A stretch of 64,000 nucleotides of DNA from Pseudomonas sp. p1(2021b) (lineage in GTDB: Bacteria > Pseudomonadota > Gammaproteobacteria > Pseudomonadales > Pseudomonadaceae), in the NCBI RefSeq assembly GCF_020151015.1, contig NZ_CP083746.1, positions 4,121,001 to 4,185,000 of the forward strand, read 5' to 3'. Shown in pieces: positions 1 through 64,000 of the stretch (the first letter of the stretch is position 1; each line of letters starts with the position of its first letter). Below the pieces are notes generated by a model, which was not told where the DNA came from, searched no databases, and saw only the letters and a program-made list of their open reading frames with translations. The position numbers and the translations under genes were made by a program.

Positions 1-172
1 TGAACTCCACCAGAGCGGCGTCGCCGCGCTCGCGCACGGCCTTGATGATGTCGAGCACGCGTTGGTTGACCGCGTCATCGGACACGCTTTCCCAGCTCAG
101 CAGATGATCCAGATGTCGGGCGAAATCCGGATCAGCAGCGTTGAGACGGGCAATTGCAGTGGACACGGTCAT
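1..172 (-). CDS. hisD: Histidinol dehydrogenase, N-terminal part (runs off window)
   Basis: Only the first 57 codons are present; the gene continues beyond base 1. The ATG is at 172-170 and the protein begins MTVSTAIARLNAADPDFARH, which I recognise as the start of pseudomonad HisD. The enzyme makes the last two oxidations of histidine synthesis (L-histidinol to L-histidine, NAD-linked, zinc-dependent, cytoplasmic). It lies directly downstream of hisG on the same strand, the usual hisG-hisD order of Pseudomonas. No catalytic residue falls in the visible part, so identity rests on N-terminal similarity and context. Confidence 0.85.
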   Translation of the reverse strand, partial: MTVSTAIARLNAADPDFARHLDHLLSWESVSDDAVNQRVLDIIKAVRERGDAALVEF

Positions 173-271
173 GGCGAGGGCCTCGTTTTATTGGCGAATG
201 CTCAGGCGCCCTAGGCTACCAGTCCATCCGCGCGGGCACCCGAGAAAGTTGGCTATGACGCGGATAGACGG

Positions 272-290
272 GCGCGACGAGAAGTCGCGC
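272..290 (-). terminator. Small hairpin between hisG and hisD
   Basis: A perfect 7-bp inverted repeat, GCGCGAC / GTCGCGC, with a 5-nt loop lies just after the hisG stop and before hisD. It has no T-run, so it may stabilise or attenuate mRNA rather than terminate. Confidence 0.35.
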
Positions 291-297
291 GCAAAGG

Positions 298-933
298 TCA
301 GCCGCGGTGTCGGGACTCGACGGCCTGGCGCAGGGTGTCGATCAGGCTCTGGATGCGGGCGTGCTGCATTTTCATGGAGGCCTTGTTGACCACCAGGCGC
401 GAGCTGATCGTGGCGATCAGTTCCTGGGGCTCCAGGCCGTTGGCACGCAGGGTGTTGCCGGTGTCGACCACGTCGATGATCTTGTCGGCCAGGCCGATCA
501 GCGGCGCCAGCTCCATCGAGCCGTACAGCTTGATGATATCGACCTGACGGCCCTGTTCGGCGTAGTAACGCTTGGCTACGTTGACGAACTTGGTGGCCAC
601 GCGCAGCCGGCCCTTGGGCTCCGGCGCCCCTACGGCACCTGCGGTCATCAGCTTGCAACGGGCGATCTGCAGGTCCAGGGGCTCGTAGAGGCCCTGGCCG
701 CCGTACTCCATCAGCACGTCCTTGCCGGCCACCCCGAGGTCGGCCGCGCCATGCTCGACATAGGTCGGCACGTCGGTGGCACGCACGATCAGTAGGCGCA
801 CGTCGTCCTGGGTCGTGGGGATGATCAGCTTGCGGCTCTTGTCCGGATTCTCGGTCGGCACGATACCGGCCTCGGCCAGCAATGGCAGGGTATCGTCGAG
901 GATTCGGCCCTTCGATAGCGCGATGGTCAACAT
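298..933 (-). CDS. hisG: ATP phosphoribosyltransferase, short-form catalytic subunit
   Basis: First step of histidine synthesis: ATP plus PRPP gives phosphoribosyl-ATP, in the cytoplasm. The protein has 211 residues, the short HisG form, which lacks the C-terminal regulatory domain and in known species needs HisZ as partner; hisZ is not in this window. The start [19 protein letters not shown] is typical, and the PRPP-binding region is the [13 protein letters not shown] stretch near residues 150-165. It is followed by hisD about 125 nt downstream and preceded by murA on the same strand, a standard pseudomonad order. Confidence 0.95.
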
Positions 934-998
934 GGGAAACGTCGGTCCTTAAGCGGCTACTGCCGGCCAGGTCATGGACCTGGCCGCATTTGATTCGT

Positions 999-1029
999 GT
1001 GTGGGAGCGGGCCTGGCCCGCTTCCACAC
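999..1029. repeat. Hairpin/REP-like element between murA and hisG
   Basis: Two 14-nt arms at 999-1012 and 1016-1029 are inverted repeats with one mismatch that becomes a G-T wobble, and a 3-nt loop. The core GGGAGCGGGC resembles REP palindromes elsewhere in the window. Its place between two co-directional genes suggests mRNA end protection or partial termination. Confidence 0.55.
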
Positions 1030-1047
1030 CCAGCGCCAGTCAGATGA

Positions 1048-2337
<1,290 letters not shown>

Positions 2338-2577
2338 TCAGGTGCGCTCAGCCCAGGCTGCGCTGCTGAAAAATTTCATGGTTACCGCATGGATGCTGCC
2401 ATCGGCGATCCACGGATTCAGGTGAGCATAGATCGCCTGCTGGCGCTTGACCGGGCTCTGGCCGGCCAGCTCGTCGCTGATCACGTTCAACTGGAAGTTG
2501 CAGCCTTCGCCTTCAACTTCGACCCGGGTTCCCGGCAATTTCTCTTCAAGGAAGCTTTTAACTTCTACGGCCTGCAT
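2338..2577 (-). CDS. ibaG: BolA/IbaG-family protein
   Basis: A 79-residue BolA-like protein starting MQAVEVKSFLEEKLPGTRVE at the ATG 2577-2575; a longer upstream reading frame exists but has no support. BolA/IbaG proteins partner with monothiol glutaredoxins in iron-sulfur trafficking and acid or redox responses. The GEGCNFQLNVIS segment near residue 25 supplies a cysteine, and the fold ends with the HAVTMKFFS strand. The gene lies between mlaB and murA, as the yrbA/ibaG gene does in E. coli. Confidence 0.88.
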   Translation of the reverse strand: MQAVEVKSFLEEKLPGTRVEVEGEGCNFQLNVISDELAGQSPVKRQQAIYAHLNPWIADGSIHAVTMKFFSSAAWAERT

Positions 2578-2695
2578 GCTCAACCTCAATCGGCGCCCAG
2601 TGCGCGCGGGTCGGCCATCATACAAAAAAGCCCCTCGCCTGCGAAGCCCATGGTGGGGCCTGCTGACCGAGGGGCCATCCCTTAACGGCGAGCCA

Positions 2696-2998
2696 TCAGC
2701 CCGCCAGCACTTCATCGAGGTCGTAGACCTCGGCAATGTCGCGCATGTCGTCGGGCATGCCGCGCAGCTCCCAGCCCTTGCCGGCGGCCTGGGCGTCACG
2801 GATGAAGCCCAGCAGCAGCGAGAGGCCGACGCTGGTGGAGCGGGCCACGGACGAGCAGTCGAGTACCACCTTCGACTCGCGACAGGCGGCGATCAGTGCC
2901 TTGCCTTCCTTGCGCAGGGCCGGGCCACTGCGGTAGTCCAGCACACCGGCCAGGCGCAGGACGCCCGGCTCGGTCATGGTCACGCCGGTGTCGCTCAT
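2696..2998 (-). CDS. mlaB: STAS-domain protein of the Mla phospholipid transporter
   Basis: A 100-residue cytoplasmic STAS-domain protein that binds the MlaFE ATPase/permease complex and is needed for its stability and activity. The STAS core is visible as the VVLDCSSVARSTSVGLSLLL segment (about residues 44-63), a version of the conserved D-S/T-x-G loop. The chosen ATG at 2998 overlaps the mlaC stop by 4 nt (ATGA), a strong sign of translational coupling. Last gene of mlaFEDCB. Confidence 0.9.
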   Translation of the reverse strand: MSDTGVTMTEPGVLRLAGVLDYRSGPALRKEGKALIAACRESKVVLDCSSVARSTSVGLSLLLGFIRDAQAAGKGWELRGMPDDMRDIAEVYDLDEVLAG

Positions 2999-3648
2999 TT
3001 CACTTCCTTGTCGGGCGATTTGTCGGCAGCTTCCTTGGCCTTGGCCACTTCGCCGGCCCAGCCGTCGATGGTCTTGTCCAGGTCGTTGCCGTTGCGCTGC
3101 ATGGCGTCGGCGAACTGGTCGCGGAACAGCTTGCCGATATTGATGCCGTTGACGATCACGTTGCGCACCTTCCACTCGCCACCGAGCTTGACCAGGGTGT
3201 ACTGCACCGGATAGACAGCGCCGTTGTTGCCGGTGACCTTCATACCGACGCTGGTACGATCGCCTTCTTCACCCTTGGCCGGGTCGACGGTAATGCCCTG
3301 GTTGTTGTACTCGAGCAGCGCATTGCCATAGAACTGCATCAGGCTGCGCTTGAAGTTCTCCTGGAAGCGCTGCATCTGCTCAGGGGTGGCCTTGCGCGAG
3401 TACTTGACGGTCATGATGCTCTTGGAGATGCCATCGGCATCGACCACAGGGCCCAGGATGCGGTTGAGGGCATCGTAGAACGCCTGCGGGTTGCTCTTGT
3501 ACTGCTCCTTGTTGGCCTTCAGGTCCGACAGCAGCTCGCTGGTGGTGCTCTGCACCACGTCACGGGCAGACTGGCCCGGCGCGGCCATGGCCAGCAGGGG
3601 GAAGGCCGCCAGGAGAACCAGCAGGCCGCGTCGCAGGATCGAAATCAT
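2995..3648 (-). CDS. mlaC: Periplasmic phospholipid-binding protein MlaC
   Basis: A 217-residue soluble periplasmic carrier that shuttles phospholipid between MlaA at the outer membrane and MlaD at the inner membrane, keeping the outer leaflet free of phospholipid. The signal peptide is MISILRRGLLVLLAAFPLLAMA with cleavage before APGQ. The rest shows the Tol-Tol/MlaC family pattern, including GVKVTGNNG-like and VRNVIVNGINIGKLFRDQF segments. It starts 9 nt after the end of mlaD and overlaps mlaB by 4 nt. Confidence 0.94.
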   Translation of the reverse strand: MISILRRGLLVLLAAFPLLAMAAPGQSARDVVQSTTSELLSDLKANKEQYKSNPQAFYDALNRILGPVVDADGISKSIMTVKYSRKATPEQMQRFQENFKRSLMQFYGNALLEYNNQGITVDPAKGEEGDRTSVGMKVTGNNGAVYPVQYTLVKLGGEWKVRNVIVNGINIGKLFRDQFADAMQRNGNDLDKTIDGWAGEVAKAKEAADKSPDKEVK

Positions 3649-3657
3649 GGAAACTCC

Positions 3658-4143
3658 TTAATTAGCGGGTTGGGCTTCTTTGGGTTCCTTGCCCACGGTA
3701 TTGAGCAGGAACTTGCCAATCAGATCTTCCAGCACCAGCGCCGACTGGGTGTCATGGATAGTGGAACCATCCTTGAGCACGTCCTCTTCACCGCCCACGC
3801 TGATACCGATGTACTTCTCGCCGAGCAGCCCTGCGGTCAGGATCGAGGCAGTGGAGTCGGTCGGCAGGTTGTCGACGTTCTTGTCCAACTGCAAGGTCAC
3901 CCGACCGGTATAGGAGTCGCGGTCCAGATCGATGGCTGTGACCTTGCCGATGGTCACACCGGCCATGGTCACTTTAGCTCTGACCGTCAAACCGGCGATA
4001 TTGTCGAAGTACGCATAAACTTTATATGTGTCGCTGCTCGGGCTGGCGGACAGCCCGCTGACGCGCAGGGCCAGCAGCAGCAACGCCAGGATCCCGGCCA
4101 GGAGGAACAGGCCGACACCGATTTCCAGGGTGCGGTTTTGCAT
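3658..4143 (-). CDS. mlaD: MCE-domain lipid-transfer protein MlaD
   Basis: A 161-residue inner-membrane-anchored protein. One transmembrane helix lies at about residues 6-28 (IGVGLFLLAGILALLLLALRV) and is followed by one MCE domain (about 38-115, KVYAYFDNIAGLTVRAKVTMAGV). In characterised systems six MlaD chains make a periplasmic ring with a central hydrophobic pore on MlaFEB. The start codon touches the stop of mlaE at 4143. Confidence 0.95.
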   Translation of the reverse strand: MQNRTLEIGVGLFLLAGILALLLLALRVSGLSASPSSDTYKVYAYFDNIAGLTVRAKVTMAGVTIGKVTAIDLDRDSYTGRVTLQLDKNVDNLPTDSTASILTAGLLGEKYIGISVGGEEDVLKDGSTIHDTQSALVLEDLIGKFLLNTVGKEPKEAQPAN

Positions 4144-4940
4144 CAGAAATCTCCAAACATCAAGGCGGTCAGAATAAAGTCCAGACCCAGGACTGCCAAC
4201 GAGGCGTAGACCACGGTCTTGGTGGTGGCACGGCTGATCCCTTCTGAGGTGGGCTCGCAGTCATACCCCTGGAATACGGCGATCCAGGTCACGACGAAGG
4301 CGAACACCAGGCTCTTGACCAGCCCGTTGAGCACGTCGTCGGTAAAGGAAACACTGTTCTGCATGTTGGCCCAGAACGAGCCTTCGTAGACCCCCAGCCA
4401 GTCCACCGCCACCCACGATCCGCCCCAGATGCCGACCACGCTGAAGATCAGCGCCAGCAGCGGCAGCGAGATGAACCCGGCCCACAGGCGCGGGGCGACG
4501 ATGTACTTGAGCGGGTCGACGCCGATCATCTCCAGGCTCGAGAGCTGCTCGGTAGACTTCATGTTGCCGATCTCGGCGGTCAACGCCGAACCCGCGCGGC
4601 CTGCGAACAGCAAGGCGGTGACCACCGGCCCCAGCTCGCGCAGCAGGGTCAGGGCGATCATCTGCCCCACGGCCTGCTCGGAGCCGTACTTGGTGAGGAT
4701 GCTGTAGCCCTGCAGCGACAGCACCATGCCGATGAAGATGCCGGAGACGACGATGATCGCCAGCGACAGCACGCCCACCGCATAGAGCTGCTTGACCAAC
4801 AACTGGAAACTGCCGCCGATGCCGCCACGCCCGCCCAGGGCATGGACCAGGAACAGGCAGGAGCGGCCGAGCACGGCCAGGACATCGATGGCCGCGCGGC
4901 CGAACAGGCGGATACGTTCGAGTACGGATTTTCTGCGCAT
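4143..4940 (-). CDS. mlaE: Mla ABC transporter permease
   Basis: A 265-residue polytopic inner-membrane permease of the MlaE/YrbE family. Conserved stretches include [27 protein letters not shown] and the [25 protein letters not shown] coupling-helix region. The start is placed at the ATG 4940-4938, where TGATG gives a one-base overlap with the mlaF stop; a GTG one codon upstream is possible. It works with the ATPase MlaF, the MCE ring MlaD and the STAS protein MlaB. Confidence 0.95.
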
Positions 4941-5749
4941 CACCGCGCTCCCAGCAGGTCGGCGCGATAGTCAGGCGCAGGGAAGTGGAAAGGCACCGGG
5001 CCGTCCGGGTCGCCCTTCATGAACTGGCGGATGCGCGGGTTGTCCGAGCCCATCAGCTCGTCGGGCGTGCCCTGCCCCAGCACCTGGCCATCCCCCACCA
5101 CATAGATATAGTCGGCGATGCTCGCGGTCTCGGCCAGGTCGTGGGACACCACGATGCTGGTGATGCCCAGGGCATCGTTGAGCAGGCGGATCAGGCGCAC
5201 GAGCACACCCATGGCGATCGGGTCCTGGCCGACGAACGGTTCGTCGTACATGAGAATCTGCGGGTCCAGCGCGATGGCGCGGGCCAACGCCACGCGGCGC
5301 TTCATGCCGCCGGACAGTTCGTCCGGCATCAGGTCGATGGCCCCGCGCAGGCCCACGGCCTGCAGCTTCATCAGGACGATGTCGCGGATCATCTCGTCCG
5401 ACAGCTGGGTATGGACCCGCAGTGGGAAGGCGACGTTCTCGAACACATCGAGATCGGTGAACAGGGCGCCGCTCTGGAACAGCACGCCCATCTGCTTGCG
5501 CGCATCGAACAGGTCGCCCCGCGACAGGCTCGGCAGGTTCTGCCCAGCGACCCAGACTTCGCCGGCCGAAGGGCGCAACTGTGCGCCCATCAGGCGCAGC
5601 AGCGTGGTCTTGCCGCACCCGGAAGGCCCCATGATGCCAGTGACCTTGCCACGGGGGATGCGTATGTCCACATTGCTGAAAATGCTGCGCGAACCGCGCT
5701 TGAAGGTGACACCCTTCAACTCGACCGCGTAGGCGCTATCCACACTCAT
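4940..5749 (-). CDS. mlaF: Mla ABC transporter ATP-binding protein
   Basis: A 269-residue ABC ATPase powering phospholipid transport. Walker A is GPSGCGKTT (residues 41-49), the signature is [15 protein letters not shown], and Walker B is [12 protein letters not shown]. First gene of the mla operon, with its start facing kdsD across a 232-nt divergent region. Name and role follow from the unbroken mlaFEDCB order. Confidence 0.95.
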
Positions 5750-5943
5750 CTAGACTCCTTGCGATGCAGCCTCGTCTCAATGGACGCCTGCCCTCTTCGT
5801 GAAGGCACACGCGCCACCGGCGGGCCGAATAGCGGCGAACTATAGCACCGCTGCAACGCGCGCCCCAAGGCCATCACGCAGGCTGTTCAGGTCAACGACA
5901 GCCAGTACGACAATCGATGGATGAGCCTTTCGCACATTGCAGC

Positions 5944-5949
5944 TATAAT
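5944..5949 (+). promoter_or_regulatory. Candidate -10 box for the kdsD-lpt operon
   Basis: A perfect TATAAT lies 32 nt before the kdsD ATG, in the divergent mlaF/kdsD region. No good -35 hexamer lies at the proper distance, so this is a probable but incomplete sigma-70 promoter. Confidence 0.45.
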
Positions 5950-5981
5950 CGGCGCCTTTTTATCAGACATTGCTTTTCGAC

Positions 5982-6959
5982 ATGAGCCAATCCAGCGAGC
6001 TGATCCAATCCGCCCAGCGCACCCTGCGCCTGGAACTCGAAGCCGTAGAGGGCCTGCTGCCGCGCATCGACGACAACTTCGTCAAGGCCTGCGAGCTGAT
6101 CCTGGCCAGCACGGGCCGGGTCGTCGTGCTCGGCATGGGCAAGTCGGGCCACATCGGCAACAAGATCGCCGCGACCCTGGCCAGCACCGGCACGCCGGCG
6201 TTCTTCGTGCACCCGGCCGAAGCCAGCCACGGCGACATGGGCATGATCACCCGCGATGACGTCATCCTGGCCCTGTCCAACTCCGGCAGCACCGCCGAGA
6301 TCGTCACCCTGTTGCCGCTGATCAAGCGCCTGGGCATCCAGATGATCAGCCTCACCGGCAACCCCGACTCGCCCCTGGCCCAGGCCGCCGAGGTCAACCT
6401 CGACGCCAGTGTCGCTCAGGAAGCCTGCCCGCTGAACTTGGCACCCACATCCTCCACCACCGCGGCTCTGGTCCTGGGCGACGCCCTGGCCATCGCACTG
6501 CTCGAGGCACGCGGCTTCACCGCCGAGGACTTCGCCTTCTCCCACCCCGGCGGTGCCCTGGGCCGTCGCCTGCTGCTGAAGGTGGAAAACGTCATGCACA
6601 CCGGCGAGGCGCTGCCCATCGTGCAGCGTGGCACCCTGCTCAAGGACGCCCTGGTGGAGATGTCGCGCAAGAGCCTGGTCGGCATGACCGTGGTGCTGGA
6701 AGCCGACGGCCGCCTGGCCGGCGTGTTCACCGACGGCGACCTGCGCCGCGCCCTGGAGCGCAACATCGATGTGCACAAGACCATCATCGACCAGGTGATG
6801 ACCGTGCACGGCAAGACCGCACGTGCCGAGATGCTCGCCGCCGAGGCCCTGCGCATCATGGAAGACAACAAGATCAACGCACTGGTGGTGGTCGACCAGA
6901 ACGACCGCCCGACCGGCGCCCTGAACATGCACGACCTGCTGCGCGCAGGCGTGATGTGA
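5982..6959 (+). CDS. kdsD: Arabinose-5-phosphate isomerase (Kdo pathway)
   Basis: Converts D-ribulose 5-phosphate to D-arabinose 5-phosphate, the entry to Kdo for LPS. It has 325 residues from the ATG at 5982; a TTG four codons upstream is in frame but less likely. A SIS sugar-isomerase domain occupies about residues 40-175 (GKSGHIGNKIAATLASTGTPAFFVHPAEA is split over its first strands), then two CBS domains fill about 205-325, starting after HPGGALGRRLLLKV. The stop overlaps the first possible kdsC codon; the two enzymes act in one pathway. Confidence 0.95.
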   Translation: MSQSSELIQSAQRTLRLELEAVEGLLPRIDDNFVKACELILASTGRVVVLGMGKSGHIGNKIAATLASTGTPAFFVHPAEASHGDMGMITRDDVILALSNSGSTAEIVTLLPLIKRLGIQMISLTGNPDSPLAQAAEVNLDASVAQEACPLNLAPTSSTTAALVLGDALAIALLEARGFTAEDFAFSHPGGALGRRLLLKVENVMHTGEALPIVQRGTLLKDALVEMSRKSLVGMTVVLEADGRLAGVFTDGDLRRALERNIDVHKTIIDQVMTVHGKTARAEMLAAEALRIMEDNKINALVVVDQNDRPTGALNMHDLLRAGVM

Positions 6960-6973
6960 TGGAGGACAACACG

Positions 6974-7498
6974 ATGAACCCGGATCTGCTGCAACGCGGC
7001 AAGGCCATCAAGCTGGCGGTCTTCGACGTCGACGGCGTGCTCACCGACGGGCGCCTGTACTTCCTCGAGGACGGCAGCGAGTTCAAGACCTTCAACACCC
7101 TCGACGGACATGGCATCAAGATGCTCATGGCCTCGGGCGTGACCACCGCGATCATCAGCGGGCGCAAGACCCCGGTGGTCGAACGCCGGGCGCGCAACCT
7201 CGGCATCCCGCACCTGTTCCAGGGCCGCGAGGACAAACTTGTGGTGCTCGACGGCCTGCTGGCCGAACTGGGCCTAAGCTATGAACAGGTCGCCTACCTG
7301 GGCGACGACCTGCCCGACCTGCCGGTGATCCGCCGCGTGGGCCTGGGCATGGCAGTGGCCAGCGCTGCACCGTTCGTTCGCCAGCATGCCCATGGCGTGA
7401 CCCAGGCGCGCGGCGGCGAAGGCGCAGCGCGCGAATTCTGTGAATTGATCATGCAGGCCCAGGGCAACCTGGACGCTGCCAACGCCAACTACCTCTAA
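6974..7498 (+). CDS. kdsC: Kdo-8-phosphate phosphatase
   Basis: HAD-superfamily phosphatase giving free Kdo. The start is set at ATG 6974 because GGAGG lies 8 nt upstream; an in-frame ATG at 6959 overlaps the kdsD stop and would place that Shine-Dalgarno inside the gene. This gives 174 residues, the usual length for this small tetrameric HAD class without a cap domain. Motif I is FDVDGVLTDG with Asp18 and Asp20; the later GDDLPDLPVI is motif IV. Confidence 0.94.
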   Translation: MNPDLLQRGKAIKLAVFDVDGVLTDGRLYFLEDGSEFKTFNTLDGHGIKMLMASGVTTAIISGRKTPVVERRARNLGIPHLFQGREDKLVVLDGLLAELGLSYEQVAYLGDDLPDLPVIRRVGLGMAVASAAPFVRQHAHGVTQARGGEGAAREFCELIMQAQGNLDAANANYL

Positions 7499-7506
7499 GG
7501 CCGCAC

Positions 7507-8079
7507 ATGTTCAGCAAGAAAGCCCGAAATATCGTGCTGCTCGGTGCGATCGCCGCACTGCTGGTGGCGGTCGGCTACTGGAACATCAGCCCCGAGAGCT
7601 TCCTCGACAAGCCCGTGGCCCAGGTCGACGAAAGCGCCATCGACTACTACGCGATCAACGCCCACAGCGTGCAGTTCATGCCAGACGGCAAGATGCAGTA
7701 CGAGATGACCGCCGACAAGGTCGAGCACCTCAAGGCCAGCGAAGTCTCCCTGCTGACCAAGCCCGACCTGCACCTGTACCGCGGTACCCAGTACCCGTGG
7801 CACGTGCAGAGCGAGCGCGCCGAGGTCAACCCGGACGGTACCGAGGTCGAGCTCATCGAGAAGGTCCGCGTGGCCCGTACCGATGAAAAGCAGCGCGAAA
7901 TGATCGTCACCACGTCCCGCATGACCGTGTTCCCGCAGAAGCAATATGCGCAGACCGAGCAAGCCGTTAGAATCGACGGCGCCGGTGGGACCACTACGGG
8001 CAAAGGAATGAAAGCGTATTTGAAAGACGGCAGGATGGACCTGCTGTCCAACGTAAGAGGACAGTATGAGGCTCGTTAA
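7507..8079 (+). CDS. lptC: LPS export bitopic membrane protein LptC
   Basis: A 190-residue protein with one N-terminal transmembrane helix (about residues 9-25, NIVLLGAIAALLVAVGYW) and a periplasmic beta-jellyroll domain that receives LPS from LptB2FG and passes it to LptA. It starts 8 nt after kdsC and overlaps lptA by 14 nt, so the four genes are likely coupled. Confidence 0.94.
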   Translation: MFSKKARNIVLLGAIAALLVAVGYWNISPESFLDKPVAQVDESAIDYYAINAHSVQFMPDGKMQYEMTADKVEHLKASEVSLLTKPDLHLYRGTQYPWHVQSERAEVNPDGTEVELIEKVRVARTDEKQREMIVTTSRMTVFPQKQYAQTEQAVRIDGAGGTTTGKGMKAYLKDGRMDLLSNVRGQYEAR

Positions 8080-8590
8080 AACCCTCCCCTTTTTGCTCAG
8101 CCTGAGCGCGGCACTGGGAAGCGCGAGCGCCTTGGCCCTGCCCAACGATCGTGACCAGCCTATCCGCATCCAGGCCGACAACGCTCACCTGGACGACAAG
8201 CAAGGCGTAGCCACCTATACCGGCGACGTGATCATCACCCAGGGCTCGATGATGATCAAAGGCAACACCGTGACCATCACCCGCGCCGCCTCCGGCGATA
8301 TCGACGTGGTCACCTCGGTGGGCAACCTGGCGTACTTCGAGCAGCAGCAGAGCGCTGCCAAGCCCGACAAGATGAAAGGCTGGGCCGTGACCATCCAGTA
8401 CCAGGCGCAGAAGGACATGGTGATCCTCACCGACCGCGCCAAGGTCGAGAACGAAGGCAACACCACCGAAGGCGAGAAGATCGTCTACAACACCAAGACC
8501 CAGGTGGCTACCGCCGGTCGCGGTGGCAATGTGACCTCACCCCGTCAGCGCATCGACATGGTGATTCAGCCGAAGAAGAAGGCCGAGTAA
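8066..8590 (+). CDS. lptA: Periplasmic LPS-bridge protein LptA
   Basis: A 174-residue periplasmic protein that polymerises into the bridge carrying LPS to the outer membrane. The signal peptide is MRLVKTLPFLLSLSAALGSA with likely cleavage near SALA/LPND. The OstA/LptA jellyroll starts with PIRIQADNAHLDDKQGVATYTGDV and continues to the basic tail QPKKKAE. The stop TAA is directly followed by the lptB ATG with no intervening base. Confidence 0.95.
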   Translation: MRLVKTLPFLLSLSAALGSASALALPNDRDQPIRIQADNAHLDDKQGVATYTGDVIITQGSMMIKGNTVTITRAASGDIDVVTSVGNLAYFEQQQSAAKPDKMKGWAVTIQYQAQKDMVILTDRAKVENEGNTTEGEKIVYNTKTQVATAGRGGNVTSPRQRIDMVIQPKKKAE

Positions 8591-9316
<726 letters not shown>

Positions 9317-9349
9317 GCCCGGAGTCTGCCCGGGGCACTGCCGCAAAGG

Positions 9350-9377
9350 TTGCAGTGCTCTAGGCAAACGCTACAAT
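9350..9377 (+). promoter_or_regulatory. Candidate sigma-70 promoter for rpoN
   Basis: TTGCAG (9350-9355) and TACAAT (9372-9377) are separated by 16 nt in the 156-nt lptB-rpoN gap, 95 nt before the rpoN ATG. Both are close to consensus. It suggests rpoN and the genes after it can be expressed apart from the lpt genes. Confidence 0.5.
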
Positions 9378-9472
9378 TTCAGGCATATAACTTGCTTAAA
9401 ATTGGCGCCCCGGCGCCCTTCGTGTAGTGGATGGCGCATGCGCGCCGGCGAACAAGGTATTAAGCCCCAGCC

Positions 9473-10966
9473 ATGAAACCATCGCTCGTCCTAAAAATGG
9501 GCCAGCAACTGACGATGACACCGCAGTTGCAACAGGCCATCCGTCTGCTCCAGCTCTCTACCCTGGACCTTCAACAGGAAATTCAGGAAGCGCTGGAATC
9601 CAACCCGATGCTCGAACGTCAGGAAGACGGCGACGACTTCGACAACAGCGACCCCATGGCCGACAACGCCGAGAGCAAGCCGGTCGCCGAAGCCCAGGAC
9701 AACAGCTTCCAGGAAAGCACGGCCAGCGCCGAAACCCTGGAAGAAGGCGAATGGAACGAGCGCATCCCCAACGAACTGCCCGTCGACACGGCCTGGGAAG
9801 ACATCTACCAGACCAGCGCCAGCAGCCTGCCGGCCAGCGATGACGACGAGTGGGACTTCACTACCCGTACCTCCACCGGCGAGAGCCTGCAAAGCCACCT
9901 GCTGTGGCAGTTGAACCTGGCACCGATGTCCGACACCGACCGGCTCATTGCCGTGACCCTGATCGACAGCATCAACGGCCAGGGCTACCTGGAGGACAGC
10001 CTCGAGGAAATCTGCGCAGGCTTCGACCCCGAGCTGGATATCGAGCTGGATGAAGTGGAAGCCGTACTGCACCGCATCCAGCAGTTCGAGCCTGCCGGCA
10101 TCGGCGCACGCAACCTCGGCGAATGCCTGCTGCTGCAGCTGCGCCAGCTGCCGGCCGACACCCCATGGATGGCCGAAGCCCAGCGCCTGGTCAGCGACTT
10201 CATCGACCTGCTCGGCAGCCGCGACTACAGCCAGCTGATGCGGCGCATGAAGCTCAAGGAAGATGAGCTGCGCCAGGTCATCGAGCTGGTACAGAGCCTC
10301 AACCCGCGCCCGGGCTCGCAGATCGAATCCAGCGAACCGGAATACGTGGTACCCGACGTCATCGTGCGCAAGGACAACGACCGCTGGCTGGTGGAGCTCA
10401 ACCAGGAAGCGATCCCGCGCCTGCGGGTCAACCCGCAATACGCAGGTTTCGTCCGCCGCGCCGACACCAGCGCCGACAACACCTTCATGCGCAACCAGTT
10501 GCAGGAGGCACGCTGGTTCATCAAGAGCCTGCAGAGCCGCAACGAGACGCTGATGAAGGTCGCCACCCAGATCGTCGAGCACCAGCGCGGCTTCCTCGAC
10601 CAGGGCGACGAGGCGATGAAGCCGTTGGTGCTACACGACATCGCCGAGGCGGTCGGCATGCACGAATCGACCATTTCCCGGGTCACCACGCAGAAATACA
10701 TGCATACCCCGCGTGGCATCTATGAATTGAAATACTTTTTCTCGAGCCATGTGAGCACCTCCGAAGGCGGTGAATGCTCGTCTACGGCGATCCGCGCGAT
10801 CATCAAGAAACTGGTTGCGGCGGAAAATCAGAAAAAGCCATTGAGTGACAGCAAGATCGCTGGTTTACTGGAGGCACAAGGCATCCAGGTAGCCCGTCGC
10901 ACCGTCGCCAAGTACCGCGAGTCCCTCGGCATCGCACCGTCGAGCGAGCGCAAGCGACTGATGTAG
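9473..10966 (+). CDS. rpoN: RNA polymerase sigma-54 factor
   Basis: A 497-residue sigma-54. Region I is the Q/L-rich activator-response segment ([22 protein letters not shown] at residues 5-26), region II is acidic (about 50-110), and the core-binding and DNA-binding region III follows. The HTH is near [18 protein letters not shown] and the RpoN box is [10 protein letters not shown] near the C-terminus. It directs nitrogen, motility and carbon genes from -24/-12 promoters with enhancer-binding proteins. It heads the conserved rpoN-hpf-ptsN-rapZ-ptsO cluster. Confidence 0.98.
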
Positions 10967-11043
10967 CCCCTGGCTGTGCCATAGCGTTTCAGTGGCAGGT
11001 GCAATACCTGCCCTTTATGCACGGGCAACAAAGGAGAAGCTGT

Positions 11044-11352
11044 ATGCAAGTCAACATCAGTGGACAGCATGTAGAAGTCACCCAACCACTGCGTGAGTAC
11101 GTACTCGAGAAGCTCGCCCGGGTGGAAGGACATTTCGACAAGATCACCAATGTCACGGTGATCATGAAAGTCGAGAAACTGCAGCAGAAGGTCGAGGCCA
11201 CGCTCCAGATTCCCGGCGGAGAAGTGGTTGCCAACGCCGAACACCAAGACATGTATGCAGCGATCGATGCCCTGGCTGACAAGCTCGACCGCCAACTGAA
11301 AAAACACAAGGAAAAACAGCAAAGCCTGCTGCAAGGTGCAGCCGCCCGCTGA
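11044..11352 (+). CDS. hpf: Ribosome hibernation promoting factor, short form
   Basis: A 102-residue short HPF/YfiA-type protein that binds the 30S decoding region and supports 100S dimers in stationary phase. The ATG at 11044 is preceded by AAAGGAG at a good distance; an earlier in-frame start lacks this. Visible features are the MQVNISGQHVEVTQPLREYV start and the Lys-rich helix near residues 85-95. It lies 77 nt after rpoN and 12 nt before ptsN. Confidence 0.95.
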   Translation: MQVNISGQHVEVTQPLREYVLEKLARVEGHFDKITNVTVIMKVEKLQQKVEATLQIPGGEVVANAEHQDMYAAIDALADKLDRQLKKHKEKQQSLLQGAAAR

Positions 11353-11364
11353 TCCCTCTCATCC

Positions 11365-11829
11365 ATGATCCGACTTGAAACCATCCTGACCCCCGGCCGT
11401 TCCCTCGTGAACGTGCCGGGCGGCAGTAAGAAGCGCGCCCTGGAAAAGGTCGCCAACCTGATCGCCGAGCAAATTCCCGAACTGGAGATGCAGGACGTCT
11501 TCGAAAAGTTGGTTGCCCGCGAGAAACTGGGCTCCACCGGCTTCGGCAATGGCATCGCCATCCCCCACTGCCGGCTCGAAGGCTGCACGGCGCCCGTCAG
11601 CGCCCTGCTGCACCTGGATGCTCCCATCGACTACGACGCCATCGATGGCGCGCCCGTGGACCTGCTGTTCGTCCTGCTGGTACCCGAGGCGGCCACCGAT
11701 GCCCACCTTGAACTGCTGCGCCAGATCGCCAGCATGCTCGATCGCAAGGAGGTCCGCGATCGCCTGCGTGCCGCCGGCAGCAGCGAGGCCCTGTACCAGG
11801 TAGTCCTAGACGCACAGAACGAGCACTGA
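11365..11829 (+). CDS. ptsN: Nitrogen PTS EIIA component
   Basis: A 154-residue EIIA-Ntr protein, the output of the nitrogen phosphotransfer chain (PtsP to PtsO to PtsN). It regulates rather than transports. The phosphorylated histidine is in [10 protein letters not shown], His68 by my count. It controls sigma-54 promoters, potassium homeostasis and polyhydroxyalkanoate formation in P. putida according to published work on the family. Two nucleotides separate it from rapZ. Confidence 0.96.
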
Positions 11830-11831
11830 AC

Positions 11832-12686
11832 ATGCGCCTGATCATCGTCAGCGGCCGGTCCGGCTCCGGCAAAAGTACCGCCCTCGATGTCCTGGAAGAC
11901 AACGGCTACTACTGCATCGACAACCTGCCCGCCGGGTTGTTGCCGCAACTGGCCGAAAATGCACTGATCAATACCGAGCTGTTGCAACCGAAGGTGGCCG
12001 TCTCCATCGACGCGCGCAACCTGCCCAGCCACCTGACCCGTTTTCCCGACCTGCTCGAAGAGGCCCGGAGCCGGCATATCCAGTGCGACGTGCTGTACCT
12101 GGACGCCGACGAGGAGACACTGCTCAAGCGCTTCTCCGAGACCCGCCGGCGCCACCCGCTGACCAACGCCAATCGCTCCCTGGCAGAGGCGATCCGGGTC
12201 GAAAGCGAGCTGCTCGGCCCGATCTCCGATCTGGCCGACCTGAAGATCGACACCACCAACCTGAACCTCTACCAGTTGCGCGATTCGATCAAGCTGCGCC
12301 TGCTCAACCAGCCCGAGCCCGGCACCGCGTTCCTGGTCGAGTCCTTCGGTTTCAAGCGCGGCATGCCCGTGGACGCCGACCTGGTGTTCGACGTACGCTG
12401 CCTGCCCAACCCGTACTGGAAGCCGGAGTTGCGCGAGCATTCCGGGCTGGACCAGCCGGTGATCGACTACCTGGCCGCCCAGCCGGATGTCGAGGAGATG
12501 TTCCAGGATATCTCCAGCTACCTGCTCAAATGGCTGCCCCGCTTCGCCGCCAGCAACCGTGCGTATGTCACCATCGCCATCGGCTGCACCGGCGGGCACC
12601 ATCGTTCCGTGTACCTGACCGAGCGCTTGGGCCAGTTGCTGCAACAATCCCTGAAAAACGTCCAGGTTCGCCACCGCGACCTCTAG
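11832..12686 (+). CDS. rapZ: RNase adapter / UDP-GlcNAc sensor RapZ
   Basis: A 284-residue RapZ (YvcJ) family protein. Walker A is GRSGSGKS (8-15), and the C-terminal part holds the conserved [16 protein letters not shown] segment. In enteric bacteria it binds glucosamine-6-phosphate and guides RNase E to a small RNA controlling glmS. Whether the RNA part exists in Pseudomonas cannot be seen here. Placement between ptsN and ptsO is conserved. Confidence 0.95.
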
Positions 12687-12707
12687 CCCAAGGATATCCG
12701 CCCCACG

Positions 12708-12980
12708 ATGCCCGCCCGCGAAATCACCATCATCAACAAGCTTGGCCTGCATGCCCGGGCGGCGGCCAAGTTCGTCGGCGTGGCCGGCCGCTTCCCCTGC
12801 CAGGTCAGGGTCGGGCGCGCGCCGGACAAGCTGGTGGATGGCAAGAGCATCATGGCGGTGATGATGCTCGCCGCAGGCAAAGGTACCCAGGTGCACCTGA
12901 TGACCGAGGGCGAGCAGGACACCGAGGCCATGGATGCCCTGGTCGAATTGATCAACAACTACTTCGACGAAGGCGAGTAG
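12708..12980 (+). CDS. ptsO: HPr-like phosphocarrier NPr
   Basis: A 90-residue HPr-family protein passing phosphate from PtsP to PtsN. The active histidine is in NKLGLHARAAAKF (His15 by my count). The serine region KLVDGKSIMAVMML is present as in all HPr proteins. Last gene of the rpoN cluster; no ATG overlap with rapZ, gap 21 nt. Confidence 0.95.
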   Translation: MPAREITIINKLGLHARAAAKFVGVAGRFPCQVRVGRAPDKLVDGKSIMAVMMLAAGKGTQVHLMTEGEQDTEAMDALVELINNYFDEGE

Positions 12981-13022
12981 CCCTCGGGGCGCACGACGTG
13001 CGCGTCGCGTAACGTTCAACCC

Positions 13023-13046
13023 TATCGCCAGCAAGCCGGCGCCAGG
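13023..13046. repeat. REP-like fragment after ptsO
   Basis: TATCGCCAGCAAGCCGGCGC resembles one arm of a Pseudomonas REP palindrome (CGCCxGCAAGCCGGC core). It lies between the convergent ptsO and ZIP genes; only one arm is clear. Confidence 0.35.
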
Positions 13047-13061
13047 TTGTGAACATGGCCT

Positions 13062-13964
13062 TCAAGACATCGTCGTATCCATCACCATCATCACGCAGAA
13101 CCCAACGCAAAGCCCCAGGCTGGCCAGACGGTGATGCCCATTGCTGCGCGACTCCGGAATGACCTCCTGGGTAACGACCAACAACATCGCCCCTGCCGCA
13201 CAGGCCAGCCCTAACGGCAACAGCAGCTCGGCAATGTTGACCAGCCAGGCGCAGATCACCGCTGCTAGAGGTTCGACCAAGCCAGAGGCCGCACCTATCA
13301 GGAATGCCTTGAAGCGCGACATCCCCGCCCCGGCCAACACCAACGCGATCACCAACCCCTCGGGCACATCCTGTAAAGCGATACCCAGGGCCAGGCTGTC
13401 AGCCTCGGCCATGTCACCTGCGGCCGATACGCCAATAGCCATGCCTTCTGGAATGTTGTGGGCGATGATAGCGAACACGAACAACCGGATACGCGCGGGA
13501 ATTGCCAGCTGACTCCCCGCTTCAACCAAGACCTCGGGCGCCCCACCAGAGGTCTTCAGGCCCACCATGAACAGGCATAAGGCACCTAACAGCAGCCCGA
13601 AGCTGACCAGAGCACCAGCCGTCCAAGGGCCGAAACCCATAACTCGGCCCGCCTCCAGCCCGGGTACGACCAGCGAAAACGCGGTCGCCGCGAGCATCAC
13701 CCCCGCGCCGAAGCCCAATAACGTATCGGTCAGTGCAGCCGGCATATTACGGATCACCAACACCGGTATCGCGCCCAGTGCCGTGCCCAGGGCAGCCCAG
13801 CCGCCGCCCACCAAGGCTTGATGCATGGAGGGCTCCAGATCGAGCCAGGCGACACCCCGCGCGACCAACAATACAGCCCCCAACACCAGCAGCAGGGTAC
13901 CCAATGTCAACCGGAGAAGGCGCAGCCCTCTGCCAATTACCCACATCGTCTGTTCTCGGCACAT
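13062..13964 (-). CDS. ZIP-family metal transporter
   Basis: A roughly 300-residue polytopic protein of the ZIP (Zrt/Irt-like) family, inner membrane, importing Zn2+ or other divalent metals. The two diagnostic helices carry HNIPEGMAIGVS and the related QDVPEGLVIAL (metal-binding His, Glu and Asp). An extra hydrophobic N-terminal segment (about residues 13-35) precedes the ZIP core. The start may be ATG 13964 or ATG 13946; the latter has a weak GAGAA upstream. Downstream it converges on ptsO. Substrate not predictable from sequence. Confidence 0.85.
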   Translation of the reverse strand: MCREQTMWVIGRGLRLLRLTLGTLLLVLGAVLLVARGVAWLDLEPSMHQALVGGGWAALGTALGAIPVLVIRNMPAALTDTLLGFGAGVMLAATAFSLVVPGLEAGRVMGFGPWTAGALVSFGLLLGALCLFMVGLKTSGGAPEVLVEAGSQLAIPARIRLFVFAIIAHNIPEGMAIGVSAAGDMAEADSLALGIALQDVPEGLVIALVLAGAGMSRFKAFLIGAASGLVEPLAAVICAWLVNIAELLLPLGLACAAGAMLLVVTQEVIPESRSNGHHRLASLGLCVGFCVMMVMDTTMS

Positions 13965-14315
13965 GTCAGATGTCTACGCGTGGTGAAAAAACAGACACAG
14001 CCATCCCGCCTCGACGACGCTCGTACAGCAACGATGGCACACTCATTACGTCTCGCATATGTAGTCCTTTATGGATTCACGACCGTCAGATAATCAAACC
14101 GCCACGGCCTGTGCACAACTATGAGAGGTACTAGCCAACAACCGGGCATTGGCGATCAACTTGAGTTTTTTATCTGAGGCTTTCTGCACCAGGGTAGAGT
14201 TACACAGCAGTTCAACACCCCATGAGAAGACCGAGTTACAAACACTTCCCCACGCGATGAATACTCCGATCACCGCCAACGCACAGCCACGTGGCGGTTT
14301 ACCGATAGGATATTT
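13965..14315. other. A+T-richer intergenic region of 351 nt
   Basis: No gene is convincing here. A 61-codon minus-strand frame (14094-14279) begins with a hydrophobic MAVIGVFIAWG segment but has no clear ribosome-binding site and I do not call it. The region must hold the promoter of the metallophosphoesterase gene, whose ATG at 14316 follows AGGATATTT. Base composition is lower in G+C than the flanking core genes and may mark one edge of an insertion. Confidence 0.5.
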
Positions 14316-15896
14316 ATGAACACCTTAGCGCATCACCTGAATACCACGACCTCATCCGAACTCCATGCGGCTTCGCCTTTGTGCTGGGTAATCACATCCG
14401 ACCCACAATACCCTCGCACCCTTGAGTACGGGTACGACGAAAGCAAAGAAGGAAAGCAACTGTCGTCCGCTCAGATTTCCGAGCAATATCGTAAAATCAA
14501 TACATTCAGACAACACCATCCTCTGGGCTTCGATAACGTACCGGTATTCATCAATGGCGATATCACCGAGTACTATAGAGGCTATCAGGTTTCCGAGATG
14601 AACAGGCAGATAGACACGCTTGGCAGCGCAGTCTATGTAGGGCTCGGCAATCATGATTACGACAACAACGTGAACGATTGTTATAGGAACGGCTGTGCAC
14701 GGGATGCCGTCACGGACATGGTCGAGCGCGCCGGGAATCTAGCGCCAGACGCCTTTGACTTCAAGAATGAAATCTGGGACAGCTACACGGGCTACAAGCT
14801 CTTCAGAGGCAGCCTGGCCTACTCGAAGACCCTAGGCGACTTCACGTTCATCCAGCTTCAGAACCACCCTGCGTATGCGGTCAGATTCGAGACAACCGAA
14901 GACCCCAAGTGGACAGTGGTGTACGACATCACAAAATCCTTGGACTGGCTGCAACAGCAATTAGTCGCTGCCCAACTCAAGCGCAAACACATCATCATCA
15001 ATGTCCATCGCCCTCCTACAGACAGCAATTATTCTGCTGAGGATATAGAGCGCTTCCGACGCCTGGTCGATTTTTATAAAGTAAAAGCCATTTTCCATGG
15101 CCACACGCATGTCGCCCAAAAGGAAAGCAATTTTGGCACGGTCCCGGTCTTCAACAGCGGCGCTGCATTCATCAAAACATTCTTGGTGGCCGAAACCAAT
15201 ACGCGTCATGCCGAGGTATACGTCACGCGCGCCACAGATAATAAGCTCGAAAGCAAGCCTCTCGGTTCTTTCCGCATCGGCACCCCCGTCACCGCTCAAC
15301 GGGTACATGCGACGTATCGGATTGCTGCCAACGAAGTGTATGTCACCCTGCACCAGACCCCGCCCCATCAGTTGGCCTGGGTACGGGCCGAATATACGTT
15401 TAATGGAAAGACACAGACCGTAAACTTCTCAACAGACCAAAACCCCGACGAAGAAATCTACCTGAACTTCGACGGGCTCAGCCATAGCACCACCTACCCC
15501 ATCAAAGTAACCGGTTATACCGACAAAGGAACATCCGCCACCTATGAAGGCACGGTCACCACACCCGGTACATTCAAGCAACCTATAGATCTTTGTGCCC
15601 GTCGCTACCCCGACTGGCAAAAGGACGGGTTCAACGTACTGTGGAAGCGCCCCCCCAACGACAATTGGCAAGGCAAGGCCATGTTCGAAGTCGGGATCTT
15701 CAATGAAGACAACCTCTTGGTCGAAACCATTACTACAACGCCCGACTATAACTGCCAAGTCCCTATCAGCTTCTATAATGGCTATGACAAGAAGAAGTAC
15801 TATTTGGGCGTTCGCGCATTCAACATGACCTCGCCAGGCGACAAGAGCCTGCCCACGAAAAGCCAGCTGTACTTCCTGCCCCACATGAATTGCTAA
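14316..15896 (+). CDS. Solitary metallophosphoesterase with C-terminal beta domains
   Basis: A 526-residue calcineurin-like phosphoesterase. Five metal-site motifs appear in order: TSDPQYPR (about 27-34), NGDITEY (about 86), GLGNHDYD (about 110), NVHRPP (about 228) and FHGHTHV (about 261). Residues from about 320 on look like two beta-sandwich, fibronectin-type-III-like repeats (e.g. YLNFDGLSHSTTYPIKVTGY). Several cysteines (NDCYRNGC, DLCARR, YNCQ, last residue C) could form disulfides outside the cell, yet no Sec signal peptide is visible. Codon use is atypical: bases 14461-14580 are about 44% G+C by hand count. It stands alone between a ZIP gene and pmbA. Substrate unknown; a secreted or effector-like phosphodiesterase is an inference. 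Confidence 0.75.
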   Translation: MNTLAHHLNTTTSSELHAASPLCWVITSDPQYPRTLEYGYDESKEGKQLSSAQISEQYRKINTFRQHHPLGFDNVPVFINGDITEYYRGYQVSEMNRQIDTLGSAVYVGLGNHDYDNNVNDCYRNGCARDAVTDMVERAGNLAPDAFDFKNEIWDSYTGYKLFRGSLAYSKTLGDFTFIQLQNHPAYAVRFETTEDPKWTVVYDITKSLDWLQQQLVAAQLKRKHIIINVHRPPTDSNYSAEDIERFRRLVDFYKVKAIFHGHTHVAQKESNFGTVPVFNSGAAFIKTFLVAETNTRHAEVYVTRATDNKLESKPLGSFRIGTPVTAQRVHATYRIAANEVYVTLHQTPPHQLAWVRAEYTFNGKTQTVNFSTDQNPDEEIYLNFDGLSHSTTYPIKVTGYTDKGTSATYEGTVTTPGTFKQPIDLCARRYPDWQKDGFNVLWKRPPNDNWQGKAMFEVGIFNEDNLLVETITTTPDYNCQVPISFYNGYDKKKYYLGVRAFNMTSPGDKSLPTKSQLYFLPHMNC

Positions 15897-16047
15897 ATGC
15901 CCGCCAGGGCATCTTCCGCTAGCCTGAGTGAGCTTCGGCAGGGTCGCCACCGCCCACTCGGGCTTCTTGCAGGTTTATCCGAACCGCAAACAAGCGCCAA
16001 GAGCAGAGGTATAGCTGCCCCAGGCCCTGTCACTGCTGGCAGGAGCA

Positions 16048-17394
16048 TCAGCTCCCTGCCACGGTCATCCGCTCGATCAGCACCGAGCCACTGTGGATGT
16101 TGCTGCGGGTTTCGATATCGCTGCCGATGGCCACGATCTGCTGGAACATGTCCTTCATGTTGCCAGCGATGGTCACTTCCTGGACCGGGAACTGGATCTC
16201 GCCGTTCTCTACCCAAAAGCCCGCCGCACCGCGGGAATAGTCGCCGGTCACCATGTTCAGGCCATGGCCCATCAGTTCGGTTACCAACAAACCGCGCCCC
16301 ATGCGACGGATCAAGGCTGCCTGGTCTTCCACCCCGTGGGTGACGAAGAGGTTATGCACACCGCCGGCGTTGGCGGTACTCGGCAGGCCCAGCTTGCGCC
16401 CCGAATAGGTCCCCAGCAGATAGGAAACCAGCTCGCCCTTGTCGACGAACGGCTTGGCATAGGTGGCCAGGCCATCGCCATCGAAGGCGGCACTGCCCAA
16501 GGCGCGCGGCAGGTGTGGGCGCTCGTCGAGGGTCAGCCAGGTGGGGAACAGACGCTGGCCGATGGCACCATCGAGGAACGATGACTTGCGGTACAGGTTG
16601 CCGCCGGAGATCGCCGACAGGAAGCTGCCGAACAGGCCACCGGCCAGTTCGGCAGAGAACAGCACCGGCACTTCACAGGTAGGCACCGGGCGCGCGCCCA
16701 GGCGGCTGGCTGCGCGCTGTGCGGCCCGCTGGCCGATGCTGCGCGGGTCGGCCAGCAAGTTGCCCTGGCGATTGACGTCGTACCAGTAGTCGCGCTGCAT
16801 CTGCCCTTCGCCTTCGGCGATCATCACGCAACTCAAGCTATGACGCGTAGAGGCATAGCTGCCGATGAAGCCATGGCTGTTGCCATAGACCCGGCAGCCT
16901 TGGTGAGTGTTCAGGGTCGTGCCGTCGGCATTGAGGATGCGCGGGTCAGCATCGAAAGCCGCTGCCTCGCAGGCCAATGCCATCTCGACGGCCTTTTCCG
17001 GCTCCAGGGCCCAGTCATGATAAAGATCGAGGTCCGGGATCTCGCGGGCCATCAACGCCGCGTCGGCCAAGCCAGCACATTCATCTTCAGAGGTATGCTG
17101 GGCGATGGCCAGCGCGGCCGCGACGGTCTCGCGAATGGCCTCCGGGCCGCTGGCCGAGGTGCTGGCCGAGCCCTTGCGCTGGCCGACGTAGAGGGTGATG
17201 CCGAAGCCCTGGTCGCGGTTGAACTCGACCGTCTCGACCTCACGCTGGCGCACCGTGGTGGACAGGCCCTGCTCCAGCGACACCGCGACCTCGCAGGCGC
17301 TGGCGCCTTGGCGGCGCGCCTCTGCGATGATCGCCTCGACCTGCTCCTGCAAAGCCGGCAGGTCCTTGGGGCCTACGCTCTGGACTGCACTCAT
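16048..17394 (-). CDS. pmbA: PmbA/TldE component of the TldDE protease
   Basis: A 448-residue TldE partner of the TldD metalloprotease; together they degrade unfolded peptides and mature microcin B17 and CcdA-type substrates in E. coli. It lacks the HExxxH metal site, as expected of the inactive partner. The ATG at 17394 is chosen because GGAG lies just upstream; a GTG four codons earlier overlaps that site. It faces darP across a 109-nt divergent gap. Confidence 0.94.
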
Positions 17395-17503
17395 GGTTTT
17401 CTCCACTCAAAATTCTGCGTTCGGCTTGGGTCATTGTACGACCGGGCCGGACAAGCGGCCCCCGACTGGTTATCATGGCGGCGATTTCCAGCGGACTGCC
17501 ACC

Positions 17504-18025
17504 ATGGTTGATTCTTACGACGACGCCTTCGACGGCGAAAAAAGCAAAACCCAGATCAAGCGCGAGCTGCATGCGCTGGTCGAACTCGGCGAGCGCCTCA
17601 CCACGCTCAAGGCCGAAACCCTGGCGCGCCTGCCCTTGACCGACGAACTGCGCAAGGCGCTGGCCGAGGCCTCCAAGCACACGGCTCATGGCGCCCGCAA
17701 ACGCCACATGTCGTTCGTCGGCAAGCTGATGCGTGTACAGGACATCGACGCGATCCACGCCGTGCTCGAGCAGATGGACAGCTCGACCCGCCAGTACAAC
17801 GAGCGCTTCCATAACCTGGAACGTTGGCGCGATCGCCTGATCGATGGCAACGACGACGACCTCGAACGTTTCGTCAACGAGTACCCCGACACCGATCGCC
17901 AGCACCTGCGTTCGCTGATCCGCCATGCCCAGCACGAGAAGGCACGGAACAAGCCACCCGCCGCCGCGCGCAAGGTCTTCAAATACATCCGTGACCTCGA
18001 CGAGCTGCAGCGCGGGTTGCGCTGA
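17504..18025 (+). CDS. darP: Ribosome-associated protein DarP (YjgA, DUF615)
   Basis: A 173-residue, highly charged helical protein of the DUF615 family, which assists late 50S subunit assembly in E. coli. It starts [20 protein letters not shown] and has conserved segments [17 protein letters not shown] and [17 protein letters not shown]. In pseudomonads and enterics it is found next to pmbA, as here. Confidence 0.92.
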
Positions 18026-18068
18026 GCCCTGCCAAGGGGGCCCGCTCCTGCCTCGGCCCCCGTTGGCA

Positions 18069-19508
18069 TCACGCGCCGGTACCACCCACGGTGATCGCAT
18101 CGAGCTTCAGGGTCGGCTGGCCAACGCCCACCGGCACCGATTGTCCATCCTTCCCGCACGTTCCCACGCCGCTGTCCAGGGCCAGGTCGTTACCGACCAT
18201 CGACACCCGACTCATCGCCTCCGGACCATTGCCGATCAGGGTGGCGCCCTTGACCGGCGCGGTGATCTTGCCGTCTTCGATCAAATACGCCTCGCTGGTG
18301 GAGAACACGAACTTGCCGCTGGTGATATCCACCTGGCCACCGCCAAGGTTCGCGCAATAGATGCCCTTTTTCACCGAGGCGATGATTTCCTGCGGGTCGC
18401 TCTCGCCCGCGCGCATATAGGTGTTGGTCATGCGCGGCATCGGCAGGTGCGCATAGGACTCACGACGACCGTTACCGGTGACCGCCATGCCCATGAGCCG
18501 CGCATTGAGCTTGTCCTGCATGTAGCCTTTGAGGATGCCGTTCTCGATCAGGGTGGTGCATTCGGTCGGGGTGCCCTCGTCATCGACGCTCAGGGAACCG
18601 CGGCGGCCCTCCAGGGTGCCATCGTCGACGATGGTGCACAGCTTGGACGCCACCTGTTCACCGATACGCCCGCTGTAGGCCGAACTGCCCTTGCGGTTGA
18701 AATCGCCTTCCAGGCCGTGGCCCACAGCTTCGTGCAACAGCACGCCGGACCAGCCTGGGCCCAACACCACTGGCAAGGTACCGGCCGGTGCCGGCTTGGC
18801 CTCGAGGTTGACCAACGCCTGGCGCAGAGCCTCGCGGGCGTAGCCCATGACGCGCTCCTCGGTGAAGTAGCGGTAGTCGGTGCGCCCGCCACCGCCCTGC
18901 CCGCCACGTTCGCGGCGGCCGTTCTGCTCGACGATCACGCTGACATTGAAGCGCACCAACGGCCGCACGTCAGCCGCCAGGCTGCCATCGACCGCAGCCA
19001 CCAGGATGCGCTCCCAGACCCCGGCCATGCTCACGGTAACCTGCTGGATACGGGGGTCCAGGGCACGGGTCGCGGCGTCCACACGCTTGAGCAGCTCGAC
19101 CTTCTCGGCACGGCTGAGCACGTCCAGTGGGTTGTCCTGGGCGTACAGCGCGGTCACCTGCTGGCTGCGGAAGGCCTGTACACGGCCTTCCTGGCCGGCG
19201 CGGGAAATCGAACGGGCGGCACGGGCCGCCGAGGTCAGGGCCTCGAGGTTGATCGCGTTGCTGTAGGCGAAACCGGTCTTCTCACCGGACTGGGCACGCA
19301 CGCCCACGCCCTGGTCGAGGTTGAAGCTACCCTCCTTGACGATGCCGTCCTCCAGCGCCCAGGTTTCCGAGATCTGGCCCTGGAAATACAGGTCGGCGGC
19401 ATCGATGCCTGGGCCTGCCAACTCGCCCAGCACAGCCTGCAGGCTGTCCAGGGTCAGTCCGCCCGGGGCCAGGAGCTGTTCGCTGACGGTGGATAACATC
19501 TGGCTCAT
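18069..19508 (-). CDS. tldD: Metalloprotease TldD
   Basis: A 479-residue zinc protease, active partner of PmbA/TldE. The metal motif is [16 protein letters not shown] (HExxxH). The start is placed at ATG 19508; a GTG two codons earlier overlaps the stop of the nitrilase gene. tldD and pmbA are not adjacent: darP, in the opposite direction, sits between them. Likely cotranscribed with the nitrilase and yhdP genes upstream. Confidence 0.94.
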
Positions 19509-19510
19509 AG

Positions 19511-20362
19511 TCACTCCGAGGTGTGCGCAGGCCGCAAGGCGTCCTGCGAGAAAAAGCGCCGGTGCTGGGCAACCGGCATTCGCGCCCTGATGGACGCCTG
19601 TTCAATGCTGTCGCGCTCGGCCAGCAATACTGCTTCGCCGCGCGCCTGTTCGGCGACGATCCGCCCCCAAGGGTCGACGATCGCCGCATGGCCATGGGTT
19701 TCCCGTGGCCCCGGGTGGGTACCGCCCTGGGCGGCGGCGAGCACGTAGCACTGGGTCTCGATGGCACGCGCACGAATGAGCACCTCCCAATGCGCGGCCC
19801 CCGTCACCGCTGTGAAAGCCGATGGTGCGCTGATCAGTTCGGCCCCGGCGGCGCGCAGTGCGCTGTACAGCTCGGGGAACCGCAAGTCGTAGCACACCGA
19901 AAGCCCGAGGCGCCCCACCGGGGTATCGGCTACCACCACCTGGGCACCATGGGCGTAGTCATCGGACTCGCGGTAGCGGCCCCGGTTGTCGGCCACGTCC
20001 ACGTCGAACAGGTGCAGCTTGTCGTAGCGCGCCGCCACTTCACCGTGCTCGTCGATCAGCAGCGAACAGGCATGGGCCTTCGCGTCAGGCTGAGCGACCG
20101 GCGGCAGGGGCAAGGTGCCGGCGACAATCCATAACCTGAGGTCGCGGGCGGCACGTTTCAACCAGGGCAGGATCGGCCCCTGACCAAGGGCTTCGGCACG
20201 ACCGATCGCCGCTGCATCGCGCCGCCCCATGGCGGCGAAGTTCTCGGGCAATACCGCCAGCCGGGCACCGCCACTGGCAGCCTGCTCCAGCAGGGCCCTG
20301 GCGCGTTGCAGGTTGGCCAGTACATCGTCCTGGCTGACCATCTGGATGACCGCAGACTTCAT
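19511..20362 (-). CDS. Nitrilase-superfamily amidohydrolase
   Basis: A 283-residue carbon-nitrogen hydrolase. The catalytic Glu-Lys-Cys triad is visible in [20 protein letters not shown] and [12 protein letters not shown]. The closest described class is the Nit1/NitA deaminated-glutathione amidase group, common beside yhdP and tldD in gammaproteobacteria. The ATG overlaps the yhdP stop (ATGA), and its stop nearly touches tldD. Substrate assignment is by family and context only. Confidence 0.88.
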
Positions 20363-23300
20363 TGGCGTTTCTCGAAAGGTTTCACAAAGGTGATTCTAGG
20401 CTCTTTCCAGGGCCCCTCGACGCGGTAGTGCACGCTGGCGAAACGCGACACCCGATCACCGATCAGACGATCAACCAGGAACAACGCACCGCCGACGGCC
20501 GGCGCACCGACGATCAGGGCAGCCAGCGGCAGGTTGTTGGTGACCGGCAGGCTGACCTGCAGGTTGGCATCGACGCGGTCGCGGACCAGGTCGAGGGTGC
20601 CATCGAGCTCGAAATTGCTCGATGGCCCGGTGATGGTGATCGGCTCGCGGGTCACGTAGACCCCTTCGCTGGCGACCAGCAGGCCTTTGACCCGGTCGTA
20701 GGCCAGGCCTTTGTCGAACAGGTCGGAGAAGTCCAGGCGCAGGCGGCGGCCGATGGAGTTGAAATTGAGCAGGCCGAACACCCGCAGTGCCTGGGCCCCG
20801 CCCTCCACCTCGACGAACTGGCCGGAACGCAAGGCGGCATCGAGGCTGCCGGAAAAGCGCTTGAGCCCGACCCAGGCCGGCGAACCTGGCCAGCGGCCAT
20901 CCACGTCCAGGCGGAAGTCGCGGCTGGTGGCGGTGGGCGCAAAGCCCCAGGCCTTGAGCACATCGGCGAGATTCTTGCCTTCCAGGCGGCCTTTGTACCA
21001 ACTGCCCGTGCTCCCCGGCTCCCTTTCCCAGCCACCGCTGCCATCGATGCGCAGGCCCTTGAGATCCAGATCGACATCATCGAATTTCATGCCGCGCGGG
21101 GTAGGCCGCAGCTTGACCGCGAAACTGCCGAACAGGTCATCACCGCGGTACAGCTTGTCGACGGTCAGATCCAGGGCTGGCACCTTGCGTGGGTCGAAAT
21201 TGCCCAAGGGGTCCGGTGCATCTTCGGGTTGCTGGCCGGTAGGTTCACCGGGGGGTAGGCGCAGGGTCTGCAACCTGACGACCATGGGCGCGGCCTTGGC
21301 ATCGGGGATGCGCGCATTACCGATGACTTCGCGGCTGTCCAGGCGCAGGTCCCAGGTACCCGCCCCACGCACCAGGCGCACGACAGCCTGGTTCAAGTCC
21401 ATGTCGAACGCCTTGAGCCGGCCGATGCTCAGGTCCACGCCCTGCAGACGCTGCCTGGCGTTACCGCCTGGGTCCTGGCCTGCCAAGCGCTCCATCTGTG
21501 CTTGCCAGGGCGCCAGGTCCAAGGCTTCCAGGCGCCCACGAACCCGCACGCCCTGGCCTGCCGGAACCTGTGCGCGACCGCTGCCCAGCAGCAACTCGCC
21601 TCGCCCCTGGGCCAGGTTCTCGACGGGCGCGGCATAGGCCAGGTGCGCAAGGTCGCCGTAGCTGGCCTCCAGGCGTCGCTCGGGCCCTTGCAGGGTCATG
21701 CTGAAGCGGCTGTCCAGGGTATCCTGCGCAGCCTTGGTGAAAGGCGCAGGCAGGTCGATGGCCAGCCCCTTGAGCGAGGAGTTCACGGTCAAGCGGTTGT
21801 CGCGGCCTCCCAGGCTCACCTGCAACTGGTAGGGCAGCTCGCCCGCAGCCGGCAGGGGTTGATCGAACTTCAACCAATCGGTCAGCGCCTTCAGGGCCAC
21901 GGTTCCCTTGGCATCGATGCGGGTCTGGATCTGCCCGGGCTGGCCTTCGGCGAAGATCTGCGCCGTGACGGGTTTGCCGAATGCCTGGAAGGCGATGCCC
22001 TTGCCGCTCAGGCCTTTATCCAGGTCGAAGCTGAAATCACCCTTGAGCCGGCTCAGATCCAGGGTCGGCGGCGCCACCTTCAGGCGCGCGTCGGCCGTGG
22101 CGAAATCGACCACGACCTTGGGCCGCTCGCCACGGGCCAGGGGAATGTCGAGCTTGACCTTGCCCTTGAGCGGCCCCTCGCCTTCCCAGCCGGCGAAGAT
22201 CTCGCCCGTGCCGATGGGCGCTTGCTGCAGGATCTTCAAACCGTCGCCCAGACGCCCGTCGAAATCGCCGTTCAGGTACAGGTGGCTGTGCTGGCCCTCG
22301 TCGACGTGGGGAATGTCGACGCTGACATCGCGTACCTGGGTATCGAGCAACAGCCCGCGCCGGGCCTTGATGCGCACGCCGCTGTCCTCGATGTAGACAT
22401 CACCGTCGACCTGCTGCACCTGGGGCCAGCCAGGCTGGAAGTCCAGGGCGGCGTCATGGACTTTGAAGAACAGGCTGATGCTGCGGGCCTCAGGGGCAAC
22501 CCCATGGTTCAGCGAGCCCTGGTACTGGAAATAGCCCTCGTCCACGGCGCCCTTGACGATGGCACTGCGCAGCCATTCATCCAGCGCAGGGCTGAGCACC
22601 TCGGGCAGGTACTTGGCGGTATAGCGGCCATCGCCCTCGGTCAGGCCCACCCGTAGATCCATGTAGTCCTCACGACCCTCCTCGAACAGCAGACGGATGA
22701 GGAAGTCGGCGGCGATCTTGCCTTCCTCGCCGAGCACCTTGATATAAGGCGCAACGAGGGTGAAGCCTTCCTTGTCCAGACGCCAGGTAAGCCGTGCGTT
22801 GGCTTTCTGGTAGTGCCAAGGTTTGGCGAAGATCGGGTACAGGTGCAGCATGAAGGCGTCGGTATCCAGGCGCAGCTCACCTTGGCCAAGATCGCCGCTG
22901 ATGCTGCCGTTGACGTTTCCGGCCGCCGGGGCGTTGTGGTAGGCATCGAAGCCGACCTTCTCCAGGTTGGCAGCGAACGCCAGGCGCTGGTCGCCTTCGG
23001 CCTTGGGGCGGATATCCAGGCGCAGGTTGCGCAGCGAGCCGGTGACCTTGAGCCCATCGACCACGGCCATGAGTTTGTCCGGCAGCGGCGCCAGCGCATC
23101 GACCAGGGGCGTCAACGGAGTCAGGTCCAGGCGGTCGGCCTGTACCTGCCAGCGGTCCTGGGTCGGGTCCTGCCTGACCTGCAGATGGGTCTCCCAGCGG
23201 GTGTCGCCCAGGCTCATGGCGAGCGAATCGACCACACCCTCGACCCCATTCTCGCCCCGCTGGAACCACGCCGACACCGCCAGGTTATCCACGGTGACCG

Positions 23301-24168
23301 CCTTGCGCCCGGTGTAGGCCCCGCGCAACTGCGGCGCGTTGAGACGTACCACAGCGCGCTGCAGCTGGCCGTTGCGCCAGTCGACCCAGAATTCACCGCC
23401 GGCCCGCAGTGTCTCGGCCTGCCATTGCCCAAGCAAGCGCGGAGGCAGCCAGCGGGCCCAGTCGCTTTGCGGCAGGCTCAGGTAGGCCTGCACCTGGCCA
23501 TCGCGCCAGGCCTTGGCAGTGGCACGGCTGCGCAGATTGACCGCCAGGGGTTGGCCGTCGGGCAAGGTGCCACGCAGGTCCAGGGCCTGGCGCGACGGGC
23601 CGGCTTCGAGGCCAAGGCTGACATAGGTAAGGGTAAGCGGATCGCGCTGCCAGGGATGAAGGGTGACCTGGCTGTCGAAGACATCGACCCTGCCCAGCTG
23701 CTGCAGGCGCTGCAGGACCTGCGCGGGGTTCAACGGAGCATCGTCCTGGCGCGGCAAGCCTTCGAGCGCCCAGGCGCCCTGCTCGTCCTCGCGCAGGATA
23801 AGTTGCAGCCCGCCGAGCTGGATACGCGCCAGGCGCAGTTCGCGAGCCTTGAGGCTGGCCCACAGGTCGGGGACCACCTTGACTTCATCCAGGCGCAACG
23901 CCGCAGCCCCTTCGCCCACCTGCAGGTCACGCACGTGCAACACAGGCGCCAGGCCGCTCCAGCGCCCCTCCAGGGCTCCCACGTGCACCGGCAGGCCCAG
24001 CGCCTGCTCGGCCTTGCTCTGGACATCGGCACGGTACTCGGCCACCAGCGGCACCAGTTCCCGACCGAGGCTGACATACAGCGCCACCAGCACCGCCAGC
24101 AGGGCGCAGACTCCCAGCCCCCAGCGGGTCAAGGCGCCTAGAACGTGGGTCAGACGTCCCATGGCCAT
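20359..24168 (-). CDS. yhdP: AsmA-like envelope lipid-transport protein YhdP
   Basis: A 1269-residue giant protein with an N-terminal membrane anchor (about residues 12-32, LTRWGLGVCALLAVLVALYV) and a long periplasmic AsmA-like (DUF3971/AsmA-2) body that likely forms a hydrophobic groove across the periplasm. In E. coli YhdP and its paralogues carry phospholipids to the outer membrane. Two in-frame ATGs (24168 and 24162) follow TTGGAGGG; either may be used. Same strand as rng upstream. It matches functionally with the mla operon of this window, which moves lipid the other way. Confidence 0.92.
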   Translation of the reverse strand: MAMGRLTHVLGALTRWGLGVCALLAVLVALYVSLGRELVPLVAEYRADVQSKAEQALGLPVHVGALEGRWSGLAPVLHVRDLQVGEGAAALRLDEVKVVPDLWASLKARELRLARIQLGGLQLILREDEQGAWALEGLPRQDDAPLNPAQVLQRLQQLGRVDVFDSQVTLHPWQRDPLTLTYVSLGLEAGPSRQALDLRGTLPDGQPLAVNLRSRATAKAWRDGQVQAYLSLPQSDWARWLPPRLLGQWQAETLRAGGEFWVDWRNGQLQRAVVRLNAPQLRGAYTGRKAVTVDNLAVSAWFQRGENGVEGVVDSLAMSLGDTRWETHLQVRQDPTQDRWQVQADRLDLTPLTPLVDALAPLPDKLMAVVDGLKVTGSLRNLRLDIRPKAEGDQRLAFAANLEKVGFDAYHNAPAAGNVNGSISGDLGQGELRLDTDAFMLHLYPIFAKPWHYQKANARLTWRLDKEGFTLVAPYIKVLGEEGKIAADFLIRLLFEEGREDYMDLRVGLTEGDGRYTAKYLPEVLSPALDEWLRSAIVKGAVDEGYFQYQGSLNHGVAPEARSISLFFKVHDAALDFQPGWPQVQQVDGDVYIEDSGVRIKARRGLLLDTQVRDVSVDIPHVDEGQHSHLYLNGDFDGRLGDGLKILQQAPIGTGEIFAGWEGEGPLKGKVKLDIPLARGERPKVVVDFATADARLKVAPPTLDLSRLKGDFSFDLDKGLSGKGIAFQAFGKPVTAQIFAEGQPGQIQTRIDAKGTVALKALTDWLKFDQPLPAAGELPYQLQVSLGGRDNRLTVNSSLKGLAIDLPAPFTKAAQDTLDSRFSMTLQGPERRLEASYGDLAHLAYAAPVENLAQGRGELLLGSGRAQVPAGQGVRVRGRLEALDLAPWQAQMERLAGQDPGGNARQRLQGVDLSIGRLKAFDMDLNQAVVRLVRGAGTWDLRLDSREVIGNARIPDAKAAPMVVRLQTLRLPPGEPTGQQPEDAPDPLGNFDPRKVPALDLTVDKLYRGDDLFGSFAVKLRPTPRGMKFDDVDLDLKGLRIDGSGGWEREPGSTGSWYKGRLEGKNLADVLKAWGFAPTATSRDFRLDVDGRWPGSPAWVGLKRFSGSLDAALRSGQFVEVEGGAQALRVFGLLNFNSIGRRLRLDFSDLFDKGLAYDRVKGLLVASEGVYVTREPITITGPSSNFELDGTLDLVRDRVDANLQVSLPVTNNLPLAALIVGAPAVGGALFLVDRLIGDRVSRFASVHYRVEGPWKEPRITFVKPFEKRQ

Positions 24169-24250
24169 GGCCCTCCAAGTCGTGCCTTAACTATGGCTCG
24201 GTGCCGTGGTTTTACCAGTGCCGCCGAACGCAGAAGGGTTTCAGAACGCG

Positions 24251-25708
24251 TCAGAGCAGCACCACATCGTATTGTTCCTGGGAATACATGGACTCGACCT
24301 GGAAGCGAATGGTTCGGCCGATGAATGCCTCGAGTTCGGCCACGTTGCCGGACTCTTCATCCAGCAGGCGGTCGACCACCTTCTGGTTGGCCAGCACCCG
24401 ATAGCCCTCGGCCTGGTAGGCCCGGGCCTCGCGGAGGATTTCACGGAAGATTTCGTAGCACACGGTTTCAGGGGTCTTCAGCTTGCCGCGCCCCTGGCAG
24501 GCGATGCACGGCTCGCACAGCACCTGCTCGAGGCTCTCGCGGGTACGCTTGCGAGTCATCTGCACCAACCCAAGCTCGGTGATGCCGATGATGTTGGTCT
24601 TGGCATGGTCACGCTCGAGCTGCTTCTCGAGGGTACGCAGGACCTGGCGCTGGTGATCCTCATCCTCCATGTCGATGAAGTCGATGATGATGATGCCGCC
24701 GATGTTGCGCAGGCGCAGTTGCCGGGCGATGGCGGTGGCGGCCTCGAGGTTGGTCTTGAAGATGGTTTCCTCGAGGTTGCGGTGGCCGACGAAGGCGCCG
24801 GTATTGACGTCGATGGTGGTCATCGCCTCGGCCGGGTCGACCACCAGGTAGCCACCGGACTTGAGCGGCACCTTGCGCTCCAGGGCACGCTGGATCTCGT
24901 CCTCGACGCCATACAGGTCGAAGATCGGCCGCTCGCCTGGGTAGTGCTCGAGACGGTCGGCGATTTCCGGCATGAGTTCGGCGACGAACTGCGTGGTCTT
25001 CTGGAAGGTTTCCCGCGAGTCGATGCGGATCTTCTCGATCTTGGGGTTGACCAGGTCGCGCAACGTGCGCAGGGCCAGCCCCAGGTCTTCGTAGATCACC
25101 AAGGGGGCACCGCAGGTCTTGATCTGGCTGCCGATCTGCTCCCACAGCCTGCGCAGGTAGCGGATGTCCTGCAGGATATCGTCGGCACGGGCGCCTTCGG
25201 CAGCGGTGCGCAGGATGAAGCCGCCGGCGTCCTTGATGTCTTCCTTTTCGACACAATCGCTGACCACCTGCTTGAGCCGCTCGCGCTCGGCCTCGTCCTC
25301 GATCTTCAGGGAAATACCCACATGGCTGCTGCGTGGCATGTAGACCAGGTAGCGCGACGGGATCGACAGCTGGGTAGTCAGGCGAGCGCCCTTGGTGCCG
25401 ATCGGGTCTTTCGTGACCTGCACCACCAGGGCCTGGCCTTCGTGGACCAGCGCGGTGATGTTTTCCACCGCCGAGCCTTCGCGCTGGGAGATCTCCGATG
25501 CATGGATGAACGCAGCACGCTCCAGGCCGATATCGACGAAAGCCGCCTGCATGCCTGGCAGCACGCGCACCACCTTGCCTTTGTAGATATTGCCAACGAT
25601 GCCCCGGCGCTGGGTGCGCTCGACATGCACCTCCTGCAACACGCCGTTCTCCACCACTGCCACGCGTGATTCCATCGGGGTGATGTTGATCAGGATCTCT
25701 TCACTCAT
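24251..25708 (-). CDS. rng: Ribonuclease G
   Basis: A 485-residue endoribonuclease that matures the 16S rRNA 5' end and turns over some mRNAs. It has an N-terminal S1-like RNA-binding part (GNIYKGKVVRVLPGMQAAFVDIG, about 38-60), the metal-site aspartates within GGIIIIDFIDMEDEDHQRQ (about 300), and a Zn-link motif CEPCIACQGRG. The length excludes RNase E. The neighbourhood mreBCD-maf-rng is conserved in many gammaproteobacteria. Confidence 0.96.
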   Translation of the reverse strand: MSEEILINITPMESRVAVVENGVLQEVHVERTQRRGIVGNIYKGKVVRVLPGMQAAFVDIGLERAAFIHASEISQREGSAVENITALVHEGQALVVQVTKDPIGTKGARLTTQLSIPSRYLVYMPRSSHVGISLKIEDEAERERLKQVVSDCVEKEDIKDAGGFILRTAAEGARADDILQDIRYLRRLWEQIGSQIKTCGAPLVIYEDLGLALRTLRDLVNPKIEKIRIDSRETFQKTTQFVAELMPEIADRLEHYPGERPIFDLYGVEDEIQRALERKVPLKSGGYLVVDPAEAMTTIDVNTGAFVGHRNLEETIFKTNLEAATAIARQLRLRNIGGIIIIDFIDMEDEDHQRQVLRTLEKQLERDHAKTNIIGITELGLVQMTRKRTRESLEQVLCEPCIACQGRGKLKTPETVCYEIFREILREARAYQAEGYRVLANQKVVDRLLDEESGNVAELEAFIGRTIRFQVESMYSQEQYDVVLL

Positions 25709-25762
25709 GGCAGGCTCTCGTAAAAGGTCTTGGGTAATGATGGATCGCCGTCAGGTCGCTGG

Positions 25763-26362
25763 CTAGCGCGAAGCTGGAACCTCATGTTGCTGCCAGCACG
25801 GGATGGAGAACTGCTCCAACAACTGGGCGGTCTCGAACAGGGGCAGGCCGACGACGGTCGAATAGCTGCCCATCAGTTCCCTGACGAACACCGCGCCCAG
25901 GCCCTGGATGGCATAGCCTCCGGCCTTGTCCTGTGGCTCGCCGGTGGCCCAGTAGCGCTCGGCCTCTTCAGGGCTGATCGCGCGGAAATACACATGGGTC
26001 CCGACGCAGACATCCAGGCAACGCTGGCCGTCGGTCACGGCCACGGCGGTGATGACCTGATGGTGGTCATTGGACAGTTTGGCCAGCATGGCCAAGGCAT
26101 GCTCGCGATCACGGGGCTTGCCAAGGATCTGGCACGCGTGGGAAACGATCGTGTCCGCCCCGAGCACCACGCCCGGGCCGTCCAACTGGGCAAAACCCGC
26201 TGCGGCCTTGGCCCGGGCCAGGCGCACCGCGTAGGCCGAGACACCCTCGTCGGGCAGCGGGGTTTCGTCGATGTCGGCCTTGATGATGGTGAACGGTACG
26301 CCGATCTGGGTAAGCAGCTCACGGCGACGTGGCGAGGCGGAGGCCAGGTACAGCGGCTTCAT
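25763..26362 (-). CDS. maf: Maf-family nucleotide pyrophosphatase (YhdE type)
   Basis: A 199-residue Maf protein; this subgroup hydrolyses dTTP and UTP and modified nucleotides and is linked to septum formation. Family hallmarks are [14 protein letters not shown] at the N-terminus and VVLGADTIV with the catalytic aspartate. It lies between mreD and rng, the usual place for the YhdE-type paralogue. The C-terminal [11 protein letters not shown] tail appears lineage-specific. Confidence 0.93.
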
Positions 26363-26393
26363 GTCGACATCTCCCTGTCAGTCGGCGGTGCCG

Positions 26394-26885
26394 TCAGTTG
26401 ATATGCAAGCGTCGGCGCAGGTCGCGCAGGGCGAAACTGATCCAGGGCCAGAGCAAGGCACTGATCACTGCCGACCAGACCAGCGCCAGCGTTGGCAGGC
26501 GGTTGCCGGTCAGGGCGCTAAGCCACAGCTGGATCAACTGGGCGATACCGAAGATCACCAGGATCACCAGGCTCTGCTGCCACATCGGATACATGCGCAG
26601 GCGCTGTTGCAGGGACAGCACCAGGAAGGTGATCAAGGTCAGTACCAGGGCGTTTTGCCCAAGTAGCGTGCCGTACAGGACGTCTTCGGCCAGACCCAGG
26701 ACGAAAGCGGTGGTCATGCCGACCTTGTTGGGCACCGCGAGGGTCCAGAAGGATACCAGCATCGCCAGCCACATAGGGCGGAACACTTCCATGAACTGGG
26801 GCATCGGCGAGACGCTGAGCAACAGGCCGATCGCGAAGGTCAGCCAGATGGCCCAGCCGTTCTTGCTGCGGGAACGCGCCATCAT
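26394..26885 (-). CDS. mreD: Rod shape-determining protein MreD
   Basis: A 163-residue inner-membrane protein with about five hydrophobic helices, part of the elongasome. Conserved segment RPMWLAMLVSFWTLAVPNKVGMTTAFVLGLAEDVLYGTLLG is recognisable in its pieces. Its first codon overlaps the mreC stop by 4 nt. It acts with MreC, RodA, PBP2 and MreB in lateral wall growth. Confidence 0.93.
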   Translation of the reverse strand: MMARSRSKNGWAIWLTFAIGLLLSVSPMPQFMEVFRPMWLAMLVSFWTLAVPNKVGMTTAFVLGLAEDVLYGTLLGQNALVLTLITFLVLSLQQRLRMYPMWQQSLVILVIFGIAQLIQLWLSALTGNRLPTLALVWSAVISALLWPWISFALRDLRRRLHIN

Positions 26886-27967
26886 TCTCTCCGGGGTGGG
26901 TTCGGGGCCGCAGGGGCCGATGCCGGGCTGGCAGGTGCCGCCGCAGGCGCCACGGGCGCGGTGGGAGCAGGTGCGGCAGCAGGCGCCGCAGGTACAGGCG
27001 TTGCCGGTGCAGCGCCAGGTGCAGCGGGCGCCGGCGCGGGCGCGGTCTGCCCGTTTCCACCGGTGGCCTGGCCTTGTTCCGGTGCGCCCTTGCGGTCGGC
27101 CTCTTCCTGGGCGAGTGCAGCGTCCGTGGCCCGCTCCTCTGGCGTACGCCGGTCGCTGAACACCAGCAGCATGTAGCGGCTGCGGTTGAGCGCGGCCGTG
27201 GGAATGGCACGGACGATGGCGAACGGCTGGCCGGAGTCGTGGATCACTTCGTTGACCGTGGCCACTGGGTAACCCGCCGGGAAACGCTGGCCCATACCGG
27301 AGCTGACCAGCAGGTCACCTTCCTTGATGTCGGCGGTATCCGCCACATGGCGCAGCTCCAGGCGCTCCGGGTTGCCGGTGCCGCTGGCGATGGCGCGCAG
27401 GCCGTTACGGTTGACCTGCACCGGGATGCTGTGGGTGGTGTCGGTCAGCAGCAACACCCGGGCGGTGTAAGGCATCAGCTCCACCACCTGCCCCATCAGG
27501 CCCCGGGCGTCGAGCACCGGCTGGCCGAGGAACACGCCGTCGCGCTCGCCCTTGTTGATCAGGATGCGGTGGGTGAACGGGTTGGGGTCGACGCCGATGA
27601 GTTCGGCCACTTCGACCTTCTCGTTGACCAGCGCCGAGGAATTGAGCAGCTCGCGCAGCCGCACGTTCTGCTCGGTCAGGGCCGCCAGCTTCTGCAGGCG
27701 CCCCTGCAGCAGCAGGGCTTCGGTCTTGAGTTTCTCGTTTTCCGCGATCAGCTCGGTACGGCTGCCGAACTGGCTGGCCACACCCTGCCACAGGCGCTGC
27801 GGCAGGTCGGTGATCCAATAGGACTCCATCAGCACCAGCCCCATCTGGCTGCGCACGGGCTTGAGCACGGCGAAACGCGAGTCGACCACCATCAGCGCGA
27901 CCGACAGCACCACCAGTACCAGGAGACGAACGCCCAGCGAAGGGCCCTTGGAGAAAAGCGGTTTAAT
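26882..27967 (-). CDS. mreC: Rod shape-determining protein MreC, apparent ATT start
   Basis: A periplasmic elongasome protein anchored by one N-terminal helix. The conserved N-terminus IKPLFSKGPSLGVRLLVLV is encoded, but the only plausible first codon is ATT at 27967-27965, preceded by GAGGAA at a 6-nt gap; the frame upstream holds no ATG, GTG or TTG before a stop. From ATT the protein has 361 residues. The first usable canonical codon, GTG 27913, would delete 18 residues and part of the membrane anchor. A coiled coil spans about 80-115 and two beta domains follow. The C-terminal 60 residues are almost only Ala and Pro. The stop overlaps mreD by 4 nt. Confidence 0.85.
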   Translation of the reverse strand: MKPLFSKGPSLGVRLLVLVVLSVALMVVDSRFAVLKPVRSQMGLVLMESYWITDLPQRLWQGVASQFGSRTELIAENEKLKTEALLLQGRLQKLAALTEQNVRLRELLNSSALVNEKVEVAELIGVDPNPFTHRILINKGERDGVFLGQPVLDARGLMGQVVELMPYTARVLLLTDTTHSIPVQVNRNGLRAIASGTGNPERLELRHVADTADIKEGDLLVSSGMGQRFPAGYPVATVNEVIHDSGQPFAIVRAIPTAALNRSRYMLLVFSDRRTPEERATDAALAQEEADRKGAPEQGQATGGNGQTAPAPAPAAPGAAPATPVPAAPAAAPAPTAPVAPAAAPASPASAPAAPNPPRRE

Positions 27968-28077
27968 GGGCCGTTCCTCGTGGACGACGATTCAGGAGGT
28001 CATTGGACATGAAGCAATGCACCGGCCTGCTTGCGGGTTGACGGAAACGGCGCCCGGACGGACGCCAGCCCAGCGCA

Positions 28078-28140
28078 TACAGGTAGCACTGTGTGCGCTA
28101 CCTGTAAACCGGGGCGAACACCATCCATGCAGGCATGGAT
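28078..28140 (-). promoter_or_regulatory. Two hairpins in the mreB-mreC gap
   Basis: TACAGGTAGC at 28078-28087 is a perfect inverted repeat of 28097-28106, and ATCCATGC at 28123-28130 is inverted at 28133-28140. Neither is followed by a T-run on the minus strand. They lie in the 182-nt gap between mreB and mreC and could reduce read-through or protect mreB mRNA. Confidence 0.5.
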
Positions 28141-28149
28141 GGCGCAGGA

Positions 28150-29199
<1,050 letters not shown>

Positions 29200-29388
29200 C
29201 TAGGCAAAGCGTGGGTAAAAAAGTGCGGCAAACTCTAACAATGGCAGGGATTTTGGGCAAGGAGCCAATATGTTAAATTGGCAGTTTTTCCGAGCACGCC
29301 AGCCGATGATCGTCGTCGTATGACCATCAAAATGCTGGCATGTTCCTCACTTCGGACCCCATCCGTTCCGTTTCTCCTGGAGATCCCC

Positions 29389-29676
29389 ATGGCGCTTCAA
29401 CGCTGCGACGTGGAAAAGATCGCCCATCTGGCCCGCCTGGGCCTGAATGAAGGCGAACTGCCACGCATTACCGATGCCTTGAACAGTATTCTCGGGCTGG
29501 TCGACCAGATGCAAGCCGTCGACACCAGCGGCATCGAGCCCCTGGCCCACCCCCTGGAGGCCAGCCAGCGCCTGCGCCCCGACCAGGTCACCGAAAGCAA
29601 CCAGCGCGACCGCTACCAGGCCATCGCCCCGGCGACCGAAAACGGCCTGTACCTGGTTCCGAAAGTCATCGAGTAA
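29389..29676 (+). CDS. gatC: Asp/Glu-tRNA amidotransferase subunit C
   Basis: A 95-residue scaffold subunit of GatCAB, which turns misacylated Asp-tRNA(Asn) or Glu-tRNA(Gln) into the amide forms. It starts [21 protein letters not shown] at ATG 29389, preceded by CTGGAGATCCCC. The C-terminal LVPKVIE tail is typical. It is followed by gatA after 15 nt. Confidence 0.95.
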
Positions 29677-29691
29677 GGGAAAGAGCCTGCC

Positions 29692-31143
29692 ATGCATCAA
29701 TTGACCCTGGCCGAGATCGCCCGCGGACTCGCCGACAAGTCGTTTTCTTCCGAAGAGCTGACCGGCGCCCTGCTGGCGCGTATCAAGCAGCTCGACCCAC
29801 AGATCAACAGCTTCATCAGCATCACCGAGGAACAAGCCCTGCAACAGGCCCGCGCCGCCGACGCCCGCCGCGCCAACGGCGAAGCCGGTGCCCTGCTCGG
29901 TGCGCCGATCGCCCACAAGGACCTGTTCTGCACCAGCGGCATCCGCACCAGCTGCGGCTCGAAGATGCTCGACAACTTCAAGGCACCCTATGACGCCACC
30001 GTGGTCGCCAAGCTGGCCGAAGCCGGCATGGTCACCCTGGGCAAAACCAACATGGACGAGTTCGCCATGGGCTCGGCCAACGAGTCCAGCCACTATGGCG
30101 CGGTGAAGAACCCGTGGAACCTCGAGCACGTGCCTGGCGGCTCCTCGGGCGGTTCGGCCGCCGCCGTCGCCGCGCGCCTGCTGCCGGTGGCCACCGGCAC
30201 CGATACCGGCGGTTCGATCCGCCAGCCGGCGGCCCTGACCAACCTCACTGGCCTCAAGCCCACCTACGGCCGCGTCTCGCGCTGGGGCATGATCGCCTAT
30301 GCCTCGAGCCTCGACCAGGGCGGCCCGATGGCCCGCACCGCCGAAGACTGCGCCCTGCTGCTGCAAGGCATGGCCGGGTTCGACGCCAAGGACTCCACCA
30401 GCATCGACGAGCCGGTGCCGGACTACAGCGCCAACCTGAACGCGCCGCTCGAAGGCCTGCGCATCGGCCTGCCGAAGGAATACTTCGGCGCCGGCCTCGA
30501 CCCGCGCATCGCCGACCTGGTCCAGACCAGCGTCAAAGAGCTGCAGAAGCTCGGCGCGGTGATCAAGGAAATCAGCCTGCCGAACATGCAGCACGCCATC
30601 CCCGCGTACTACGTGATCGCACCGGCAGAAGCTTCCTCCAACCTGTCGCGCTTCGACGGCGTACGTTTCGGTTACCGCTGCGAGGAGCCCAAGGACCTCA
30701 CCGACCTGTACAAGCGCTCCCGTGGCGAAGGCTTCGGCGTCGAAGTGCAGCGCCGTATCATGGTCGGCACCTACGCCCTGTCGGCCGGCTACTACGACGC
30801 CTACTACGTGAAGGCGCAGCAGATCCGCCGCCTGATCAAGAACGACTTCATGGCCGCCTTCAACGACGTCGACCTGATCCTTGGCCCGACCACGCCGAAC
30901 CCGGCCTGGAAGCTCGGCGCCAAGAGCAGCGACCCGGTCGCCGCCTACCTCGAGGACGTCTACACCATCACCGCCAACCTGGCGGGCCTGCCGGGCCTGT
31001 CGATGCCGGCCGGTTTCGTCGATGGCCTGCCGGTCGGCGTGCAGCTGCTGGCCCCGTACTTCCAGGAAGGCCGCCTGCTCAACGTCGCGCACCGCTACCA
31101 GCAAGTCACCGACTGGCACACCCGCGCTCCTAACGGCTTCTGA
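29692..31143 (+). CDS. gatA: Asp/Glu-tRNA amidotransferase subunit A
   Basis: A 483-residue amidase-signature glutaminase that releases ammonia for GatB. The Ser-cisSer-Lys triad regions are APIAHKDLF (Lys), [13 protein letters not shown] and [10 protein letters not shown] (Ser). The gene order gatCAB and spacing of 15 and 11 nt show an operon. Presence of GatCAB implies indirect formation of Asn-tRNA(Asn) and/or Gln-tRNA(Gln). Confidence 0.97.
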
Positions 31144-31154
31144 GGAATTCACAC

Positions 31155-32600
31155 ATGCAATGGGAAGTTGTGATCGGGCTGGAGATTCATACCCAGCTCG
31201 CCACCCAGTCGAAGATCTTCTCCGGCAGCGCCACCACCTTCGGCTCCGAGCCGAACACCCAGGCCAGCCTGGTCGACCTCGGCATGCCTGGCGTCCTGCC
31301 GGTGCTGAACCAGGAAGCCGTGCGCATGGCCTGCATGTTCGGCCTGGCCATCGATGCCCAGATCGGCAAGCGCAACGTGTTCGCGCGCAAGAACTACTTC
31401 TACCCGGACCTGCCCAAGGGCTACCAGATCAGCCAGATGGACCTGCCGATCGTCGGCAAGGGCCACCTGGACATCGCCTTGGAAGACGGTACCATCAAGC
31501 GCATCGGCATCACCCGTGCGCACCTGGAGGAAGACGCCGGCAAGAGCCTGCACGAAGACTTCAGCGGCTCCACCGGCATCGACCTGAACCGCGCCGGCAC
31601 CCCGCTGCTGGAGATCGTCTCCGAACCTGACATGCGCAGTGCCAAGGAAGCGGTGGCCTACGTCAAGGCGATCCACGCCTTGGTGCGCTACCTGGGTATC
31701 TGCGACGGCAACATGGCCGAAGGCTCGCTGCGCTGCGACTGCAACGTCTCGGTACGGCCGAAGGGCCAGGCCGAGTTCGGCACGCGCTGCGAGATCAAGA
31801 ACGTCAACTCCTTCCGCTTCATCGAGCGCGCCATCAACAGCGAGATCCAGCGCCAGATCGACCTGATCGAGGACGGCGGCAAAGTGGTCCAGGAAACCCG
31901 CCTGTACGATCCGAACAAGGACGAGACCCGCTCCATGCGCAGCAAGGAGGAAGCCAACGACTACCGTTACTTCCCCGACCCGGACCTGCTGCCGGTGGTC
32001 ATCGAGGACAGCTTCCTCGAAACCGTCCGCGCCGGCCTGCCGGAGCTGCCGCAGCAGAAGGTCGAGCGCTTCCAGAGCCAGTATGGCCTGTCGGCCTATG
32101 ACGCCAACGTGCTGGCCGCCAGCCGTGAACAGGCCGACTACTTCGAGGAAGTCGCCCGTATCGGTGGTGACGCCAAGCTGGCCGCCAACTGGGTGATGGT
32201 CGAACTGGGCAGCCTGCTCAACAAGCTGGGCGTGGAGATCGACCAGGCACCGGTGAGCGCCGAACAGCTCGGCGGCATGCTGCTGCGTATCCGTGACAAC
32301 ACCATCAGCGGCAAGATCGCCAAGACCGTGTTCGAGGCCATGGCCGCCGGTGAAGGCGATGCCGACAGCATCATCGAAAGCCGTGGCCTCAAGCAGGTCA
32401 CCGACACCGGCGCGATCGACAAGATGCTCGACGAAGTGCTCGCCGCCAATGCCGAACAGGTCGAACAGTACCGCGCCGCCGACGAGGCCAAGCGCGGCAA
32501 GATGTTCGGCTTCTTCGTCGGCCAGGCGATGAAGGCGTCCAAAGGCAAGGCCAACCCGGGGCAAGTGAACCAATTGCTCAAGGCCAAGCTCGAAGGGTAA
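31155..32600 (+). CDS. gatB: Asp/Glu-tRNA amidotransferase subunit B
   Basis: A 481-residue subunit holding the kinase and tRNA-binding parts of GatCAB. The cradle domain starts [22 protein letters not shown]; conserved [14 protein letters not shown] and the C-terminal YqeY-like tail ending [13 protein letters not shown] are present. Its stop is followed after 9 nt by the composite hairpin-REP element. Confidence 0.97.
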
Positions 32601-32609
32601 CGCGGTATT

Positions 32610-32699
32610 GGGGCCGCTTGGCGGCCCATCGCGGCACAAGGCCGCTCCTACAAAGCCCTGTAGGAGCGGCCTTGTGCCGCGATCGAGGGCAATGCCCTC
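32610..32699. repeat. Composite hairpin + REP pair + hairpin after gatB
   Basis: A GGGCCGC stem (32611-32617 with 32621-32627) is directly followed by a perfect 24-bp inverted repeat (arms 32629-32652 and 32659-32682; core CGGCACAAGGCCGCTCCTAC) with a 6-nt loop, then a small GAGGGCA/TGCCCTC stem at 32685-32699. It begins 9 nt after the gatB stop and likely ends that transcript and blocks 3' decay. Confidence 0.85.
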
Positions 32700-32731
32700 G
32701 CCTGCTGCTTCCTTATAACGGAGCACCTGAA

Positions 32732-33121
32732 TTGATACGCCGTTCTTTCAGCGCCCTCGCGCTCTTCTCCCTGCTGGCCGGTTGCGCCAGCCATGACATC
32801 GATTCCCGCGACATCGATTCCCGAGGTTACGACCGGACCGGTGTCGCCTCCTATTATGGCGCCCGCCATCACGGCAAACGCACTGCCAGCGGCGAGCGCT
32901 TCAACCAACATGGCCTGACCGCCGCCCACCGCAGCCTGCCCTTCGGCAGCCGGGTGCTGGTCACCAACCTGGCCAACAAACGCAGCGTCGTGGTACGCAT
33001 CAACGACCGAGGCCCGCATACCCGCGGCCGGTTGATCGACCTGTCACGGGCCGCAGCGGAAAAAATCGGCATGATCCGTAGCGGAACGGCGCGCGTCCGG
33101 GTACAAGGGCTAAGCGACTGA
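32732..33121 (+). CDS. rlpA: RlpA-like septal-ring lipoprotein
   Basis: A 129-residue small RlpA-type lipoprotein with a double-psi beta-barrel. The start is TTG 32732 (GGAG 8 nt upstream); no ATG precedes the signal peptide. The lipobox is LLAGC, giving Cys as residue 19 or so. Mature protein has an exact tandem duplication [10 protein letters not shown], then [21 protein letters not shown] with the histidines of the RlpA fold and [19 protein letters not shown]. The domain acts as a lytic transglycosylase on naked glycan strands in P. aeruginosa RlpA, but this paralogue lacks the SPOR domain. Confidence 0.85.
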
Positions 33122-33140
33122 CCTGACAGGAGTCCCGACC

Positions 33141-34226
33141 ATTTTCGACCTGGCTACCCTCCCCACCTTCAGCCTCCTGCAACTGGGCTTCGGCCTGGTG
33201 TTGCTGGTGATCGGTGCCGAGCTGCTGGTGCGCGCCGCGCTTCGCCTGGCCCTGCGCCTGCACGTGCGCCCGCTGATCATCGGTCTGAGCCTGGTGGCCT
33301 TCGGCAGCACCGCGCCACAATTGACCGTGAGCCTGCAGGCGGCCTTCCAGGGCGCCCCTGACGTCGCGGTGGGCAGCGTGATCGGCAGCAACATTTTCAA
33401 TGTGCTGGTGATTCTCGGGTTGGCGGCGCTGGTCATTCCCCTGCGTGTTTCCCGGCAGTTGGTGCGCCTGGATATCCCACTGATGATCGCCGCCAGCGGC
33501 CTGGTCTACCTGCTGGCCGGCAATGGCCTGCTGGGCCGGCTCGAAGGCCTGCTGCTGGTCCTCGGCTTGCTGGGCTACCTGGGCATGCTGTGGCACCAGT
33601 CACGGCATTACGCCCGTACCTACCCTGCCCCGGAAACCGTGCACACCAGTGCCGGGCGCTTCTGGAGCGGCGCAATACTGCAGGTGCTGCTGGGCCTGGG
33701 CCTGCTGAGCCTCGCCGGGCATCTGCTGCTCGAAGCTGCCGTAGAAGTGGCCACCGACCTGGGGCTCTCCGAACGCATCATCGGTCTCACCGTGGTTGCC
33801 GTCTGCACGTCCTTGCCGGAGCTGGCCGCCGCCCTGATCGCAGCGCTGCGTGGTGAACGGGAGATCGCGGTGGGCACGGTGATCGGCAGCAACCTGTTCA
33901 ACCTACTGGCCGTGCTGGGCCTGACCGCAGTGGTCGCGCCAGAGCCGCTGTCGATTTCGCCCAACGCCCTGGACTTCGACCTGCCCGTGATGTTGGGTGT
34001 CGCGGTGTTGAGCCTGCCGGTGTTCTATTCCGGCTACCGCGTCACCCGTGCCGAAGGGCTGGTGTTTCTCTGCCTCTACCTGGCCTACGGCCTACATGTG
34101 GTGGCCTTCACCACAGGCATGCCCTTGGCCGGGCGACTGGAACACCTGATGTTGTTCTACGTCTTGCCGGTGCTGGCTGCGGTATTGATGTACACCACAG
34201 TGCGGGCCTGGCGGCGACAGCACTGA
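33141..34226 (+). CDS. Ca2+/Na+ (cation) antiporter family protein, apparent ATT start
   Basis: A polytopic inner-membrane protein of the CaCA exchanger family (YrbG-like). Two alpha-repeats are visible: GLSLVAFGSTAPQLTVSLQAA with VGSVIGSNIFNVLVILG, and GLTVVAVCTSLPELAAALIAA with VGTVIGSNLFNLLAVLG. The first helix, encoded from 33141, is cut in two if the first standard codon (GTG 33198) is used. ATT at 33141 has AGGAG 8 nt upstream and no ATG, GTG or TTG lies between it and the in-frame stop at 33111. From ATT the protein is 361 residues. It starts 19 nt after rlpA. Exported ion not predictable. Confidence 0.82.
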   Translation: MFDLATLPTFSLLQLGFGLVLLVIGAELLVRAALRLALRLHVRPLIIGLSLVAFGSTAPQLTVSLQAAFQGAPDVAVGSVIGSNIFNVLVILGLAALVIPLRVSRQLVRLDIPLMIAASGLVYLLAGNGLLGRLEGLLLVLGLLGYLGMLWHQSRHYARTYPAPETVHTSAGRFWSGAILQVLLGLGLLSLAGHLLLEAAVEVATDLGLSERIIGLTVVAVCTSLPELAAALIAALRGEREIAVGTVIGSNLFNLLAVLGLTAVVAPEPLSISPNALDFDLPVMLGVAVLSLPVFYSGYRVTRAEGLVFLCLYLAYGLHVVAFTTGMPLAGRLEHLMLFYVLPVLAAVLMYTTVRAWRRQH

Positions 34227-34258
34227 TTGATGTAGGGCTTAGGCGGGTCGTTGTGCTC

Positions 34259-34292
34259 GAGATCGAGCGCCGCGCGGGCGGCGCTCGATCTC
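34259..34292. terminator. Strong bidirectional hairpin between convergent genes
   Basis: A perfect 15-bp inverted repeat, GAGATCGAGCGCCGC (34259-34273) and its complement (34278-34292), with a 4-nt loop. It lies between the ends of the antiporter gene (+) and the permease gene (-), 33 and 15 nt away, and can serve both, though no T-run follows. Confidence 0.75.
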
Positions 34293-34307
34293 ACAGGCGC
34301 AGACAAC

Positions 34308-35669
34308 CTAACGGCGAACCTGCCGAGCCTTCTTCATCCGGAACGCCACCCACAGCACCGCGATCCACAACGGGATCAACATCACCGAGATGCGAATCGG
34401 CGGCGTCAGGTACATCACCACCAGGATCAGCACGATGAACGCCAGGCACAGGTAGTTGCTCACCGGGTGCCACAAGCTGCGGTAGAACGGGGTGATCCCA
34501 ACGGCCAGCTTGGCCTTGCGGAACTTCAGGTGGGTGATGCTGATGCTTGCCCAGTTGATCACCAGTGCCGACACCGCCAGGGCCATGAGCAGGCCGAAGG
34601 CTTCGCCCGGCATCAGGTAGTTGATCAGCACGCACAGGCCAGTGGCGAATGCCGAAACGCCCAGCGCCGTCAACGGTACGCCACGGCGGCTGACCTTGAG
34701 CAGCTGGCGTGGTGCATCGCCCTGGCTGGCCAGGCCGAACAGCATGCGGCTGTTGGCATAGACACAGCTGTTGTACACCGACAGTGCAGCCGTGAGCACC
34801 ACGATATTGAGGACGGTCGCCACCAAGTCGCTGTCCAGTTCATGGAAGATCATCACGAACGGGCTACCGCCCTGCACCACTTTCTGCCACGGGTACAGCG
34901 ACAGCAGCACGGCCAGCGCGCCGATGTAGAAGATCAGGATGCGGTAGACCACCTGGTTGGTGGCCTTGGGGATGCTCTCGCGTGGGTTGTCCGCCTCGGC
35001 CGCGGTGATGCCCACCAGCTCCAGCCCGCCAAAGGAGAACATGATCACCGCCAGGGCCATGATCAGGCCGGTGACGCCGTTGGGGAAGAACCCGCCGAAC
35101 TGCCACAAGTTCGCCACGCTGGCATCCGGCCCACCATGGCCGCTGCCCAGCAACCAGGCGCCGAAGCCGATCATGCTGACGATCGCCACCACCTTGACCA
35201 GGGCGAACCAGAACTCCAGCTCGCCGTAGACCTTCACCTGGGTCAGGTTGATGGCATTGATCACCACGAAGAAGATCGCCGCCGTGGCCCAGGTGGGGAA
35301 GTCCGGCCACCAGTACTGGACATAGATGCCTACCGCGGTCAGCTCGGCCATGCCCACCAGCACGTACACCACCCAGTAGTTCCAACCAGAGACGAAGCCT
35401 GCGAACTCGCTCCAGTACTGGTGGGCGAAGTGGCTGAAGCTGCCGGCGACCGGCTCCTCGACCACCATCTCGCCCAGCTGGCGCATGATCAAGAAGGCCA
35501 TCAGGCCGGCAATGGCGTAGCCCAGCAGCACGGACGGACCGGCCAGCTGGATGGTCTGGGCGATGCCCAGGAACAGCCCGGTGCCGATGGCCCCGCCCAG
35601 CGCGATGAGCTGGATATGGCGATTCTTCAACCCGCGCTGTAACCGCTCGGGCGTGCTCTGGTCTTGCAT
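34308..35669 (-). CDS. Amino-acid permease, APC/AAT family (AroP-like)
   Basis: A 453-residue 12-helix inner-membrane transporter. The start RGLKNRHIQLIALGGAIGTGLFLG is the hallmark of the bacterial AAT branch (AroP, PheP, LysP, ProY). Later MFSFGGLELVGITAAEADNP is the usual mid-protein motif. It imports an amino acid by proton symport. Closest in feel to the aromatic and branched types, but substrate cannot be fixed by reading. Confidence 0.85.
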   Translation of the reverse strand: MQDQSTPERLQRGLKNRHIQLIALGGAIGTGLFLGIAQTIQLAGPSVLLGYAIAGLMAFLIMRQLGEMVVEEPVAGSFSHFAHQYWSEFAGFVSGWNYWVVYVLVGMAELTAVGIYVQYWWPDFPTWATAAIFFVVINAINLTQVKVYGELEFWFALVKVVAIVSMIGFGAWLLGSGHGGPDASVANLWQFGGFFPNGVTGLIMALAVIMFSFGGLELVGITAAEADNPRESIPKATNQVVYRILIFYIGALAVLLSLYPWQKVVQGGSPFVMIFHELDSDLVATVLNIVVLTAALSVYNSCVYANSRMLFGLASQGDAPRQLLKVSRRGVPLTALGVSAFATGLCVLINYLMPGEAFGLLMALAVSALVINWASISITHLKFRKAKLAVGITPFYRSLWHPVSNYLCLAFIVLILVVMYLTPPIRISVMLIPLWIAVLWVAFRMKKARQVRR

Positions 35670-35725
35670 GAAGTGTCCTCAGGTCGGGAGGCGTGTTGTT
35701 GTAGGTGTCATGTGCAGCGAAGGAT

Positions 35726-36667
35726 CTAGATCCATCCTCCCCACTGCAAGATGAAAATGCCGATATTGGTGGTGATCGCGGCGAGCAAGGTGGTGATCAC
35801 GATGATCGAGGCCGCCAGTTCGTGGTTGCCGTTCGCCGCCCGCGCCATCACATAGCTGGCCGCCGCGGTCGGGCTACCGATATAGAGGAACAGAATGCCC
35901 AGCTCGGCACCACGGAACCCACAGAGCCAGGCGCCCAACGTGCCGATCAGGGGCAGCCAGACCATCTTGGCCAGGCTGGCATCGATGGCCAGCCTGCCAC
36001 TGTCGCGCAACGCGGCCATGGACAAGGTCCCGCCGATGCAGATCAAGGCCAGTGGCAAGGTCATCTGGGCAAGGTAGTCGCTGGAAGTCAGCAACCAGTT
36101 GGGCAGTGGCACCTGGCCGTAGGCCATGGGCGCGGCGAGCAGCACGCTGATGATCAGCGGGTTGCTGAAGATGCTTTTGCACAGGCTCCAGGGGTCTGAT
36201 TTCAGGTCCGGGCTGTAGACGGCGAGCACGATGCTGGACAGGGAGTTGTACAACAGGATCACCAGGCCGGCGAGCACCGCGCCCAGGGAGATGCCGTAGT
36301 CGCCGTACAGGCTGGCCGCCAGAGCCAGGCCGATCACCCCGTTGTTGCCACGAAAGGCGCCCTGGGTGTAGATGCCGCGGTCGGGTCTGGGGCTGCGCCA
36401 GATGGCCAGGCCCCAGGACAGCGCGAAACTCGCCAGGGTAGCGATGATGAAATAGAGCAGGACGCCGGGTTTGACGGCAGTGGTAAGGTCAGCGTGGTAG
36501 ATGCCGAGGAACAGCAGCGCCGGCATGCAGATGTTGAACACCAGCGACGAAGCGACCTTGATGAAGTTGTCGTCGATCAGGCGGATACGCTTGAGGAGCA
36601 CGCCCAGGAACAGCATGGCGAACACCGGGGCCGTGATGTTCAGCGTCTGGATGAGAAGGGCGAGCAT
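35726..36667 (-). CDS. AEC-family transporter (auxin efflux carrier type)
   Basis: A 313-residue, about 10-helix protein of the AEC family (MdcF/YfdV-like). It starts MLALLIQTLNITAPVFAMLFLGVLLKR and contains the typical GNNGVIGLALAASLYGDYG region. Members export or import carboxylates and other small acids. It lies 56 nt before the amino-acid permease on the same strand, so both may be cotranscribed. Confidence 0.85.
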   Translation of the reverse strand: MLALLIQTLNITAPVFAMLFLGVLLKRIRLIDDNFIKVASSLVFNICMPALLFLGIYHADLTTAVKPGVLLYFIIATLASFALSWGLAIWRSPRPDRGIYTQGAFRGNNGVIGLALAASLYGDYGISLGAVLAGLVILLYNSLSSIVLAVYSPDLKSDPWSLCKSIFSNPLIISVLLAAPMAYGQVPLPNWLLTSSDYLAQMTLPLALICIGGTLSMAALRDSGRLAIDASLAKMVWLPLIGTLGAWLCGFRGAELGILFLYIGSPTAAASYVMARAANGNHELAASIIVITTLLAAITTNIGIFILQWGGWI

Positions 36668-36813
36668 TGCGAGTCCTGAGGGGTTGCCGTTAGGGGGCTG
36701 ATGATACGCGAACTGGGGGGATTTGCGGGGAACGGAGGCGTTCAGCGAAATTTCACCGGCAACGGTGGCCGCTGCTGGCAGGCTCAGGCCGGTGGGCTGG
36801 CTGCCCTGGCCCT

Positions 36814-36869
36814 ATCGCGGGGCAAGCCCGCTCCTACAGGTTCGGCGCTGCAGCCTGTGGAGCGGGCTT
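36814..36869. repeat. REP pair, GGGGCAAGCCCGC subtype
   Basis: ATCGCGGGGCAAGCCCGCTC at 36814 and on is followed by an imperfect inverted arm CTGTGGAGCGGGCTT at 36855-36869. It fills the gap between roxR (whose stop is at 36888) and the AEC gene. This subtype differs in its core from the GGCACAAGGCCGC copies elsewhere. Confidence 0.7.
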
Positions 36870-36887
36870 CCTGTGGTCGAAGTGGTA

Positions 36888-37448
36888 TCAGCGCCGCACA
36901 GGCCGCTTCTGCAACTTGCGCTGCAGCGTACGCCGGTGCATCCCCAGCGCACGCGCCGTAGCCGAGATATTTCCATCATGCTCGGCCAGCACCCGCTGGA
37001 TGTGCTCCCACTGCAACCGGTCCACCGACATCGGGTTCTCCGGCACCAGCGAATCCAAGTCCGCATGCTCGGACAACAATGCTGCCAGCACATCATCGGC
37101 ATCCGCCGGTTTGCACAGGTAGTTGCACGCCCCACGCTTGATCGCCTCGACCGCCGTGGCGATGCTGGAATACCCCGTCAGGATCAGCACACGCATCTCC
37201 GGGTCCAGCTCCAGCAGCTTGGGCAGCAGCACCAGCCCCGAATCGCCATCCATCTTCAGGTCCAGGGTGGCGTAGTCAGGCACATCCTGCTTGGCCAGCA
37301 CCAAGCCCTCCTCGGCACTGGAAGCGGTACTCACACGAAAGCCGCGACGGCTCATGGCCCGCGCCATGACACGGGTGAAGGTGGCATCGTCGTCCACCAG
37401 CAACAGGTGCGGCAGCTCTTCGCCTTCGACCAGGTTTTCTTCGCTCAT
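36888..37448 (-). CDS. roxR: Redox response regulator RoxR (RegA/PrrA/ActR family)
   Basis: A 186-residue response regulator. The receiver domain (about 14-130) has acidic pocket LLVDDD, the phospho-acceptor Asp in YATLDLKMDGDSG, and Lys in CKPAD. A short linker leads to a Fis-type HTH at the end (ISATARALGMHRRTLQRKL). Its ATG overlaps the roxS stop by 4 nt. In P. putida and P. aeruginosa RoxSR regulates respiratory terminal oxidases including the cyanide-insensitive one. Confidence 0.94.
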   Translation of the reverse strand: MSEENLVEGEELPHLLLVDDDATFTRVMARAMSRRGFRVSTASSAEEGLVLAKQDVPDYATLDLKMDGDSGLVLLPKLLELDPEMRVLILTGYSSIATAVEAIKRGACNYLCKPADADDVLAALLSEHADLDSLVPENPMSVDRLQWEHIQRVLAEHDGNISATARALGMHRRTLQRKLQKRPVRR

Positions 37449-38704
37449 CGTTCATCTCCTCGCTTGCCATGGGGCAGGCGCAGCTCGGTGAGGGTGCCGC
37501 CCTGTTCATGACTATAGAGTTTCACCGAGCCGCCAGCACGGGTCACGCTGGCCTTGCTCAGGAACAGGCCCAGGCCGAAGCCTTTGCCCTTGGTGGTAAA
37601 GAAGGGTTTGCCGATCGCCTCGGCGATCGCCACGGGAATGCCTGGCCCGTGGTCACGAATGCTGATGATGATGTCCTGCTCGTCCCAGTCCAGCTGTACT
37701 TCCAGGTCGTCAGGGCAGGCATCGGCGGCATTGTTCAGCAGGTTCAACAGTGCCTGGGTCAGGTCCGGTGGGGGGGTCAGTCGCGGTACCGCGCCATCGC
37801 GCAGCCGCTGGAAGCGGTACGTGGTCTCCGGGCGCATCAGGTGCCAGCGGTTGAGCGCCTCGTCCAACCAGGCGCTCACCTCCTGCTCCACCACGCTCAT
37901 CCGGCGGTTGGCTTCGGCCGCGCGCACCAGCTGCTGCAAGGTCTCCTTGCACAGCTTGACCTGGTCCTGGAGCACCTCCAGGTCTTCCTGCAATTGCGGG
38001 TCGGTATGGTCCTGGCGCATCTCGTTGAGCAGCACGCTCATGGTCGCCAGCGGCGTACCCAGCTCGTGGGCGGCGCCTGCGGCCTGGGTGGCCACCGCCA
38101 ATAGTTGTTCGTCGCGCAGGCTCTCTTCGCGCCGGTCGGCACGCAGCTTCTCCTGACGGCGCAGCTCCTCGGCCATGCGCGCGGCGAAGAAGGTGATTAC
38201 CCCGGCGGCCAGGGCGATGCTCAGCCACATGCCGTAGACCTGCATCTTGTCCCGCGCCATGGGCAGGGTCTCGAGCGGATAGAACTGCACCAGCAGCAGG
38301 CTGTAGGCCACCAGCGCGATGCCCGACAGCACCAGCGAGTAGATCCATGGCAAGGTCACCGCGGCAATCGCCAGCGGCACCAGGTAATAGGAAACGAAGG
38401 GGTTGGTCGAGCCCCCCGAGTAATACAGCAAGGCGCTGTGGATCAGCAGGTCGCAGGCCAGCTGGAAGGCATACTCCAGCTCGGTGACCGGCAACGACAG
38501 GCGCAGGCGCAAGGCCGTGAACGCGCACAGCAGCGACGAAAGCGCCAGCGTCGCCGCCAGCGACAGCCAGGGCAACGGCAGCAGCTCGGTCCAGTAGGCC
38601 ACGCCTACGGAGCCGGCCTGGGCGGCCAGGACCAGAATGCGGATGAAGGTCAGGCGCCAGAGGTTCTGGCGGGTAGCGGACAGCGGGTGAACGGCAGCGA
38701 GCAT
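37445..38704 (-). CDS. roxS: Redox sensor histidine kinase RoxS (RegB/PrrB family)
   Basis: A 419-residue membrane kinase with about six N-terminal hydrophobic helices (20-185). The H-box ATQAAGAAHELGTPLATMS is the extended form typical of RegB/RoxS. N and G boxes follow (NLLNNAADACP, DHGPGIP, GKGFGLGLFLSKA). The start ATG 38704 follows AGGAGAGCTC; a longer frame upstream is not supported. Forms a two-gene operon with roxR. Confidence 0.94.
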   Translation of the reverse strand: MLAAVHPLSATRQNLWRLTFIRILVLAAQAGSVGVAYWTELLPLPWLSLAATLALSSLLCAFTALRLRLSLPVTELEYAFQLACDLLIHSALLYYSGGSTNPFVSYYLVPLAIAAVTLPWIYSLVLSGIALVAYSLLLVQFYPLETLPMARDKMQVYGMWLSIALAAGVITFFAARMAEELRRQEKLRADRREESLRDEQLLAVATQAAGAAHELGTPLATMSVLLNEMRQDHTDPQLQEDLEVLQDQVKLCKETLQQLVRAAEANRRMSVVEQEVSAWLDEALNRWHLMRPETTYRFQRLRDGAVPRLTPPPDLTQALLNLLNNAADACPDDLEVQLDWDEQDIIISIRDHGPGIPVAIAEAIGKPFFTTKGKGFGLGLFLSKASVTRAGGSVKLYSHEQGGTLTELRLPHGKRGDER

Positions 38705-38905
38705 GAGCTCTCCTGATGAGTGCTCCAGGACAATCGCCTGGAGTATACCGAAGCCAGGCACCGCACAGCAGCAATGCGGCAAAGCGCCACACTTTGTCAC
38801 AGGTTCATGATGGCACTTAGGAACCCACTACACTGTTGCCGGTCTGATGGGCCATGCGTGGCAAGGACATCGCCCCCACGCTTTCTTTTTGCCAAGGAGT
38901 CAACC

Positions 38906-39622
38906 ATGCAACTACCTCGTCGCAGCACTGCGCTGATCCTGTCCTGTGGCCTGTTGGCCAGCCTGCCGGCGCTGGCAGCCGAAGCGCCCCGCTACAACCA
39001 GGTATCGCTGCGCGCCGAAGTCAGCAAGGAAGTGGCACGCGACCTGATGGTCGTGACCCTCTACAGCGAAGCCCAGAACAGCGACCCCGGCAAGCTGGCC
39101 AAGGAAATCACCGAAACCATGAACAAGGCCGTGCAGCAGGCGCGCCAGGTCAAGGACGTGAAGATCAGCCAGGGCAGCCGCAACAGCTACCCGGTGTATG
39201 ACAGCAAGGGCCAGAAGATCACCGGCTGGCGCGAGCGCGCGGAGCTGCGCCTGGAAAGCGCCGACTTCCCTGCCCTGTCCAAGCTCACCGGCGAACTGCT
39301 GCAGGACCTGAAGATGGGCGGCATGGACTTCTCCATCGCCCCGGCCACCCGCAAGGCCAGTGAAGACGCCTTGCTCAAGGACGCCGTCGATGCCTTCAAG
39401 GCCCGCGCCCAGCTGGCCACCGAGGCATTGGGCGGCAAAGGCTACAAAGTGGTCAGCCTGAACCTCAACAGCAGCGGTTACCCACGCCCGTACCTGCGTA
39501 GCGCGCCGATGGCCATGAAAGCCATGGCGGCCGACGAAGCAGCCCCGGCGCCGGACATCGAGGCCGGCACCAGCGAAGTCAGCATGAATGCCGATGGCCT
39601 GATCGAAGTACAGATGCCCTGA
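38906..39622 (+). CDS. Periplasmic SIMPL-domain (DUF541) protein
   Basis: A 238-residue YggE/BP26-type protein with a signal peptide (MQLPRRSTALILSCGLLASLPALA, cleaved before AEAPRY). Family members form periplasmic rings and are tied to oxidative-stress tolerance. The SIMPL fold spans about 30-210 with the segment KISQGSRNSYPVYDSKGQ. Preceded by AAGGAG; a terminator follows. Divergent from roxS, with a 201-nt gap. Confidence 0.9.
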   Translation: MQLPRRSTALILSCGLLASLPALAAEAPRYNQVSLRAEVSKEVARDLMVVTLYSEAQNSDPGKLAKEITETMNKAVQQARQVKDVKISQGSRNSYPVYDSKGQKITGWRERAELRLESADFPALSKLTGELLQDLKMGGMDFSIAPATRKASEDALLKDAVDAFKARAQLATEALGGKGYKVVSLNLNSSGYPRPYLRSAPMAMKAMAADEAAPAPDIEAGTSEVSMNADGLIEVQMP

Positions 39623-39635
39623 TCGGCCTATGGGC

Positions 39636-39664
39636 GAAGCGACAGGTGCAACGCTTGTCGCTTC
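39636..39664 (+). terminator. Terminator after the SIMPL-domain gene
   Basis: GAAGCGACA (39636-39644) pairs with TGTCGCTTC (39656-39664) around an 11-nt loop, followed by TCTGTTTG. It starts 13 nt after the stop codon. Confidence 0.7.
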
Positions 39665-39957
39665 TCTGTTTGCCCACATTGTTGGAACTGTCAGTTCCAA
39701 AAGACCTTTCCCACAGCGTTTAAAGCACTTTCCTATTGACTTGCAGATCAACAAATAAACGGCAAATTGCTGGCAAAAAACCATCGCAAACGTACAACTT
39801 GCGGCAAAGTTACATGGATGCGACATCCATGTACGTTGGTCCCACTATTTTGACGCCAACTATCCTTCTGCCTGTTGCATTGGCAATCTCGCCTGCATAA
39901 GTATCCGCAAGTCGGCTCACGAGGCCACCTCAATCGAAAAAGAACAATGAGGTCACC
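39665..39957 (+). promoter_or_regulatory. Control region of the dipeptide-uptake locus
   Basis: The roughly 300-nt region upstream of the first binding-protein gene is A+T-rich compared with its surroundings and codes for nothing I can support. It contains a perfect dyad, TACATGGATG (39811-39820), 3 nt, then CATCCATGTA (39824-39833), a plausible operator or 5'-leader hairpin. GAGGTCACC serves as ribosome-binding site for the gene at 39958. Confidence 0.6.
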
Positions 39958-41583
39958 ATGCTAAAACACGCAGTCATTCCGTTTCTGGTCGGCGCAGGCT
40001 TGCTCGCCGGCGCACCTTCCGCACTCGCAGCCACCAACCTGGTGTTCTGCTCCGAAGGCAGCCCTGCCGGCTTCGACCCCGGCCAATACACCACCGGAAC
40101 CGACTTCGATGCCTCGGCTGAGACCGTCTTCAACCGCCTGACCCAGTTCGAACGCGGCGGTACCGCCGTCATCCCGGGCCTGGCCACCAAATGGGACGTT
40201 TCCGAGGATGGCAAGACCTACACCTTCCACCTACGGGAAGGGGTCAAGTTCCACAGCACCGACTTCTTCAAGCCGACCCGCGAATTCAACGCCGACGACG
40301 TGCTGTTCACCTTCAACCGCATGCTCGACAAGAACCACCCCTTCCGTAAGGCCTACCCCACCGAATTCCCCTACTTCACCGACATGGGCATGGACAAGAA
40401 CATCGCCAAGGTGGAGAAAATCGACGATCACACCGTCAAGTTCAGCCTCAACCAGGTCGACGCCGCGTTCATCCAGAACCTGGCCATGAGCTTCGCCTCG
40501 ATCCAGTCCGCCGAATACGCCGATCAGTTGCTCAAGCAGGGCAAGGCCGCCGACATTAACCAGAAGCCGATCGGCACCGGCCCGTTCGTGTTCAGCAAGT
40601 ACCAGAAAGACGCCCAGATCCGCTTCAAGGGCAACAAGGACTACTGGAACCCCGACGACGTGAAGATCGACAACCTGATCTTCGCCATCAGCACCGACGC
40701 CTCGGTGCGCATGCAAAAGCTCAAGAAGAACGAGTGCCAGGTCACCCTCTTCCCACGCCCGGCGGACATCGAGCCGCTGAAGAAGGACCCGAAGCTGCAG
40801 ATGCCTGAACAGGCCGGCTTCAACCTCGGCTACATCGCCTACAACGTGATGGACAAGGTCAAGGGCAGCAACGAGCCCAACCCCCTGGCCCAGCTGAAGG
40901 TGCGCCAGGCCCTGGACATGGCGGTGAACAAGCAGCAGATCATCGAGTCGGTGTACCAGGGCGCAGGCCAGCTGGCGGTCAATGCCATGCCACCGACCCA
41001 GTGGTCCTACGACACCACCATCAAGGACGCCCAGTACGACCCGGAAAAGGCCAAGCAGCTGCTCAAGGAAGCCGGCATCAAGGAAGGCACCGAGATCACT
41101 CTGTGGGCCATGCCGGTGCAGCGCCCCTACAACCCCAACGCCAAGCTGATGGCCGAAATGCTCCAGTCCGACTGGGCCAAGGTCGGCATCAAGGCCAAGA
41201 TCGTCAGCTACGAGTGGGGTGAGTACATCAAGCGCTCCAAAGGTGGCGAGCAAGGCGCCATGCTGATCGGCTGGAGCGGTGACAACGGCGACCCGGACAA
41301 CTGGCTGGGCACCCTCTATGGCTGCGATGCCATGGACGGCAACAACTTCTCCAAATGGTGCTACAAGCCCTACGACGACCTGATCAAGCAAGCCAAGGCC
41401 ACCCCCGACCAGGCCAAGCGCACCGAGCTGTACAAGCAGGCACAGCACATCCTCAAGGAACAAGTGCCGATCACGCCTATCGCGCACTCCACCGTGTACC
41501 AGCCGATGAGCGCCAAGGTGAAGGACTTCAAGATCAGCCCCTTCGGCCTGAACTCATTCTACGGCGTGAGCGTGGAGAAATAG
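39958..41583 (+). CDS. dppA: Dipeptide ABC transporter substrate-binding protein (copy 1)
   Basis: A 541-residue periplasmic SBP_bac_5 family protein. Signal peptide MLKHAVIPFLVGAGLLAGAPSALA, then ATNLVFCSEGSPAGFDPGQY, the family's start. It captures dipeptides or similar peptides for DppBCDF. It is close in sequence to the next gene over most of its length, so the two are recent duplicates; copy 1 carries a KVKGSNEPNPLAQL insert near residue 300 absent from copy 2. First gene of the locus and nearest to the control region. Confidence 0.9.
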   Translation: MLKHAVIPFLVGAGLLAGAPSALAATNLVFCSEGSPAGFDPGQYTTGTDFDASAETVFNRLTQFERGGTAVIPGLATKWDVSEDGKTYTFHLREGVKFHSTDFFKPTREFNADDVLFTFNRMLDKNHPFRKAYPTEFPYFTDMGMDKNIAKVEKIDDHTVKFSLNQVDAAFIQNLAMSFASIQSAEYADQLLKQGKAADINQKPIGTGPFVFSKYQKDAQIRFKGNKDYWNPDDVKIDNLIFAISTDASVRMQKLKKNECQVTLFPRPADIEPLKKDPKLQMPEQAGFNLGYIAYNVMDKVKGSNEPNPLAQLKVRQALDMAVNKQQIIESVYQGAGQLAVNAMPPTQWSYDTTIKDAQYDPEKAKQLLKEAGIKEGTEITLWAMPVQRPYNPNAKLMAEMLQSDWAKVGIKAKIVSYEWGEYIKRSKGGEQGAMLIGWSGDNGDPDNWLGTLYGCDAMDGNNFSKWCYKPYDDLIKQAKATPDQAKRTELYKQAQHILKEQVPITPIAHSTVYQPMSAKVKDFKISPFGLNSFYGVSVEK

Positions 41584-41595
41584 CGCCAGCTCCTG

Positions 41596-41621
41596 CGCCG
41601 CAGGCCTGACGGCCTGCGGCG
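41596..41621 (+). terminator. Hairpin between binding-protein genes 1 and 2
   Basis: A perfect 11-bp inverted repeat, CGCCGCAGGCC / GGCCTGCGGCG, with loop TGAC begins 12 nt after the first gene's stop. It lacks a clear T-run, so partial termination or mRNA protection is likelier than complete stop. Confidence 0.65.
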
Positions 41622-41744
41622 ATACCCAGCGCCACGAACGCAATCTGCAACCCGCGCCCTCCTGATGCCACCCGCATCGGGACAGGACCCCTGTTGCCGC
41701 GATTCAACCCATTGCGGCGAAAACAGACGGAAAAAGGACTCGCC

Positions 41745-43337
41745 ATGCGCCACGCCACACTCCTCAGCACCCTGCTCGGCCTCGGCCTGATGACCCAAGC
41801 CCCTGCCCTGCTCGCCAAGAACCTGGTGTTCTGCTCCGAAGGCAGCCCCGCCGGCTTCGACACCGCCCAGTACACCAGCGCCACCGACAACGATGCCGCC
41901 GAACCGATCTACAACCGCCTGGTCGAGTTCGAACGCGGCGGCACCGCTGTCCAGCCCGCCCTGGCGACCCGCTGGGAGGTCTCCGAAGACGGCCTGCGCT
42001 ACACCTTCCACCTGCGCGAAGGGGTGAAGTTCCACGGCAACAAGACCTTCACCCCAAGCCGCGACTTCAACGCCGATGATGTGTTGTTCACCTTCAACCG
42101 CATGCTCGACAAGCACCACCCGTTCCGCACGGCCTACCCGACCGAGTTTCCCTACTTCATCAGCATGGGCCTGGACAAGAACATCGCCAAGGTCGAGAAG
42201 ACCGACCCGCTGACTGTGGTATTCACCCTCAACAGCGTCGATGCCGCGTTCATCCAGAACCTGGCCATGAGCTTCGCCTCCATCCTTTCCGCCGAATACG
42301 CCGACCACCTGCTGGCCCAGGGCCGCCCCAGCGACATCAACCAGAAGCCGATCGGCACCGGCCCGTTCGTGTTCCAGCGCTACCAGAAGGACTCGCAGAT
42401 CCGCTACAAGGGCAACAAGGACTACTGGGCGCCGGAGGACGTGAAGCTCGACAACCTGGTGTTCTCCATCAACATCGACCCGTCGGTGCGCATCCAGAAG
42501 CTGCGCCGCAACGAATGCCAGGTCACCCTGCATCCGCGCCCGGCGGACCTGCCGTCGGTCAAGGCCGACGACAAGCTGCAGGTGTTGCAAAAGCCTGGTT
42601 TCAACCTCGGCTACATCGCCTACAACACCCAGCATCCGCCCTTCGACCGGCTTGAGGTGCGCCAGGCCATGGACATGGCGGTGAACAAGCAGGCGATCAT
42701 CCAGGCGGTGTACCAGGAGGCCGGCCAAACGGCAGTCAATGCCATGCCGCCGACCCAATGGTCCTACGACACCAGCATCAAGGACGCCAAGTACGACCCG
42801 GAAAAAGCCAAGCAGCTGCTCAAGCAGGCCGGGGTCCAGGAAGGCACCGAGCTCACCCTGTGGGCCATGCCCGTGCAGCGCCCCTACAACCCCAATGCCA
42901 AGCTGATGGCCGAAATGCTCCAGGCCGACTGGAGCAAGCTCGGCTTCAAGGTGCGCATCGTCAGCTACGAATGGGGCGAATACCTCAAGCGCATGAAGAA
43001 CGGCGAGCACGACATCGCCCTGATCGGCTGGACCGGCGACAACGGTGACCCGGACAACTGGCTGGGCACCCTGTACAGCTGCGATGCCATTGGCAGCAAC
43101 AACTATTCCTTCTGGTGCGACCCGCAGTACGACACGCTGGTCAAGAAAGCCAAGCAGGTCACCGACCGCGAGCAGCGCACCCAGCTCTACCAGCAAGCCC
43201 AGCAACGTCTCAAGCAACAGGTACCGATCACTCCGGTGGCCCACTCCACGGTCAACCAGCCGATCAGCGCCAAGGTCAACGACTTCAAGGTCAGCCCCTT
43301 CGGGCGCAATGACTTTTCCGGTGTGAGTGTCGACTGA
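41745..43337 (+). CDS. Dipeptide ABC transporter substrate-binding protein (copy 2)
   Basis: A 530-residue SBP_bac_5 protein from ATG 41745 (an earlier in-frame codon lacks a signal peptide). The signal peptide is MRHATLLSTLLGLGLMTQAPALLA, then KNLVFCSEGSPAGFDTAQY. It shares long exact stretches with copy 1 (NLGYIAYN, AVNAMPPTQWSYDT, AMPVQRPYNPNAKLMAEML). Differences concentrate at the pocket-proximal parts, suggesting altered peptide choice. In this group the multiple binding proteins serve one permease. Confidence 0.9.
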   Translation: MRHATLLSTLLGLGLMTQAPALLAKNLVFCSEGSPAGFDTAQYTSATDNDAAEPIYNRLVEFERGGTAVQPALATRWEVSEDGLRYTFHLREGVKFHGNKTFTPSRDFNADDVLFTFNRMLDKHHPFRTAYPTEFPYFISMGLDKNIAKVEKTDPLTVVFTLNSVDAAFIQNLAMSFASILSAEYADHLLAQGRPSDINQKPIGTGPFVFQRYQKDSQIRYKGNKDYWAPEDVKLDNLVFSINIDPSVRIQKLRRNECQVTLHPRPADLPSVKADDKLQVLQKPGFNLGYIAYNTQHPPFDRLEVRQAMDMAVNKQAIIQAVYQEAGQTAVNAMPPTQWSYDTSIKDAKYDPEKAKQLLKQAGVQEGTELTLWAMPVQRPYNPNAKLMAEMLQADWSKLGFKVRIVSYEWGEYLKRMKNGEHDIALIGWTGDNGDPDNWLGTLYSCDAIGSNNYSFWCDPQYDTLVKKAKQVTDREQRTQLYQQAQQRLKQQVPITPVAHSTVNQPISAKVNDFKVSPFGRNDFSGVSVD

Positions 43338-43386
43338 CCGGACCGCGACCCGCGAACCGGCCGAACCCATCAAAGCGTCGGCCTGG

Positions 43387-43428
43387 CGAGGGCTTCGCCC
43401 TCGATCGCGGGGCAAGCCCGCTCCTACA
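43387..43428. repeat. Hairpin + single REP after binding-protein gene 2
   Basis: GAGGGCTTCGCCCTC (43388-43402) forms a small stem-loop directly joined to one REP arm, ATCGCGGGGCAAGCCCGCTC onwards (43404-43428). It is about 50 nt after the stop codon, farther than the other composite elements, and of the GGGGCAAGCCCGC subtype. Confidence 0.7.
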
Positions 43429-43569
43429 CGGTCTGCGCCAGCAGCCTGTTCTACCGGTTCCCCGAATTTGCCCGGCGATCCCGCGGCGAACCTGGCAGTA
43501 CCGCTGTACCGCAACATGCCCGGCCCACAAGGCACGGGAATAACTAGAAAACAGAAAGGGAGCTTCACC

Positions 43570-44949
43570 TTGAGACGTACAACCATCACCGCACTGGCCC
43601 TGGCCATAAGCGCAGTTTCCACCGCGGCACAGGCCGACCCCGTCAGCCAGGATTTCGTGCCCATCACCCTGAAGACCAGCAGTGAACAGGCCGAGGCCAG
43701 CGGCTTTCTCGAAGGCCAGAGCCTGACCGGCAGCACGCGCAACTGGTACGCCCGGGAACGCGCCACCCGCGCGCCGCTGTTCAAGTACTACAAGAGCGAC
43801 GGCACCCGCCACGCCACCCACAGCCGCGACAACTGGGTACAGGGCACCATCCTCAACTACAGCTCGGGCTTCACCCAGGGCACCGTGGGCTTCGCCGTGG
43901 AAGCCGCCGGCTACAACGCCATCGCCCTGGAACGTGGCCGCGCTGCCGTGGCCGGGCCGAACAACCGTACGCTCACCCACAGCGACGGCGACGTGATCGG
44001 CCAATGGAGCAAGATGGGCTTGGCCAACGTCAAAGCGCGGGTGTCCAACACCACCCTGACCGTCGGCCGCCAAACGGTCGATACCCCAATGATGGCCTAC
44101 ATCGGCAACCGTGCGCTGCCGTCGAGCTTCCAGGGTGCCTTCCTGCACAGCGCCGAATTCGACAACCTGTCGTTCGACCTGGGCACCTTCGACCGCGTCT
44201 CGCCGCGTACCGAACAGAGCCTGAGCAAGTTCCGCAGTGAGTACAGCGCCACTGGCGTCGAAACCGACCGTGCCAGCACCATCGGGGTCAACTACCAGCC
44301 GTTCAAGAGCCTGAACACCAGCCTCTACGCCACCAAGGTCGAGGATTTCTGGAACCAGTACTACTTCGGTGCCAACCATGTGCTGGGCGACAGCGCGGTG
44401 CTGAGCCTGACCACGGGCCTGAACTACTACAAGACCGTGGACGCCGGCAGCCGGAAGATGGGCCAGATCGACAACGACACCTACAGCCTGTCGTTCGGCC
44501 TCACCCACCAGGCCCACACGCTGTCCGCCTCCTGGCAGCAGGTCAACGGCAATGAGTACTTCGACTACCTGCACGAGACCAACGGCATCTACCTGGCCAA
44601 CTCGCTGCTGTCGGACTTCAACGGCCCCAACGAGAAATCCCTGCAGATCTCCTATGTACTGAACATGGCGCCCTATGGCGTGCCGGGGCTCAAGTTCAAC
44701 GTGTACAACGCGCGCGGCTGGGGTATCGACGGCACCCACTACCGAGGCACTGCGTATGACGTCAACGGCATGGACGGCGAGACCCATTATGAATGGGGCA
44801 TCGGCACCAGCTACGCGGTGCAGAGCGGGCCGCTGAAAGACACCAGTATCCGCGCCACCTACACCGCGCACCGTGCCAGCAAGGCCCAGGCCGATGGCAG
44901 CCTGGACGAGCTGCGTATCGTCACCACCATTCCGTTCAACATTCTCTGA
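43570..44949 (+). CDS. opdP: OprD-family outer-membrane porin (OpdP type), TTG start
   Basis: A 459-residue OprD-family 18-strand porin. The start is TTG 43570, with GGGAG 8 nt upstream; no ATG precedes the signal peptide LRRTTITALALAISAVSTAAQA (cleaved before DPVSQDF). Family features include FLEGQSLTGSTRNWYARERA, INTxGVEFDNLSFDLG-like text and the C-terminal aromatic strand ending TTIPFNIL. In P. aeruginosa the porin beside the dpp genes, OpdP, admits glycine-glutamate and related dipeptides and carbapenems. Context supports the same here. Confidence 0.85.
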   Translation: MRRTTITALALAISAVSTAAQADPVSQDFVPITLKTSSEQAEASGFLEGQSLTGSTRNWYARERATRAPLFKYYKSDGTRHATHSRDNWVQGTILNYSSGFTQGTVGFAVEAAGYNAIALERGRAAVAGPNNRTLTHSDGDVIGQWSKMGLANVKARVSNTTLTVGRQTVDTPMMAYIGNRALPSSFQGAFLHSAEFDNLSFDLGTFDRVSPRTEQSLSKFRSEYSATGVETDRASTIGVNYQPFKSLNTSLYATKVEDFWNQYYFGANHVLGDSAVLSLTTGLNYYKTVDAGSRKMGQIDNDTYSLSFGLTHQAHTLSASWQQVNGNEYFDYLHETNGIYLANSLLSDFNGPNEKSLQISYVLNMAPYGVPGLKFNVYNARGWGIDGTHYRGTAYDVNGMDGETHYEWGIGTSYAVQSGPLKDTSIRATYTAHRASKAQADGSLDELRIVTTIPFNIL

Positions 44950-44954
44950 GCCGC

Positions 44955-44987
44955 CTGCCTCGGCCCGCCTTGCGCGGGCCGAGGCAG
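44955..44987 (+). terminator. Hairpin between the porin gene and binding-protein gene 3
   Basis: A perfect 14-bp inverted repeat, CTGCCTCGGCCCGC and complement, with a 5-nt loop, starts 5 nt after the porin stop. No T-run. It can serve as an mRNA stabiliser or attenuator within the locus. Confidence 0.7.
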
Positions 44988-45017
44988 CTACGCTGGAACA
45001 ATCTGCAGGGAGGTTCC

Positions 45018-46613
45018 ATGAAATCGCTACCGCTACGTGCCGCCCTGGCGGCCGTCATTCTCGGTGCCGCGACTCACCTGGCGGCCAAGCCGCTGGTGGT
45101 GTGCACCGAGGCAGCCCCGGAAGGCTTCGACATCGTCCAATACACCACCGCGGTCACCGCCGATGCCGCGGCCGAGACGATCTTCAACCGCCTGGTCGAC
45201 TTCAGGCCCGGCACCACCGACGTCCAGCCGGCCCTGGCCGAACGTTGGGACATCAGCCCGGACGGGCTGGTCTACACCTTCCACCTGCGCAAAGGCGTCA
45301 AGTTCCATACCACGCCCTACTTCACGCCGACCCGCGACTTCAACGCCGACGACGTGCTGTGGAGCCTCAACCGCCAGCTGGACCCGAAGCACCCCTGGCA
45401 CGACAAGACCAGCGTCGGCTTCCCCTACTTCGAGAGCATGGCCTTCAAGGACCTGCTCAAGTCGGTGGAAAAAACCGACGACCACACCGTGGTGATCACC
45501 CTGACCCGCCCGGAAGCGCCCTTCCTGCGCGACATGGCCATGGCCTTCACTTCAATCTATTCGGCCGAATACGGCGACCAATTGCTCAAGGCCGGCAAGA
45601 CCGGCGAGCTCAACAGCAAGCCGGTGGGCACCGGGCCGTACATCTTCCAGCGCTACAACAAGGATGCCCAGGTTCGCTACAAGCCCAACCCGGACTACTT
45701 CCGTGGCAAGCCACCAGCCGATGCCCTGATCTTCGCCATTGCCACAGACAGCAACGTGCGCCTGCAGAAACTGCGCGCCAACGAATGCCAGATCGCCCTG
45801 TACCCCAAGCCTGAAGACGTGCCCACGATCAAGGCCGACCCTAACCTCAAGGTCGCCGAGATCGAGGCGCTGGTCACCGGCTACATCTCGATGAACACCG
45901 AGCACACGTACCTGAGCGACGTGCGCGTGCGCAAGGCGATCAACATGGCCTTCGACCGCCAGACCCACGTCGACCAGCTGTTCGGCAAAGGCAACGCCCT
46001 GGTCGGAGTCAACCCCTACCCGCCGACCATGATCGGCTACAACACCCAGAACCAGAACCCACCCCGCGACCTGGACAAGGCCCGCGCCTTGCTCAAGGAA
46101 GCCGGCGTACCAGAGGGCACGGTCATCACCCTGTTCACCCGCAACGGCGGAGGCCCGACCAACCCCAACCCGCGCCTGTCGGCGGAAATGCTCCAGGCCG
46201 ACCTGGCCAAGATCGGCCTCAAGCTCGACATCCGCGTGATGGAATGGGCCGAGATGCTGCGTCGTGCCAAGAAGGGCGAGGCCGACCTGGTCTCCACCGG
46301 CTGGGCGGGCGACAACGGCGACCCGGACAACTTCCTCAGCCCTCTGCTCAGCTGCGACGCGGTCAAGAGCGGCGAGAACTACGCCCGTTGGTGCAATCCC
46401 AAATTCCAGGAGCTGATCACCCGTGCCCGCGAAGTGATCGACAACGCTGAGCGTGCCAAGCTCTATGCCGAGGCATTGAAGGTGTACGATGACGACCAAC
46501 CCTGGATCAGCATGGCCCACCCGAAGATGTTCACGGCCATGCGCGAGAATGTGGAGGGCTACGTGATCAACCCTCTGACCAACAACAACTTCGCCACCAC
46601 CAAGGTGAAGTAG
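45018..46613 (+). CDS. Peptide ABC transporter substrate-binding protein (copy 3)
   Basis: A 531-residue SBP_bac_5 protein, start ATG 45018 after GGGAGG. Signal peptide MKSLPLRAALAAVILGAATHLAA, then KPLVVCTEAAPEGFDIVQYTTA. It is clearly more diverged from copies 1 and 2 than they are from each other. It keeps GTGPYIFQRYNKDAQVRYKPNPDYF and the final LTNNNFATTKVK. It lies next to the permease genes and may be the housekeeping partner of DppBCDF. Confidence 0.9.
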   Translation: MKSLPLRAALAAVILGAATHLAAKPLVVCTEAAPEGFDIVQYTTAVTADAAAETIFNRLVDFRPGTTDVQPALAERWDISPDGLVYTFHLRKGVKFHTTPYFTPTRDFNADDVLWSLNRQLDPKHPWHDKTSVGFPYFESMAFKDLLKSVEKTDDHTVVITLTRPEAPFLRDMAMAFTSIYSAEYGDQLLKAGKTGELNSKPVGTGPYIFQRYNKDAQVRYKPNPDYFRGKPPADALIFAIATDSNVRLQKLRANECQIALYPKPEDVPTIKADPNLKVAEIEALVTGYISMNTEHTYLSDVRVRKAINMAFDRQTHVDQLFGKGNALVGVNPYPPTMIGYNTQNQNPPRDLDKARALLKEAGVPEGTVITLFTRNGGGPTNPNPRLSAEMLQADLAKIGLKLDIRVMEWAEMLRRAKKGEADLVSTGWAGDNGDPDNFLSPLLSCDAVKSGENYARWCNPKFQELITRAREVIDNAERAKLYAEALKVYDDDQPWISMAHPKMFTAMRENVEGYVINPLTNNNFATTKVK

Positions 46614-46624
46614 AACAACAACGA

Positions 46625-46653
46625 CCGCCGGCGCCCCACGAGGGACCCGGCGG
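46625..46653 (+). terminator. Hairpin between binding-protein gene 3 and dppB
   Basis: CCGCCGG (46625-46631) is inverted at 46647-46653 with a 15-nt loop, 11 nt after the stop codon. Weaker than the two upstream hairpins but in the equivalent place. Confidence 0.45.
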
Positions 46654-46687
46654 CACCGCCTGACCGGCCGATGAGGTACACCCGACG

Positions 46688-47698
46688 ATGTTGAGTTTTA
46701 TTGCCCGGCGCCTGGGCCTGCTGATTCCGACCTTCTTCGGCATCACCTTGCTGACCTTCGCGCTCATACGCCTGATCCCCGGCGACCCGGTGGAAGTGAT
46801 GATGGGCGAACGCAGGGTCGATCCCGAGATGCACGCCCAGGCCATGGAGCGCCTGGGCCTGAACAAACCACTGCCGGTCCAGTACCTGGACTACATCGGC
46901 AAGCTCGCCCAGGGTGACCTGGGCGAGTCGTTGCGCACCCGCGAGAGCGTGTGGAACGAATTCCTCACCCTGTTCCCCGCCACCCTGGAATTGGCCTTCG
47001 CCGCCCTGCTGTTCGCCGGCATCGTCGGCCTGCTGGCCGGGGTGATCGCCGCGCTCAAGCGAGGTTCGCTGTTCGACCATGGGGTCATGGGCATCTCCCT
47101 GGCCGGCTATTCCATGCCGATCTTCTGGTGGGGTCTGATCCTGATCATGTTCTTCTCCGTGAGCCTGAGCTGGACGCCGGTCTCCGGGCGCATCGACCTG
47201 CTCTACGACATCGAGCCGAAGACCGGCTTCATGCTCATCGACACCCTGCTCAGCGAAGAAGAAGGCGCATTCAAGGATGCGGTCATGCACCTGATCCTGC
47301 CGGCCATCGTGCTGGGTACCATCCCGCTGGCGGTGATCGCCCGCATGACCCGCTCCTCGATGCTCGAGGTGCTGCGCGAGGACTACATCCGTACCGCCCG
47401 GGCCAAGGGCCTGTCGCCTTCGCGCGTGGTGTTCATCCATGGCCTGCGCAATGCACTGATCCCGGTGCTGACCGTGTTCGGCCTGCAGGTCGGCACCCTG
47501 CTCGCCGGCGCCGTGCTCACCGAAACCATCTTCTCTTGGCCGGGCATCGGCAAATGGCTGATCGAAGCCATCGGTGCCCGTGACTACCCCGTGGTCCAGA
47601 ACGGCATCCTGTTGATCGCCTGCCTGGTGATCCTGGTCAACTTCGTCGTGGACATCCTCTACGGCCTGGCCAATCCACGCATCCGTCATCAGCGCTGA
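46688..47698 (+). CDS. dppB: Dipeptide transporter permease DppB
   Basis: A 336-residue inner-membrane permease, six predicted helices. N-terminus MLSFIARRLGLLIPTFFGITLLTFALIRLIPGDP is the DppB/OppB signature; the EAA coupling loop is EVLREDYIRTARAKGLSPSRVVFIHGLRNALIP. Pairs with DppC. It follows a 70-nt gap and GAGG upstream. Confidence 0.95.
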   Translation: MLSFIARRLGLLIPTFFGITLLTFALIRLIPGDPVEVMMGERRVDPEMHAQAMERLGLNKPLPVQYLDYIGKLAQGDLGESLRTRESVWNEFLTLFPATLELAFAALLFAGIVGLLAGVIAALKRGSLFDHGVMGISLAGYSMPIFWWGLILIMFFSVSLSWTPVSGRIDLLYDIEPKTGFMLIDTLLSEEEGAFKDAVMHLILPAIVLGTIPLAVIARMTRSSMLEVLREDYIRTARAKGLSPSRVVFIHGLRNALIPVLTVFGLQVGTLLAGAVLTETIFSWPGIGKWLIEAIGARDYPVVQNGILLIACLVILVNFVVDILYGLANPRIRHQR

Positions 47699-47708
47699 GG
47701 CCCAAGCC

Positions 47709-48635
47709 ATGACTAGCTCGATTCCAAAATCCGTCACCCCGGCCAACCCAGTGGACCAGAGCCTGCTCTACCCCTCTCCGTACAAGGAGTTCTGGCAGGC
47801 CTTCTCGCGCAACAAAGGCGCGGTCGCAGGCCTGGCCTTCATGTGCCTGGTCGTGTTCTGCGCCGTGTTCGCCCCATGGGTCGCCCCGCACAACCCGAGC
47901 GAGCAGTACCGCGACTTCCTGCTGACCCCGCCGGTCTGGCTCGAAGGCGGCACCTGGCAATTCATCCTCGGCACCGACGAGCTCGGGCGCGACCTGCTCT
48001 CACGGCTGATCCAGGGGGCGCGGCTGTCGCTGCTGATCGGCCTGTCGTCGGTGGTGATGTCGCTGATCCCCGGCATCCTGCTGGGCCTGCTGGCCGGGTT
48101 CTTCCCGCAGATTCTCGGCCCGTCGATCATGCGCCTGATGGACGTGATGCTGGCCCTGCCTTCGCTGCTGCTGGCCGTCGCCATCGTCGCCATCCTCGGC
48201 CCTGGCCTGATCAACACCGTGATCGCCATTGCCATCGTCTCGCTGCCGTCCTACGTGCGCCTGACCCGCGCCGCGGTGATGGGCGAGCTGAACCGCGACT
48301 ACGTCACCGCCGCGCGCCTGGCCGGCGCCGGCCTGCCACGCCTGATGTTCGTCACCGTGCTGCCCAACTGCATGGCGCCGCTGATCGTCCAGGCCACCCT
48401 GAGCTTCTCCTCGGCGATCCTCGACGCCGCCGCCCTGGGCTTCCTGGGCCTTGGCGTCCAGCCGCCCACCCCTGAGTGGGGCACCATGCTGGCCTCGGCC
48501 CGCGACTACATCGAACGCGCCTGGTGGGTGGTCAGCCTGCCGGGCCTGACCATCCTGCTCAGCGTGCTGGCGATCAACCTGATGGGCGACGGGCTGCGTG
48601 ATGCGCTGGACCCGAAACTCAAGAACGCCGCCTGA
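47709..48635 (+). CDS. dppC: Dipeptide transporter permease DppC
   Basis: A 308-residue permease with the N-terminal OppC region ([22 protein letters not shown]) and EAA loop [50 protein letters not shown] is the usual mid-sequence motif. It starts 10 nt after dppB. Confidence 0.95.
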
Positions 48636-48645
48636 GGAGAACGCC

Positions 48646-49614
48646 ATGTCACTGTTGCAGATCAACAACCTGAACGTGCGCTTCGGCGACGCCAACGCCG
48701 TGCCCGTGGTGGACGGCCTGGACCTTACCGTGGAGGCTGGCGAGATTCTCGCCATCGTCGGCGAGTCCGGCTCCGGCAAGTCGGTCACCATGATGGCCCT
48801 GATGGGCCTGATCGACGCCCCCGGGCGCATCACCGCCGACGTGCTCAACTTCGACGGTACCGATATGCTCAAGCTCAGCGGCCGGCAACGTCGCAAAGTG
48901 GTGGGCAAGGATATCGCCATGGTCTTCCAGGACCCGATGACCGCCCTGAACCCCAGCTACACCGTGGGCTACCAGATCGAAGAAGTGCTGCGCCAGCACC
49001 TCGGGCTCAAGGGCAAGGCTGCCCGCCAGCGTGCACTGGAGCTGCTCAAGAAGGTCGAGATCCCGGCCGCCGAAAGCCGCCTGGACGCCTACCCCCACCA
49101 GCTCTCCGGCGGCATGAGCCAGCGCGTGGCGATCGCCATGGCCATCGCCGGCGAACCCAAGCTGCTGATCGCCGACGAGCCGACCACCGCCCTGGACGTG
49201 ACCATCCAGGCGCAGATCATGGAGCTGCTGGTGAACCTGCAGAAGGAGCGCAACATGGCGCTCATTCTCATCACCCACGACCTGGCCGTGGTCGCCGAGA
49301 CGGCCAGACGGGTCTGCGTGATGTACGCAGGGCAGGCGGTGGAAGTGGGCCAGGTACCGGAACTGTTCGACATCCCCGCCCACCCCTACAGCGAGGCCTT
49401 GCTGGCGGCCATCCCCGAGCACAGCATCGGCGCCGAACGCCTGGCCACCCTGCCCGGTATCGTCCCCGGTCGCTACGACCGGCCCAAAGGCTGCCTGCTG
49501 TCACCGCGCTGCCCCTACGTGCAGGAAAACTGCCGCCAGCAGCGTCCGCCCCTCGATCCCCAGGCGCACAGCCTGGTGCGTTGCTTCTATCCGCTGAACC
49601 AGGAGGTGGCGTGA
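48646..49614 (+). CDS. dppD: Dipeptide transporter ATPase DppD
   Basis: A 322-residue ABC ATPase. Walker A GESGSGKS, signature [15 protein letters not shown], Walker [14 protein letters not shown]. The C-terminal oligopeptide domain has [15 protein letters not shown], the cysteine motif seen in Dpp/Opp ATPases that can bind an iron-sulfur cluster. ATG 48646 follows TGAGGAGAAC; it is 10 nt after dppC. Confidence 0.95.
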
Positions 49615-50582
49615 TGACCGTCGTCCTATCCGCCCGTGAACTGACTCGTCACTACGAAGTTTCCCGCGGCCTGTTCAAGGGCCATGCGCTGGTGCGCGCA
49701 CTCAATGGCGTGTCGTTCGAGCTGGAGGCCGGCAAGACGCTGGCCGTGGTCGGCGAGTCCGGCTGTGGCAAGTCGACCCTGGCCCGCGCGCTCACCCTGA
49801 TCGAGGAGCCGTCCTCCGGCTCCCTGCAGATCGCGGGCACCGAAGTGAAGGGGGCCAGCAAGGCCGAGCGCAAGCAGCTGCGCCGCGACGTGCAGATGGT
49901 CTTCCAGAGCCCCTATGCCTCGCTCAACCCGCGCCAGAAGATCGGCGACCAGCTGGCCGAGCCACTGCTGATCAACACCGCCCTGGGCAAGGCTGAGCGC
50001 CGAGAGAAGGTGCAGAAGATGATGGAGCAGGTCGGCCTGCGTCCCGAGCACTACCAGCGCTACCCGCACATGTTTTCCGGCGGCCAGCGCCAGCGCATCG
50101 CCCTGGCCCGGGCGATGATGCTGCAGCCGAAAGTGCTGGTCGCCGACGAGCCGACCTCGGCCCTGGACGTGTCGATCCAGGCCCAGGTGCTGAACCTGTT
50201 CATGGACCTGCAGAAGGAGTTCAACACCGCCTACGTGTTCATCTCCCACAACCTCGCGGTGGTGCGCCACGTGGCCGACCAGGTGTTGGTGATGTACCTG
50301 GGCCGCCCCGCGGAGATGGGCCCGAAGGAGGATATCTACGACAAGCCCCTACACCCGTACACCCAGGCCTTGCTGTCGGCGACCCCGGCCATCCACCCGG
50401 ACCCGCTCAAGCCGAAGATCCGCATCGCCGGTGAACTGCCCAACCCGCTCAACCCACCGGATGGCTGCGCCTTCCACAAACGCTGCCCCTATGCCACCGA
50501 GCGCTGTGCCAAGGAAGTGCCGGCGCTGCGCCAGGTGGGGACACGGCAGGTGGCGTGCCATTATGCCGAGCAGTTCCTCTAA
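49614..50582 (+). CDS. dppF: Dipeptide transporter ATPase DppF
   Basis: A 322-residue ABC ATPase pairing with DppD. Walker A GESGCGKST, signature FSGGQRQRIALARAM, Walker B LVADEPTSALDV, C-terminal GCAFHKRCPYATERC. The start ATG overlaps the dppD stop by one base (TGATGA). A composite hairpin-REP starts 13 nt after the stop, closing the locus. Confidence 0.95.
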   Translation: MTVVLSARELTRHYEVSRGLFKGHALVRALNGVSFELEAGKTLAVVGESGCGKSTLARALTLIEEPSSGSLQIAGTEVKGASKAERKQLRRDVQMVFQSPYASLNPRQKIGDQLAEPLLINTALGKAERREKVQKMMEQVGLRPEHYQRYPHMFSGGQRQRIALARAMMLQPKVLVADEPTSALDVSIQAQVLNLFMDLQKEFNTAYVFISHNLAVVRHVADQVLVMYLGRPAEMGPKEDIYDKPLHPYTQALLSATPAIHPDPLKPKIRIAGELPNPLNPPDGCAFHKRCPYATERCAKEVPALRQVGTRQVACHYAEQFL

Positions 50583-50595
50583 CCCCTGGATAGCT

Positions 50596-50639
50596 GGGGC
50601 TGCTTTGCAGCCCTTTCGCGGCGCAAGGCCGCTCCTACA
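50596..50639. repeat. Composite hairpin + REP after dppF
   Basis: GGGCTGC / GCAGCCC hairpin (50597-50603 and 50607-50613, loop TTT) runs directly into a REP arm with core CGGCGCAAGGCCGCTCCTAC (50614-50639). Single copy, no inverted partner. It lies 13 nt after the dppF stop. Confidence 0.75.
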
Positions 50640-50713
50640 CCCGCGATAGCGCCAGCTCCGGCAGCGCCTGCCCTGGCCTTGTCACCCATGCCCGGCCAGG
50701 GCACTATCGCGTC

Positions 50714-51514
50714 ATGAGCCTCCCCGACACCCCCGAGCACACCCCGCTCACCGCCGACACCGTGCTGCGCTACCACTTGTGCTGGAAGCACCGCGACCTC
50801 GACGGCGTCATGGCGCTCTACCACCCGGACATCCAGTACCACGACTTCTTCCAGAACCGCGTGCTCGGCTTCGATGAGCTGCGTGACTATGTCCGCGCCT
50901 CGCTGCCCCATCAGGCGGGCGAGGACATTGTCCACAGCGACCGTATCCGCGTGGACGGCTGCACCGCGTTCATCCAGTACCAGGTGACGGTCCAGGGCGG
51001 CGACGGGCTGGTGGCGTTCCAGTCCAGCGAGGCGATCACCGTCAAGGATGGCTTGATCTGGCGCATCAACGAGTACGCCACCCTGGTACGCCGCGACGCC
51101 AAGGGCACCGACCGCGCCAGCCCACGGCCGGCCACCAGCCGCCTGGGCCTGTCGCCCCGCCAGCTATCCACCATGGCCCAGGACCTTGAACACTACTTCC
51201 AGCGCCAGCGCCCCTACCTCGACCCGGAACTGGACCTGCAGCAGGTCGCCGAGGCCAGCGGCTACAGCCGCAACCAGATCTCCTACCTGCTCAACCAGGT
51301 GCTGGGGCAAAGCTTCTACCGCTACGTCAACCAGGCGCGCCTGCAGCACCTGCTGGCCAGCCTGGACGACAGCTGTACACACATGTCGGTCGATGACCTG
51401 GCCTTCGCCGCCGGCTTCAACTCGCTCTCGGCCTTCTACAAGTGCTTTCGCGAACACACAGGGCTGTCGCCCAAGGCCTATGTGAAGCAAATTTCCCTGC
51501 GTGCACGCACGTAG
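50714..51514 (+). CDS. SnoaL/NTF2-like domain fused to AraC-type regulator
   Basis: A 266-residue protein of two parts. Residues about 15-130 look like an NTF2/SnoaL-like fold (YHLCWKHRDLDGVMALYHPDIQYHDFF, then IRVDGCTAFIQYQVTVQGGDGL and AITVKDGLIWRINEYATLV). Residues about 155-266 are an AraC/XylS double HTH (LDLQQVAEASGYSRNQISYLLNQVLGQSFYRYVNQARL and MSVDDLAFAAGFNSLSAFYKCFREHTGLSPKAY). The small-molecule domain is not the usual cupin of AraC. It probably controls the amine-oxidase genes downstream, which lie on the same strand; the target is inferred. Confidence 0.85.
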   Translation: MSLPDTPEHTPLTADTVLRYHLCWKHRDLDGVMALYHPDIQYHDFFQNRVLGFDELRDYVRASLPHQAGEDIVHSDRIRVDGCTAFIQYQVTVQGGDGLVAFQSSEAITVKDGLIWRINEYATLVRRDAKGTDRASPRPATSRLGLSPRQLSTMAQDLEHYFQRQRPYLDPELDLQQVAEASGYSRNQISYLLNQVLGQSFYRYVNQARLQHLLASLDDSCTHMSVDDLAFAAGFNSLSAFYKCFREHTGLSPKAYVKQISLRART

Positions 51515-51578
51515 GACAGCCATCGCCCCGTCCCACTAGGATCGCCACAGACCTTTACGGATGTGGAGCCGCAGTACC

Positions 51579-52985
51579 ATGCAACCCTGGCGCACGATCA
51601 GCCTCTGGATGGACCAGCTCGACGAGCCCCTTTGCAGCCGCCCGGCCCTGGGCCAGGACCTGACGGTGGACGTTTGCATCATCGGTGCCGGCTACACCGG
51701 GCTGTGGACGGCCTACTACCTCAAGCGCCAGGCGCCGCACCTGAGCATCGCGGTGATCGACGCCCATACCGCAGGCTTCGGCGCCTCCGGGCGCAACGGC
51801 GGCTGGTTGATGGGCAACCTGCTGGGCGAGGACCGGATGCTCGCCAGCCTTTCGCCGCAACAACGCCGCGCCAGCATCGAGCTGCTGCACGGTATTCCCG
51901 ATGAAGTCCACGGCATCCTGCAACGCGAAGGCATCGACTGCGACTATCGCAAAGGCGGCGTACTCTATTGCGCGGCCCGCTACCCCGAACAGGAGCGCAG
52001 CCTGCGCGCCTACCTGGACGACCTCTACCGCCAAGGCATGACCGAGGACGACTACCGCTGGCTGGGCCCAGAACAACTCGACGGCCAGCTGCGGGTGAGC
52101 AACGCCTATGGCGCGATCTACAGCCCACACACCGCGACCATCCAGCCAGCCAAGCTCGTCCGAGGCCTGGCCCGTACGGTGCAGAACCTCGACGTTGCTC
52201 TCTACGAGAACACCCCCGCCATCGACTGGCGCCCCGGCGAGGTACGCACACCACAGGCCACGATCCGCAGCCATTGGGTGGTGCCGGCGGTGGAAGGCTA
52301 CGCCGCCAGCCTGCCCCCACTGGGCCGCCACCAGCTACCGGTACAAAGCCTGCTGGTGGCGACCGAACCGTTGCCGCAATCGACCTGGGCCCGGATCGGC
52401 CTGGCCCAGGGCCAAGCGTTCAGCGAAAGCAGCCGCCAGGTCACCTATGGCCAGCGCACCGCCGACGACCGCCTGGTGTTCGGTGCCCGTGGCGGCTACC
52501 GCTTCGGCGGGCGACTGCGGGAAGACTTCAGCCTCACCGATGCCGAGATCGCCCTGCGCCGCTACCTGTTCAGCGAGCTGTTCCCACAGCTCAAGGACGT
52601 GCGCATCACCCACTCATGGGGCGGCAACCTGGGCATGGCTCGACGCTTCCACCCGCACATGCTGTGCGACCGCCAGCGTGGCATCGCCCTGGCCGGCGGC
52701 TACGGCGGCGAAGGCGTCGGTGCCACCAACCTGGGCGGGCGTACCCTCGCGGCGTTGATCCTCGACCAGCACAACGCCCTCACCGCACAGCCCTGGGTGT
52801 ACGACAACCGCCCGCTGTCGAGCCTGGCGACCTGGCCCCCCGAACCCTGCCGCTGGCTGGGCTACAACGCGATCATCCAAAGCTTCGTGCACGAAGACCA
52901 GACCCTCGCCAACCCCGGCAGCGCCCCCTGGAGACGGCGCCTGGCCATCGCCCTTGCCGACTTCATGGAAGGTTTCATGCGCTGA
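51579..52985 (+). CDS. FAD-dependent amine/amino-acid oxidoreductase (DAO family)
   Basis: A 468-residue flavoprotein. The Rossmann motif is VDVCIIGAGYTGLWTAYYL (about 31-49), followed by GFGASGRNGGWLMGN, a typical PuuB/gamma-glutamylputrescine oxidase-like element. It probably oxidises a primary amine or modified polyamine with O2. Start ATG 51579 follows GGAG; an ATG six codons earlier is not in a good context. It heads oxidase-cupin-PotF-like genes whose makeup resembles polyamine catabolism and uptake. Substrate is inferred. Confidence 0.82.
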   Translation: MQPWRTISLWMDQLDEPLCSRPALGQDLTVDVCIIGAGYTGLWTAYYLKRQAPHLSIAVIDAHTAGFGASGRNGGWLMGNLLGEDRMLASLSPQQRRASIELLHGIPDEVHGILQREGIDCDYRKGGVLYCAARYPEQERSLRAYLDDLYRQGMTEDDYRWLGPEQLDGQLRVSNAYGAIYSPHTATIQPAKLVRGLARTVQNLDVALYENTPAIDWRPGEVRTPQATIRSHWVVPAVEGYAASLPPLGRHQLPVQSLLVATEPLPQSTWARIGLAQGQAFSESSRQVTYGQRTADDRLVFGARGGYRFGGRLREDFSLTDAEIALRRYLFSELFPQLKDVRITHSWGGNLGMARRFHPHMLCDRQRGIALAGGYGGEGVGATNLGGRTLAALILDQHNALTAQPWVYDNRPLSSLATWPPEPCRWLGYNAIIQSFVHEDQTLANPGSAPWRRRLAIALADFMEGFMR

Positions 52986-53016
52986 TTTCCCAAAACCGCC
53001 ACACAGGATCCACGGT

Positions 53017-53358
53017 ATGAGCATCACCCAGTTCAAACACACCGCCAGCGTCCCCCTGGCACACAGCAACCCTGTCGCCGCCCCGCTCGGTGAACCGGTC
53101 GCGGTCACCTCGGTCACCTGGGTCGAACGCAGCGATGGGGTCGAGACCGGCATCTGGGAGTGCACGCCAGGTCGCTGGCGTCGGCAGATCGTGCAGCAGG
53201 AGTTCTGCCACTTCGTCAAAGGCCGCTGCACCTTCACCCCCGATGGGGGCGAGCCTTTGCACATCGAAGCTGGCGACGCCCTGATGCTACCGGCCAACAG
53301 CACCGGCACCTGGGATATCCAGGAGACGGTGCGCAAGACCTACGTGCTGATTTTCTGA
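53017..53358 (+). CDS. Cupin-domain protein (DUF861/cupin_3)
   Basis: A 113-residue single-domain cupin. ESDGVETGIWECTPGRWRRQI-type text (residue 37 on), then EFCHFVKGRCTFTPDGGEPLHIEAGDALMLPANSTGTWDI follow the (ureidoglycine aminohydrolase-like) DUF861 pattern. Such cupins often lie beside PuuB-like oxidases in pseudomonads. It starts 31 nt after the oxidase. Enzyme or binding role unknown. Confidence 0.85.
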   Translation: MSITQFKHTASVPLAHSNPVAAPLGEPVAVTSVTWVERSDGVETGIWECTPGRWRRQIVQQEFCHFVKGRCTFTPDGGEPLHIEAGDALMLPANSTGTWDIQETVRKTYVLIF

Positions 53359-53414
53359 TTCACCACTCGCCTGCCGCCCTTCGATAACAACAAACCAAGC
53401 AAGGTATACCGGAC

Positions 53415-54494
53415 ATGCGCACGCTTCTTCTCGCCCCCCTGATGCTCGCCGCCTGCGCGGCCAATGCCACCGACTCGGTGAAGATCTACAACTGGTCCAG
53501 CTACATCGCCCCCGATACCCTCAAGCAGTTCCAGCACGCCACCGGCATCGTCCCCACCTACGATGTGTTCGACAGCAACGAAACCCTCGACGGCAAGTTG
53601 ATGACCGGTAATTCCGGCTACGACGTGGTGTTTCCCTCCAACCATTTCATGGCCCGGCAGATCCAGGGCAAGGCGCTGAAGAAGCTCGACAGAAGCCAGC
53701 TGCCCAACTGGCACAACCTCAACCCGGTGTTGCTCAAGGCCCTGGAAGTGAACGACCCGGGCAACCAGTACGGCTTCCCGTACCTGTGGGGCAGCACCGG
53801 CATCGGCTACAACATCGACAAGGTCAAGGCCGTGCTTGGCGACCACGCGCCGATCGACTCCTGGGACCTGATCTTCAAGCCCGAATACATTGCCAAGCTC
53901 AAAAGCTGCGGCGTCGCCGTGCTCGACAACGGCCCCGAACTGCTGCCGATCGCACTGCACTACCTGGGCCTGCCGCACCACAGCCGCAACCCGGCCGACT
54001 ACGACAAGGCCAAGGCGCTGTTGATGCAGGTACGCCCCTACATCAGCTACTTCCATTCGTCCAAGTACACAGGCGACCTGGCCAATGGCGATGTGTGCGT
54101 GGTGGTGGGGTTCTCGGGGGATGTGCTGCAGGCGAAGAACCGTGCCGAAGAGGCACAGAACGGGGTGAAAGTGGGTTATTCGATACCCAAGGAAGGTGCA
54201 CCGCTGTGGTTCGACATGGTGGCCATGCCAGCCGATGCCCCGGACGAGAAAGCCGGCTATGCCTACATGAACTACCTACTGCAACCAGAGGTGATGGCCG
54301 CGATCAGCGACCATGTGCAGTACGCCAACGGCAACCTCAAGGCTGACGCCTTGGTGGCCCCGCAGCTCAAGGCCAATGAAATGATCTACCCCAGTGACGA
54401 GGTGCTGGGCAAGCTCTATGCCCTGGAGGCGATGCCGGCGAAGATCGACCGGATCAGGACGCGGATCTGGACCAGTATCAAAGCGGGGAATTGA
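53415..54494 (+). CDS. Polyamine-type ABC substrate-binding protein (PotF-like)
   Basis: A 359-residue periplasmic protein, signal peptide MRTLLLAPLMLAACAANA then TDSVKIYNWSSYIAPDTL, the strong PotD/PotF start. DVVFPSNHFMARQIQGKALKKLD and YLWGSTGIGYNIDKV follow the family. No permease or ATPase genes are next to it, so it must use one encoded elsewhere or act with the regulator. It ends next to a composite REP. Confidence 0.88.
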   Translation: MRTLLLAPLMLAACAANATDSVKIYNWSSYIAPDTLKQFQHATGIVPTYDVFDSNETLDGKLMTGNSGYDVVFPSNHFMARQIQGKALKKLDRSQLPNWHNLNPVLLKALEVNDPGNQYGFPYLWGSTGIGYNIDKVKAVLGDHAPIDSWDLIFKPEYIAKLKSCGVAVLDNGPELLPIALHYLGLPHHSRNPADYDKAKALLMQVRPYISYFHSSKYTGDLANGDVCVVVGFSGDVLQAKNRAEEAQNGVKVGYSIPKEGAPLWFDMVAMPADAPDEKAGYAYMNYLLQPEVMAAISDHVQYANGNLKADALVAPQLKANEMIYPSDEVLGKLYALEAMPAKIDRIRTRIWTSIKAGN

Positions 54495-54501
54495 ATCAGA
54501 A

Positions 54502-54604
54502 GGGGCCGCTTTGCGGCCCATTCGCGGCACAAGGCCGCTCCTACAAGGGCATGCGATCTCCTGTAGGAGCGGCCTTGTGCCGCGAATGGAGGGCAATGCC
54601 CTCC
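54502..54604. repeat. Composite hairpin + REP pair + hairpin between potF-like gene and prfC
   Basis: Same architecture as the gatB element: GGGCCGC stem (54503-54519), REP arm 54520-54545, spacer of 16 nt, perfect inverted arm 54562-54587 (26 bp), then a GAGGGCA/TGCCCTC stem at about 54588-54604. It lies between two convergent genes, 7 nt after the potF-like stop and ending 8 nt before the prfC stop. Confidence 0.85.
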
Positions 54605-54611
54605 CCTGCAA

Positions 54612-56195
<1,584 letters not shown>

Positions 56196-56352
56196 GGGAA
56201 ATCGCCTGACTGGGGATCAAAAAGGGGCAGTATCATACCTGAAGTCGAGCCGCCGGCCAAAATCCGGCGAATGAGCGGCAGCCCTGGACAGGCACTGCCG
56301 GCCCAATCTCGGGACAAGCCCCCCACAGGGATCGGTCAGGGGCCGTGCAGGC

Positions 56353-56397
56353 CTGTAGGAGCGGCCTTGTGCCGCGAAAGGGCCGCAAAGCGGCCCC
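56353..56397. repeat. Composite hairpin + REP after the fecA remnant
   Basis: Reading on the minus strand: a GGGGCCGC stem (56390-56397 with 56380-56386), then one REP arm with core CGGCACAAGGCCGCTCCTAC at 56353-56378. It begins 8 nt after the stop of the decayed receptor gene, just as after intact genes, so it predates the decay. Confidence 0.75.
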
Positions 56398-56405
56398 GCT
56401 CGACA

Positions 56406-56644
56406 TCAGAACCCTACACTGGCCTGCACATAGAACGTACGCGGCTCGCCCACATAGAGCCCGGCGTTGTTGTCGCTGGAGCGGGTGTAGTACTGCTTGT
56501 CGAAGAGGTTCTTCACCCCCGCGGCTGGGCCTGGATCTGGATGGCCGCCGGGGCTTGTTCGGCGTCTGCATTGGCAGTGGCGGCGCTGACCGCCAGGGCC
56601 ATGGCGAGAATGCGAAAACGCAGGAAAGGCTTGTTGTTGTTCAC
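56406..56644 (-). pseudogene. Decayed TonB-dependent siderophore receptor (fecA-like)
   Basis: Only both ends of a receptor of the transducer type remain. A GTG start (56644) encodes 43 residues: MNNNKPFLRFRILAMALA-type signal peptide, then the start of the STN signalling domain (AAIQIQAQP), and then runs into a stop at 56513. In another frame follow the last 36 residues of a receptor, VKNLFDKQYYTRSSDNNAGL...YVQASVGF, with the terminal aromatic residue intact. The junction lies near 56515-56528. Some 700 codons are missing compared with FecA or FpvA. It cannot make a functional barrel. Confidence 0.85.
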
Positions 56645-56752
56645 GTCGTCGAAAGATCCTGAAAACCGGGATAAACGCCAACCGCACGCAAATGGAAATG
56701 CTTGGCAGTTGCAGCTGGCGAGGAAGACGAACGAGCGGAAAAAAACCTGAAT

Positions 56753-57448
56753 CTATTTCGAAATAATTTCGCTGGAGCCGTCAGGGTGGGCCTTGATCGC
56801 CACCGGCAGGATGCTTGGCAGGGCCCGCAGCAAGGCGTCGGTGTCATCGATATTGAAGGTGCTGGAAAGCCTGAGCCCAGCCACCTTGCCCGGAGCCACG
56901 CGCAACGGCCGGGCCCGGTAGCGGGACACTTCGGCGACCACCTCGGCCAGGGTGGCATCGTCGAACACCAGCTTGCCCTGGCGCCAGGCGGTCAGGGCCG
57001 CCGCATTCACCGGATAGGGTTCGGCCACCTGCCCCTGCGCGCCGATGTGCGAGCCCAGGCCCGCCGTCAGTTGCGCCAACGAACCCGAAGTACCCTGCAC
57101 CCGCACGGCACCCTGCTCGACCGCCACCCGGGTCTGGCCAGGGTCCAGGCGTACATCGAAGCGGGTACCGGTCACGGTGACCGTGCCCTGGGCAGTTTCG
57201 ACCACGAATGGCCGCGTGCTGTCGTGGGCGACGTTGAACATCACCTCACCAGCCTCGAGCACGACCTGACGCTGGCCCGCGCCGAAACGCACGCCCAGGC
57301 GGGTACCGCCATTGAGTTCGAGCCGCGAACCATCCGGCAGCTCGAGCTGGCGGCGCTCGCCCTGTGCCGTCTGCAGGTCCTGCCGGTGATACTCACGCTG
57401 GTAGTGCCAGCGCCAGCCCAGCCCCAGGGCGGCAACGCCCACACGTAA
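56753..57448 (-). pseudogene. Truncated anti-sigma/sigma regulator (fecR-like)
   Basis: About 230 residues of a FecR homologue: a hydrophobic remnant (VGVAALGLGWRWHY), then the periplasmic FecR domain (RRQLELPDGSRLELNGGTRLGV, GEVMFNVAHDSTRPFVVETAQG, VTVTGTRFDVRL) and the full C-terminal receptor-binding part ending SSEIISK. The cytoplasmic N-terminal ASD/anti-sigma segment (about 85 residues) is missing. Its 5' end is joined near 57444-57450 to the front of the fecI remnant, in a different frame. Confidence 0.82.
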
Positions 57449-57654
57449 CCGTCCACTGCGATATTGCGAGCTGTCTGGTGCAGGTAGGCGCGCGGCTGCT
57501 CGACGGCCTGGTGTGGGTTTTCCAGCACCCGCACGAAGGCATCATGGGCGAGGTCCTCGGCCTGGGGGCGACTGCGCAGCTTGCGCGTCCAGGTGCCGAT
57601 CAGCTCATGGTAGTGGTCGAGGAAGCCTTTGGGTCCGGACACAGTCGGGGTCAT
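57444..57654 (-). pseudogene. Truncated ECF sigma factor (fecI-like)
   Basis: ATG 57654 encodes about 69 residues of a FecI-type sigma factor region 2 (FLDHYHELIGTWTRKLRSRPQAEDLAHDAFVRVLE and ARNIAVDGY), then the sequence jumps into fecR in another frame. Region 4, needed to bind the -35 element, is gone. The reading frame runs on through fecR sequence to a stop at 57241 without homology. Confidence 0.85.
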
Positions 57655-57678
57655 CAGGGAGGCGGAGAAGGCTGCGAA

Positions 57679-57693
57679 TAGTAATGTTTCTCA
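57679..57693 (-). promoter_or_regulatory. Fur-box-like site upstream of the fecI remnant
   Basis: TAGTAATGTTTCTCA matches 10 of 14 defined positions of the 7-1-7 Fur consensus TGATAATxATTATCA. It is 25 nt before the fecI ATG, the expected place for iron-responsive control of a cell-surface signalling operon. Confidence 0.5.
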
Positions 57694-57793
57694 TCAAGCA
57701 CAGCAAATCCGTCAGTCGGTAACAAAAATTTTATGCGTCGCTACAGGCACCGACGTACCAGATGGATGTGGCCATAAATATGAACACCTCTGG

Positions 57794-57824
57794 CTTTTTC
57801 GCGGGTGAACCCGCTCCCACAGGG
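57794..57824. repeat. Single REP arm, GGGTGAACCCGC subtype
   Basis: CGCGGGTGAACCCGCTCCCA inside this stretch is the classic P. putida REP core. No inverted partner was seen nearby. Confidence 0.65.
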
Positions 57825-58228
57825 AACTTGAAAACCTTGTGAGATCGGGCTTATCCGCGAACAGGCCATCGCCGTCCATTCCACAATTTTTTACGCCTTC
57901 CAACCCCTGGGGAACATCAGCCGGTCACATGAGTCGGTTATTCCATGAGCTGGTCGTCGATCCGCGGCCAACACGCCGGGATTGCCTGTTGATCTTGCTT
58001 TGTTCACGCCCTAAAGTGCGCGCCGAACGTCCATGCTGGAAACGATCCATCCGGCTCAAGTACTGACGACGAGACAGCAAGGTCACCCGCCGCTCCGCTT
58101 CACGGGCACGGTTGACCTTTTTGCTTTCGGCGACATGCCTTGGGAAGTAGGCGAACCAAAGTGGGGATACGGAGGACGTTCAGTTTGCTGCCACTTACCT
58201 TTTCAGTTTGCCCATGGAGTCCCTCAGC

Positions 58229-59392
58229 ATGTCGATCCAGGTCGAAGACTATTTCGCGCGCGAAACCTTCCAGAAAATGAAGGCGTTCGCCGACAAGCAG
58301 GAAACCCCGTTCGTACTCATCGATACCCAGATCATCAGCCAGGCCTACGATGACCTGCGCGCCGGTTTCGAATTCGCCAAGGTGTACTACGCCGTCAAGG
58401 CCAACCCGGCGGTCGAGATCATCGACCTGCTCAAGGACAAGGGCTCGAACTTCGACATCGCCTCGATCTACGAACTGGACAAGGTGATGAACCAGGGTGT
58501 CAGCGCCGACCGCATCAGCTACGGCAACACCATCAAGAAGTCCAAGGACATCCGCTACTTCTACGAGAAGGGCGTGCGCCTGTACGCCACCGACTCCGAA
58601 GCGGACCTGCGCAACATCGCCAAGGCTGCCCCGGGCTCGAAGGTCTACGTCCGTATCCTGACCGAAGGCTCGACCACCGCCGACTGGCCGCTGTCGCGCA
58701 AGTTCGGCTGCCAGACCGACATGGCCATGGACCTGTTGATCCTCGCCCGCGACCTGGGCCTGGTGCCTTACGGCGTGTCGTTCCACGTGGGCTCCCAGCA
58801 GCGCGACATCAGCGTCTGGGACGCGGCCATCGCCAAGGTGAAGGTGATCTTCGAGCGCCTTAAGGATGAAGACGGCATCGAGCTGAAGATGATCAACATG
58901 GGAGGCGGCTTCCCGGCCAACTACATCACCCGCACCAACAGCCTGGAAACCTACGCCGAGGAAATCATCCGCTTCCTCAAGGAAGACTTCGGCGATGACC
59001 TGCCGGAAATCATCCTCGAGCCAGGCCGCTCGCTGATCGCCAACGCCGGCATCCTGGTCAGCGAAGTGGTGCTGGTGGCGCGCAAGTCGCGTACTGCGGT
59101 GGAGCGCTGGGTCTACACCGACGTGGGCAAATTCTCCGGCCTGATCGAAACCATGGACGAAGCCATCAAGTTCCCGATCTGGACCGAGAAGAAAGGCGAG
59201 ATGGAAGAAGTGGTCATCGCCGGCCCCACCTGCGACAGTGCCGACATCATGTACGAGCACTACAAGTACGGCCTGCCGCTGAACCTGGCCATCGGCGACC
59301 GCCTGTATTGGCTGTCGACCGGCGCCTACACCACCAGCTACAGCGCGGTGGAGTTCAACGGCTTCCCGCCGCTGAAGGCGTACTACCTGTAA
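58229..59392 (+). CDS. speC: Ornithine decarboxylase (eukaryotic-type, fold III)
   Basis: A 387-residue PLP enzyme turning ornithine into putrescine, cytoplasmic. Start ATG 58229, with GGAG 9 nt upstream. The PLP lysine is in VYYAVKANP (about residue 61), glycine-rich phosphate loop NMGGGF, catalytic Cys in GPTCDSAD and EPGRSL. The alanine-racemase-fold type (type IV) is what pseudomonads use in place of the large E. coli SpeC. A clear terminator follows. Polyamine link with the amine-oxidase cluster upstream. Confidence 0.93.
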   Translation: MSIQVEDYFARETFQKMKAFADKQETPFVLIDTQIISQAYDDLRAGFEFAKVYYAVKANPAVEIIDLLKDKGSNFDIASIYELDKVMNQGVSADRISYGNTIKKSKDIRYFYEKGVRLYATDSEADLRNIAKAAPGSKVYVRILTEGSTTADWPLSRKFGCQTDMAMDLLILARDLGLVPYGVSFHVGSQQRDISVWDAAIAKVKVIFERLKDEDGIELKMINMGGGFPANYITRTNSLETYAEEIIRFLKEDFGDDLPEIILEPGRSLIANAGILVSEVVLVARKSRTAVERWVYTDVGKFSGLIETMDEAIKFPIWTEKKGEMEEVVIAGPTCDSADIMYEHYKYGLPLNLAIGDRLYWLSTGAYTTSYSAVEFNGFPPLKAYYL

Positions 59393-59396
59393 CGCA

Positions 59397-59426
59397 GAAC
59401 GGGGCCGCGAGGCCCCGTTCTTCATT
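59397..59426 (+). terminator. Rho-independent terminator after speC
   Basis: GAACGGGGCC (59397-59406), loop GCGA, GGCCCCGTTC (59411-59420), then TTCATT. It starts 4 nt after the speC stop and can also serve the convergent minus-strand gene. Confidence 0.85.
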
Positions 59427-59433
59427 GTGCCGC

Positions 59434-59964
59434 TTAACGGCGTCGATATTGGTCGAAGCTGACGAACTCCGGCACGTTCGTTTCCTGGATGTCCATCCGG
59501 AAGTACAGCGTGTTCGGCCTGCCGATCCCGACATAGTGTTCCTCCCACGGCGCCCGGGTGGCCACGCTCATCATCGCTTGCCCGGGTATGGCCAGCGTGA
59601 CGTCTTCATAGATGCGGGCTTCGGGCATCTTCAGCTTCGCGCCCTCCACTCGCACCCGCCAGAGGATCGGCTTGTCGCTCTTGGTGTAGTACCCCACTGA
59701 CTTGTTGAAGTTCAGGCCCCAGATATCGTGGTGGGAGTCGTTCGCTCCCGACATCACCGTGCGCACCTGGTAACCTGCGTCCTGCCCCTCGAAATACCCG
59801 AACCAGAAACGCTGCGGGTCCTGGACCTTGCCTGGCGGCGCAATGGTCAGCCAGGCATTCTTGCGCTCCCCGGGAAGCCCCTCGACCGAGTCGAGGACGC
59901 CGAGATAGCCTGGTGTCACGGAGGTGAAGGTTGCGATGAAGGAACGTTCTTGTATGAAGCGCAT
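59434..59964 (-). CDS. Hypothetical protein
   Basis: A 176-residue protein from ATG 59964 (GAGGAAAGC upstream); a longer frame to 60048 crosses REP-like bases and is not supported. I do not recognise a family. Visible: an N-terminal MRFIQERSFIATFTSVTPGYLGVLD without a signal peptide, several aromatic residues (FWFGYFEG, DIWGLNFNKSVGYYTKSDK), and EEHYVGIGRPNTLYFRMDIQ. The alternation of beta-like segments suggests a beta-rich soluble protein. Function unknown. Confidence 0.65.
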   Translation of the reverse strand: MRFIQERSFIATFTSVTPGYLGVLDSVEGLPGERKNAWLTIAPPGKVQDPQRFWFGYFEGQDAGYQVRTVMSGANDSHHDIWGLNFNKSVGYYTKSDKPILWRVRVEGAKLKMPEARIYEDVTLAIPGQAMMSVATRAPWEEHYVGIGRPNTLYFRMDIQETNVPEFVSFDQYRRR

Positions 59965-60073
59965 GGTCGCTTTCCTCAGTTGCCATGTAGGAGCGGCAAC
60001 GATCCATGCTTCCCGGCAGCGGATTAAGCCTGAGCGGCTTCCCTGCATGGCAAGGGCGGCCGCGGAACAGATC

Positions 60074-60103
60074 TATGGAGCGGGCTTGTCCCGCGATTGG
60101 GCC
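60074..60103. repeat. Single REP arm near the Sel1 gene 3' end
   Basis: TATGGAGCGGGCTTGTCCCG and following bases, a diverged REP of the GGGC subtype, directly after the Sel1-repeat gene (minus strand, stop at 60110). A partial arm, TGTAGGAGCGGCA, lies at about 59985-59997. Confidence 0.6.
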
Positions 60104-60109
60104 AGCCAG

Positions 60110-60859
60110 TCAGGCTTCGCGCGTTTCCAGCTCAGCGGCATAGGCTGCCGCATGCTCAGCCAGTAAGGGTCCGGCACCGCGCAAGGTGGCCACTGCGCTG
60201 CGCAAAAAGTTGTGATTGCCCTCGACACGCGCACGCTCCAGCCAAGGGCCGGCTTCATGCATCTGCCCTCGCTCGATGAGGACCATCGCCAGGCTGAACA
60301 TGCCCCGGAAATCCCCCGCCTCGGCCGAACGGCGATACCAGCGCACCGCCCGTGCCGGGCTGGCTGCGGTGGCAATGCCCTGTTCCAGGTAGCGACCATA
60401 GAGGTTCATCGACTTGGCATGCCCCAGCTGCGCGGCCTTCTCGTAACAGACCAATGCCTGGGCCTGGTCAGCCGGCACCCCGCGCCCGGTGGCCAGCAGG
60501 TTGCCCAGGTTGTAGAGGCCCCAGTCCAACCCGGCATCGGCTGCCCGGGCATAATGAATGGCCGCCTGCGCCAGGTTGCTCGCCCCACCCCAGCCATGCT
60601 CCAGGCATCGCCCCAGCATGTTGTGCGCCATGGCACTGCCGGCCTGGGCGGCGATACCAAACCATTGACGAGCCAGGGCAGGGTCACGCTCGATGCCCCG
60701 CCCATCGAGCAGGATCTGCCCCAATAACAATTGCGCCTGCACCACGCCCTGCCCTGCTGCCGCCAGGATCGCCTGGGCAGCCTTGCCGGGGCTGTCTTCG
60801 AGCATGGCCTGCAGGCTCGCGACATCCACCACTTCCTCACGACGCAACGGGTAGGACAC
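60110..60859 (-). CDS. Sel1-repeat (TPR-like) protein
   Basis: A 249-residue protein made of about five to six Sel1-like repeats of about 36 residues (e.g. GQILLDGRGIERDPALARQWFGIAAQAGSAMAHNMLG, LGNLLATGRGVPADQAQALVCYEKAAQLGHAKSM). No signal peptide, so likely cytoplasmic, acting as a protein-binding scaffold. It starts 3 nt after piuC, so the two are cotranscribed; this pairing with an iron-regulated hydroxylase is common in pseudomonads. Confidence 0.88.
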   Translation of the reverse strand: MSYPLRREEVVDVASLQAMLEDSPGKAAQAILAAAGQGVVQAQLLLGQILLDGRGIERDPALARQWFGIAAQAGSAMAHNMLGRCLEHGWGGASNLAQAAIHYARAADAGLDWGLYNLGNLLATGRGVPADQAQALVCYEKAAQLGHAKSMNLYGRYLEQGIATAASPARAVRWYRRSAEAGDFRGMFSLAMVLIERGQMHEAGPWLERARVEGNHNFLRSAVATLRGAGPLLAEHAAAYAAELETREA

Positions 60860-60862
60860 GGC

Positions 60863-61543
60863 TCAGACCTCGGCCCAGCGGCGCAGCAGGTTATGGTAGG
60901 TGCCTGTCAGTTGAAGCAACGAGGGGTGGTCGGGCACGTCGACGGTCAATTGCTGGATGGCGTTGTCCATCTCGAACAGCAGCGCCCGCTGGCTGTCCTC
61001 GCGTACCAGGCTCTGGGTCCAGAAGAACGCCGCGTAGCGCACGCCACGGGTCACCGGGTTGACCTTGTGCAGGCTGGTGCCGGGGTACAGCACCAGATCG
61101 CCGGCCGCCAGCTTGACCTGGTGCACGCCGTAGGTGTCCTGGATCACCAGCTCACCGCCGTCGTAGCTGTCGGGGTCGCTCAGGAACAGGGTCGAAGACA
61201 GGTCGGTACGCACCCGCTCCGGGCTGCCCTTGGGCTGGCGCAGGGCGTTGTCGATGTGGAAATCGAAATTGCCGCCTTCGCGGTAACAATTGATCAACGG
61301 CGGGAAGACCTTGTGCGGCAAGGCCGCGGACATGAACCGCGGGTTGCGCCACAGGCGATCGATCAAGGCGCTGCCGATCTCCTTGGCCAGCGCATGCCCC
61401 TCGGGCAACTGCAGGTTGTGCTTGGCCTTGGCCGACTGGTAGCCCGCCGTGACCTTGCCATCGGCCCAGTCGGCCTGCTCCAGCGCCTCGCGGATACGAG
61501 ACAGCTCGTCGGCGTCGAACAGACCGGGGATGTGAAGCAGCAT
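60863..61543 (-). CDS. piuC: Fe(II)/2-oxoglutarate-dependent PKHD-type hydroxylase
   Basis: A 226-residue PKHD/PiuC (YbiX) family dioxygenase. The double-stranded beta-helix holds HxD in FDFHIDNAL, the distal His in [13 protein letters not shown] and the Arg of RYAAFFW nearby for 2-oxoglutarate. It starts [14 protein letters not shown]. It is divergent from the piuA receptor with a 219-nt gap that contains Fur-box-like sites. In P. aeruginosa piuC sits beside piuA and is iron-repressed. Substrate not known. Confidence 0.92.
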
Positions 61544-61575
61544 GGCGGCGGCACCTGGTAGGAGGAGGTCGCCAA

Positions 61576-61590
61576 TGATATTGATTACCT
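61576..61590 (-). promoter_or_regulatory. Fur-box-like site upstream of piuC
   Basis: TGATATTGATTACCT matches 11 of 14 positions of the 7-1-7 Fur consensus. It is 33 nt from the piuC ATG, right for iron repression. Confidence 0.6.
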
Positions 61591-61682
61591 TTTACTCCCC
61601 ACAAGCCCCACTCGCCGCTTCAGACGTTCCAGTCGTGAAAAACCGTAAAGAGAAATTGTAAAGATTGTAAATTCCTCACCAA

Positions 61683-61697
61683 TGTTAACGGTTCTCA
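61683..61697 (+). promoter_or_regulatory. Possible Fur-box-like site upstream of piuA
   Basis: TGTTAACGGTTCTCA matches 10 of 14 positions of the 7-1-7 Fur consensus, 66 nt from the piuA ATG. Two nearby ATTGTAAA direct repeats (about 61656-61672) add to an A+T-rich promoter region. Confidence 0.4.
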
Positions 61698-61762
61698 ATT
61701 GTTAGTCACAATTGCTTACATTAAGATCCGCGCAGTTCATACCTTGGGGAAGGTTCATCGAA

Positions 61763-64000
61763 ATGCGTCACGTGCCATCTGCTGTGAGTTCACCTCGTCT
61801 GCTTGCCTCTGCCATTGGCGTGGCGATCAGCGCCACTTCCGCCTATGCGGCAGACCCTGCTGCCAGCAATGCCATCACCCTGGACGCCACCAGCATCAAC
61901 GGCAAGGCAGAACAGGCCAATACCGAGTACAAGGTCGACAAAGCCTCCTCGCAGAAGTACACCGCTCCGCTGGTGGACACTCCCCGCTCGATCACCGTGA
62001 TTCCGCAGCAAGTCATCAAGGACACCAATGCCCTGACCTTGCAAGATGCCCTGCGTACGGTCCCAGGCATCACCTTCGGCGCAGGTGAAGGCGGTAACCC
62101 CCAGGGCGACCGCCCGTTCATCCGTGGTTTCGATGCCCAGGGTGATACCTACCTGGACGGTGTACGCGACACCGGTGCACAAACCCGCGAGATCTTTGCC
62201 ATCGAATCGGTGGAAGTGGCCAAGGGCCCGAATTCGGCCATCGGCGGCCGTGGTGCTGCAGGCGGCACGATCAACCTGGTCAGCAAGCGCGCGCACCTGG
62301 GCAACTCGCTCGACGGCGCCTGGACATGGGGCAGCGACCAGACCCAGCGCTACACCTTCGATGGCAATTACCAGTTCAGCGACACCGTCGCCGGTCGTCT
62401 CAACCTGATGACCCACGAAAGCAACGTCGCCGGTCGCGACAAGGTCAACTATGACCGCTGGGGTATCGCACCTTCGCTGGCCTTCGGCCTCGGCACACCG
62501 ACCCGGTTGAACCTCGACTACTACCACCTGGAAAGCGACGACCTGCCGGATTCTGGCATCCCATACAGCATTCCACGCGCAGGCAGCAACGCACGCACAT
62601 CGGCGCACCCAAGCAAGCCCACCGACGGCGGTGACAGCGATAATTTCTACGGCCTGACCGACCGCGACTTCCGCAAGACCCGCACTGATATCGCCACCAT
62701 CGCCATCGAGCACGACCTGACCGACTCGCTGACGATCAAGAACACCCTGCGCCATGGCAATAGCATGCAGGACTATGTCCTGACCCAGCCTGACGACAGC
62801 GCGGGTAACGTCAACAACAACGGTGTCTGGCGCCGCGCCAATACCCGGGTAGGCAATACCGCTACCACAACCAACCAGACCGACCTGTTCGGCGAGTTCT
62901 ACGTCGGCGGCTTCAAGAACAGTTTCTCTACTGGTGTCGAGTTCACCAAGGAAGAATCCGACCGCCAAAGCTACACGGTTTCGCCGAACAGCAAGATCAC
63001 CGACTGCACCGGGCCGAGCCATGGTGGCAGCTGCACATCGCTGAGCGATCCGAACCCGGACGATGCCTGGGACGGCACTGTCACGCGCAACTATGCAGGT
63101 ACCAAGACCAGCAGCAAGACCCGTGCGATTTATGTATTCGACACCCTGGAGCTGACACCCCAATGGTTGCTGAACATGGGCTTGCGCTACGACCACTTCG
63201 ACACCAAGTTCCGCAGCTATGACGCCTCCGGCGCCACTGCCGTGAACAAGGACGGTACGCTCAACAAAGGCCGGGACACGAGCGAATTCTTCACCGGCCA
63301 GCTGGGCCTGGTCTGGAAACCGGCCGAAAACGGCAGCATCTATGTCTCCTACGCCACCTCCGCGACCCCGCCGGGCGCCATGCTGGGCGAAGGTACCGAA
63401 GCCAACCCGTTGCCGGGCACCCCAGACCGTGGCGGTAACATTTTGAGCAGCGACCTGGAACCGGAAGAGACCACCAACTACGAGATCGGCACCAAATGGG
63501 ACCTGCTTGACGAGCGCCTGTCCCTGGCAGCAGCCCTGTTCCGAACCGAAAAGGAAAACGCCCGCGTCCAGGTCGACACCACCAGTTACGAGAACGTTGG
63601 CGAAACCCGCGTCGAGGGTATCGAGCTGTCGGCCAGCGGCAAGCTCACCGACAAGTGGCAAGTATTCGCCGGCTACACCTACATGGAAGCCCGACAGATC
63701 GATGGTGGCCCACGTGGCAAGGCCAATGATGGCAACCAGTTGCCAAACACCCCGAACAACAGCGCCAGCCTGTGGACCACCTACGCGGTCACGCCAAAGC
63801 TGACGATCGGTGGCGGTGCCTTCTATGTGGATGACGTGTACGGCAGCGTTGCCAACACCACCATGGTCGACAGCTATGTGCGCTACGACGCGATGGCGGC
63901 CTACAAGCTGACCAAGAACATCGACCTGCAATTGAACGTGCAGAACCTCACCAACGAGGTCTACTACGACAAGGCGTACTCCACCCACTTCGCCAACCAG
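61763..64000 (+). CDS. piuA: TonB-dependent siderophore receptor (PiuA/Fiu type), runs off window
   Basis: 746 residues to the window edge, with no stop; the last bases encode NLTNEVYYDKAYSTHFANQ, the near-C-terminal strand, so only about ten residues are missing. Signal peptide MRHVPSAVSSPRLLASAIGV... cleaved near SAYA/ADP. The plug starts with TEYKVDKASSQKYTAPLVDTPRSITVIP, then ALRTVPGITFGAGEGG and VEVAKGPNSAIGGRGAAGGTINLVSK. The barrel follows. In P. aeruginosa PiuA takes catechol siderophores and siderophore-drug conjugates. No STN domain, so it is not a signalling receptor, unlike the fecA remnant 5 kb upstream. Confidence 0.9.
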   Translation, partial: MRHVPSAVSSPRLLASAIGVAISATSAYAADPAASNAITLDATSINGKAEQANTEYKVDKASSQKYTAPLVDTPRSITVIPQQVIKDTNALTLQDALRTVPGITFGAGEGGNPQGDRPFIRGFDAQGDTYLDGVRDTGAQTREIFAIESVEVAKGPNSAIGGRGAAGGTINLVSKRAHLGNSLDGAWTWGSDQTQRYTFDGNYQFSDTVAGRLNLMTHESNVAGRDKVNYDRWGIAPSLAFGLGTPTRLNLDYYHLESDDLPDSGIPYSIPRAGSNARTSAHPSKPTDGGDSDNFYGLTDRDFRKTRTDIATIAIEHDLTDSLTIKNTLRHGNSMQDYVLTQPDDSAGNVNNNGVWRRANTRVGNTATTTNQTDLFGEFYVGGFKNSFSTGVEFTKEESDRQSYTVSPNSKITDCTGPSHGGSCTSLSDPNPDDAWDGTVTRNYAGTKTSSKTRAIYVFDTLELTPQWLLNMGLRYDHFDTKFRSYDASGATAVNKDGTLNKGRDTSEFFTGQLGLVWKPAENGSIYVSYATSATPPGAMLGEGTEANPLPGTPDRGGNILSSDLEPEETTNYEIGTKWDLLDERLSLAAALFRTEKENARVQVDTTSYENVGETRVEGIELSASGKLTDKWQVFAGYTYMEARQIDGGPRGKANDGNQLPNTPNNSASLWTTYAVTPKLTIGGGAFYVDDVYGSVANTTMVDSYVRYDAMAAYKLTKNIDLQLNVQNLTNEVYYDKAYSTHFANQ

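What the first reader, a model, noticed from the sequence alone, without database searches (positions are those of the whole stretch)
26882..28150. mreC appears to start with ATT, behind two leader hairpins
Directly seen: on the minus strand the conserved MreC N-terminus (IKPLFSKGPSLGVRLL) reads in frame from ATT at 27967, with GAGGAA 6 nt before it. Between it and the upstream stop the frame holds no ATG, GTG or TTG; the first standard codon (GTG 27913) falls inside the membrane anchor. E. coli MreC starts with the similar KPIFSRGPSL. AUU starts are rare (infC and pcnB in E. coli) and are rejected by IF3, lowering yield. With the hairpins at 28078-28140, this could keep MreC low relative to MreB. 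That role is inference.
Basis: partly seen in the sequence, partly recalled or inferred. Interest (0 to 1): 0.75.

Follow-up and report, generated by a model that had tools for sequence, protein, structure and literature searches.

The report
Cell-shape gene mreC starts with AUU
The bacterial cell-shape gene mreC begins with AUU instead of a normal start codon, and related start codons (AUU, AUC or AUA) recur in this gene across a large group of bacteria; here a tiny upstream reading frame also ends on the AUU, which suggests a built-in translational control.

Summary
The mreC frame can only begin at ATT 27967 or inside the conserved N-terminus. The 80 closest named relatives kept all have ATT there. 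In 284 mreC loci of the window's class (Gammaproteobacteria, inferred), 184 have AUU/AUC/AUA (AUH) at the aligned codon and no ATG/GTG/TTG back to the in-frame stop; 32 more have AUH plus an upstream standard codon. By majority of the loci read, AUH holds in 81 of 139 families, 107 of which rest on one locus. In 33 loci read outside the class a standard codon is always available; mreB controls are normal. AUH starts mostly carry strong Shine-Dalgarno sites, ATG starts mostly weak ones (E. coli among them), as if translation were held down in two interchangeable ways; this is not significant after tree correction. New here: in ATT-type Pseudomonas a leader ORF ends with a UAA overlapping the AUU (AUUAA) in 78 of 81 loci. 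Its phase is kept through length changes while its peptide is not, pointing to termination-reinitiation at AUU. That mechanism, IF3 control and low MreC are inferences. Hairpin 28078-28106 is conserved (79 of 81); hairpin 28118-28145 is not. Ten open-access searches showed no paper on this.

The parts
26882..27967 (-). mreC, 361 codons read from ATT plus stop
   Evidence: NCBIfam TIGR00219; coding constraint from the ATT on
27965..27967 (-). ATT initiation codon of mreC
   Evidence: ATT in 80 of 80 named relatives kept; AUH at the aligned codon in 216 of 284 class loci
27974..27979 (-). Shine-Dalgarno GAGGAA, 6 nt before ATT
   Evidence: read directly; SD-like motif in 80 of 80 named relatives; AUH-type loci mostly have strong SD
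27992..27994 (-). in-frame stop TGA upstream of mreC
27963..28010 (-). leader ORF ATG...TAA, MSNDLLNRRPRGTAH; its TAA (27965-27963) shares T27965 with the ATT
   Evidence: present in 78 of 81 loci; phase kept in 106 of 107 loci with an ATG at fixed spacing from the upstream element
28021..28028 (-). AGGCCGGT, conserved octamer 11-18 nt before the leader ATG, function unknown
   Evidence: each base 86-113 of 120
28078..28106 (-). hairpin TACAGGTAGC...GCTACCTGTA after mreB
   Evidence: arms found in 79 of 81 loci, compensatory changes; outermost pairs not always formed
28118..28145 (-). first hairpin after mreB, GCGCCATCCATGC/GCATGGATGGTGT
   Evidence: best hairpin of the gap in the window only; a similar one visible in L044
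27911..27913 (-). GTG, first standard start codon in frame; not the start
   Evidence: not conserved as a start codon
28150..29187 (-). mreB, ATG start
   Evidence: ATG in 81 of 81 loci
26394..26885 (-). mreD, ATG overlapping the mreC stop

Best explanation
mreC is initiated at AUU 27967. AUU/AUC/AUA is a common start of mreC in Gammaproteobacteria and is kept because a start codon that IF3 discriminates against, held up by a strong Shine-Dalgarno site, sets a low and adjustable MreC synthesis rate downstream of mreB. In the window's lineage initiation is further tied to a leader ORF: ribosomes translate 15 codons over the mreC SD region, stop at UAA, and the terminating ribosome, with the SD in reach and AUU one nucleotide from the P site, re-initiates on AUU. 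Shown by sequence: start position, its recurrence, the SD contrast across families, the leader ORF and its phase conservation. Inferred: IF3 dependence, low yield, re-initiation.
For: ATT in 80 of 80 named relatives kept. Codons 1-3 do not vary; from codon 4 on third positions vary with nearly fixed amino acids, while upstream of the SD all three positions vary. 184 of 284 class loci have AUH and no standard codon back to the stop, a median of 8 codons away; without Pseudomonadaceae it is 97 of 179. 32 loci have ATG 27, GTG 3 or TTG 2 at the column. Controls: mreB has a standard start at or within three codons of the aligned place in 30 of 30 class loci and ATG in 81 of 81 Pseudomonas loci; infC, the textbook case, lacks any standard codon in the scanned stretch in 17 of 30; MreC read outside the class has a standard codon before its first hydrophobic stretch in 33 of 33. 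SD: ATG starts mean -3.5 kcal/mol (n 27, background -3.1), AUH starts -7.3 and -7.7 (n 97, 87); one per family (23 and 82) p 2.4e-7. Leader: 78 of 81; 45 of 45 against 13.5 +/- 3.1 in shuffles; its frame is open over the last 39 nt in 63 of 64 distinct sequences, the others in 15 and 23; frame-blind anchoring gives 106 of 107 in phase at distances 37, 40, 43, 46 and 58 nt. IF3 represses starts other than ATG/GTG/TTG (PMC5472188, passages; PMC2268962, passages).
Against: No protein or ribosome-footprint data were seen. 7 of 27 ATG loci have a strong SD, and some AUH loci a weak one. The SD trade-off is not significant on independent pairs (9 pairs; same way 4.8, other way 0.3, no difference 3.9; median p 0.125). 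59 of 284 loci, and 46 of 139 families, use standard starts. The leader is absent in ATC/ATA-type Pseudomonas (0 of 9), nearly so in other Pseudomonadaceae (1 of 51), and not above shuffles in other AUH families; it is missing in 3 named loci that keep ATT. The leader's own SD is weak, mean -4.3. Shuffles ignore relatedness.
Confidence: 0.7

Rival explanations
1. AUU is the start but has no regulatory meaning: a weak codon tolerated because the SD is strong, drifting between AUU, AUC and AUA.
For: Third base changes often among 109 AUH rows (at least 37 changes); AUH and standard starts interchange many times (33 changes in 167 rows; shuffled labels 42-54).
Against: One point mutation gives ATG, yet AUH is the majority state in 81 of 139 families and in 105 of 105 Pseudomonadaceae loci; ATG-type loci mostly lack a strong SD (20 of 27).
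Confidence: 0.25
2. MreC is made by a +1 frameshift from the leader ORF at UAU/CAU-UAA-A, giving a leader-MreC fusion.
For: Leader and mreC frames meet at the stop; an SD lies just upstream, as in prfB (recalled).
Against: Most AUH loci outside the ATT-type Pseudomonas have no such leader; the P-site tRNA could not re-pair well in the +1 frame (reasoned); leader peptide not conserved.
Confidence: 0.04
3. Initiation is downstream, at GTG 27913 or another codon in or near the membrane anchor.
For: Gene predictions place it there: 35 of 120 listed database proteins begin after KPLF.
Against: Codons before it are under amino-acid constraint and codon 19 is not a conserved start codon; the E. coli start aligns with the ATT.
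Confidence: 0.02
4. UGA 27994-27992 is read through from ATG 28003 (MTS-stop), so the start is a normal ATG.
For: ATG ACC TCC TGA precedes the open stretch in the mreC frame.
Against: The upstream stop and what precedes it differ between groups; fluorescens-type loci do not have this arrangement (read).
Confidence: 0.01

Closest known systems
infC (IF3) AUU/AUC start, autoregulated by IF3
   Same: AUH start recurring in many families; the same class sample shows it (17 of 30 loci without any standard codon)
   Different: infC's product is IF3 itself, so the loop is feedback; mreC would only be a target, and the Pseudomonas copy has an overlapping leader ORF
pcnB AUU start in E. coli (recalled)
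   Same: AUU limiting translation of an ordinary gene
   Different: not surveyed here; no leader ORF known to me
sigR GTC start in Streptomyces, repressed by IF3 (PMC5472188, passages)
   Same: non-standard start used as a translational control, misannotated in databases
   Different: GTC, other phylum, stress sigma factor
iraD leader ORF coupling, E. coli (PMC5574718, outline and abstract)
   Same: short leader ORF whose stop overlaps the start codon, SD sequestered
   Different: CsrA-controlled; its abstract does not describe an AUH start; a CsrA/Rsm role was not tested here
cbrX-cbrA coupling, Pseudomonas putida (PMC6591292, passages)
   Same: upstream ORF overlap in Pseudomonas; translation itself matters, not the peptide
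   Different: 17-nt overlap and no recognisable SD for cbrA; mreC has a strong SD and AUU

Membership tests
Genes with an AUH start codon (infC, pcnB kind) | AUU/AUC/AUA is the only possible in-frame start at the conserved N-terminus | tested here: met
   window; 184 of 284 class loci
Genes with an AUH start codon (infC, pcnB kind) | strong SD at proper spacing | tested here: met
   GAGGAA 6 nt upstream; AUH groups mean -7.3/-7.7 kcal/mol
Genes with an AUH start codon (infC, pcnB kind) | translation repressed by IF3, relieved by ATG | not testable with these tools
   needs IF3-level or codon-change experiment
Leader-ORF translational coupling | upstream ORF stop overlaps downstream start | tested here: met
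   UAA/AUU overlap, 78 of 81 loci
Leader-ORF translational coupling | phase conserved independently of peptide | tested here: met
   106 of 107 loci with ATG at fixed spacing from the element are in phase; 18 of 125 loci had no element or no ATG at that spacing; distinct codon variants in leader bodies 14 synonymous, 101 not
Leader-ORF translational coupling | downstream SD hidden until the leader is translated | tested here: inconclusive
   SD mean unpaired 0.17 against mreB 0.63 in 81 loci, but window fold z -1.4 and no clear class-wide difference
Leader-ORF translational coupling | downstream translation depends on leader translation | not testable with these tools
   reporter experiment needed
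Intrinsic terminator/attenuator after mreB | hairpin followed by U-run | tested here: not met
   no terminator-like site in 27900-28300

The most novel reading that the evidence does not exclude
mreC is an IF3-gated gene through much of Gammaproteobacteria, tying the cell-elongation machinery to initiation-factor supply and growth state, with ATG lineages imitating the same low output by a weak SD. In Pseudomonas a translated leader ORF adds termination-reinitiation directly on an AUU codon, a route not among the examples that my searches showed.
Probability: 0.35. Interest if true: 0.85.

Novelty: new variant of a known kind. Interest (0 to 1): 0.75.

Why it matters
Few genes are known to use AUH starts (recalled; infC is called a rare example in PMC5472188, passages). 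A core cell-shape gene with one in 81 of 139 sampled families would be a broad natural test of why bacteria use IF3-discriminated start codons, and would link initiation fidelity to rod shape. It also explains inconsistent MreC N-termini in databases: gene finders limited to ATG/GTG/TTG cut off the conserved N-terminal tail. The leader ORF gives a small, easily altered system for testing re-initiation on a non-AUG codon.

Tried and rejected
Downstream start, sequencing error and upstream standard start: rejected. Termination-reinitiation as the class-wide cause: rejected, since in other AUH families overlapping ATG-ORFs are not above shuffles (ATT 8 of 52 against 14.1, ATC 3 of 45 against 4.2, ATA 5 of 13 against 3.6; ATG-start loci 10 of 27 against 6.3 +/- 1.8). 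SD sequestration as a class-wide rule: not supported (mean unpaired SD 0.40 for ATG loci, 0.29 and 0.38 for AUH loci). Terminator after mreB: none found. Rfam: one weak hit below its gathering score, taken as chance. An mreD start control failed: of 158 loci, 124 had a standard codon, 33 none and 1 a short frame, but the 10 'none' cases shown were not MreD-like frames, so it was dropped and mreB used instead. A first hairpin search expression matched 1 of 81 and was replaced. Tree tests: MreC-only FastTree gave 3 usable pairs; the joint MreB+MreC tree gave 9, still not significant.

Papers: ten searches. Those with mreC among the terms and those without listed nothing on an mreC AUH start; some searches listed only 20 of 89, 15 of 26 and 15 of 44 papers. 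TRAINSPOTTER (PMC13245402, passages) has no occurrence of MreC in its main text. Subscription papers and preprints are not in that library.

Coverage and hand decisions: loci read were 56 of 57 matched genomes, 84 of 85, 93 of 106 and 52 of 99 (overlapping sets), plus 7 class members and E. coli: 284 in all. Outside the class 33 of 57 matched genomes were read. In one search the motif position was set by hand for 6 loci (one unchanged) and 6 loci with truncated or doubtful motifs were put to 'unresolved'. The leader phase claim was first made with 117 of 120, where up to three ATGs could be chosen; the frame-blind recount is.

Full report
What is there. On the minus strand mreB (28150-29187), mreC (26882-27967) and mreD (26394-26885) lie in a row. 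In the mreC frame the last stop before the gene is TGA 27994-27992, and the codons that follow are ATC GTC GTC CAC GAG GAA CGG CCC ATT AAA CCG CTT TTC. There is no ATG, GTG or TTG until GTG 27913, which is codon 19. GAGGAA lies 6 nt before the ATT.

Is ATT really the start? The best 80 of 390 relatives in named records were kept (79 labelled Pseudomonas, one Pantoea). All 80 have ATT at this codon and an in-frame stop upstream; 80 of 80 have an SD-like motif, and 77 of 80 have no standard codon between stop and ATT. In 81 sequences including the window ATT AAA CCG does not vary at all. From codon 4 on third positions vary while amino acids are nearly fixed; upstream of the SD all three positions vary. 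Codon 19, the GTG proposed as an alternative, is V, A, T or F in relatives. E. coli K-12 has ATG exactly at the aligned place. Among the 120 listed database proteins, 67 begin with M followed by KPLF or the like (which fits the AUH codon being read as Met), 18 begin further up with IKPLF inside, and 35 begin after KPLF, so annotation is inconsistent.

How far does it reach? mreC was located with Pfam PF04085 in genomes of the genus, family, order, class and phylum and 5' regions were read. In 284 loci of the class, 184 have AUU (97), AUC (72) or AUA (15) at the aligned codon and no standard codon back to the stop, which is a median of 8 codons away. A further 32 have AUH with a standard codon upstream, 32 have ATG (27), GTG (3) or TTG (2) at the codon, 27 have another residue there and a standard codon nearby, and 9 are unresolved. 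Without Pseudomonadaceae (105 loci, all AUH) the figures are 97, 14, 32, 27 and 9 of 179. By family majority: AUH 81, standard 46, mixed 3, unresolved 9 of 139; in the window's order 30, 9, 3, 1 of 43. 107 of the 139 families are represented by one locus. For one AUH representative (L128) the nearest proteins named to genus are Thiohalobacter and Thiohalomonas; L282, which has a GTG upstream, is nearest to Ectopseudomonas hydrolytica.

Controls. The method finds the textbook AUH gene: infC has no standard codon in the scanned stretch in 17 of 30 class loci. It does not find AUH starts where none are expected: mreB has a standard start at (26) or within three codons of (4) the aligned place in 30 class loci and ATG in 81 of 81 Pseudomonas loci; MreC outside the class has a standard codon between stop and first hydrophobic stretch in 33 of 33 loci read.

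A trade-off. ATG-start mreC mostly has a weak Shine-Dalgarno site (mean -3.5 kcal/mol, n 27, against -3.1 for background windows; 7 of 27 are strong); AUH-start mreC mostly has a strong one (-7.3, n 97 outside, and -7.7, n 87 inside Pseudomonadaceae). With one locus per family (23 and 82) p is 2.4e-7. Both arrangements would give low initiation. The AUH/standard state changes at least 33 times among 167 rows, fewer than with shuffled labels (42-54); the tree cannot tell gain from loss. On independent pairs of a joint MreB+MreC tree the SD goes the expected way in 4.8 of 9 pairs, against it in 0.3, and does not differ in 3.9 (median p 0.125): right direction, not proven.

The leader ORF. ATT followed by AA makes TAA in the -1 frame. 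In that frame the window reads ATG 28010 MSNDLLNRRPRGTAH TAA 27963. An ATG-started ORF of 13-25 codons ending at this TAA occurs in 78 of 81 loci, and one of at least 6 codons in 45 of 45 ATT-type loci of the unnamed genus sample (the window's own locus among them) against 13.5 +/- 3.1 in dinucleotide shuffles (shuffles ignore relatedness). The peptides differ between groups (MNKENICLGGAAY, MNNCQLKFDPTIACLGGAAY, MNSRAFRPCGARGAGH). When the ATG is taken, blind to frame, at a fixed 18 nt from the start of a conserved upstream octamer, it exists in 107 of 125 loci and is in the leader phase in 106 of them, at distances of 37, 40, 43, 46 or 58 nt from the ATT; the other 18 loci lack the octamer or have a different spacing. 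The leader frame is open over the last 39 nt in 63 of 64 distinct sequences, the other two frames in 15 and 23. Distinct codon variants in the leader bodies are 14 synonymous and 101 not. So an open, in-phase leader is kept while its peptide is not, as for cbrX-cbrA in P. putida (PMC6591292, passages) and, in layout, iraD (PMC5574718, outline and abstract). If coupling matters, it would also explain why the third base is always T here although ATC is the commoner Ile codon. Against it: ATC/ATA-type Pseudomonas lack it (0 of 9), other Pseudomonadaceae nearly so (1 of 51), it is missing in L002, L014 and L030, and the leader's own SD is weak.

Structure. Hairpin 28078-28106 has its arms in 79 of 81 loci, 14-43 nt after the mreB stop, with compensatory changes such as T-A to C-G and A-T to G-C; the outermost pairs do not always form, and the search expression presupposes part of the inner stem. 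The E. coli gap also folds into a strong hairpin (-26 kcal/mol). No terminator-like site was found, so a stabiliser or processing site at the mreB 3' end is likelier than a terminator (inference). Hairpin 28118-28145 is not general. The mreC SD is mostly paired in the 81 loci (mean unpaired 0.17; mreB 0.63), with the AUU in a loop in fluorescens- and syringae-type loci, but the window's own fold is unremarkable (z -1.4) and there is no clear class-wide difference.

Mechanism. [quoted passage not shown] an ATT start of infC is also inferred from peptides in Xanthomonas, PMC5559785, passages); excess IF3 reduces non-canonical starts (PMC2268962, passages). From this I infer that mreC output is low and sensitive to IF3. 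Re-initiation on AUU from the leader is the most likely addition in this lineage. None of this was measured here.

Novelty. Ten searches of the open-access library listed no paper on an AUH start of mreC. Database proteins already use the position tacitly. I file it as a new variant of the AUH-start kind: a new gene for the kind, and in Pseudomonas a leader ORF whose stop overlaps the AUU.

Noticed in passing
28078-28106 and L081 (E. coli mreB-mreC gap): Conserved, covarying hairpin just after mreB in 79 of 81 Pseudomonas loci; E. coli also has a strong hairpin in its mreB-mreC gap. Possible mRNA 3' stabiliser of mreB.
   Followed up: partly
28021-28028: Octamer AGGCCGGT 11-18 nt before the leader ATG is conserved in most of 120 loci; too far upstream for an SD of the leader, function unknown.
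   Followed up: partly
27992-28003: A mini-ORF ATG ACC TCC TGA in the mreC frame ends at the stop before mreC in the window; similar in many putida-type loci.
   Followed up: no
L151, L175, L279, L294: ATC/ATA-type Pseudomonas loci lack the leader ORF and share a different upstream stretch (CTTGCAGCTTTTTG-like).
   Followed up: no
L277, L280, L282, L283, L293: These loci have a GTG upstream of the SD in the mreC frame, a likely annotation trap; only L282 was placed (nearest Ectopseudomonas hydrolytica).
   Followed up: partly
L035: Record labelled Pantoea sp. Ap-967 carries a Pseudomonas-type mreC; probably mislabelled.
   Followed up: no
L349 (infC of the window's genome): The infC frame reads M-T-I-K: an ATG lies two codons before the likely ATT start.
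   Followed up: no
26885-27080: The C-terminal tail of MreC is Pro/Ala-rich; relatives align over different lengths of it.
   Followed up: no
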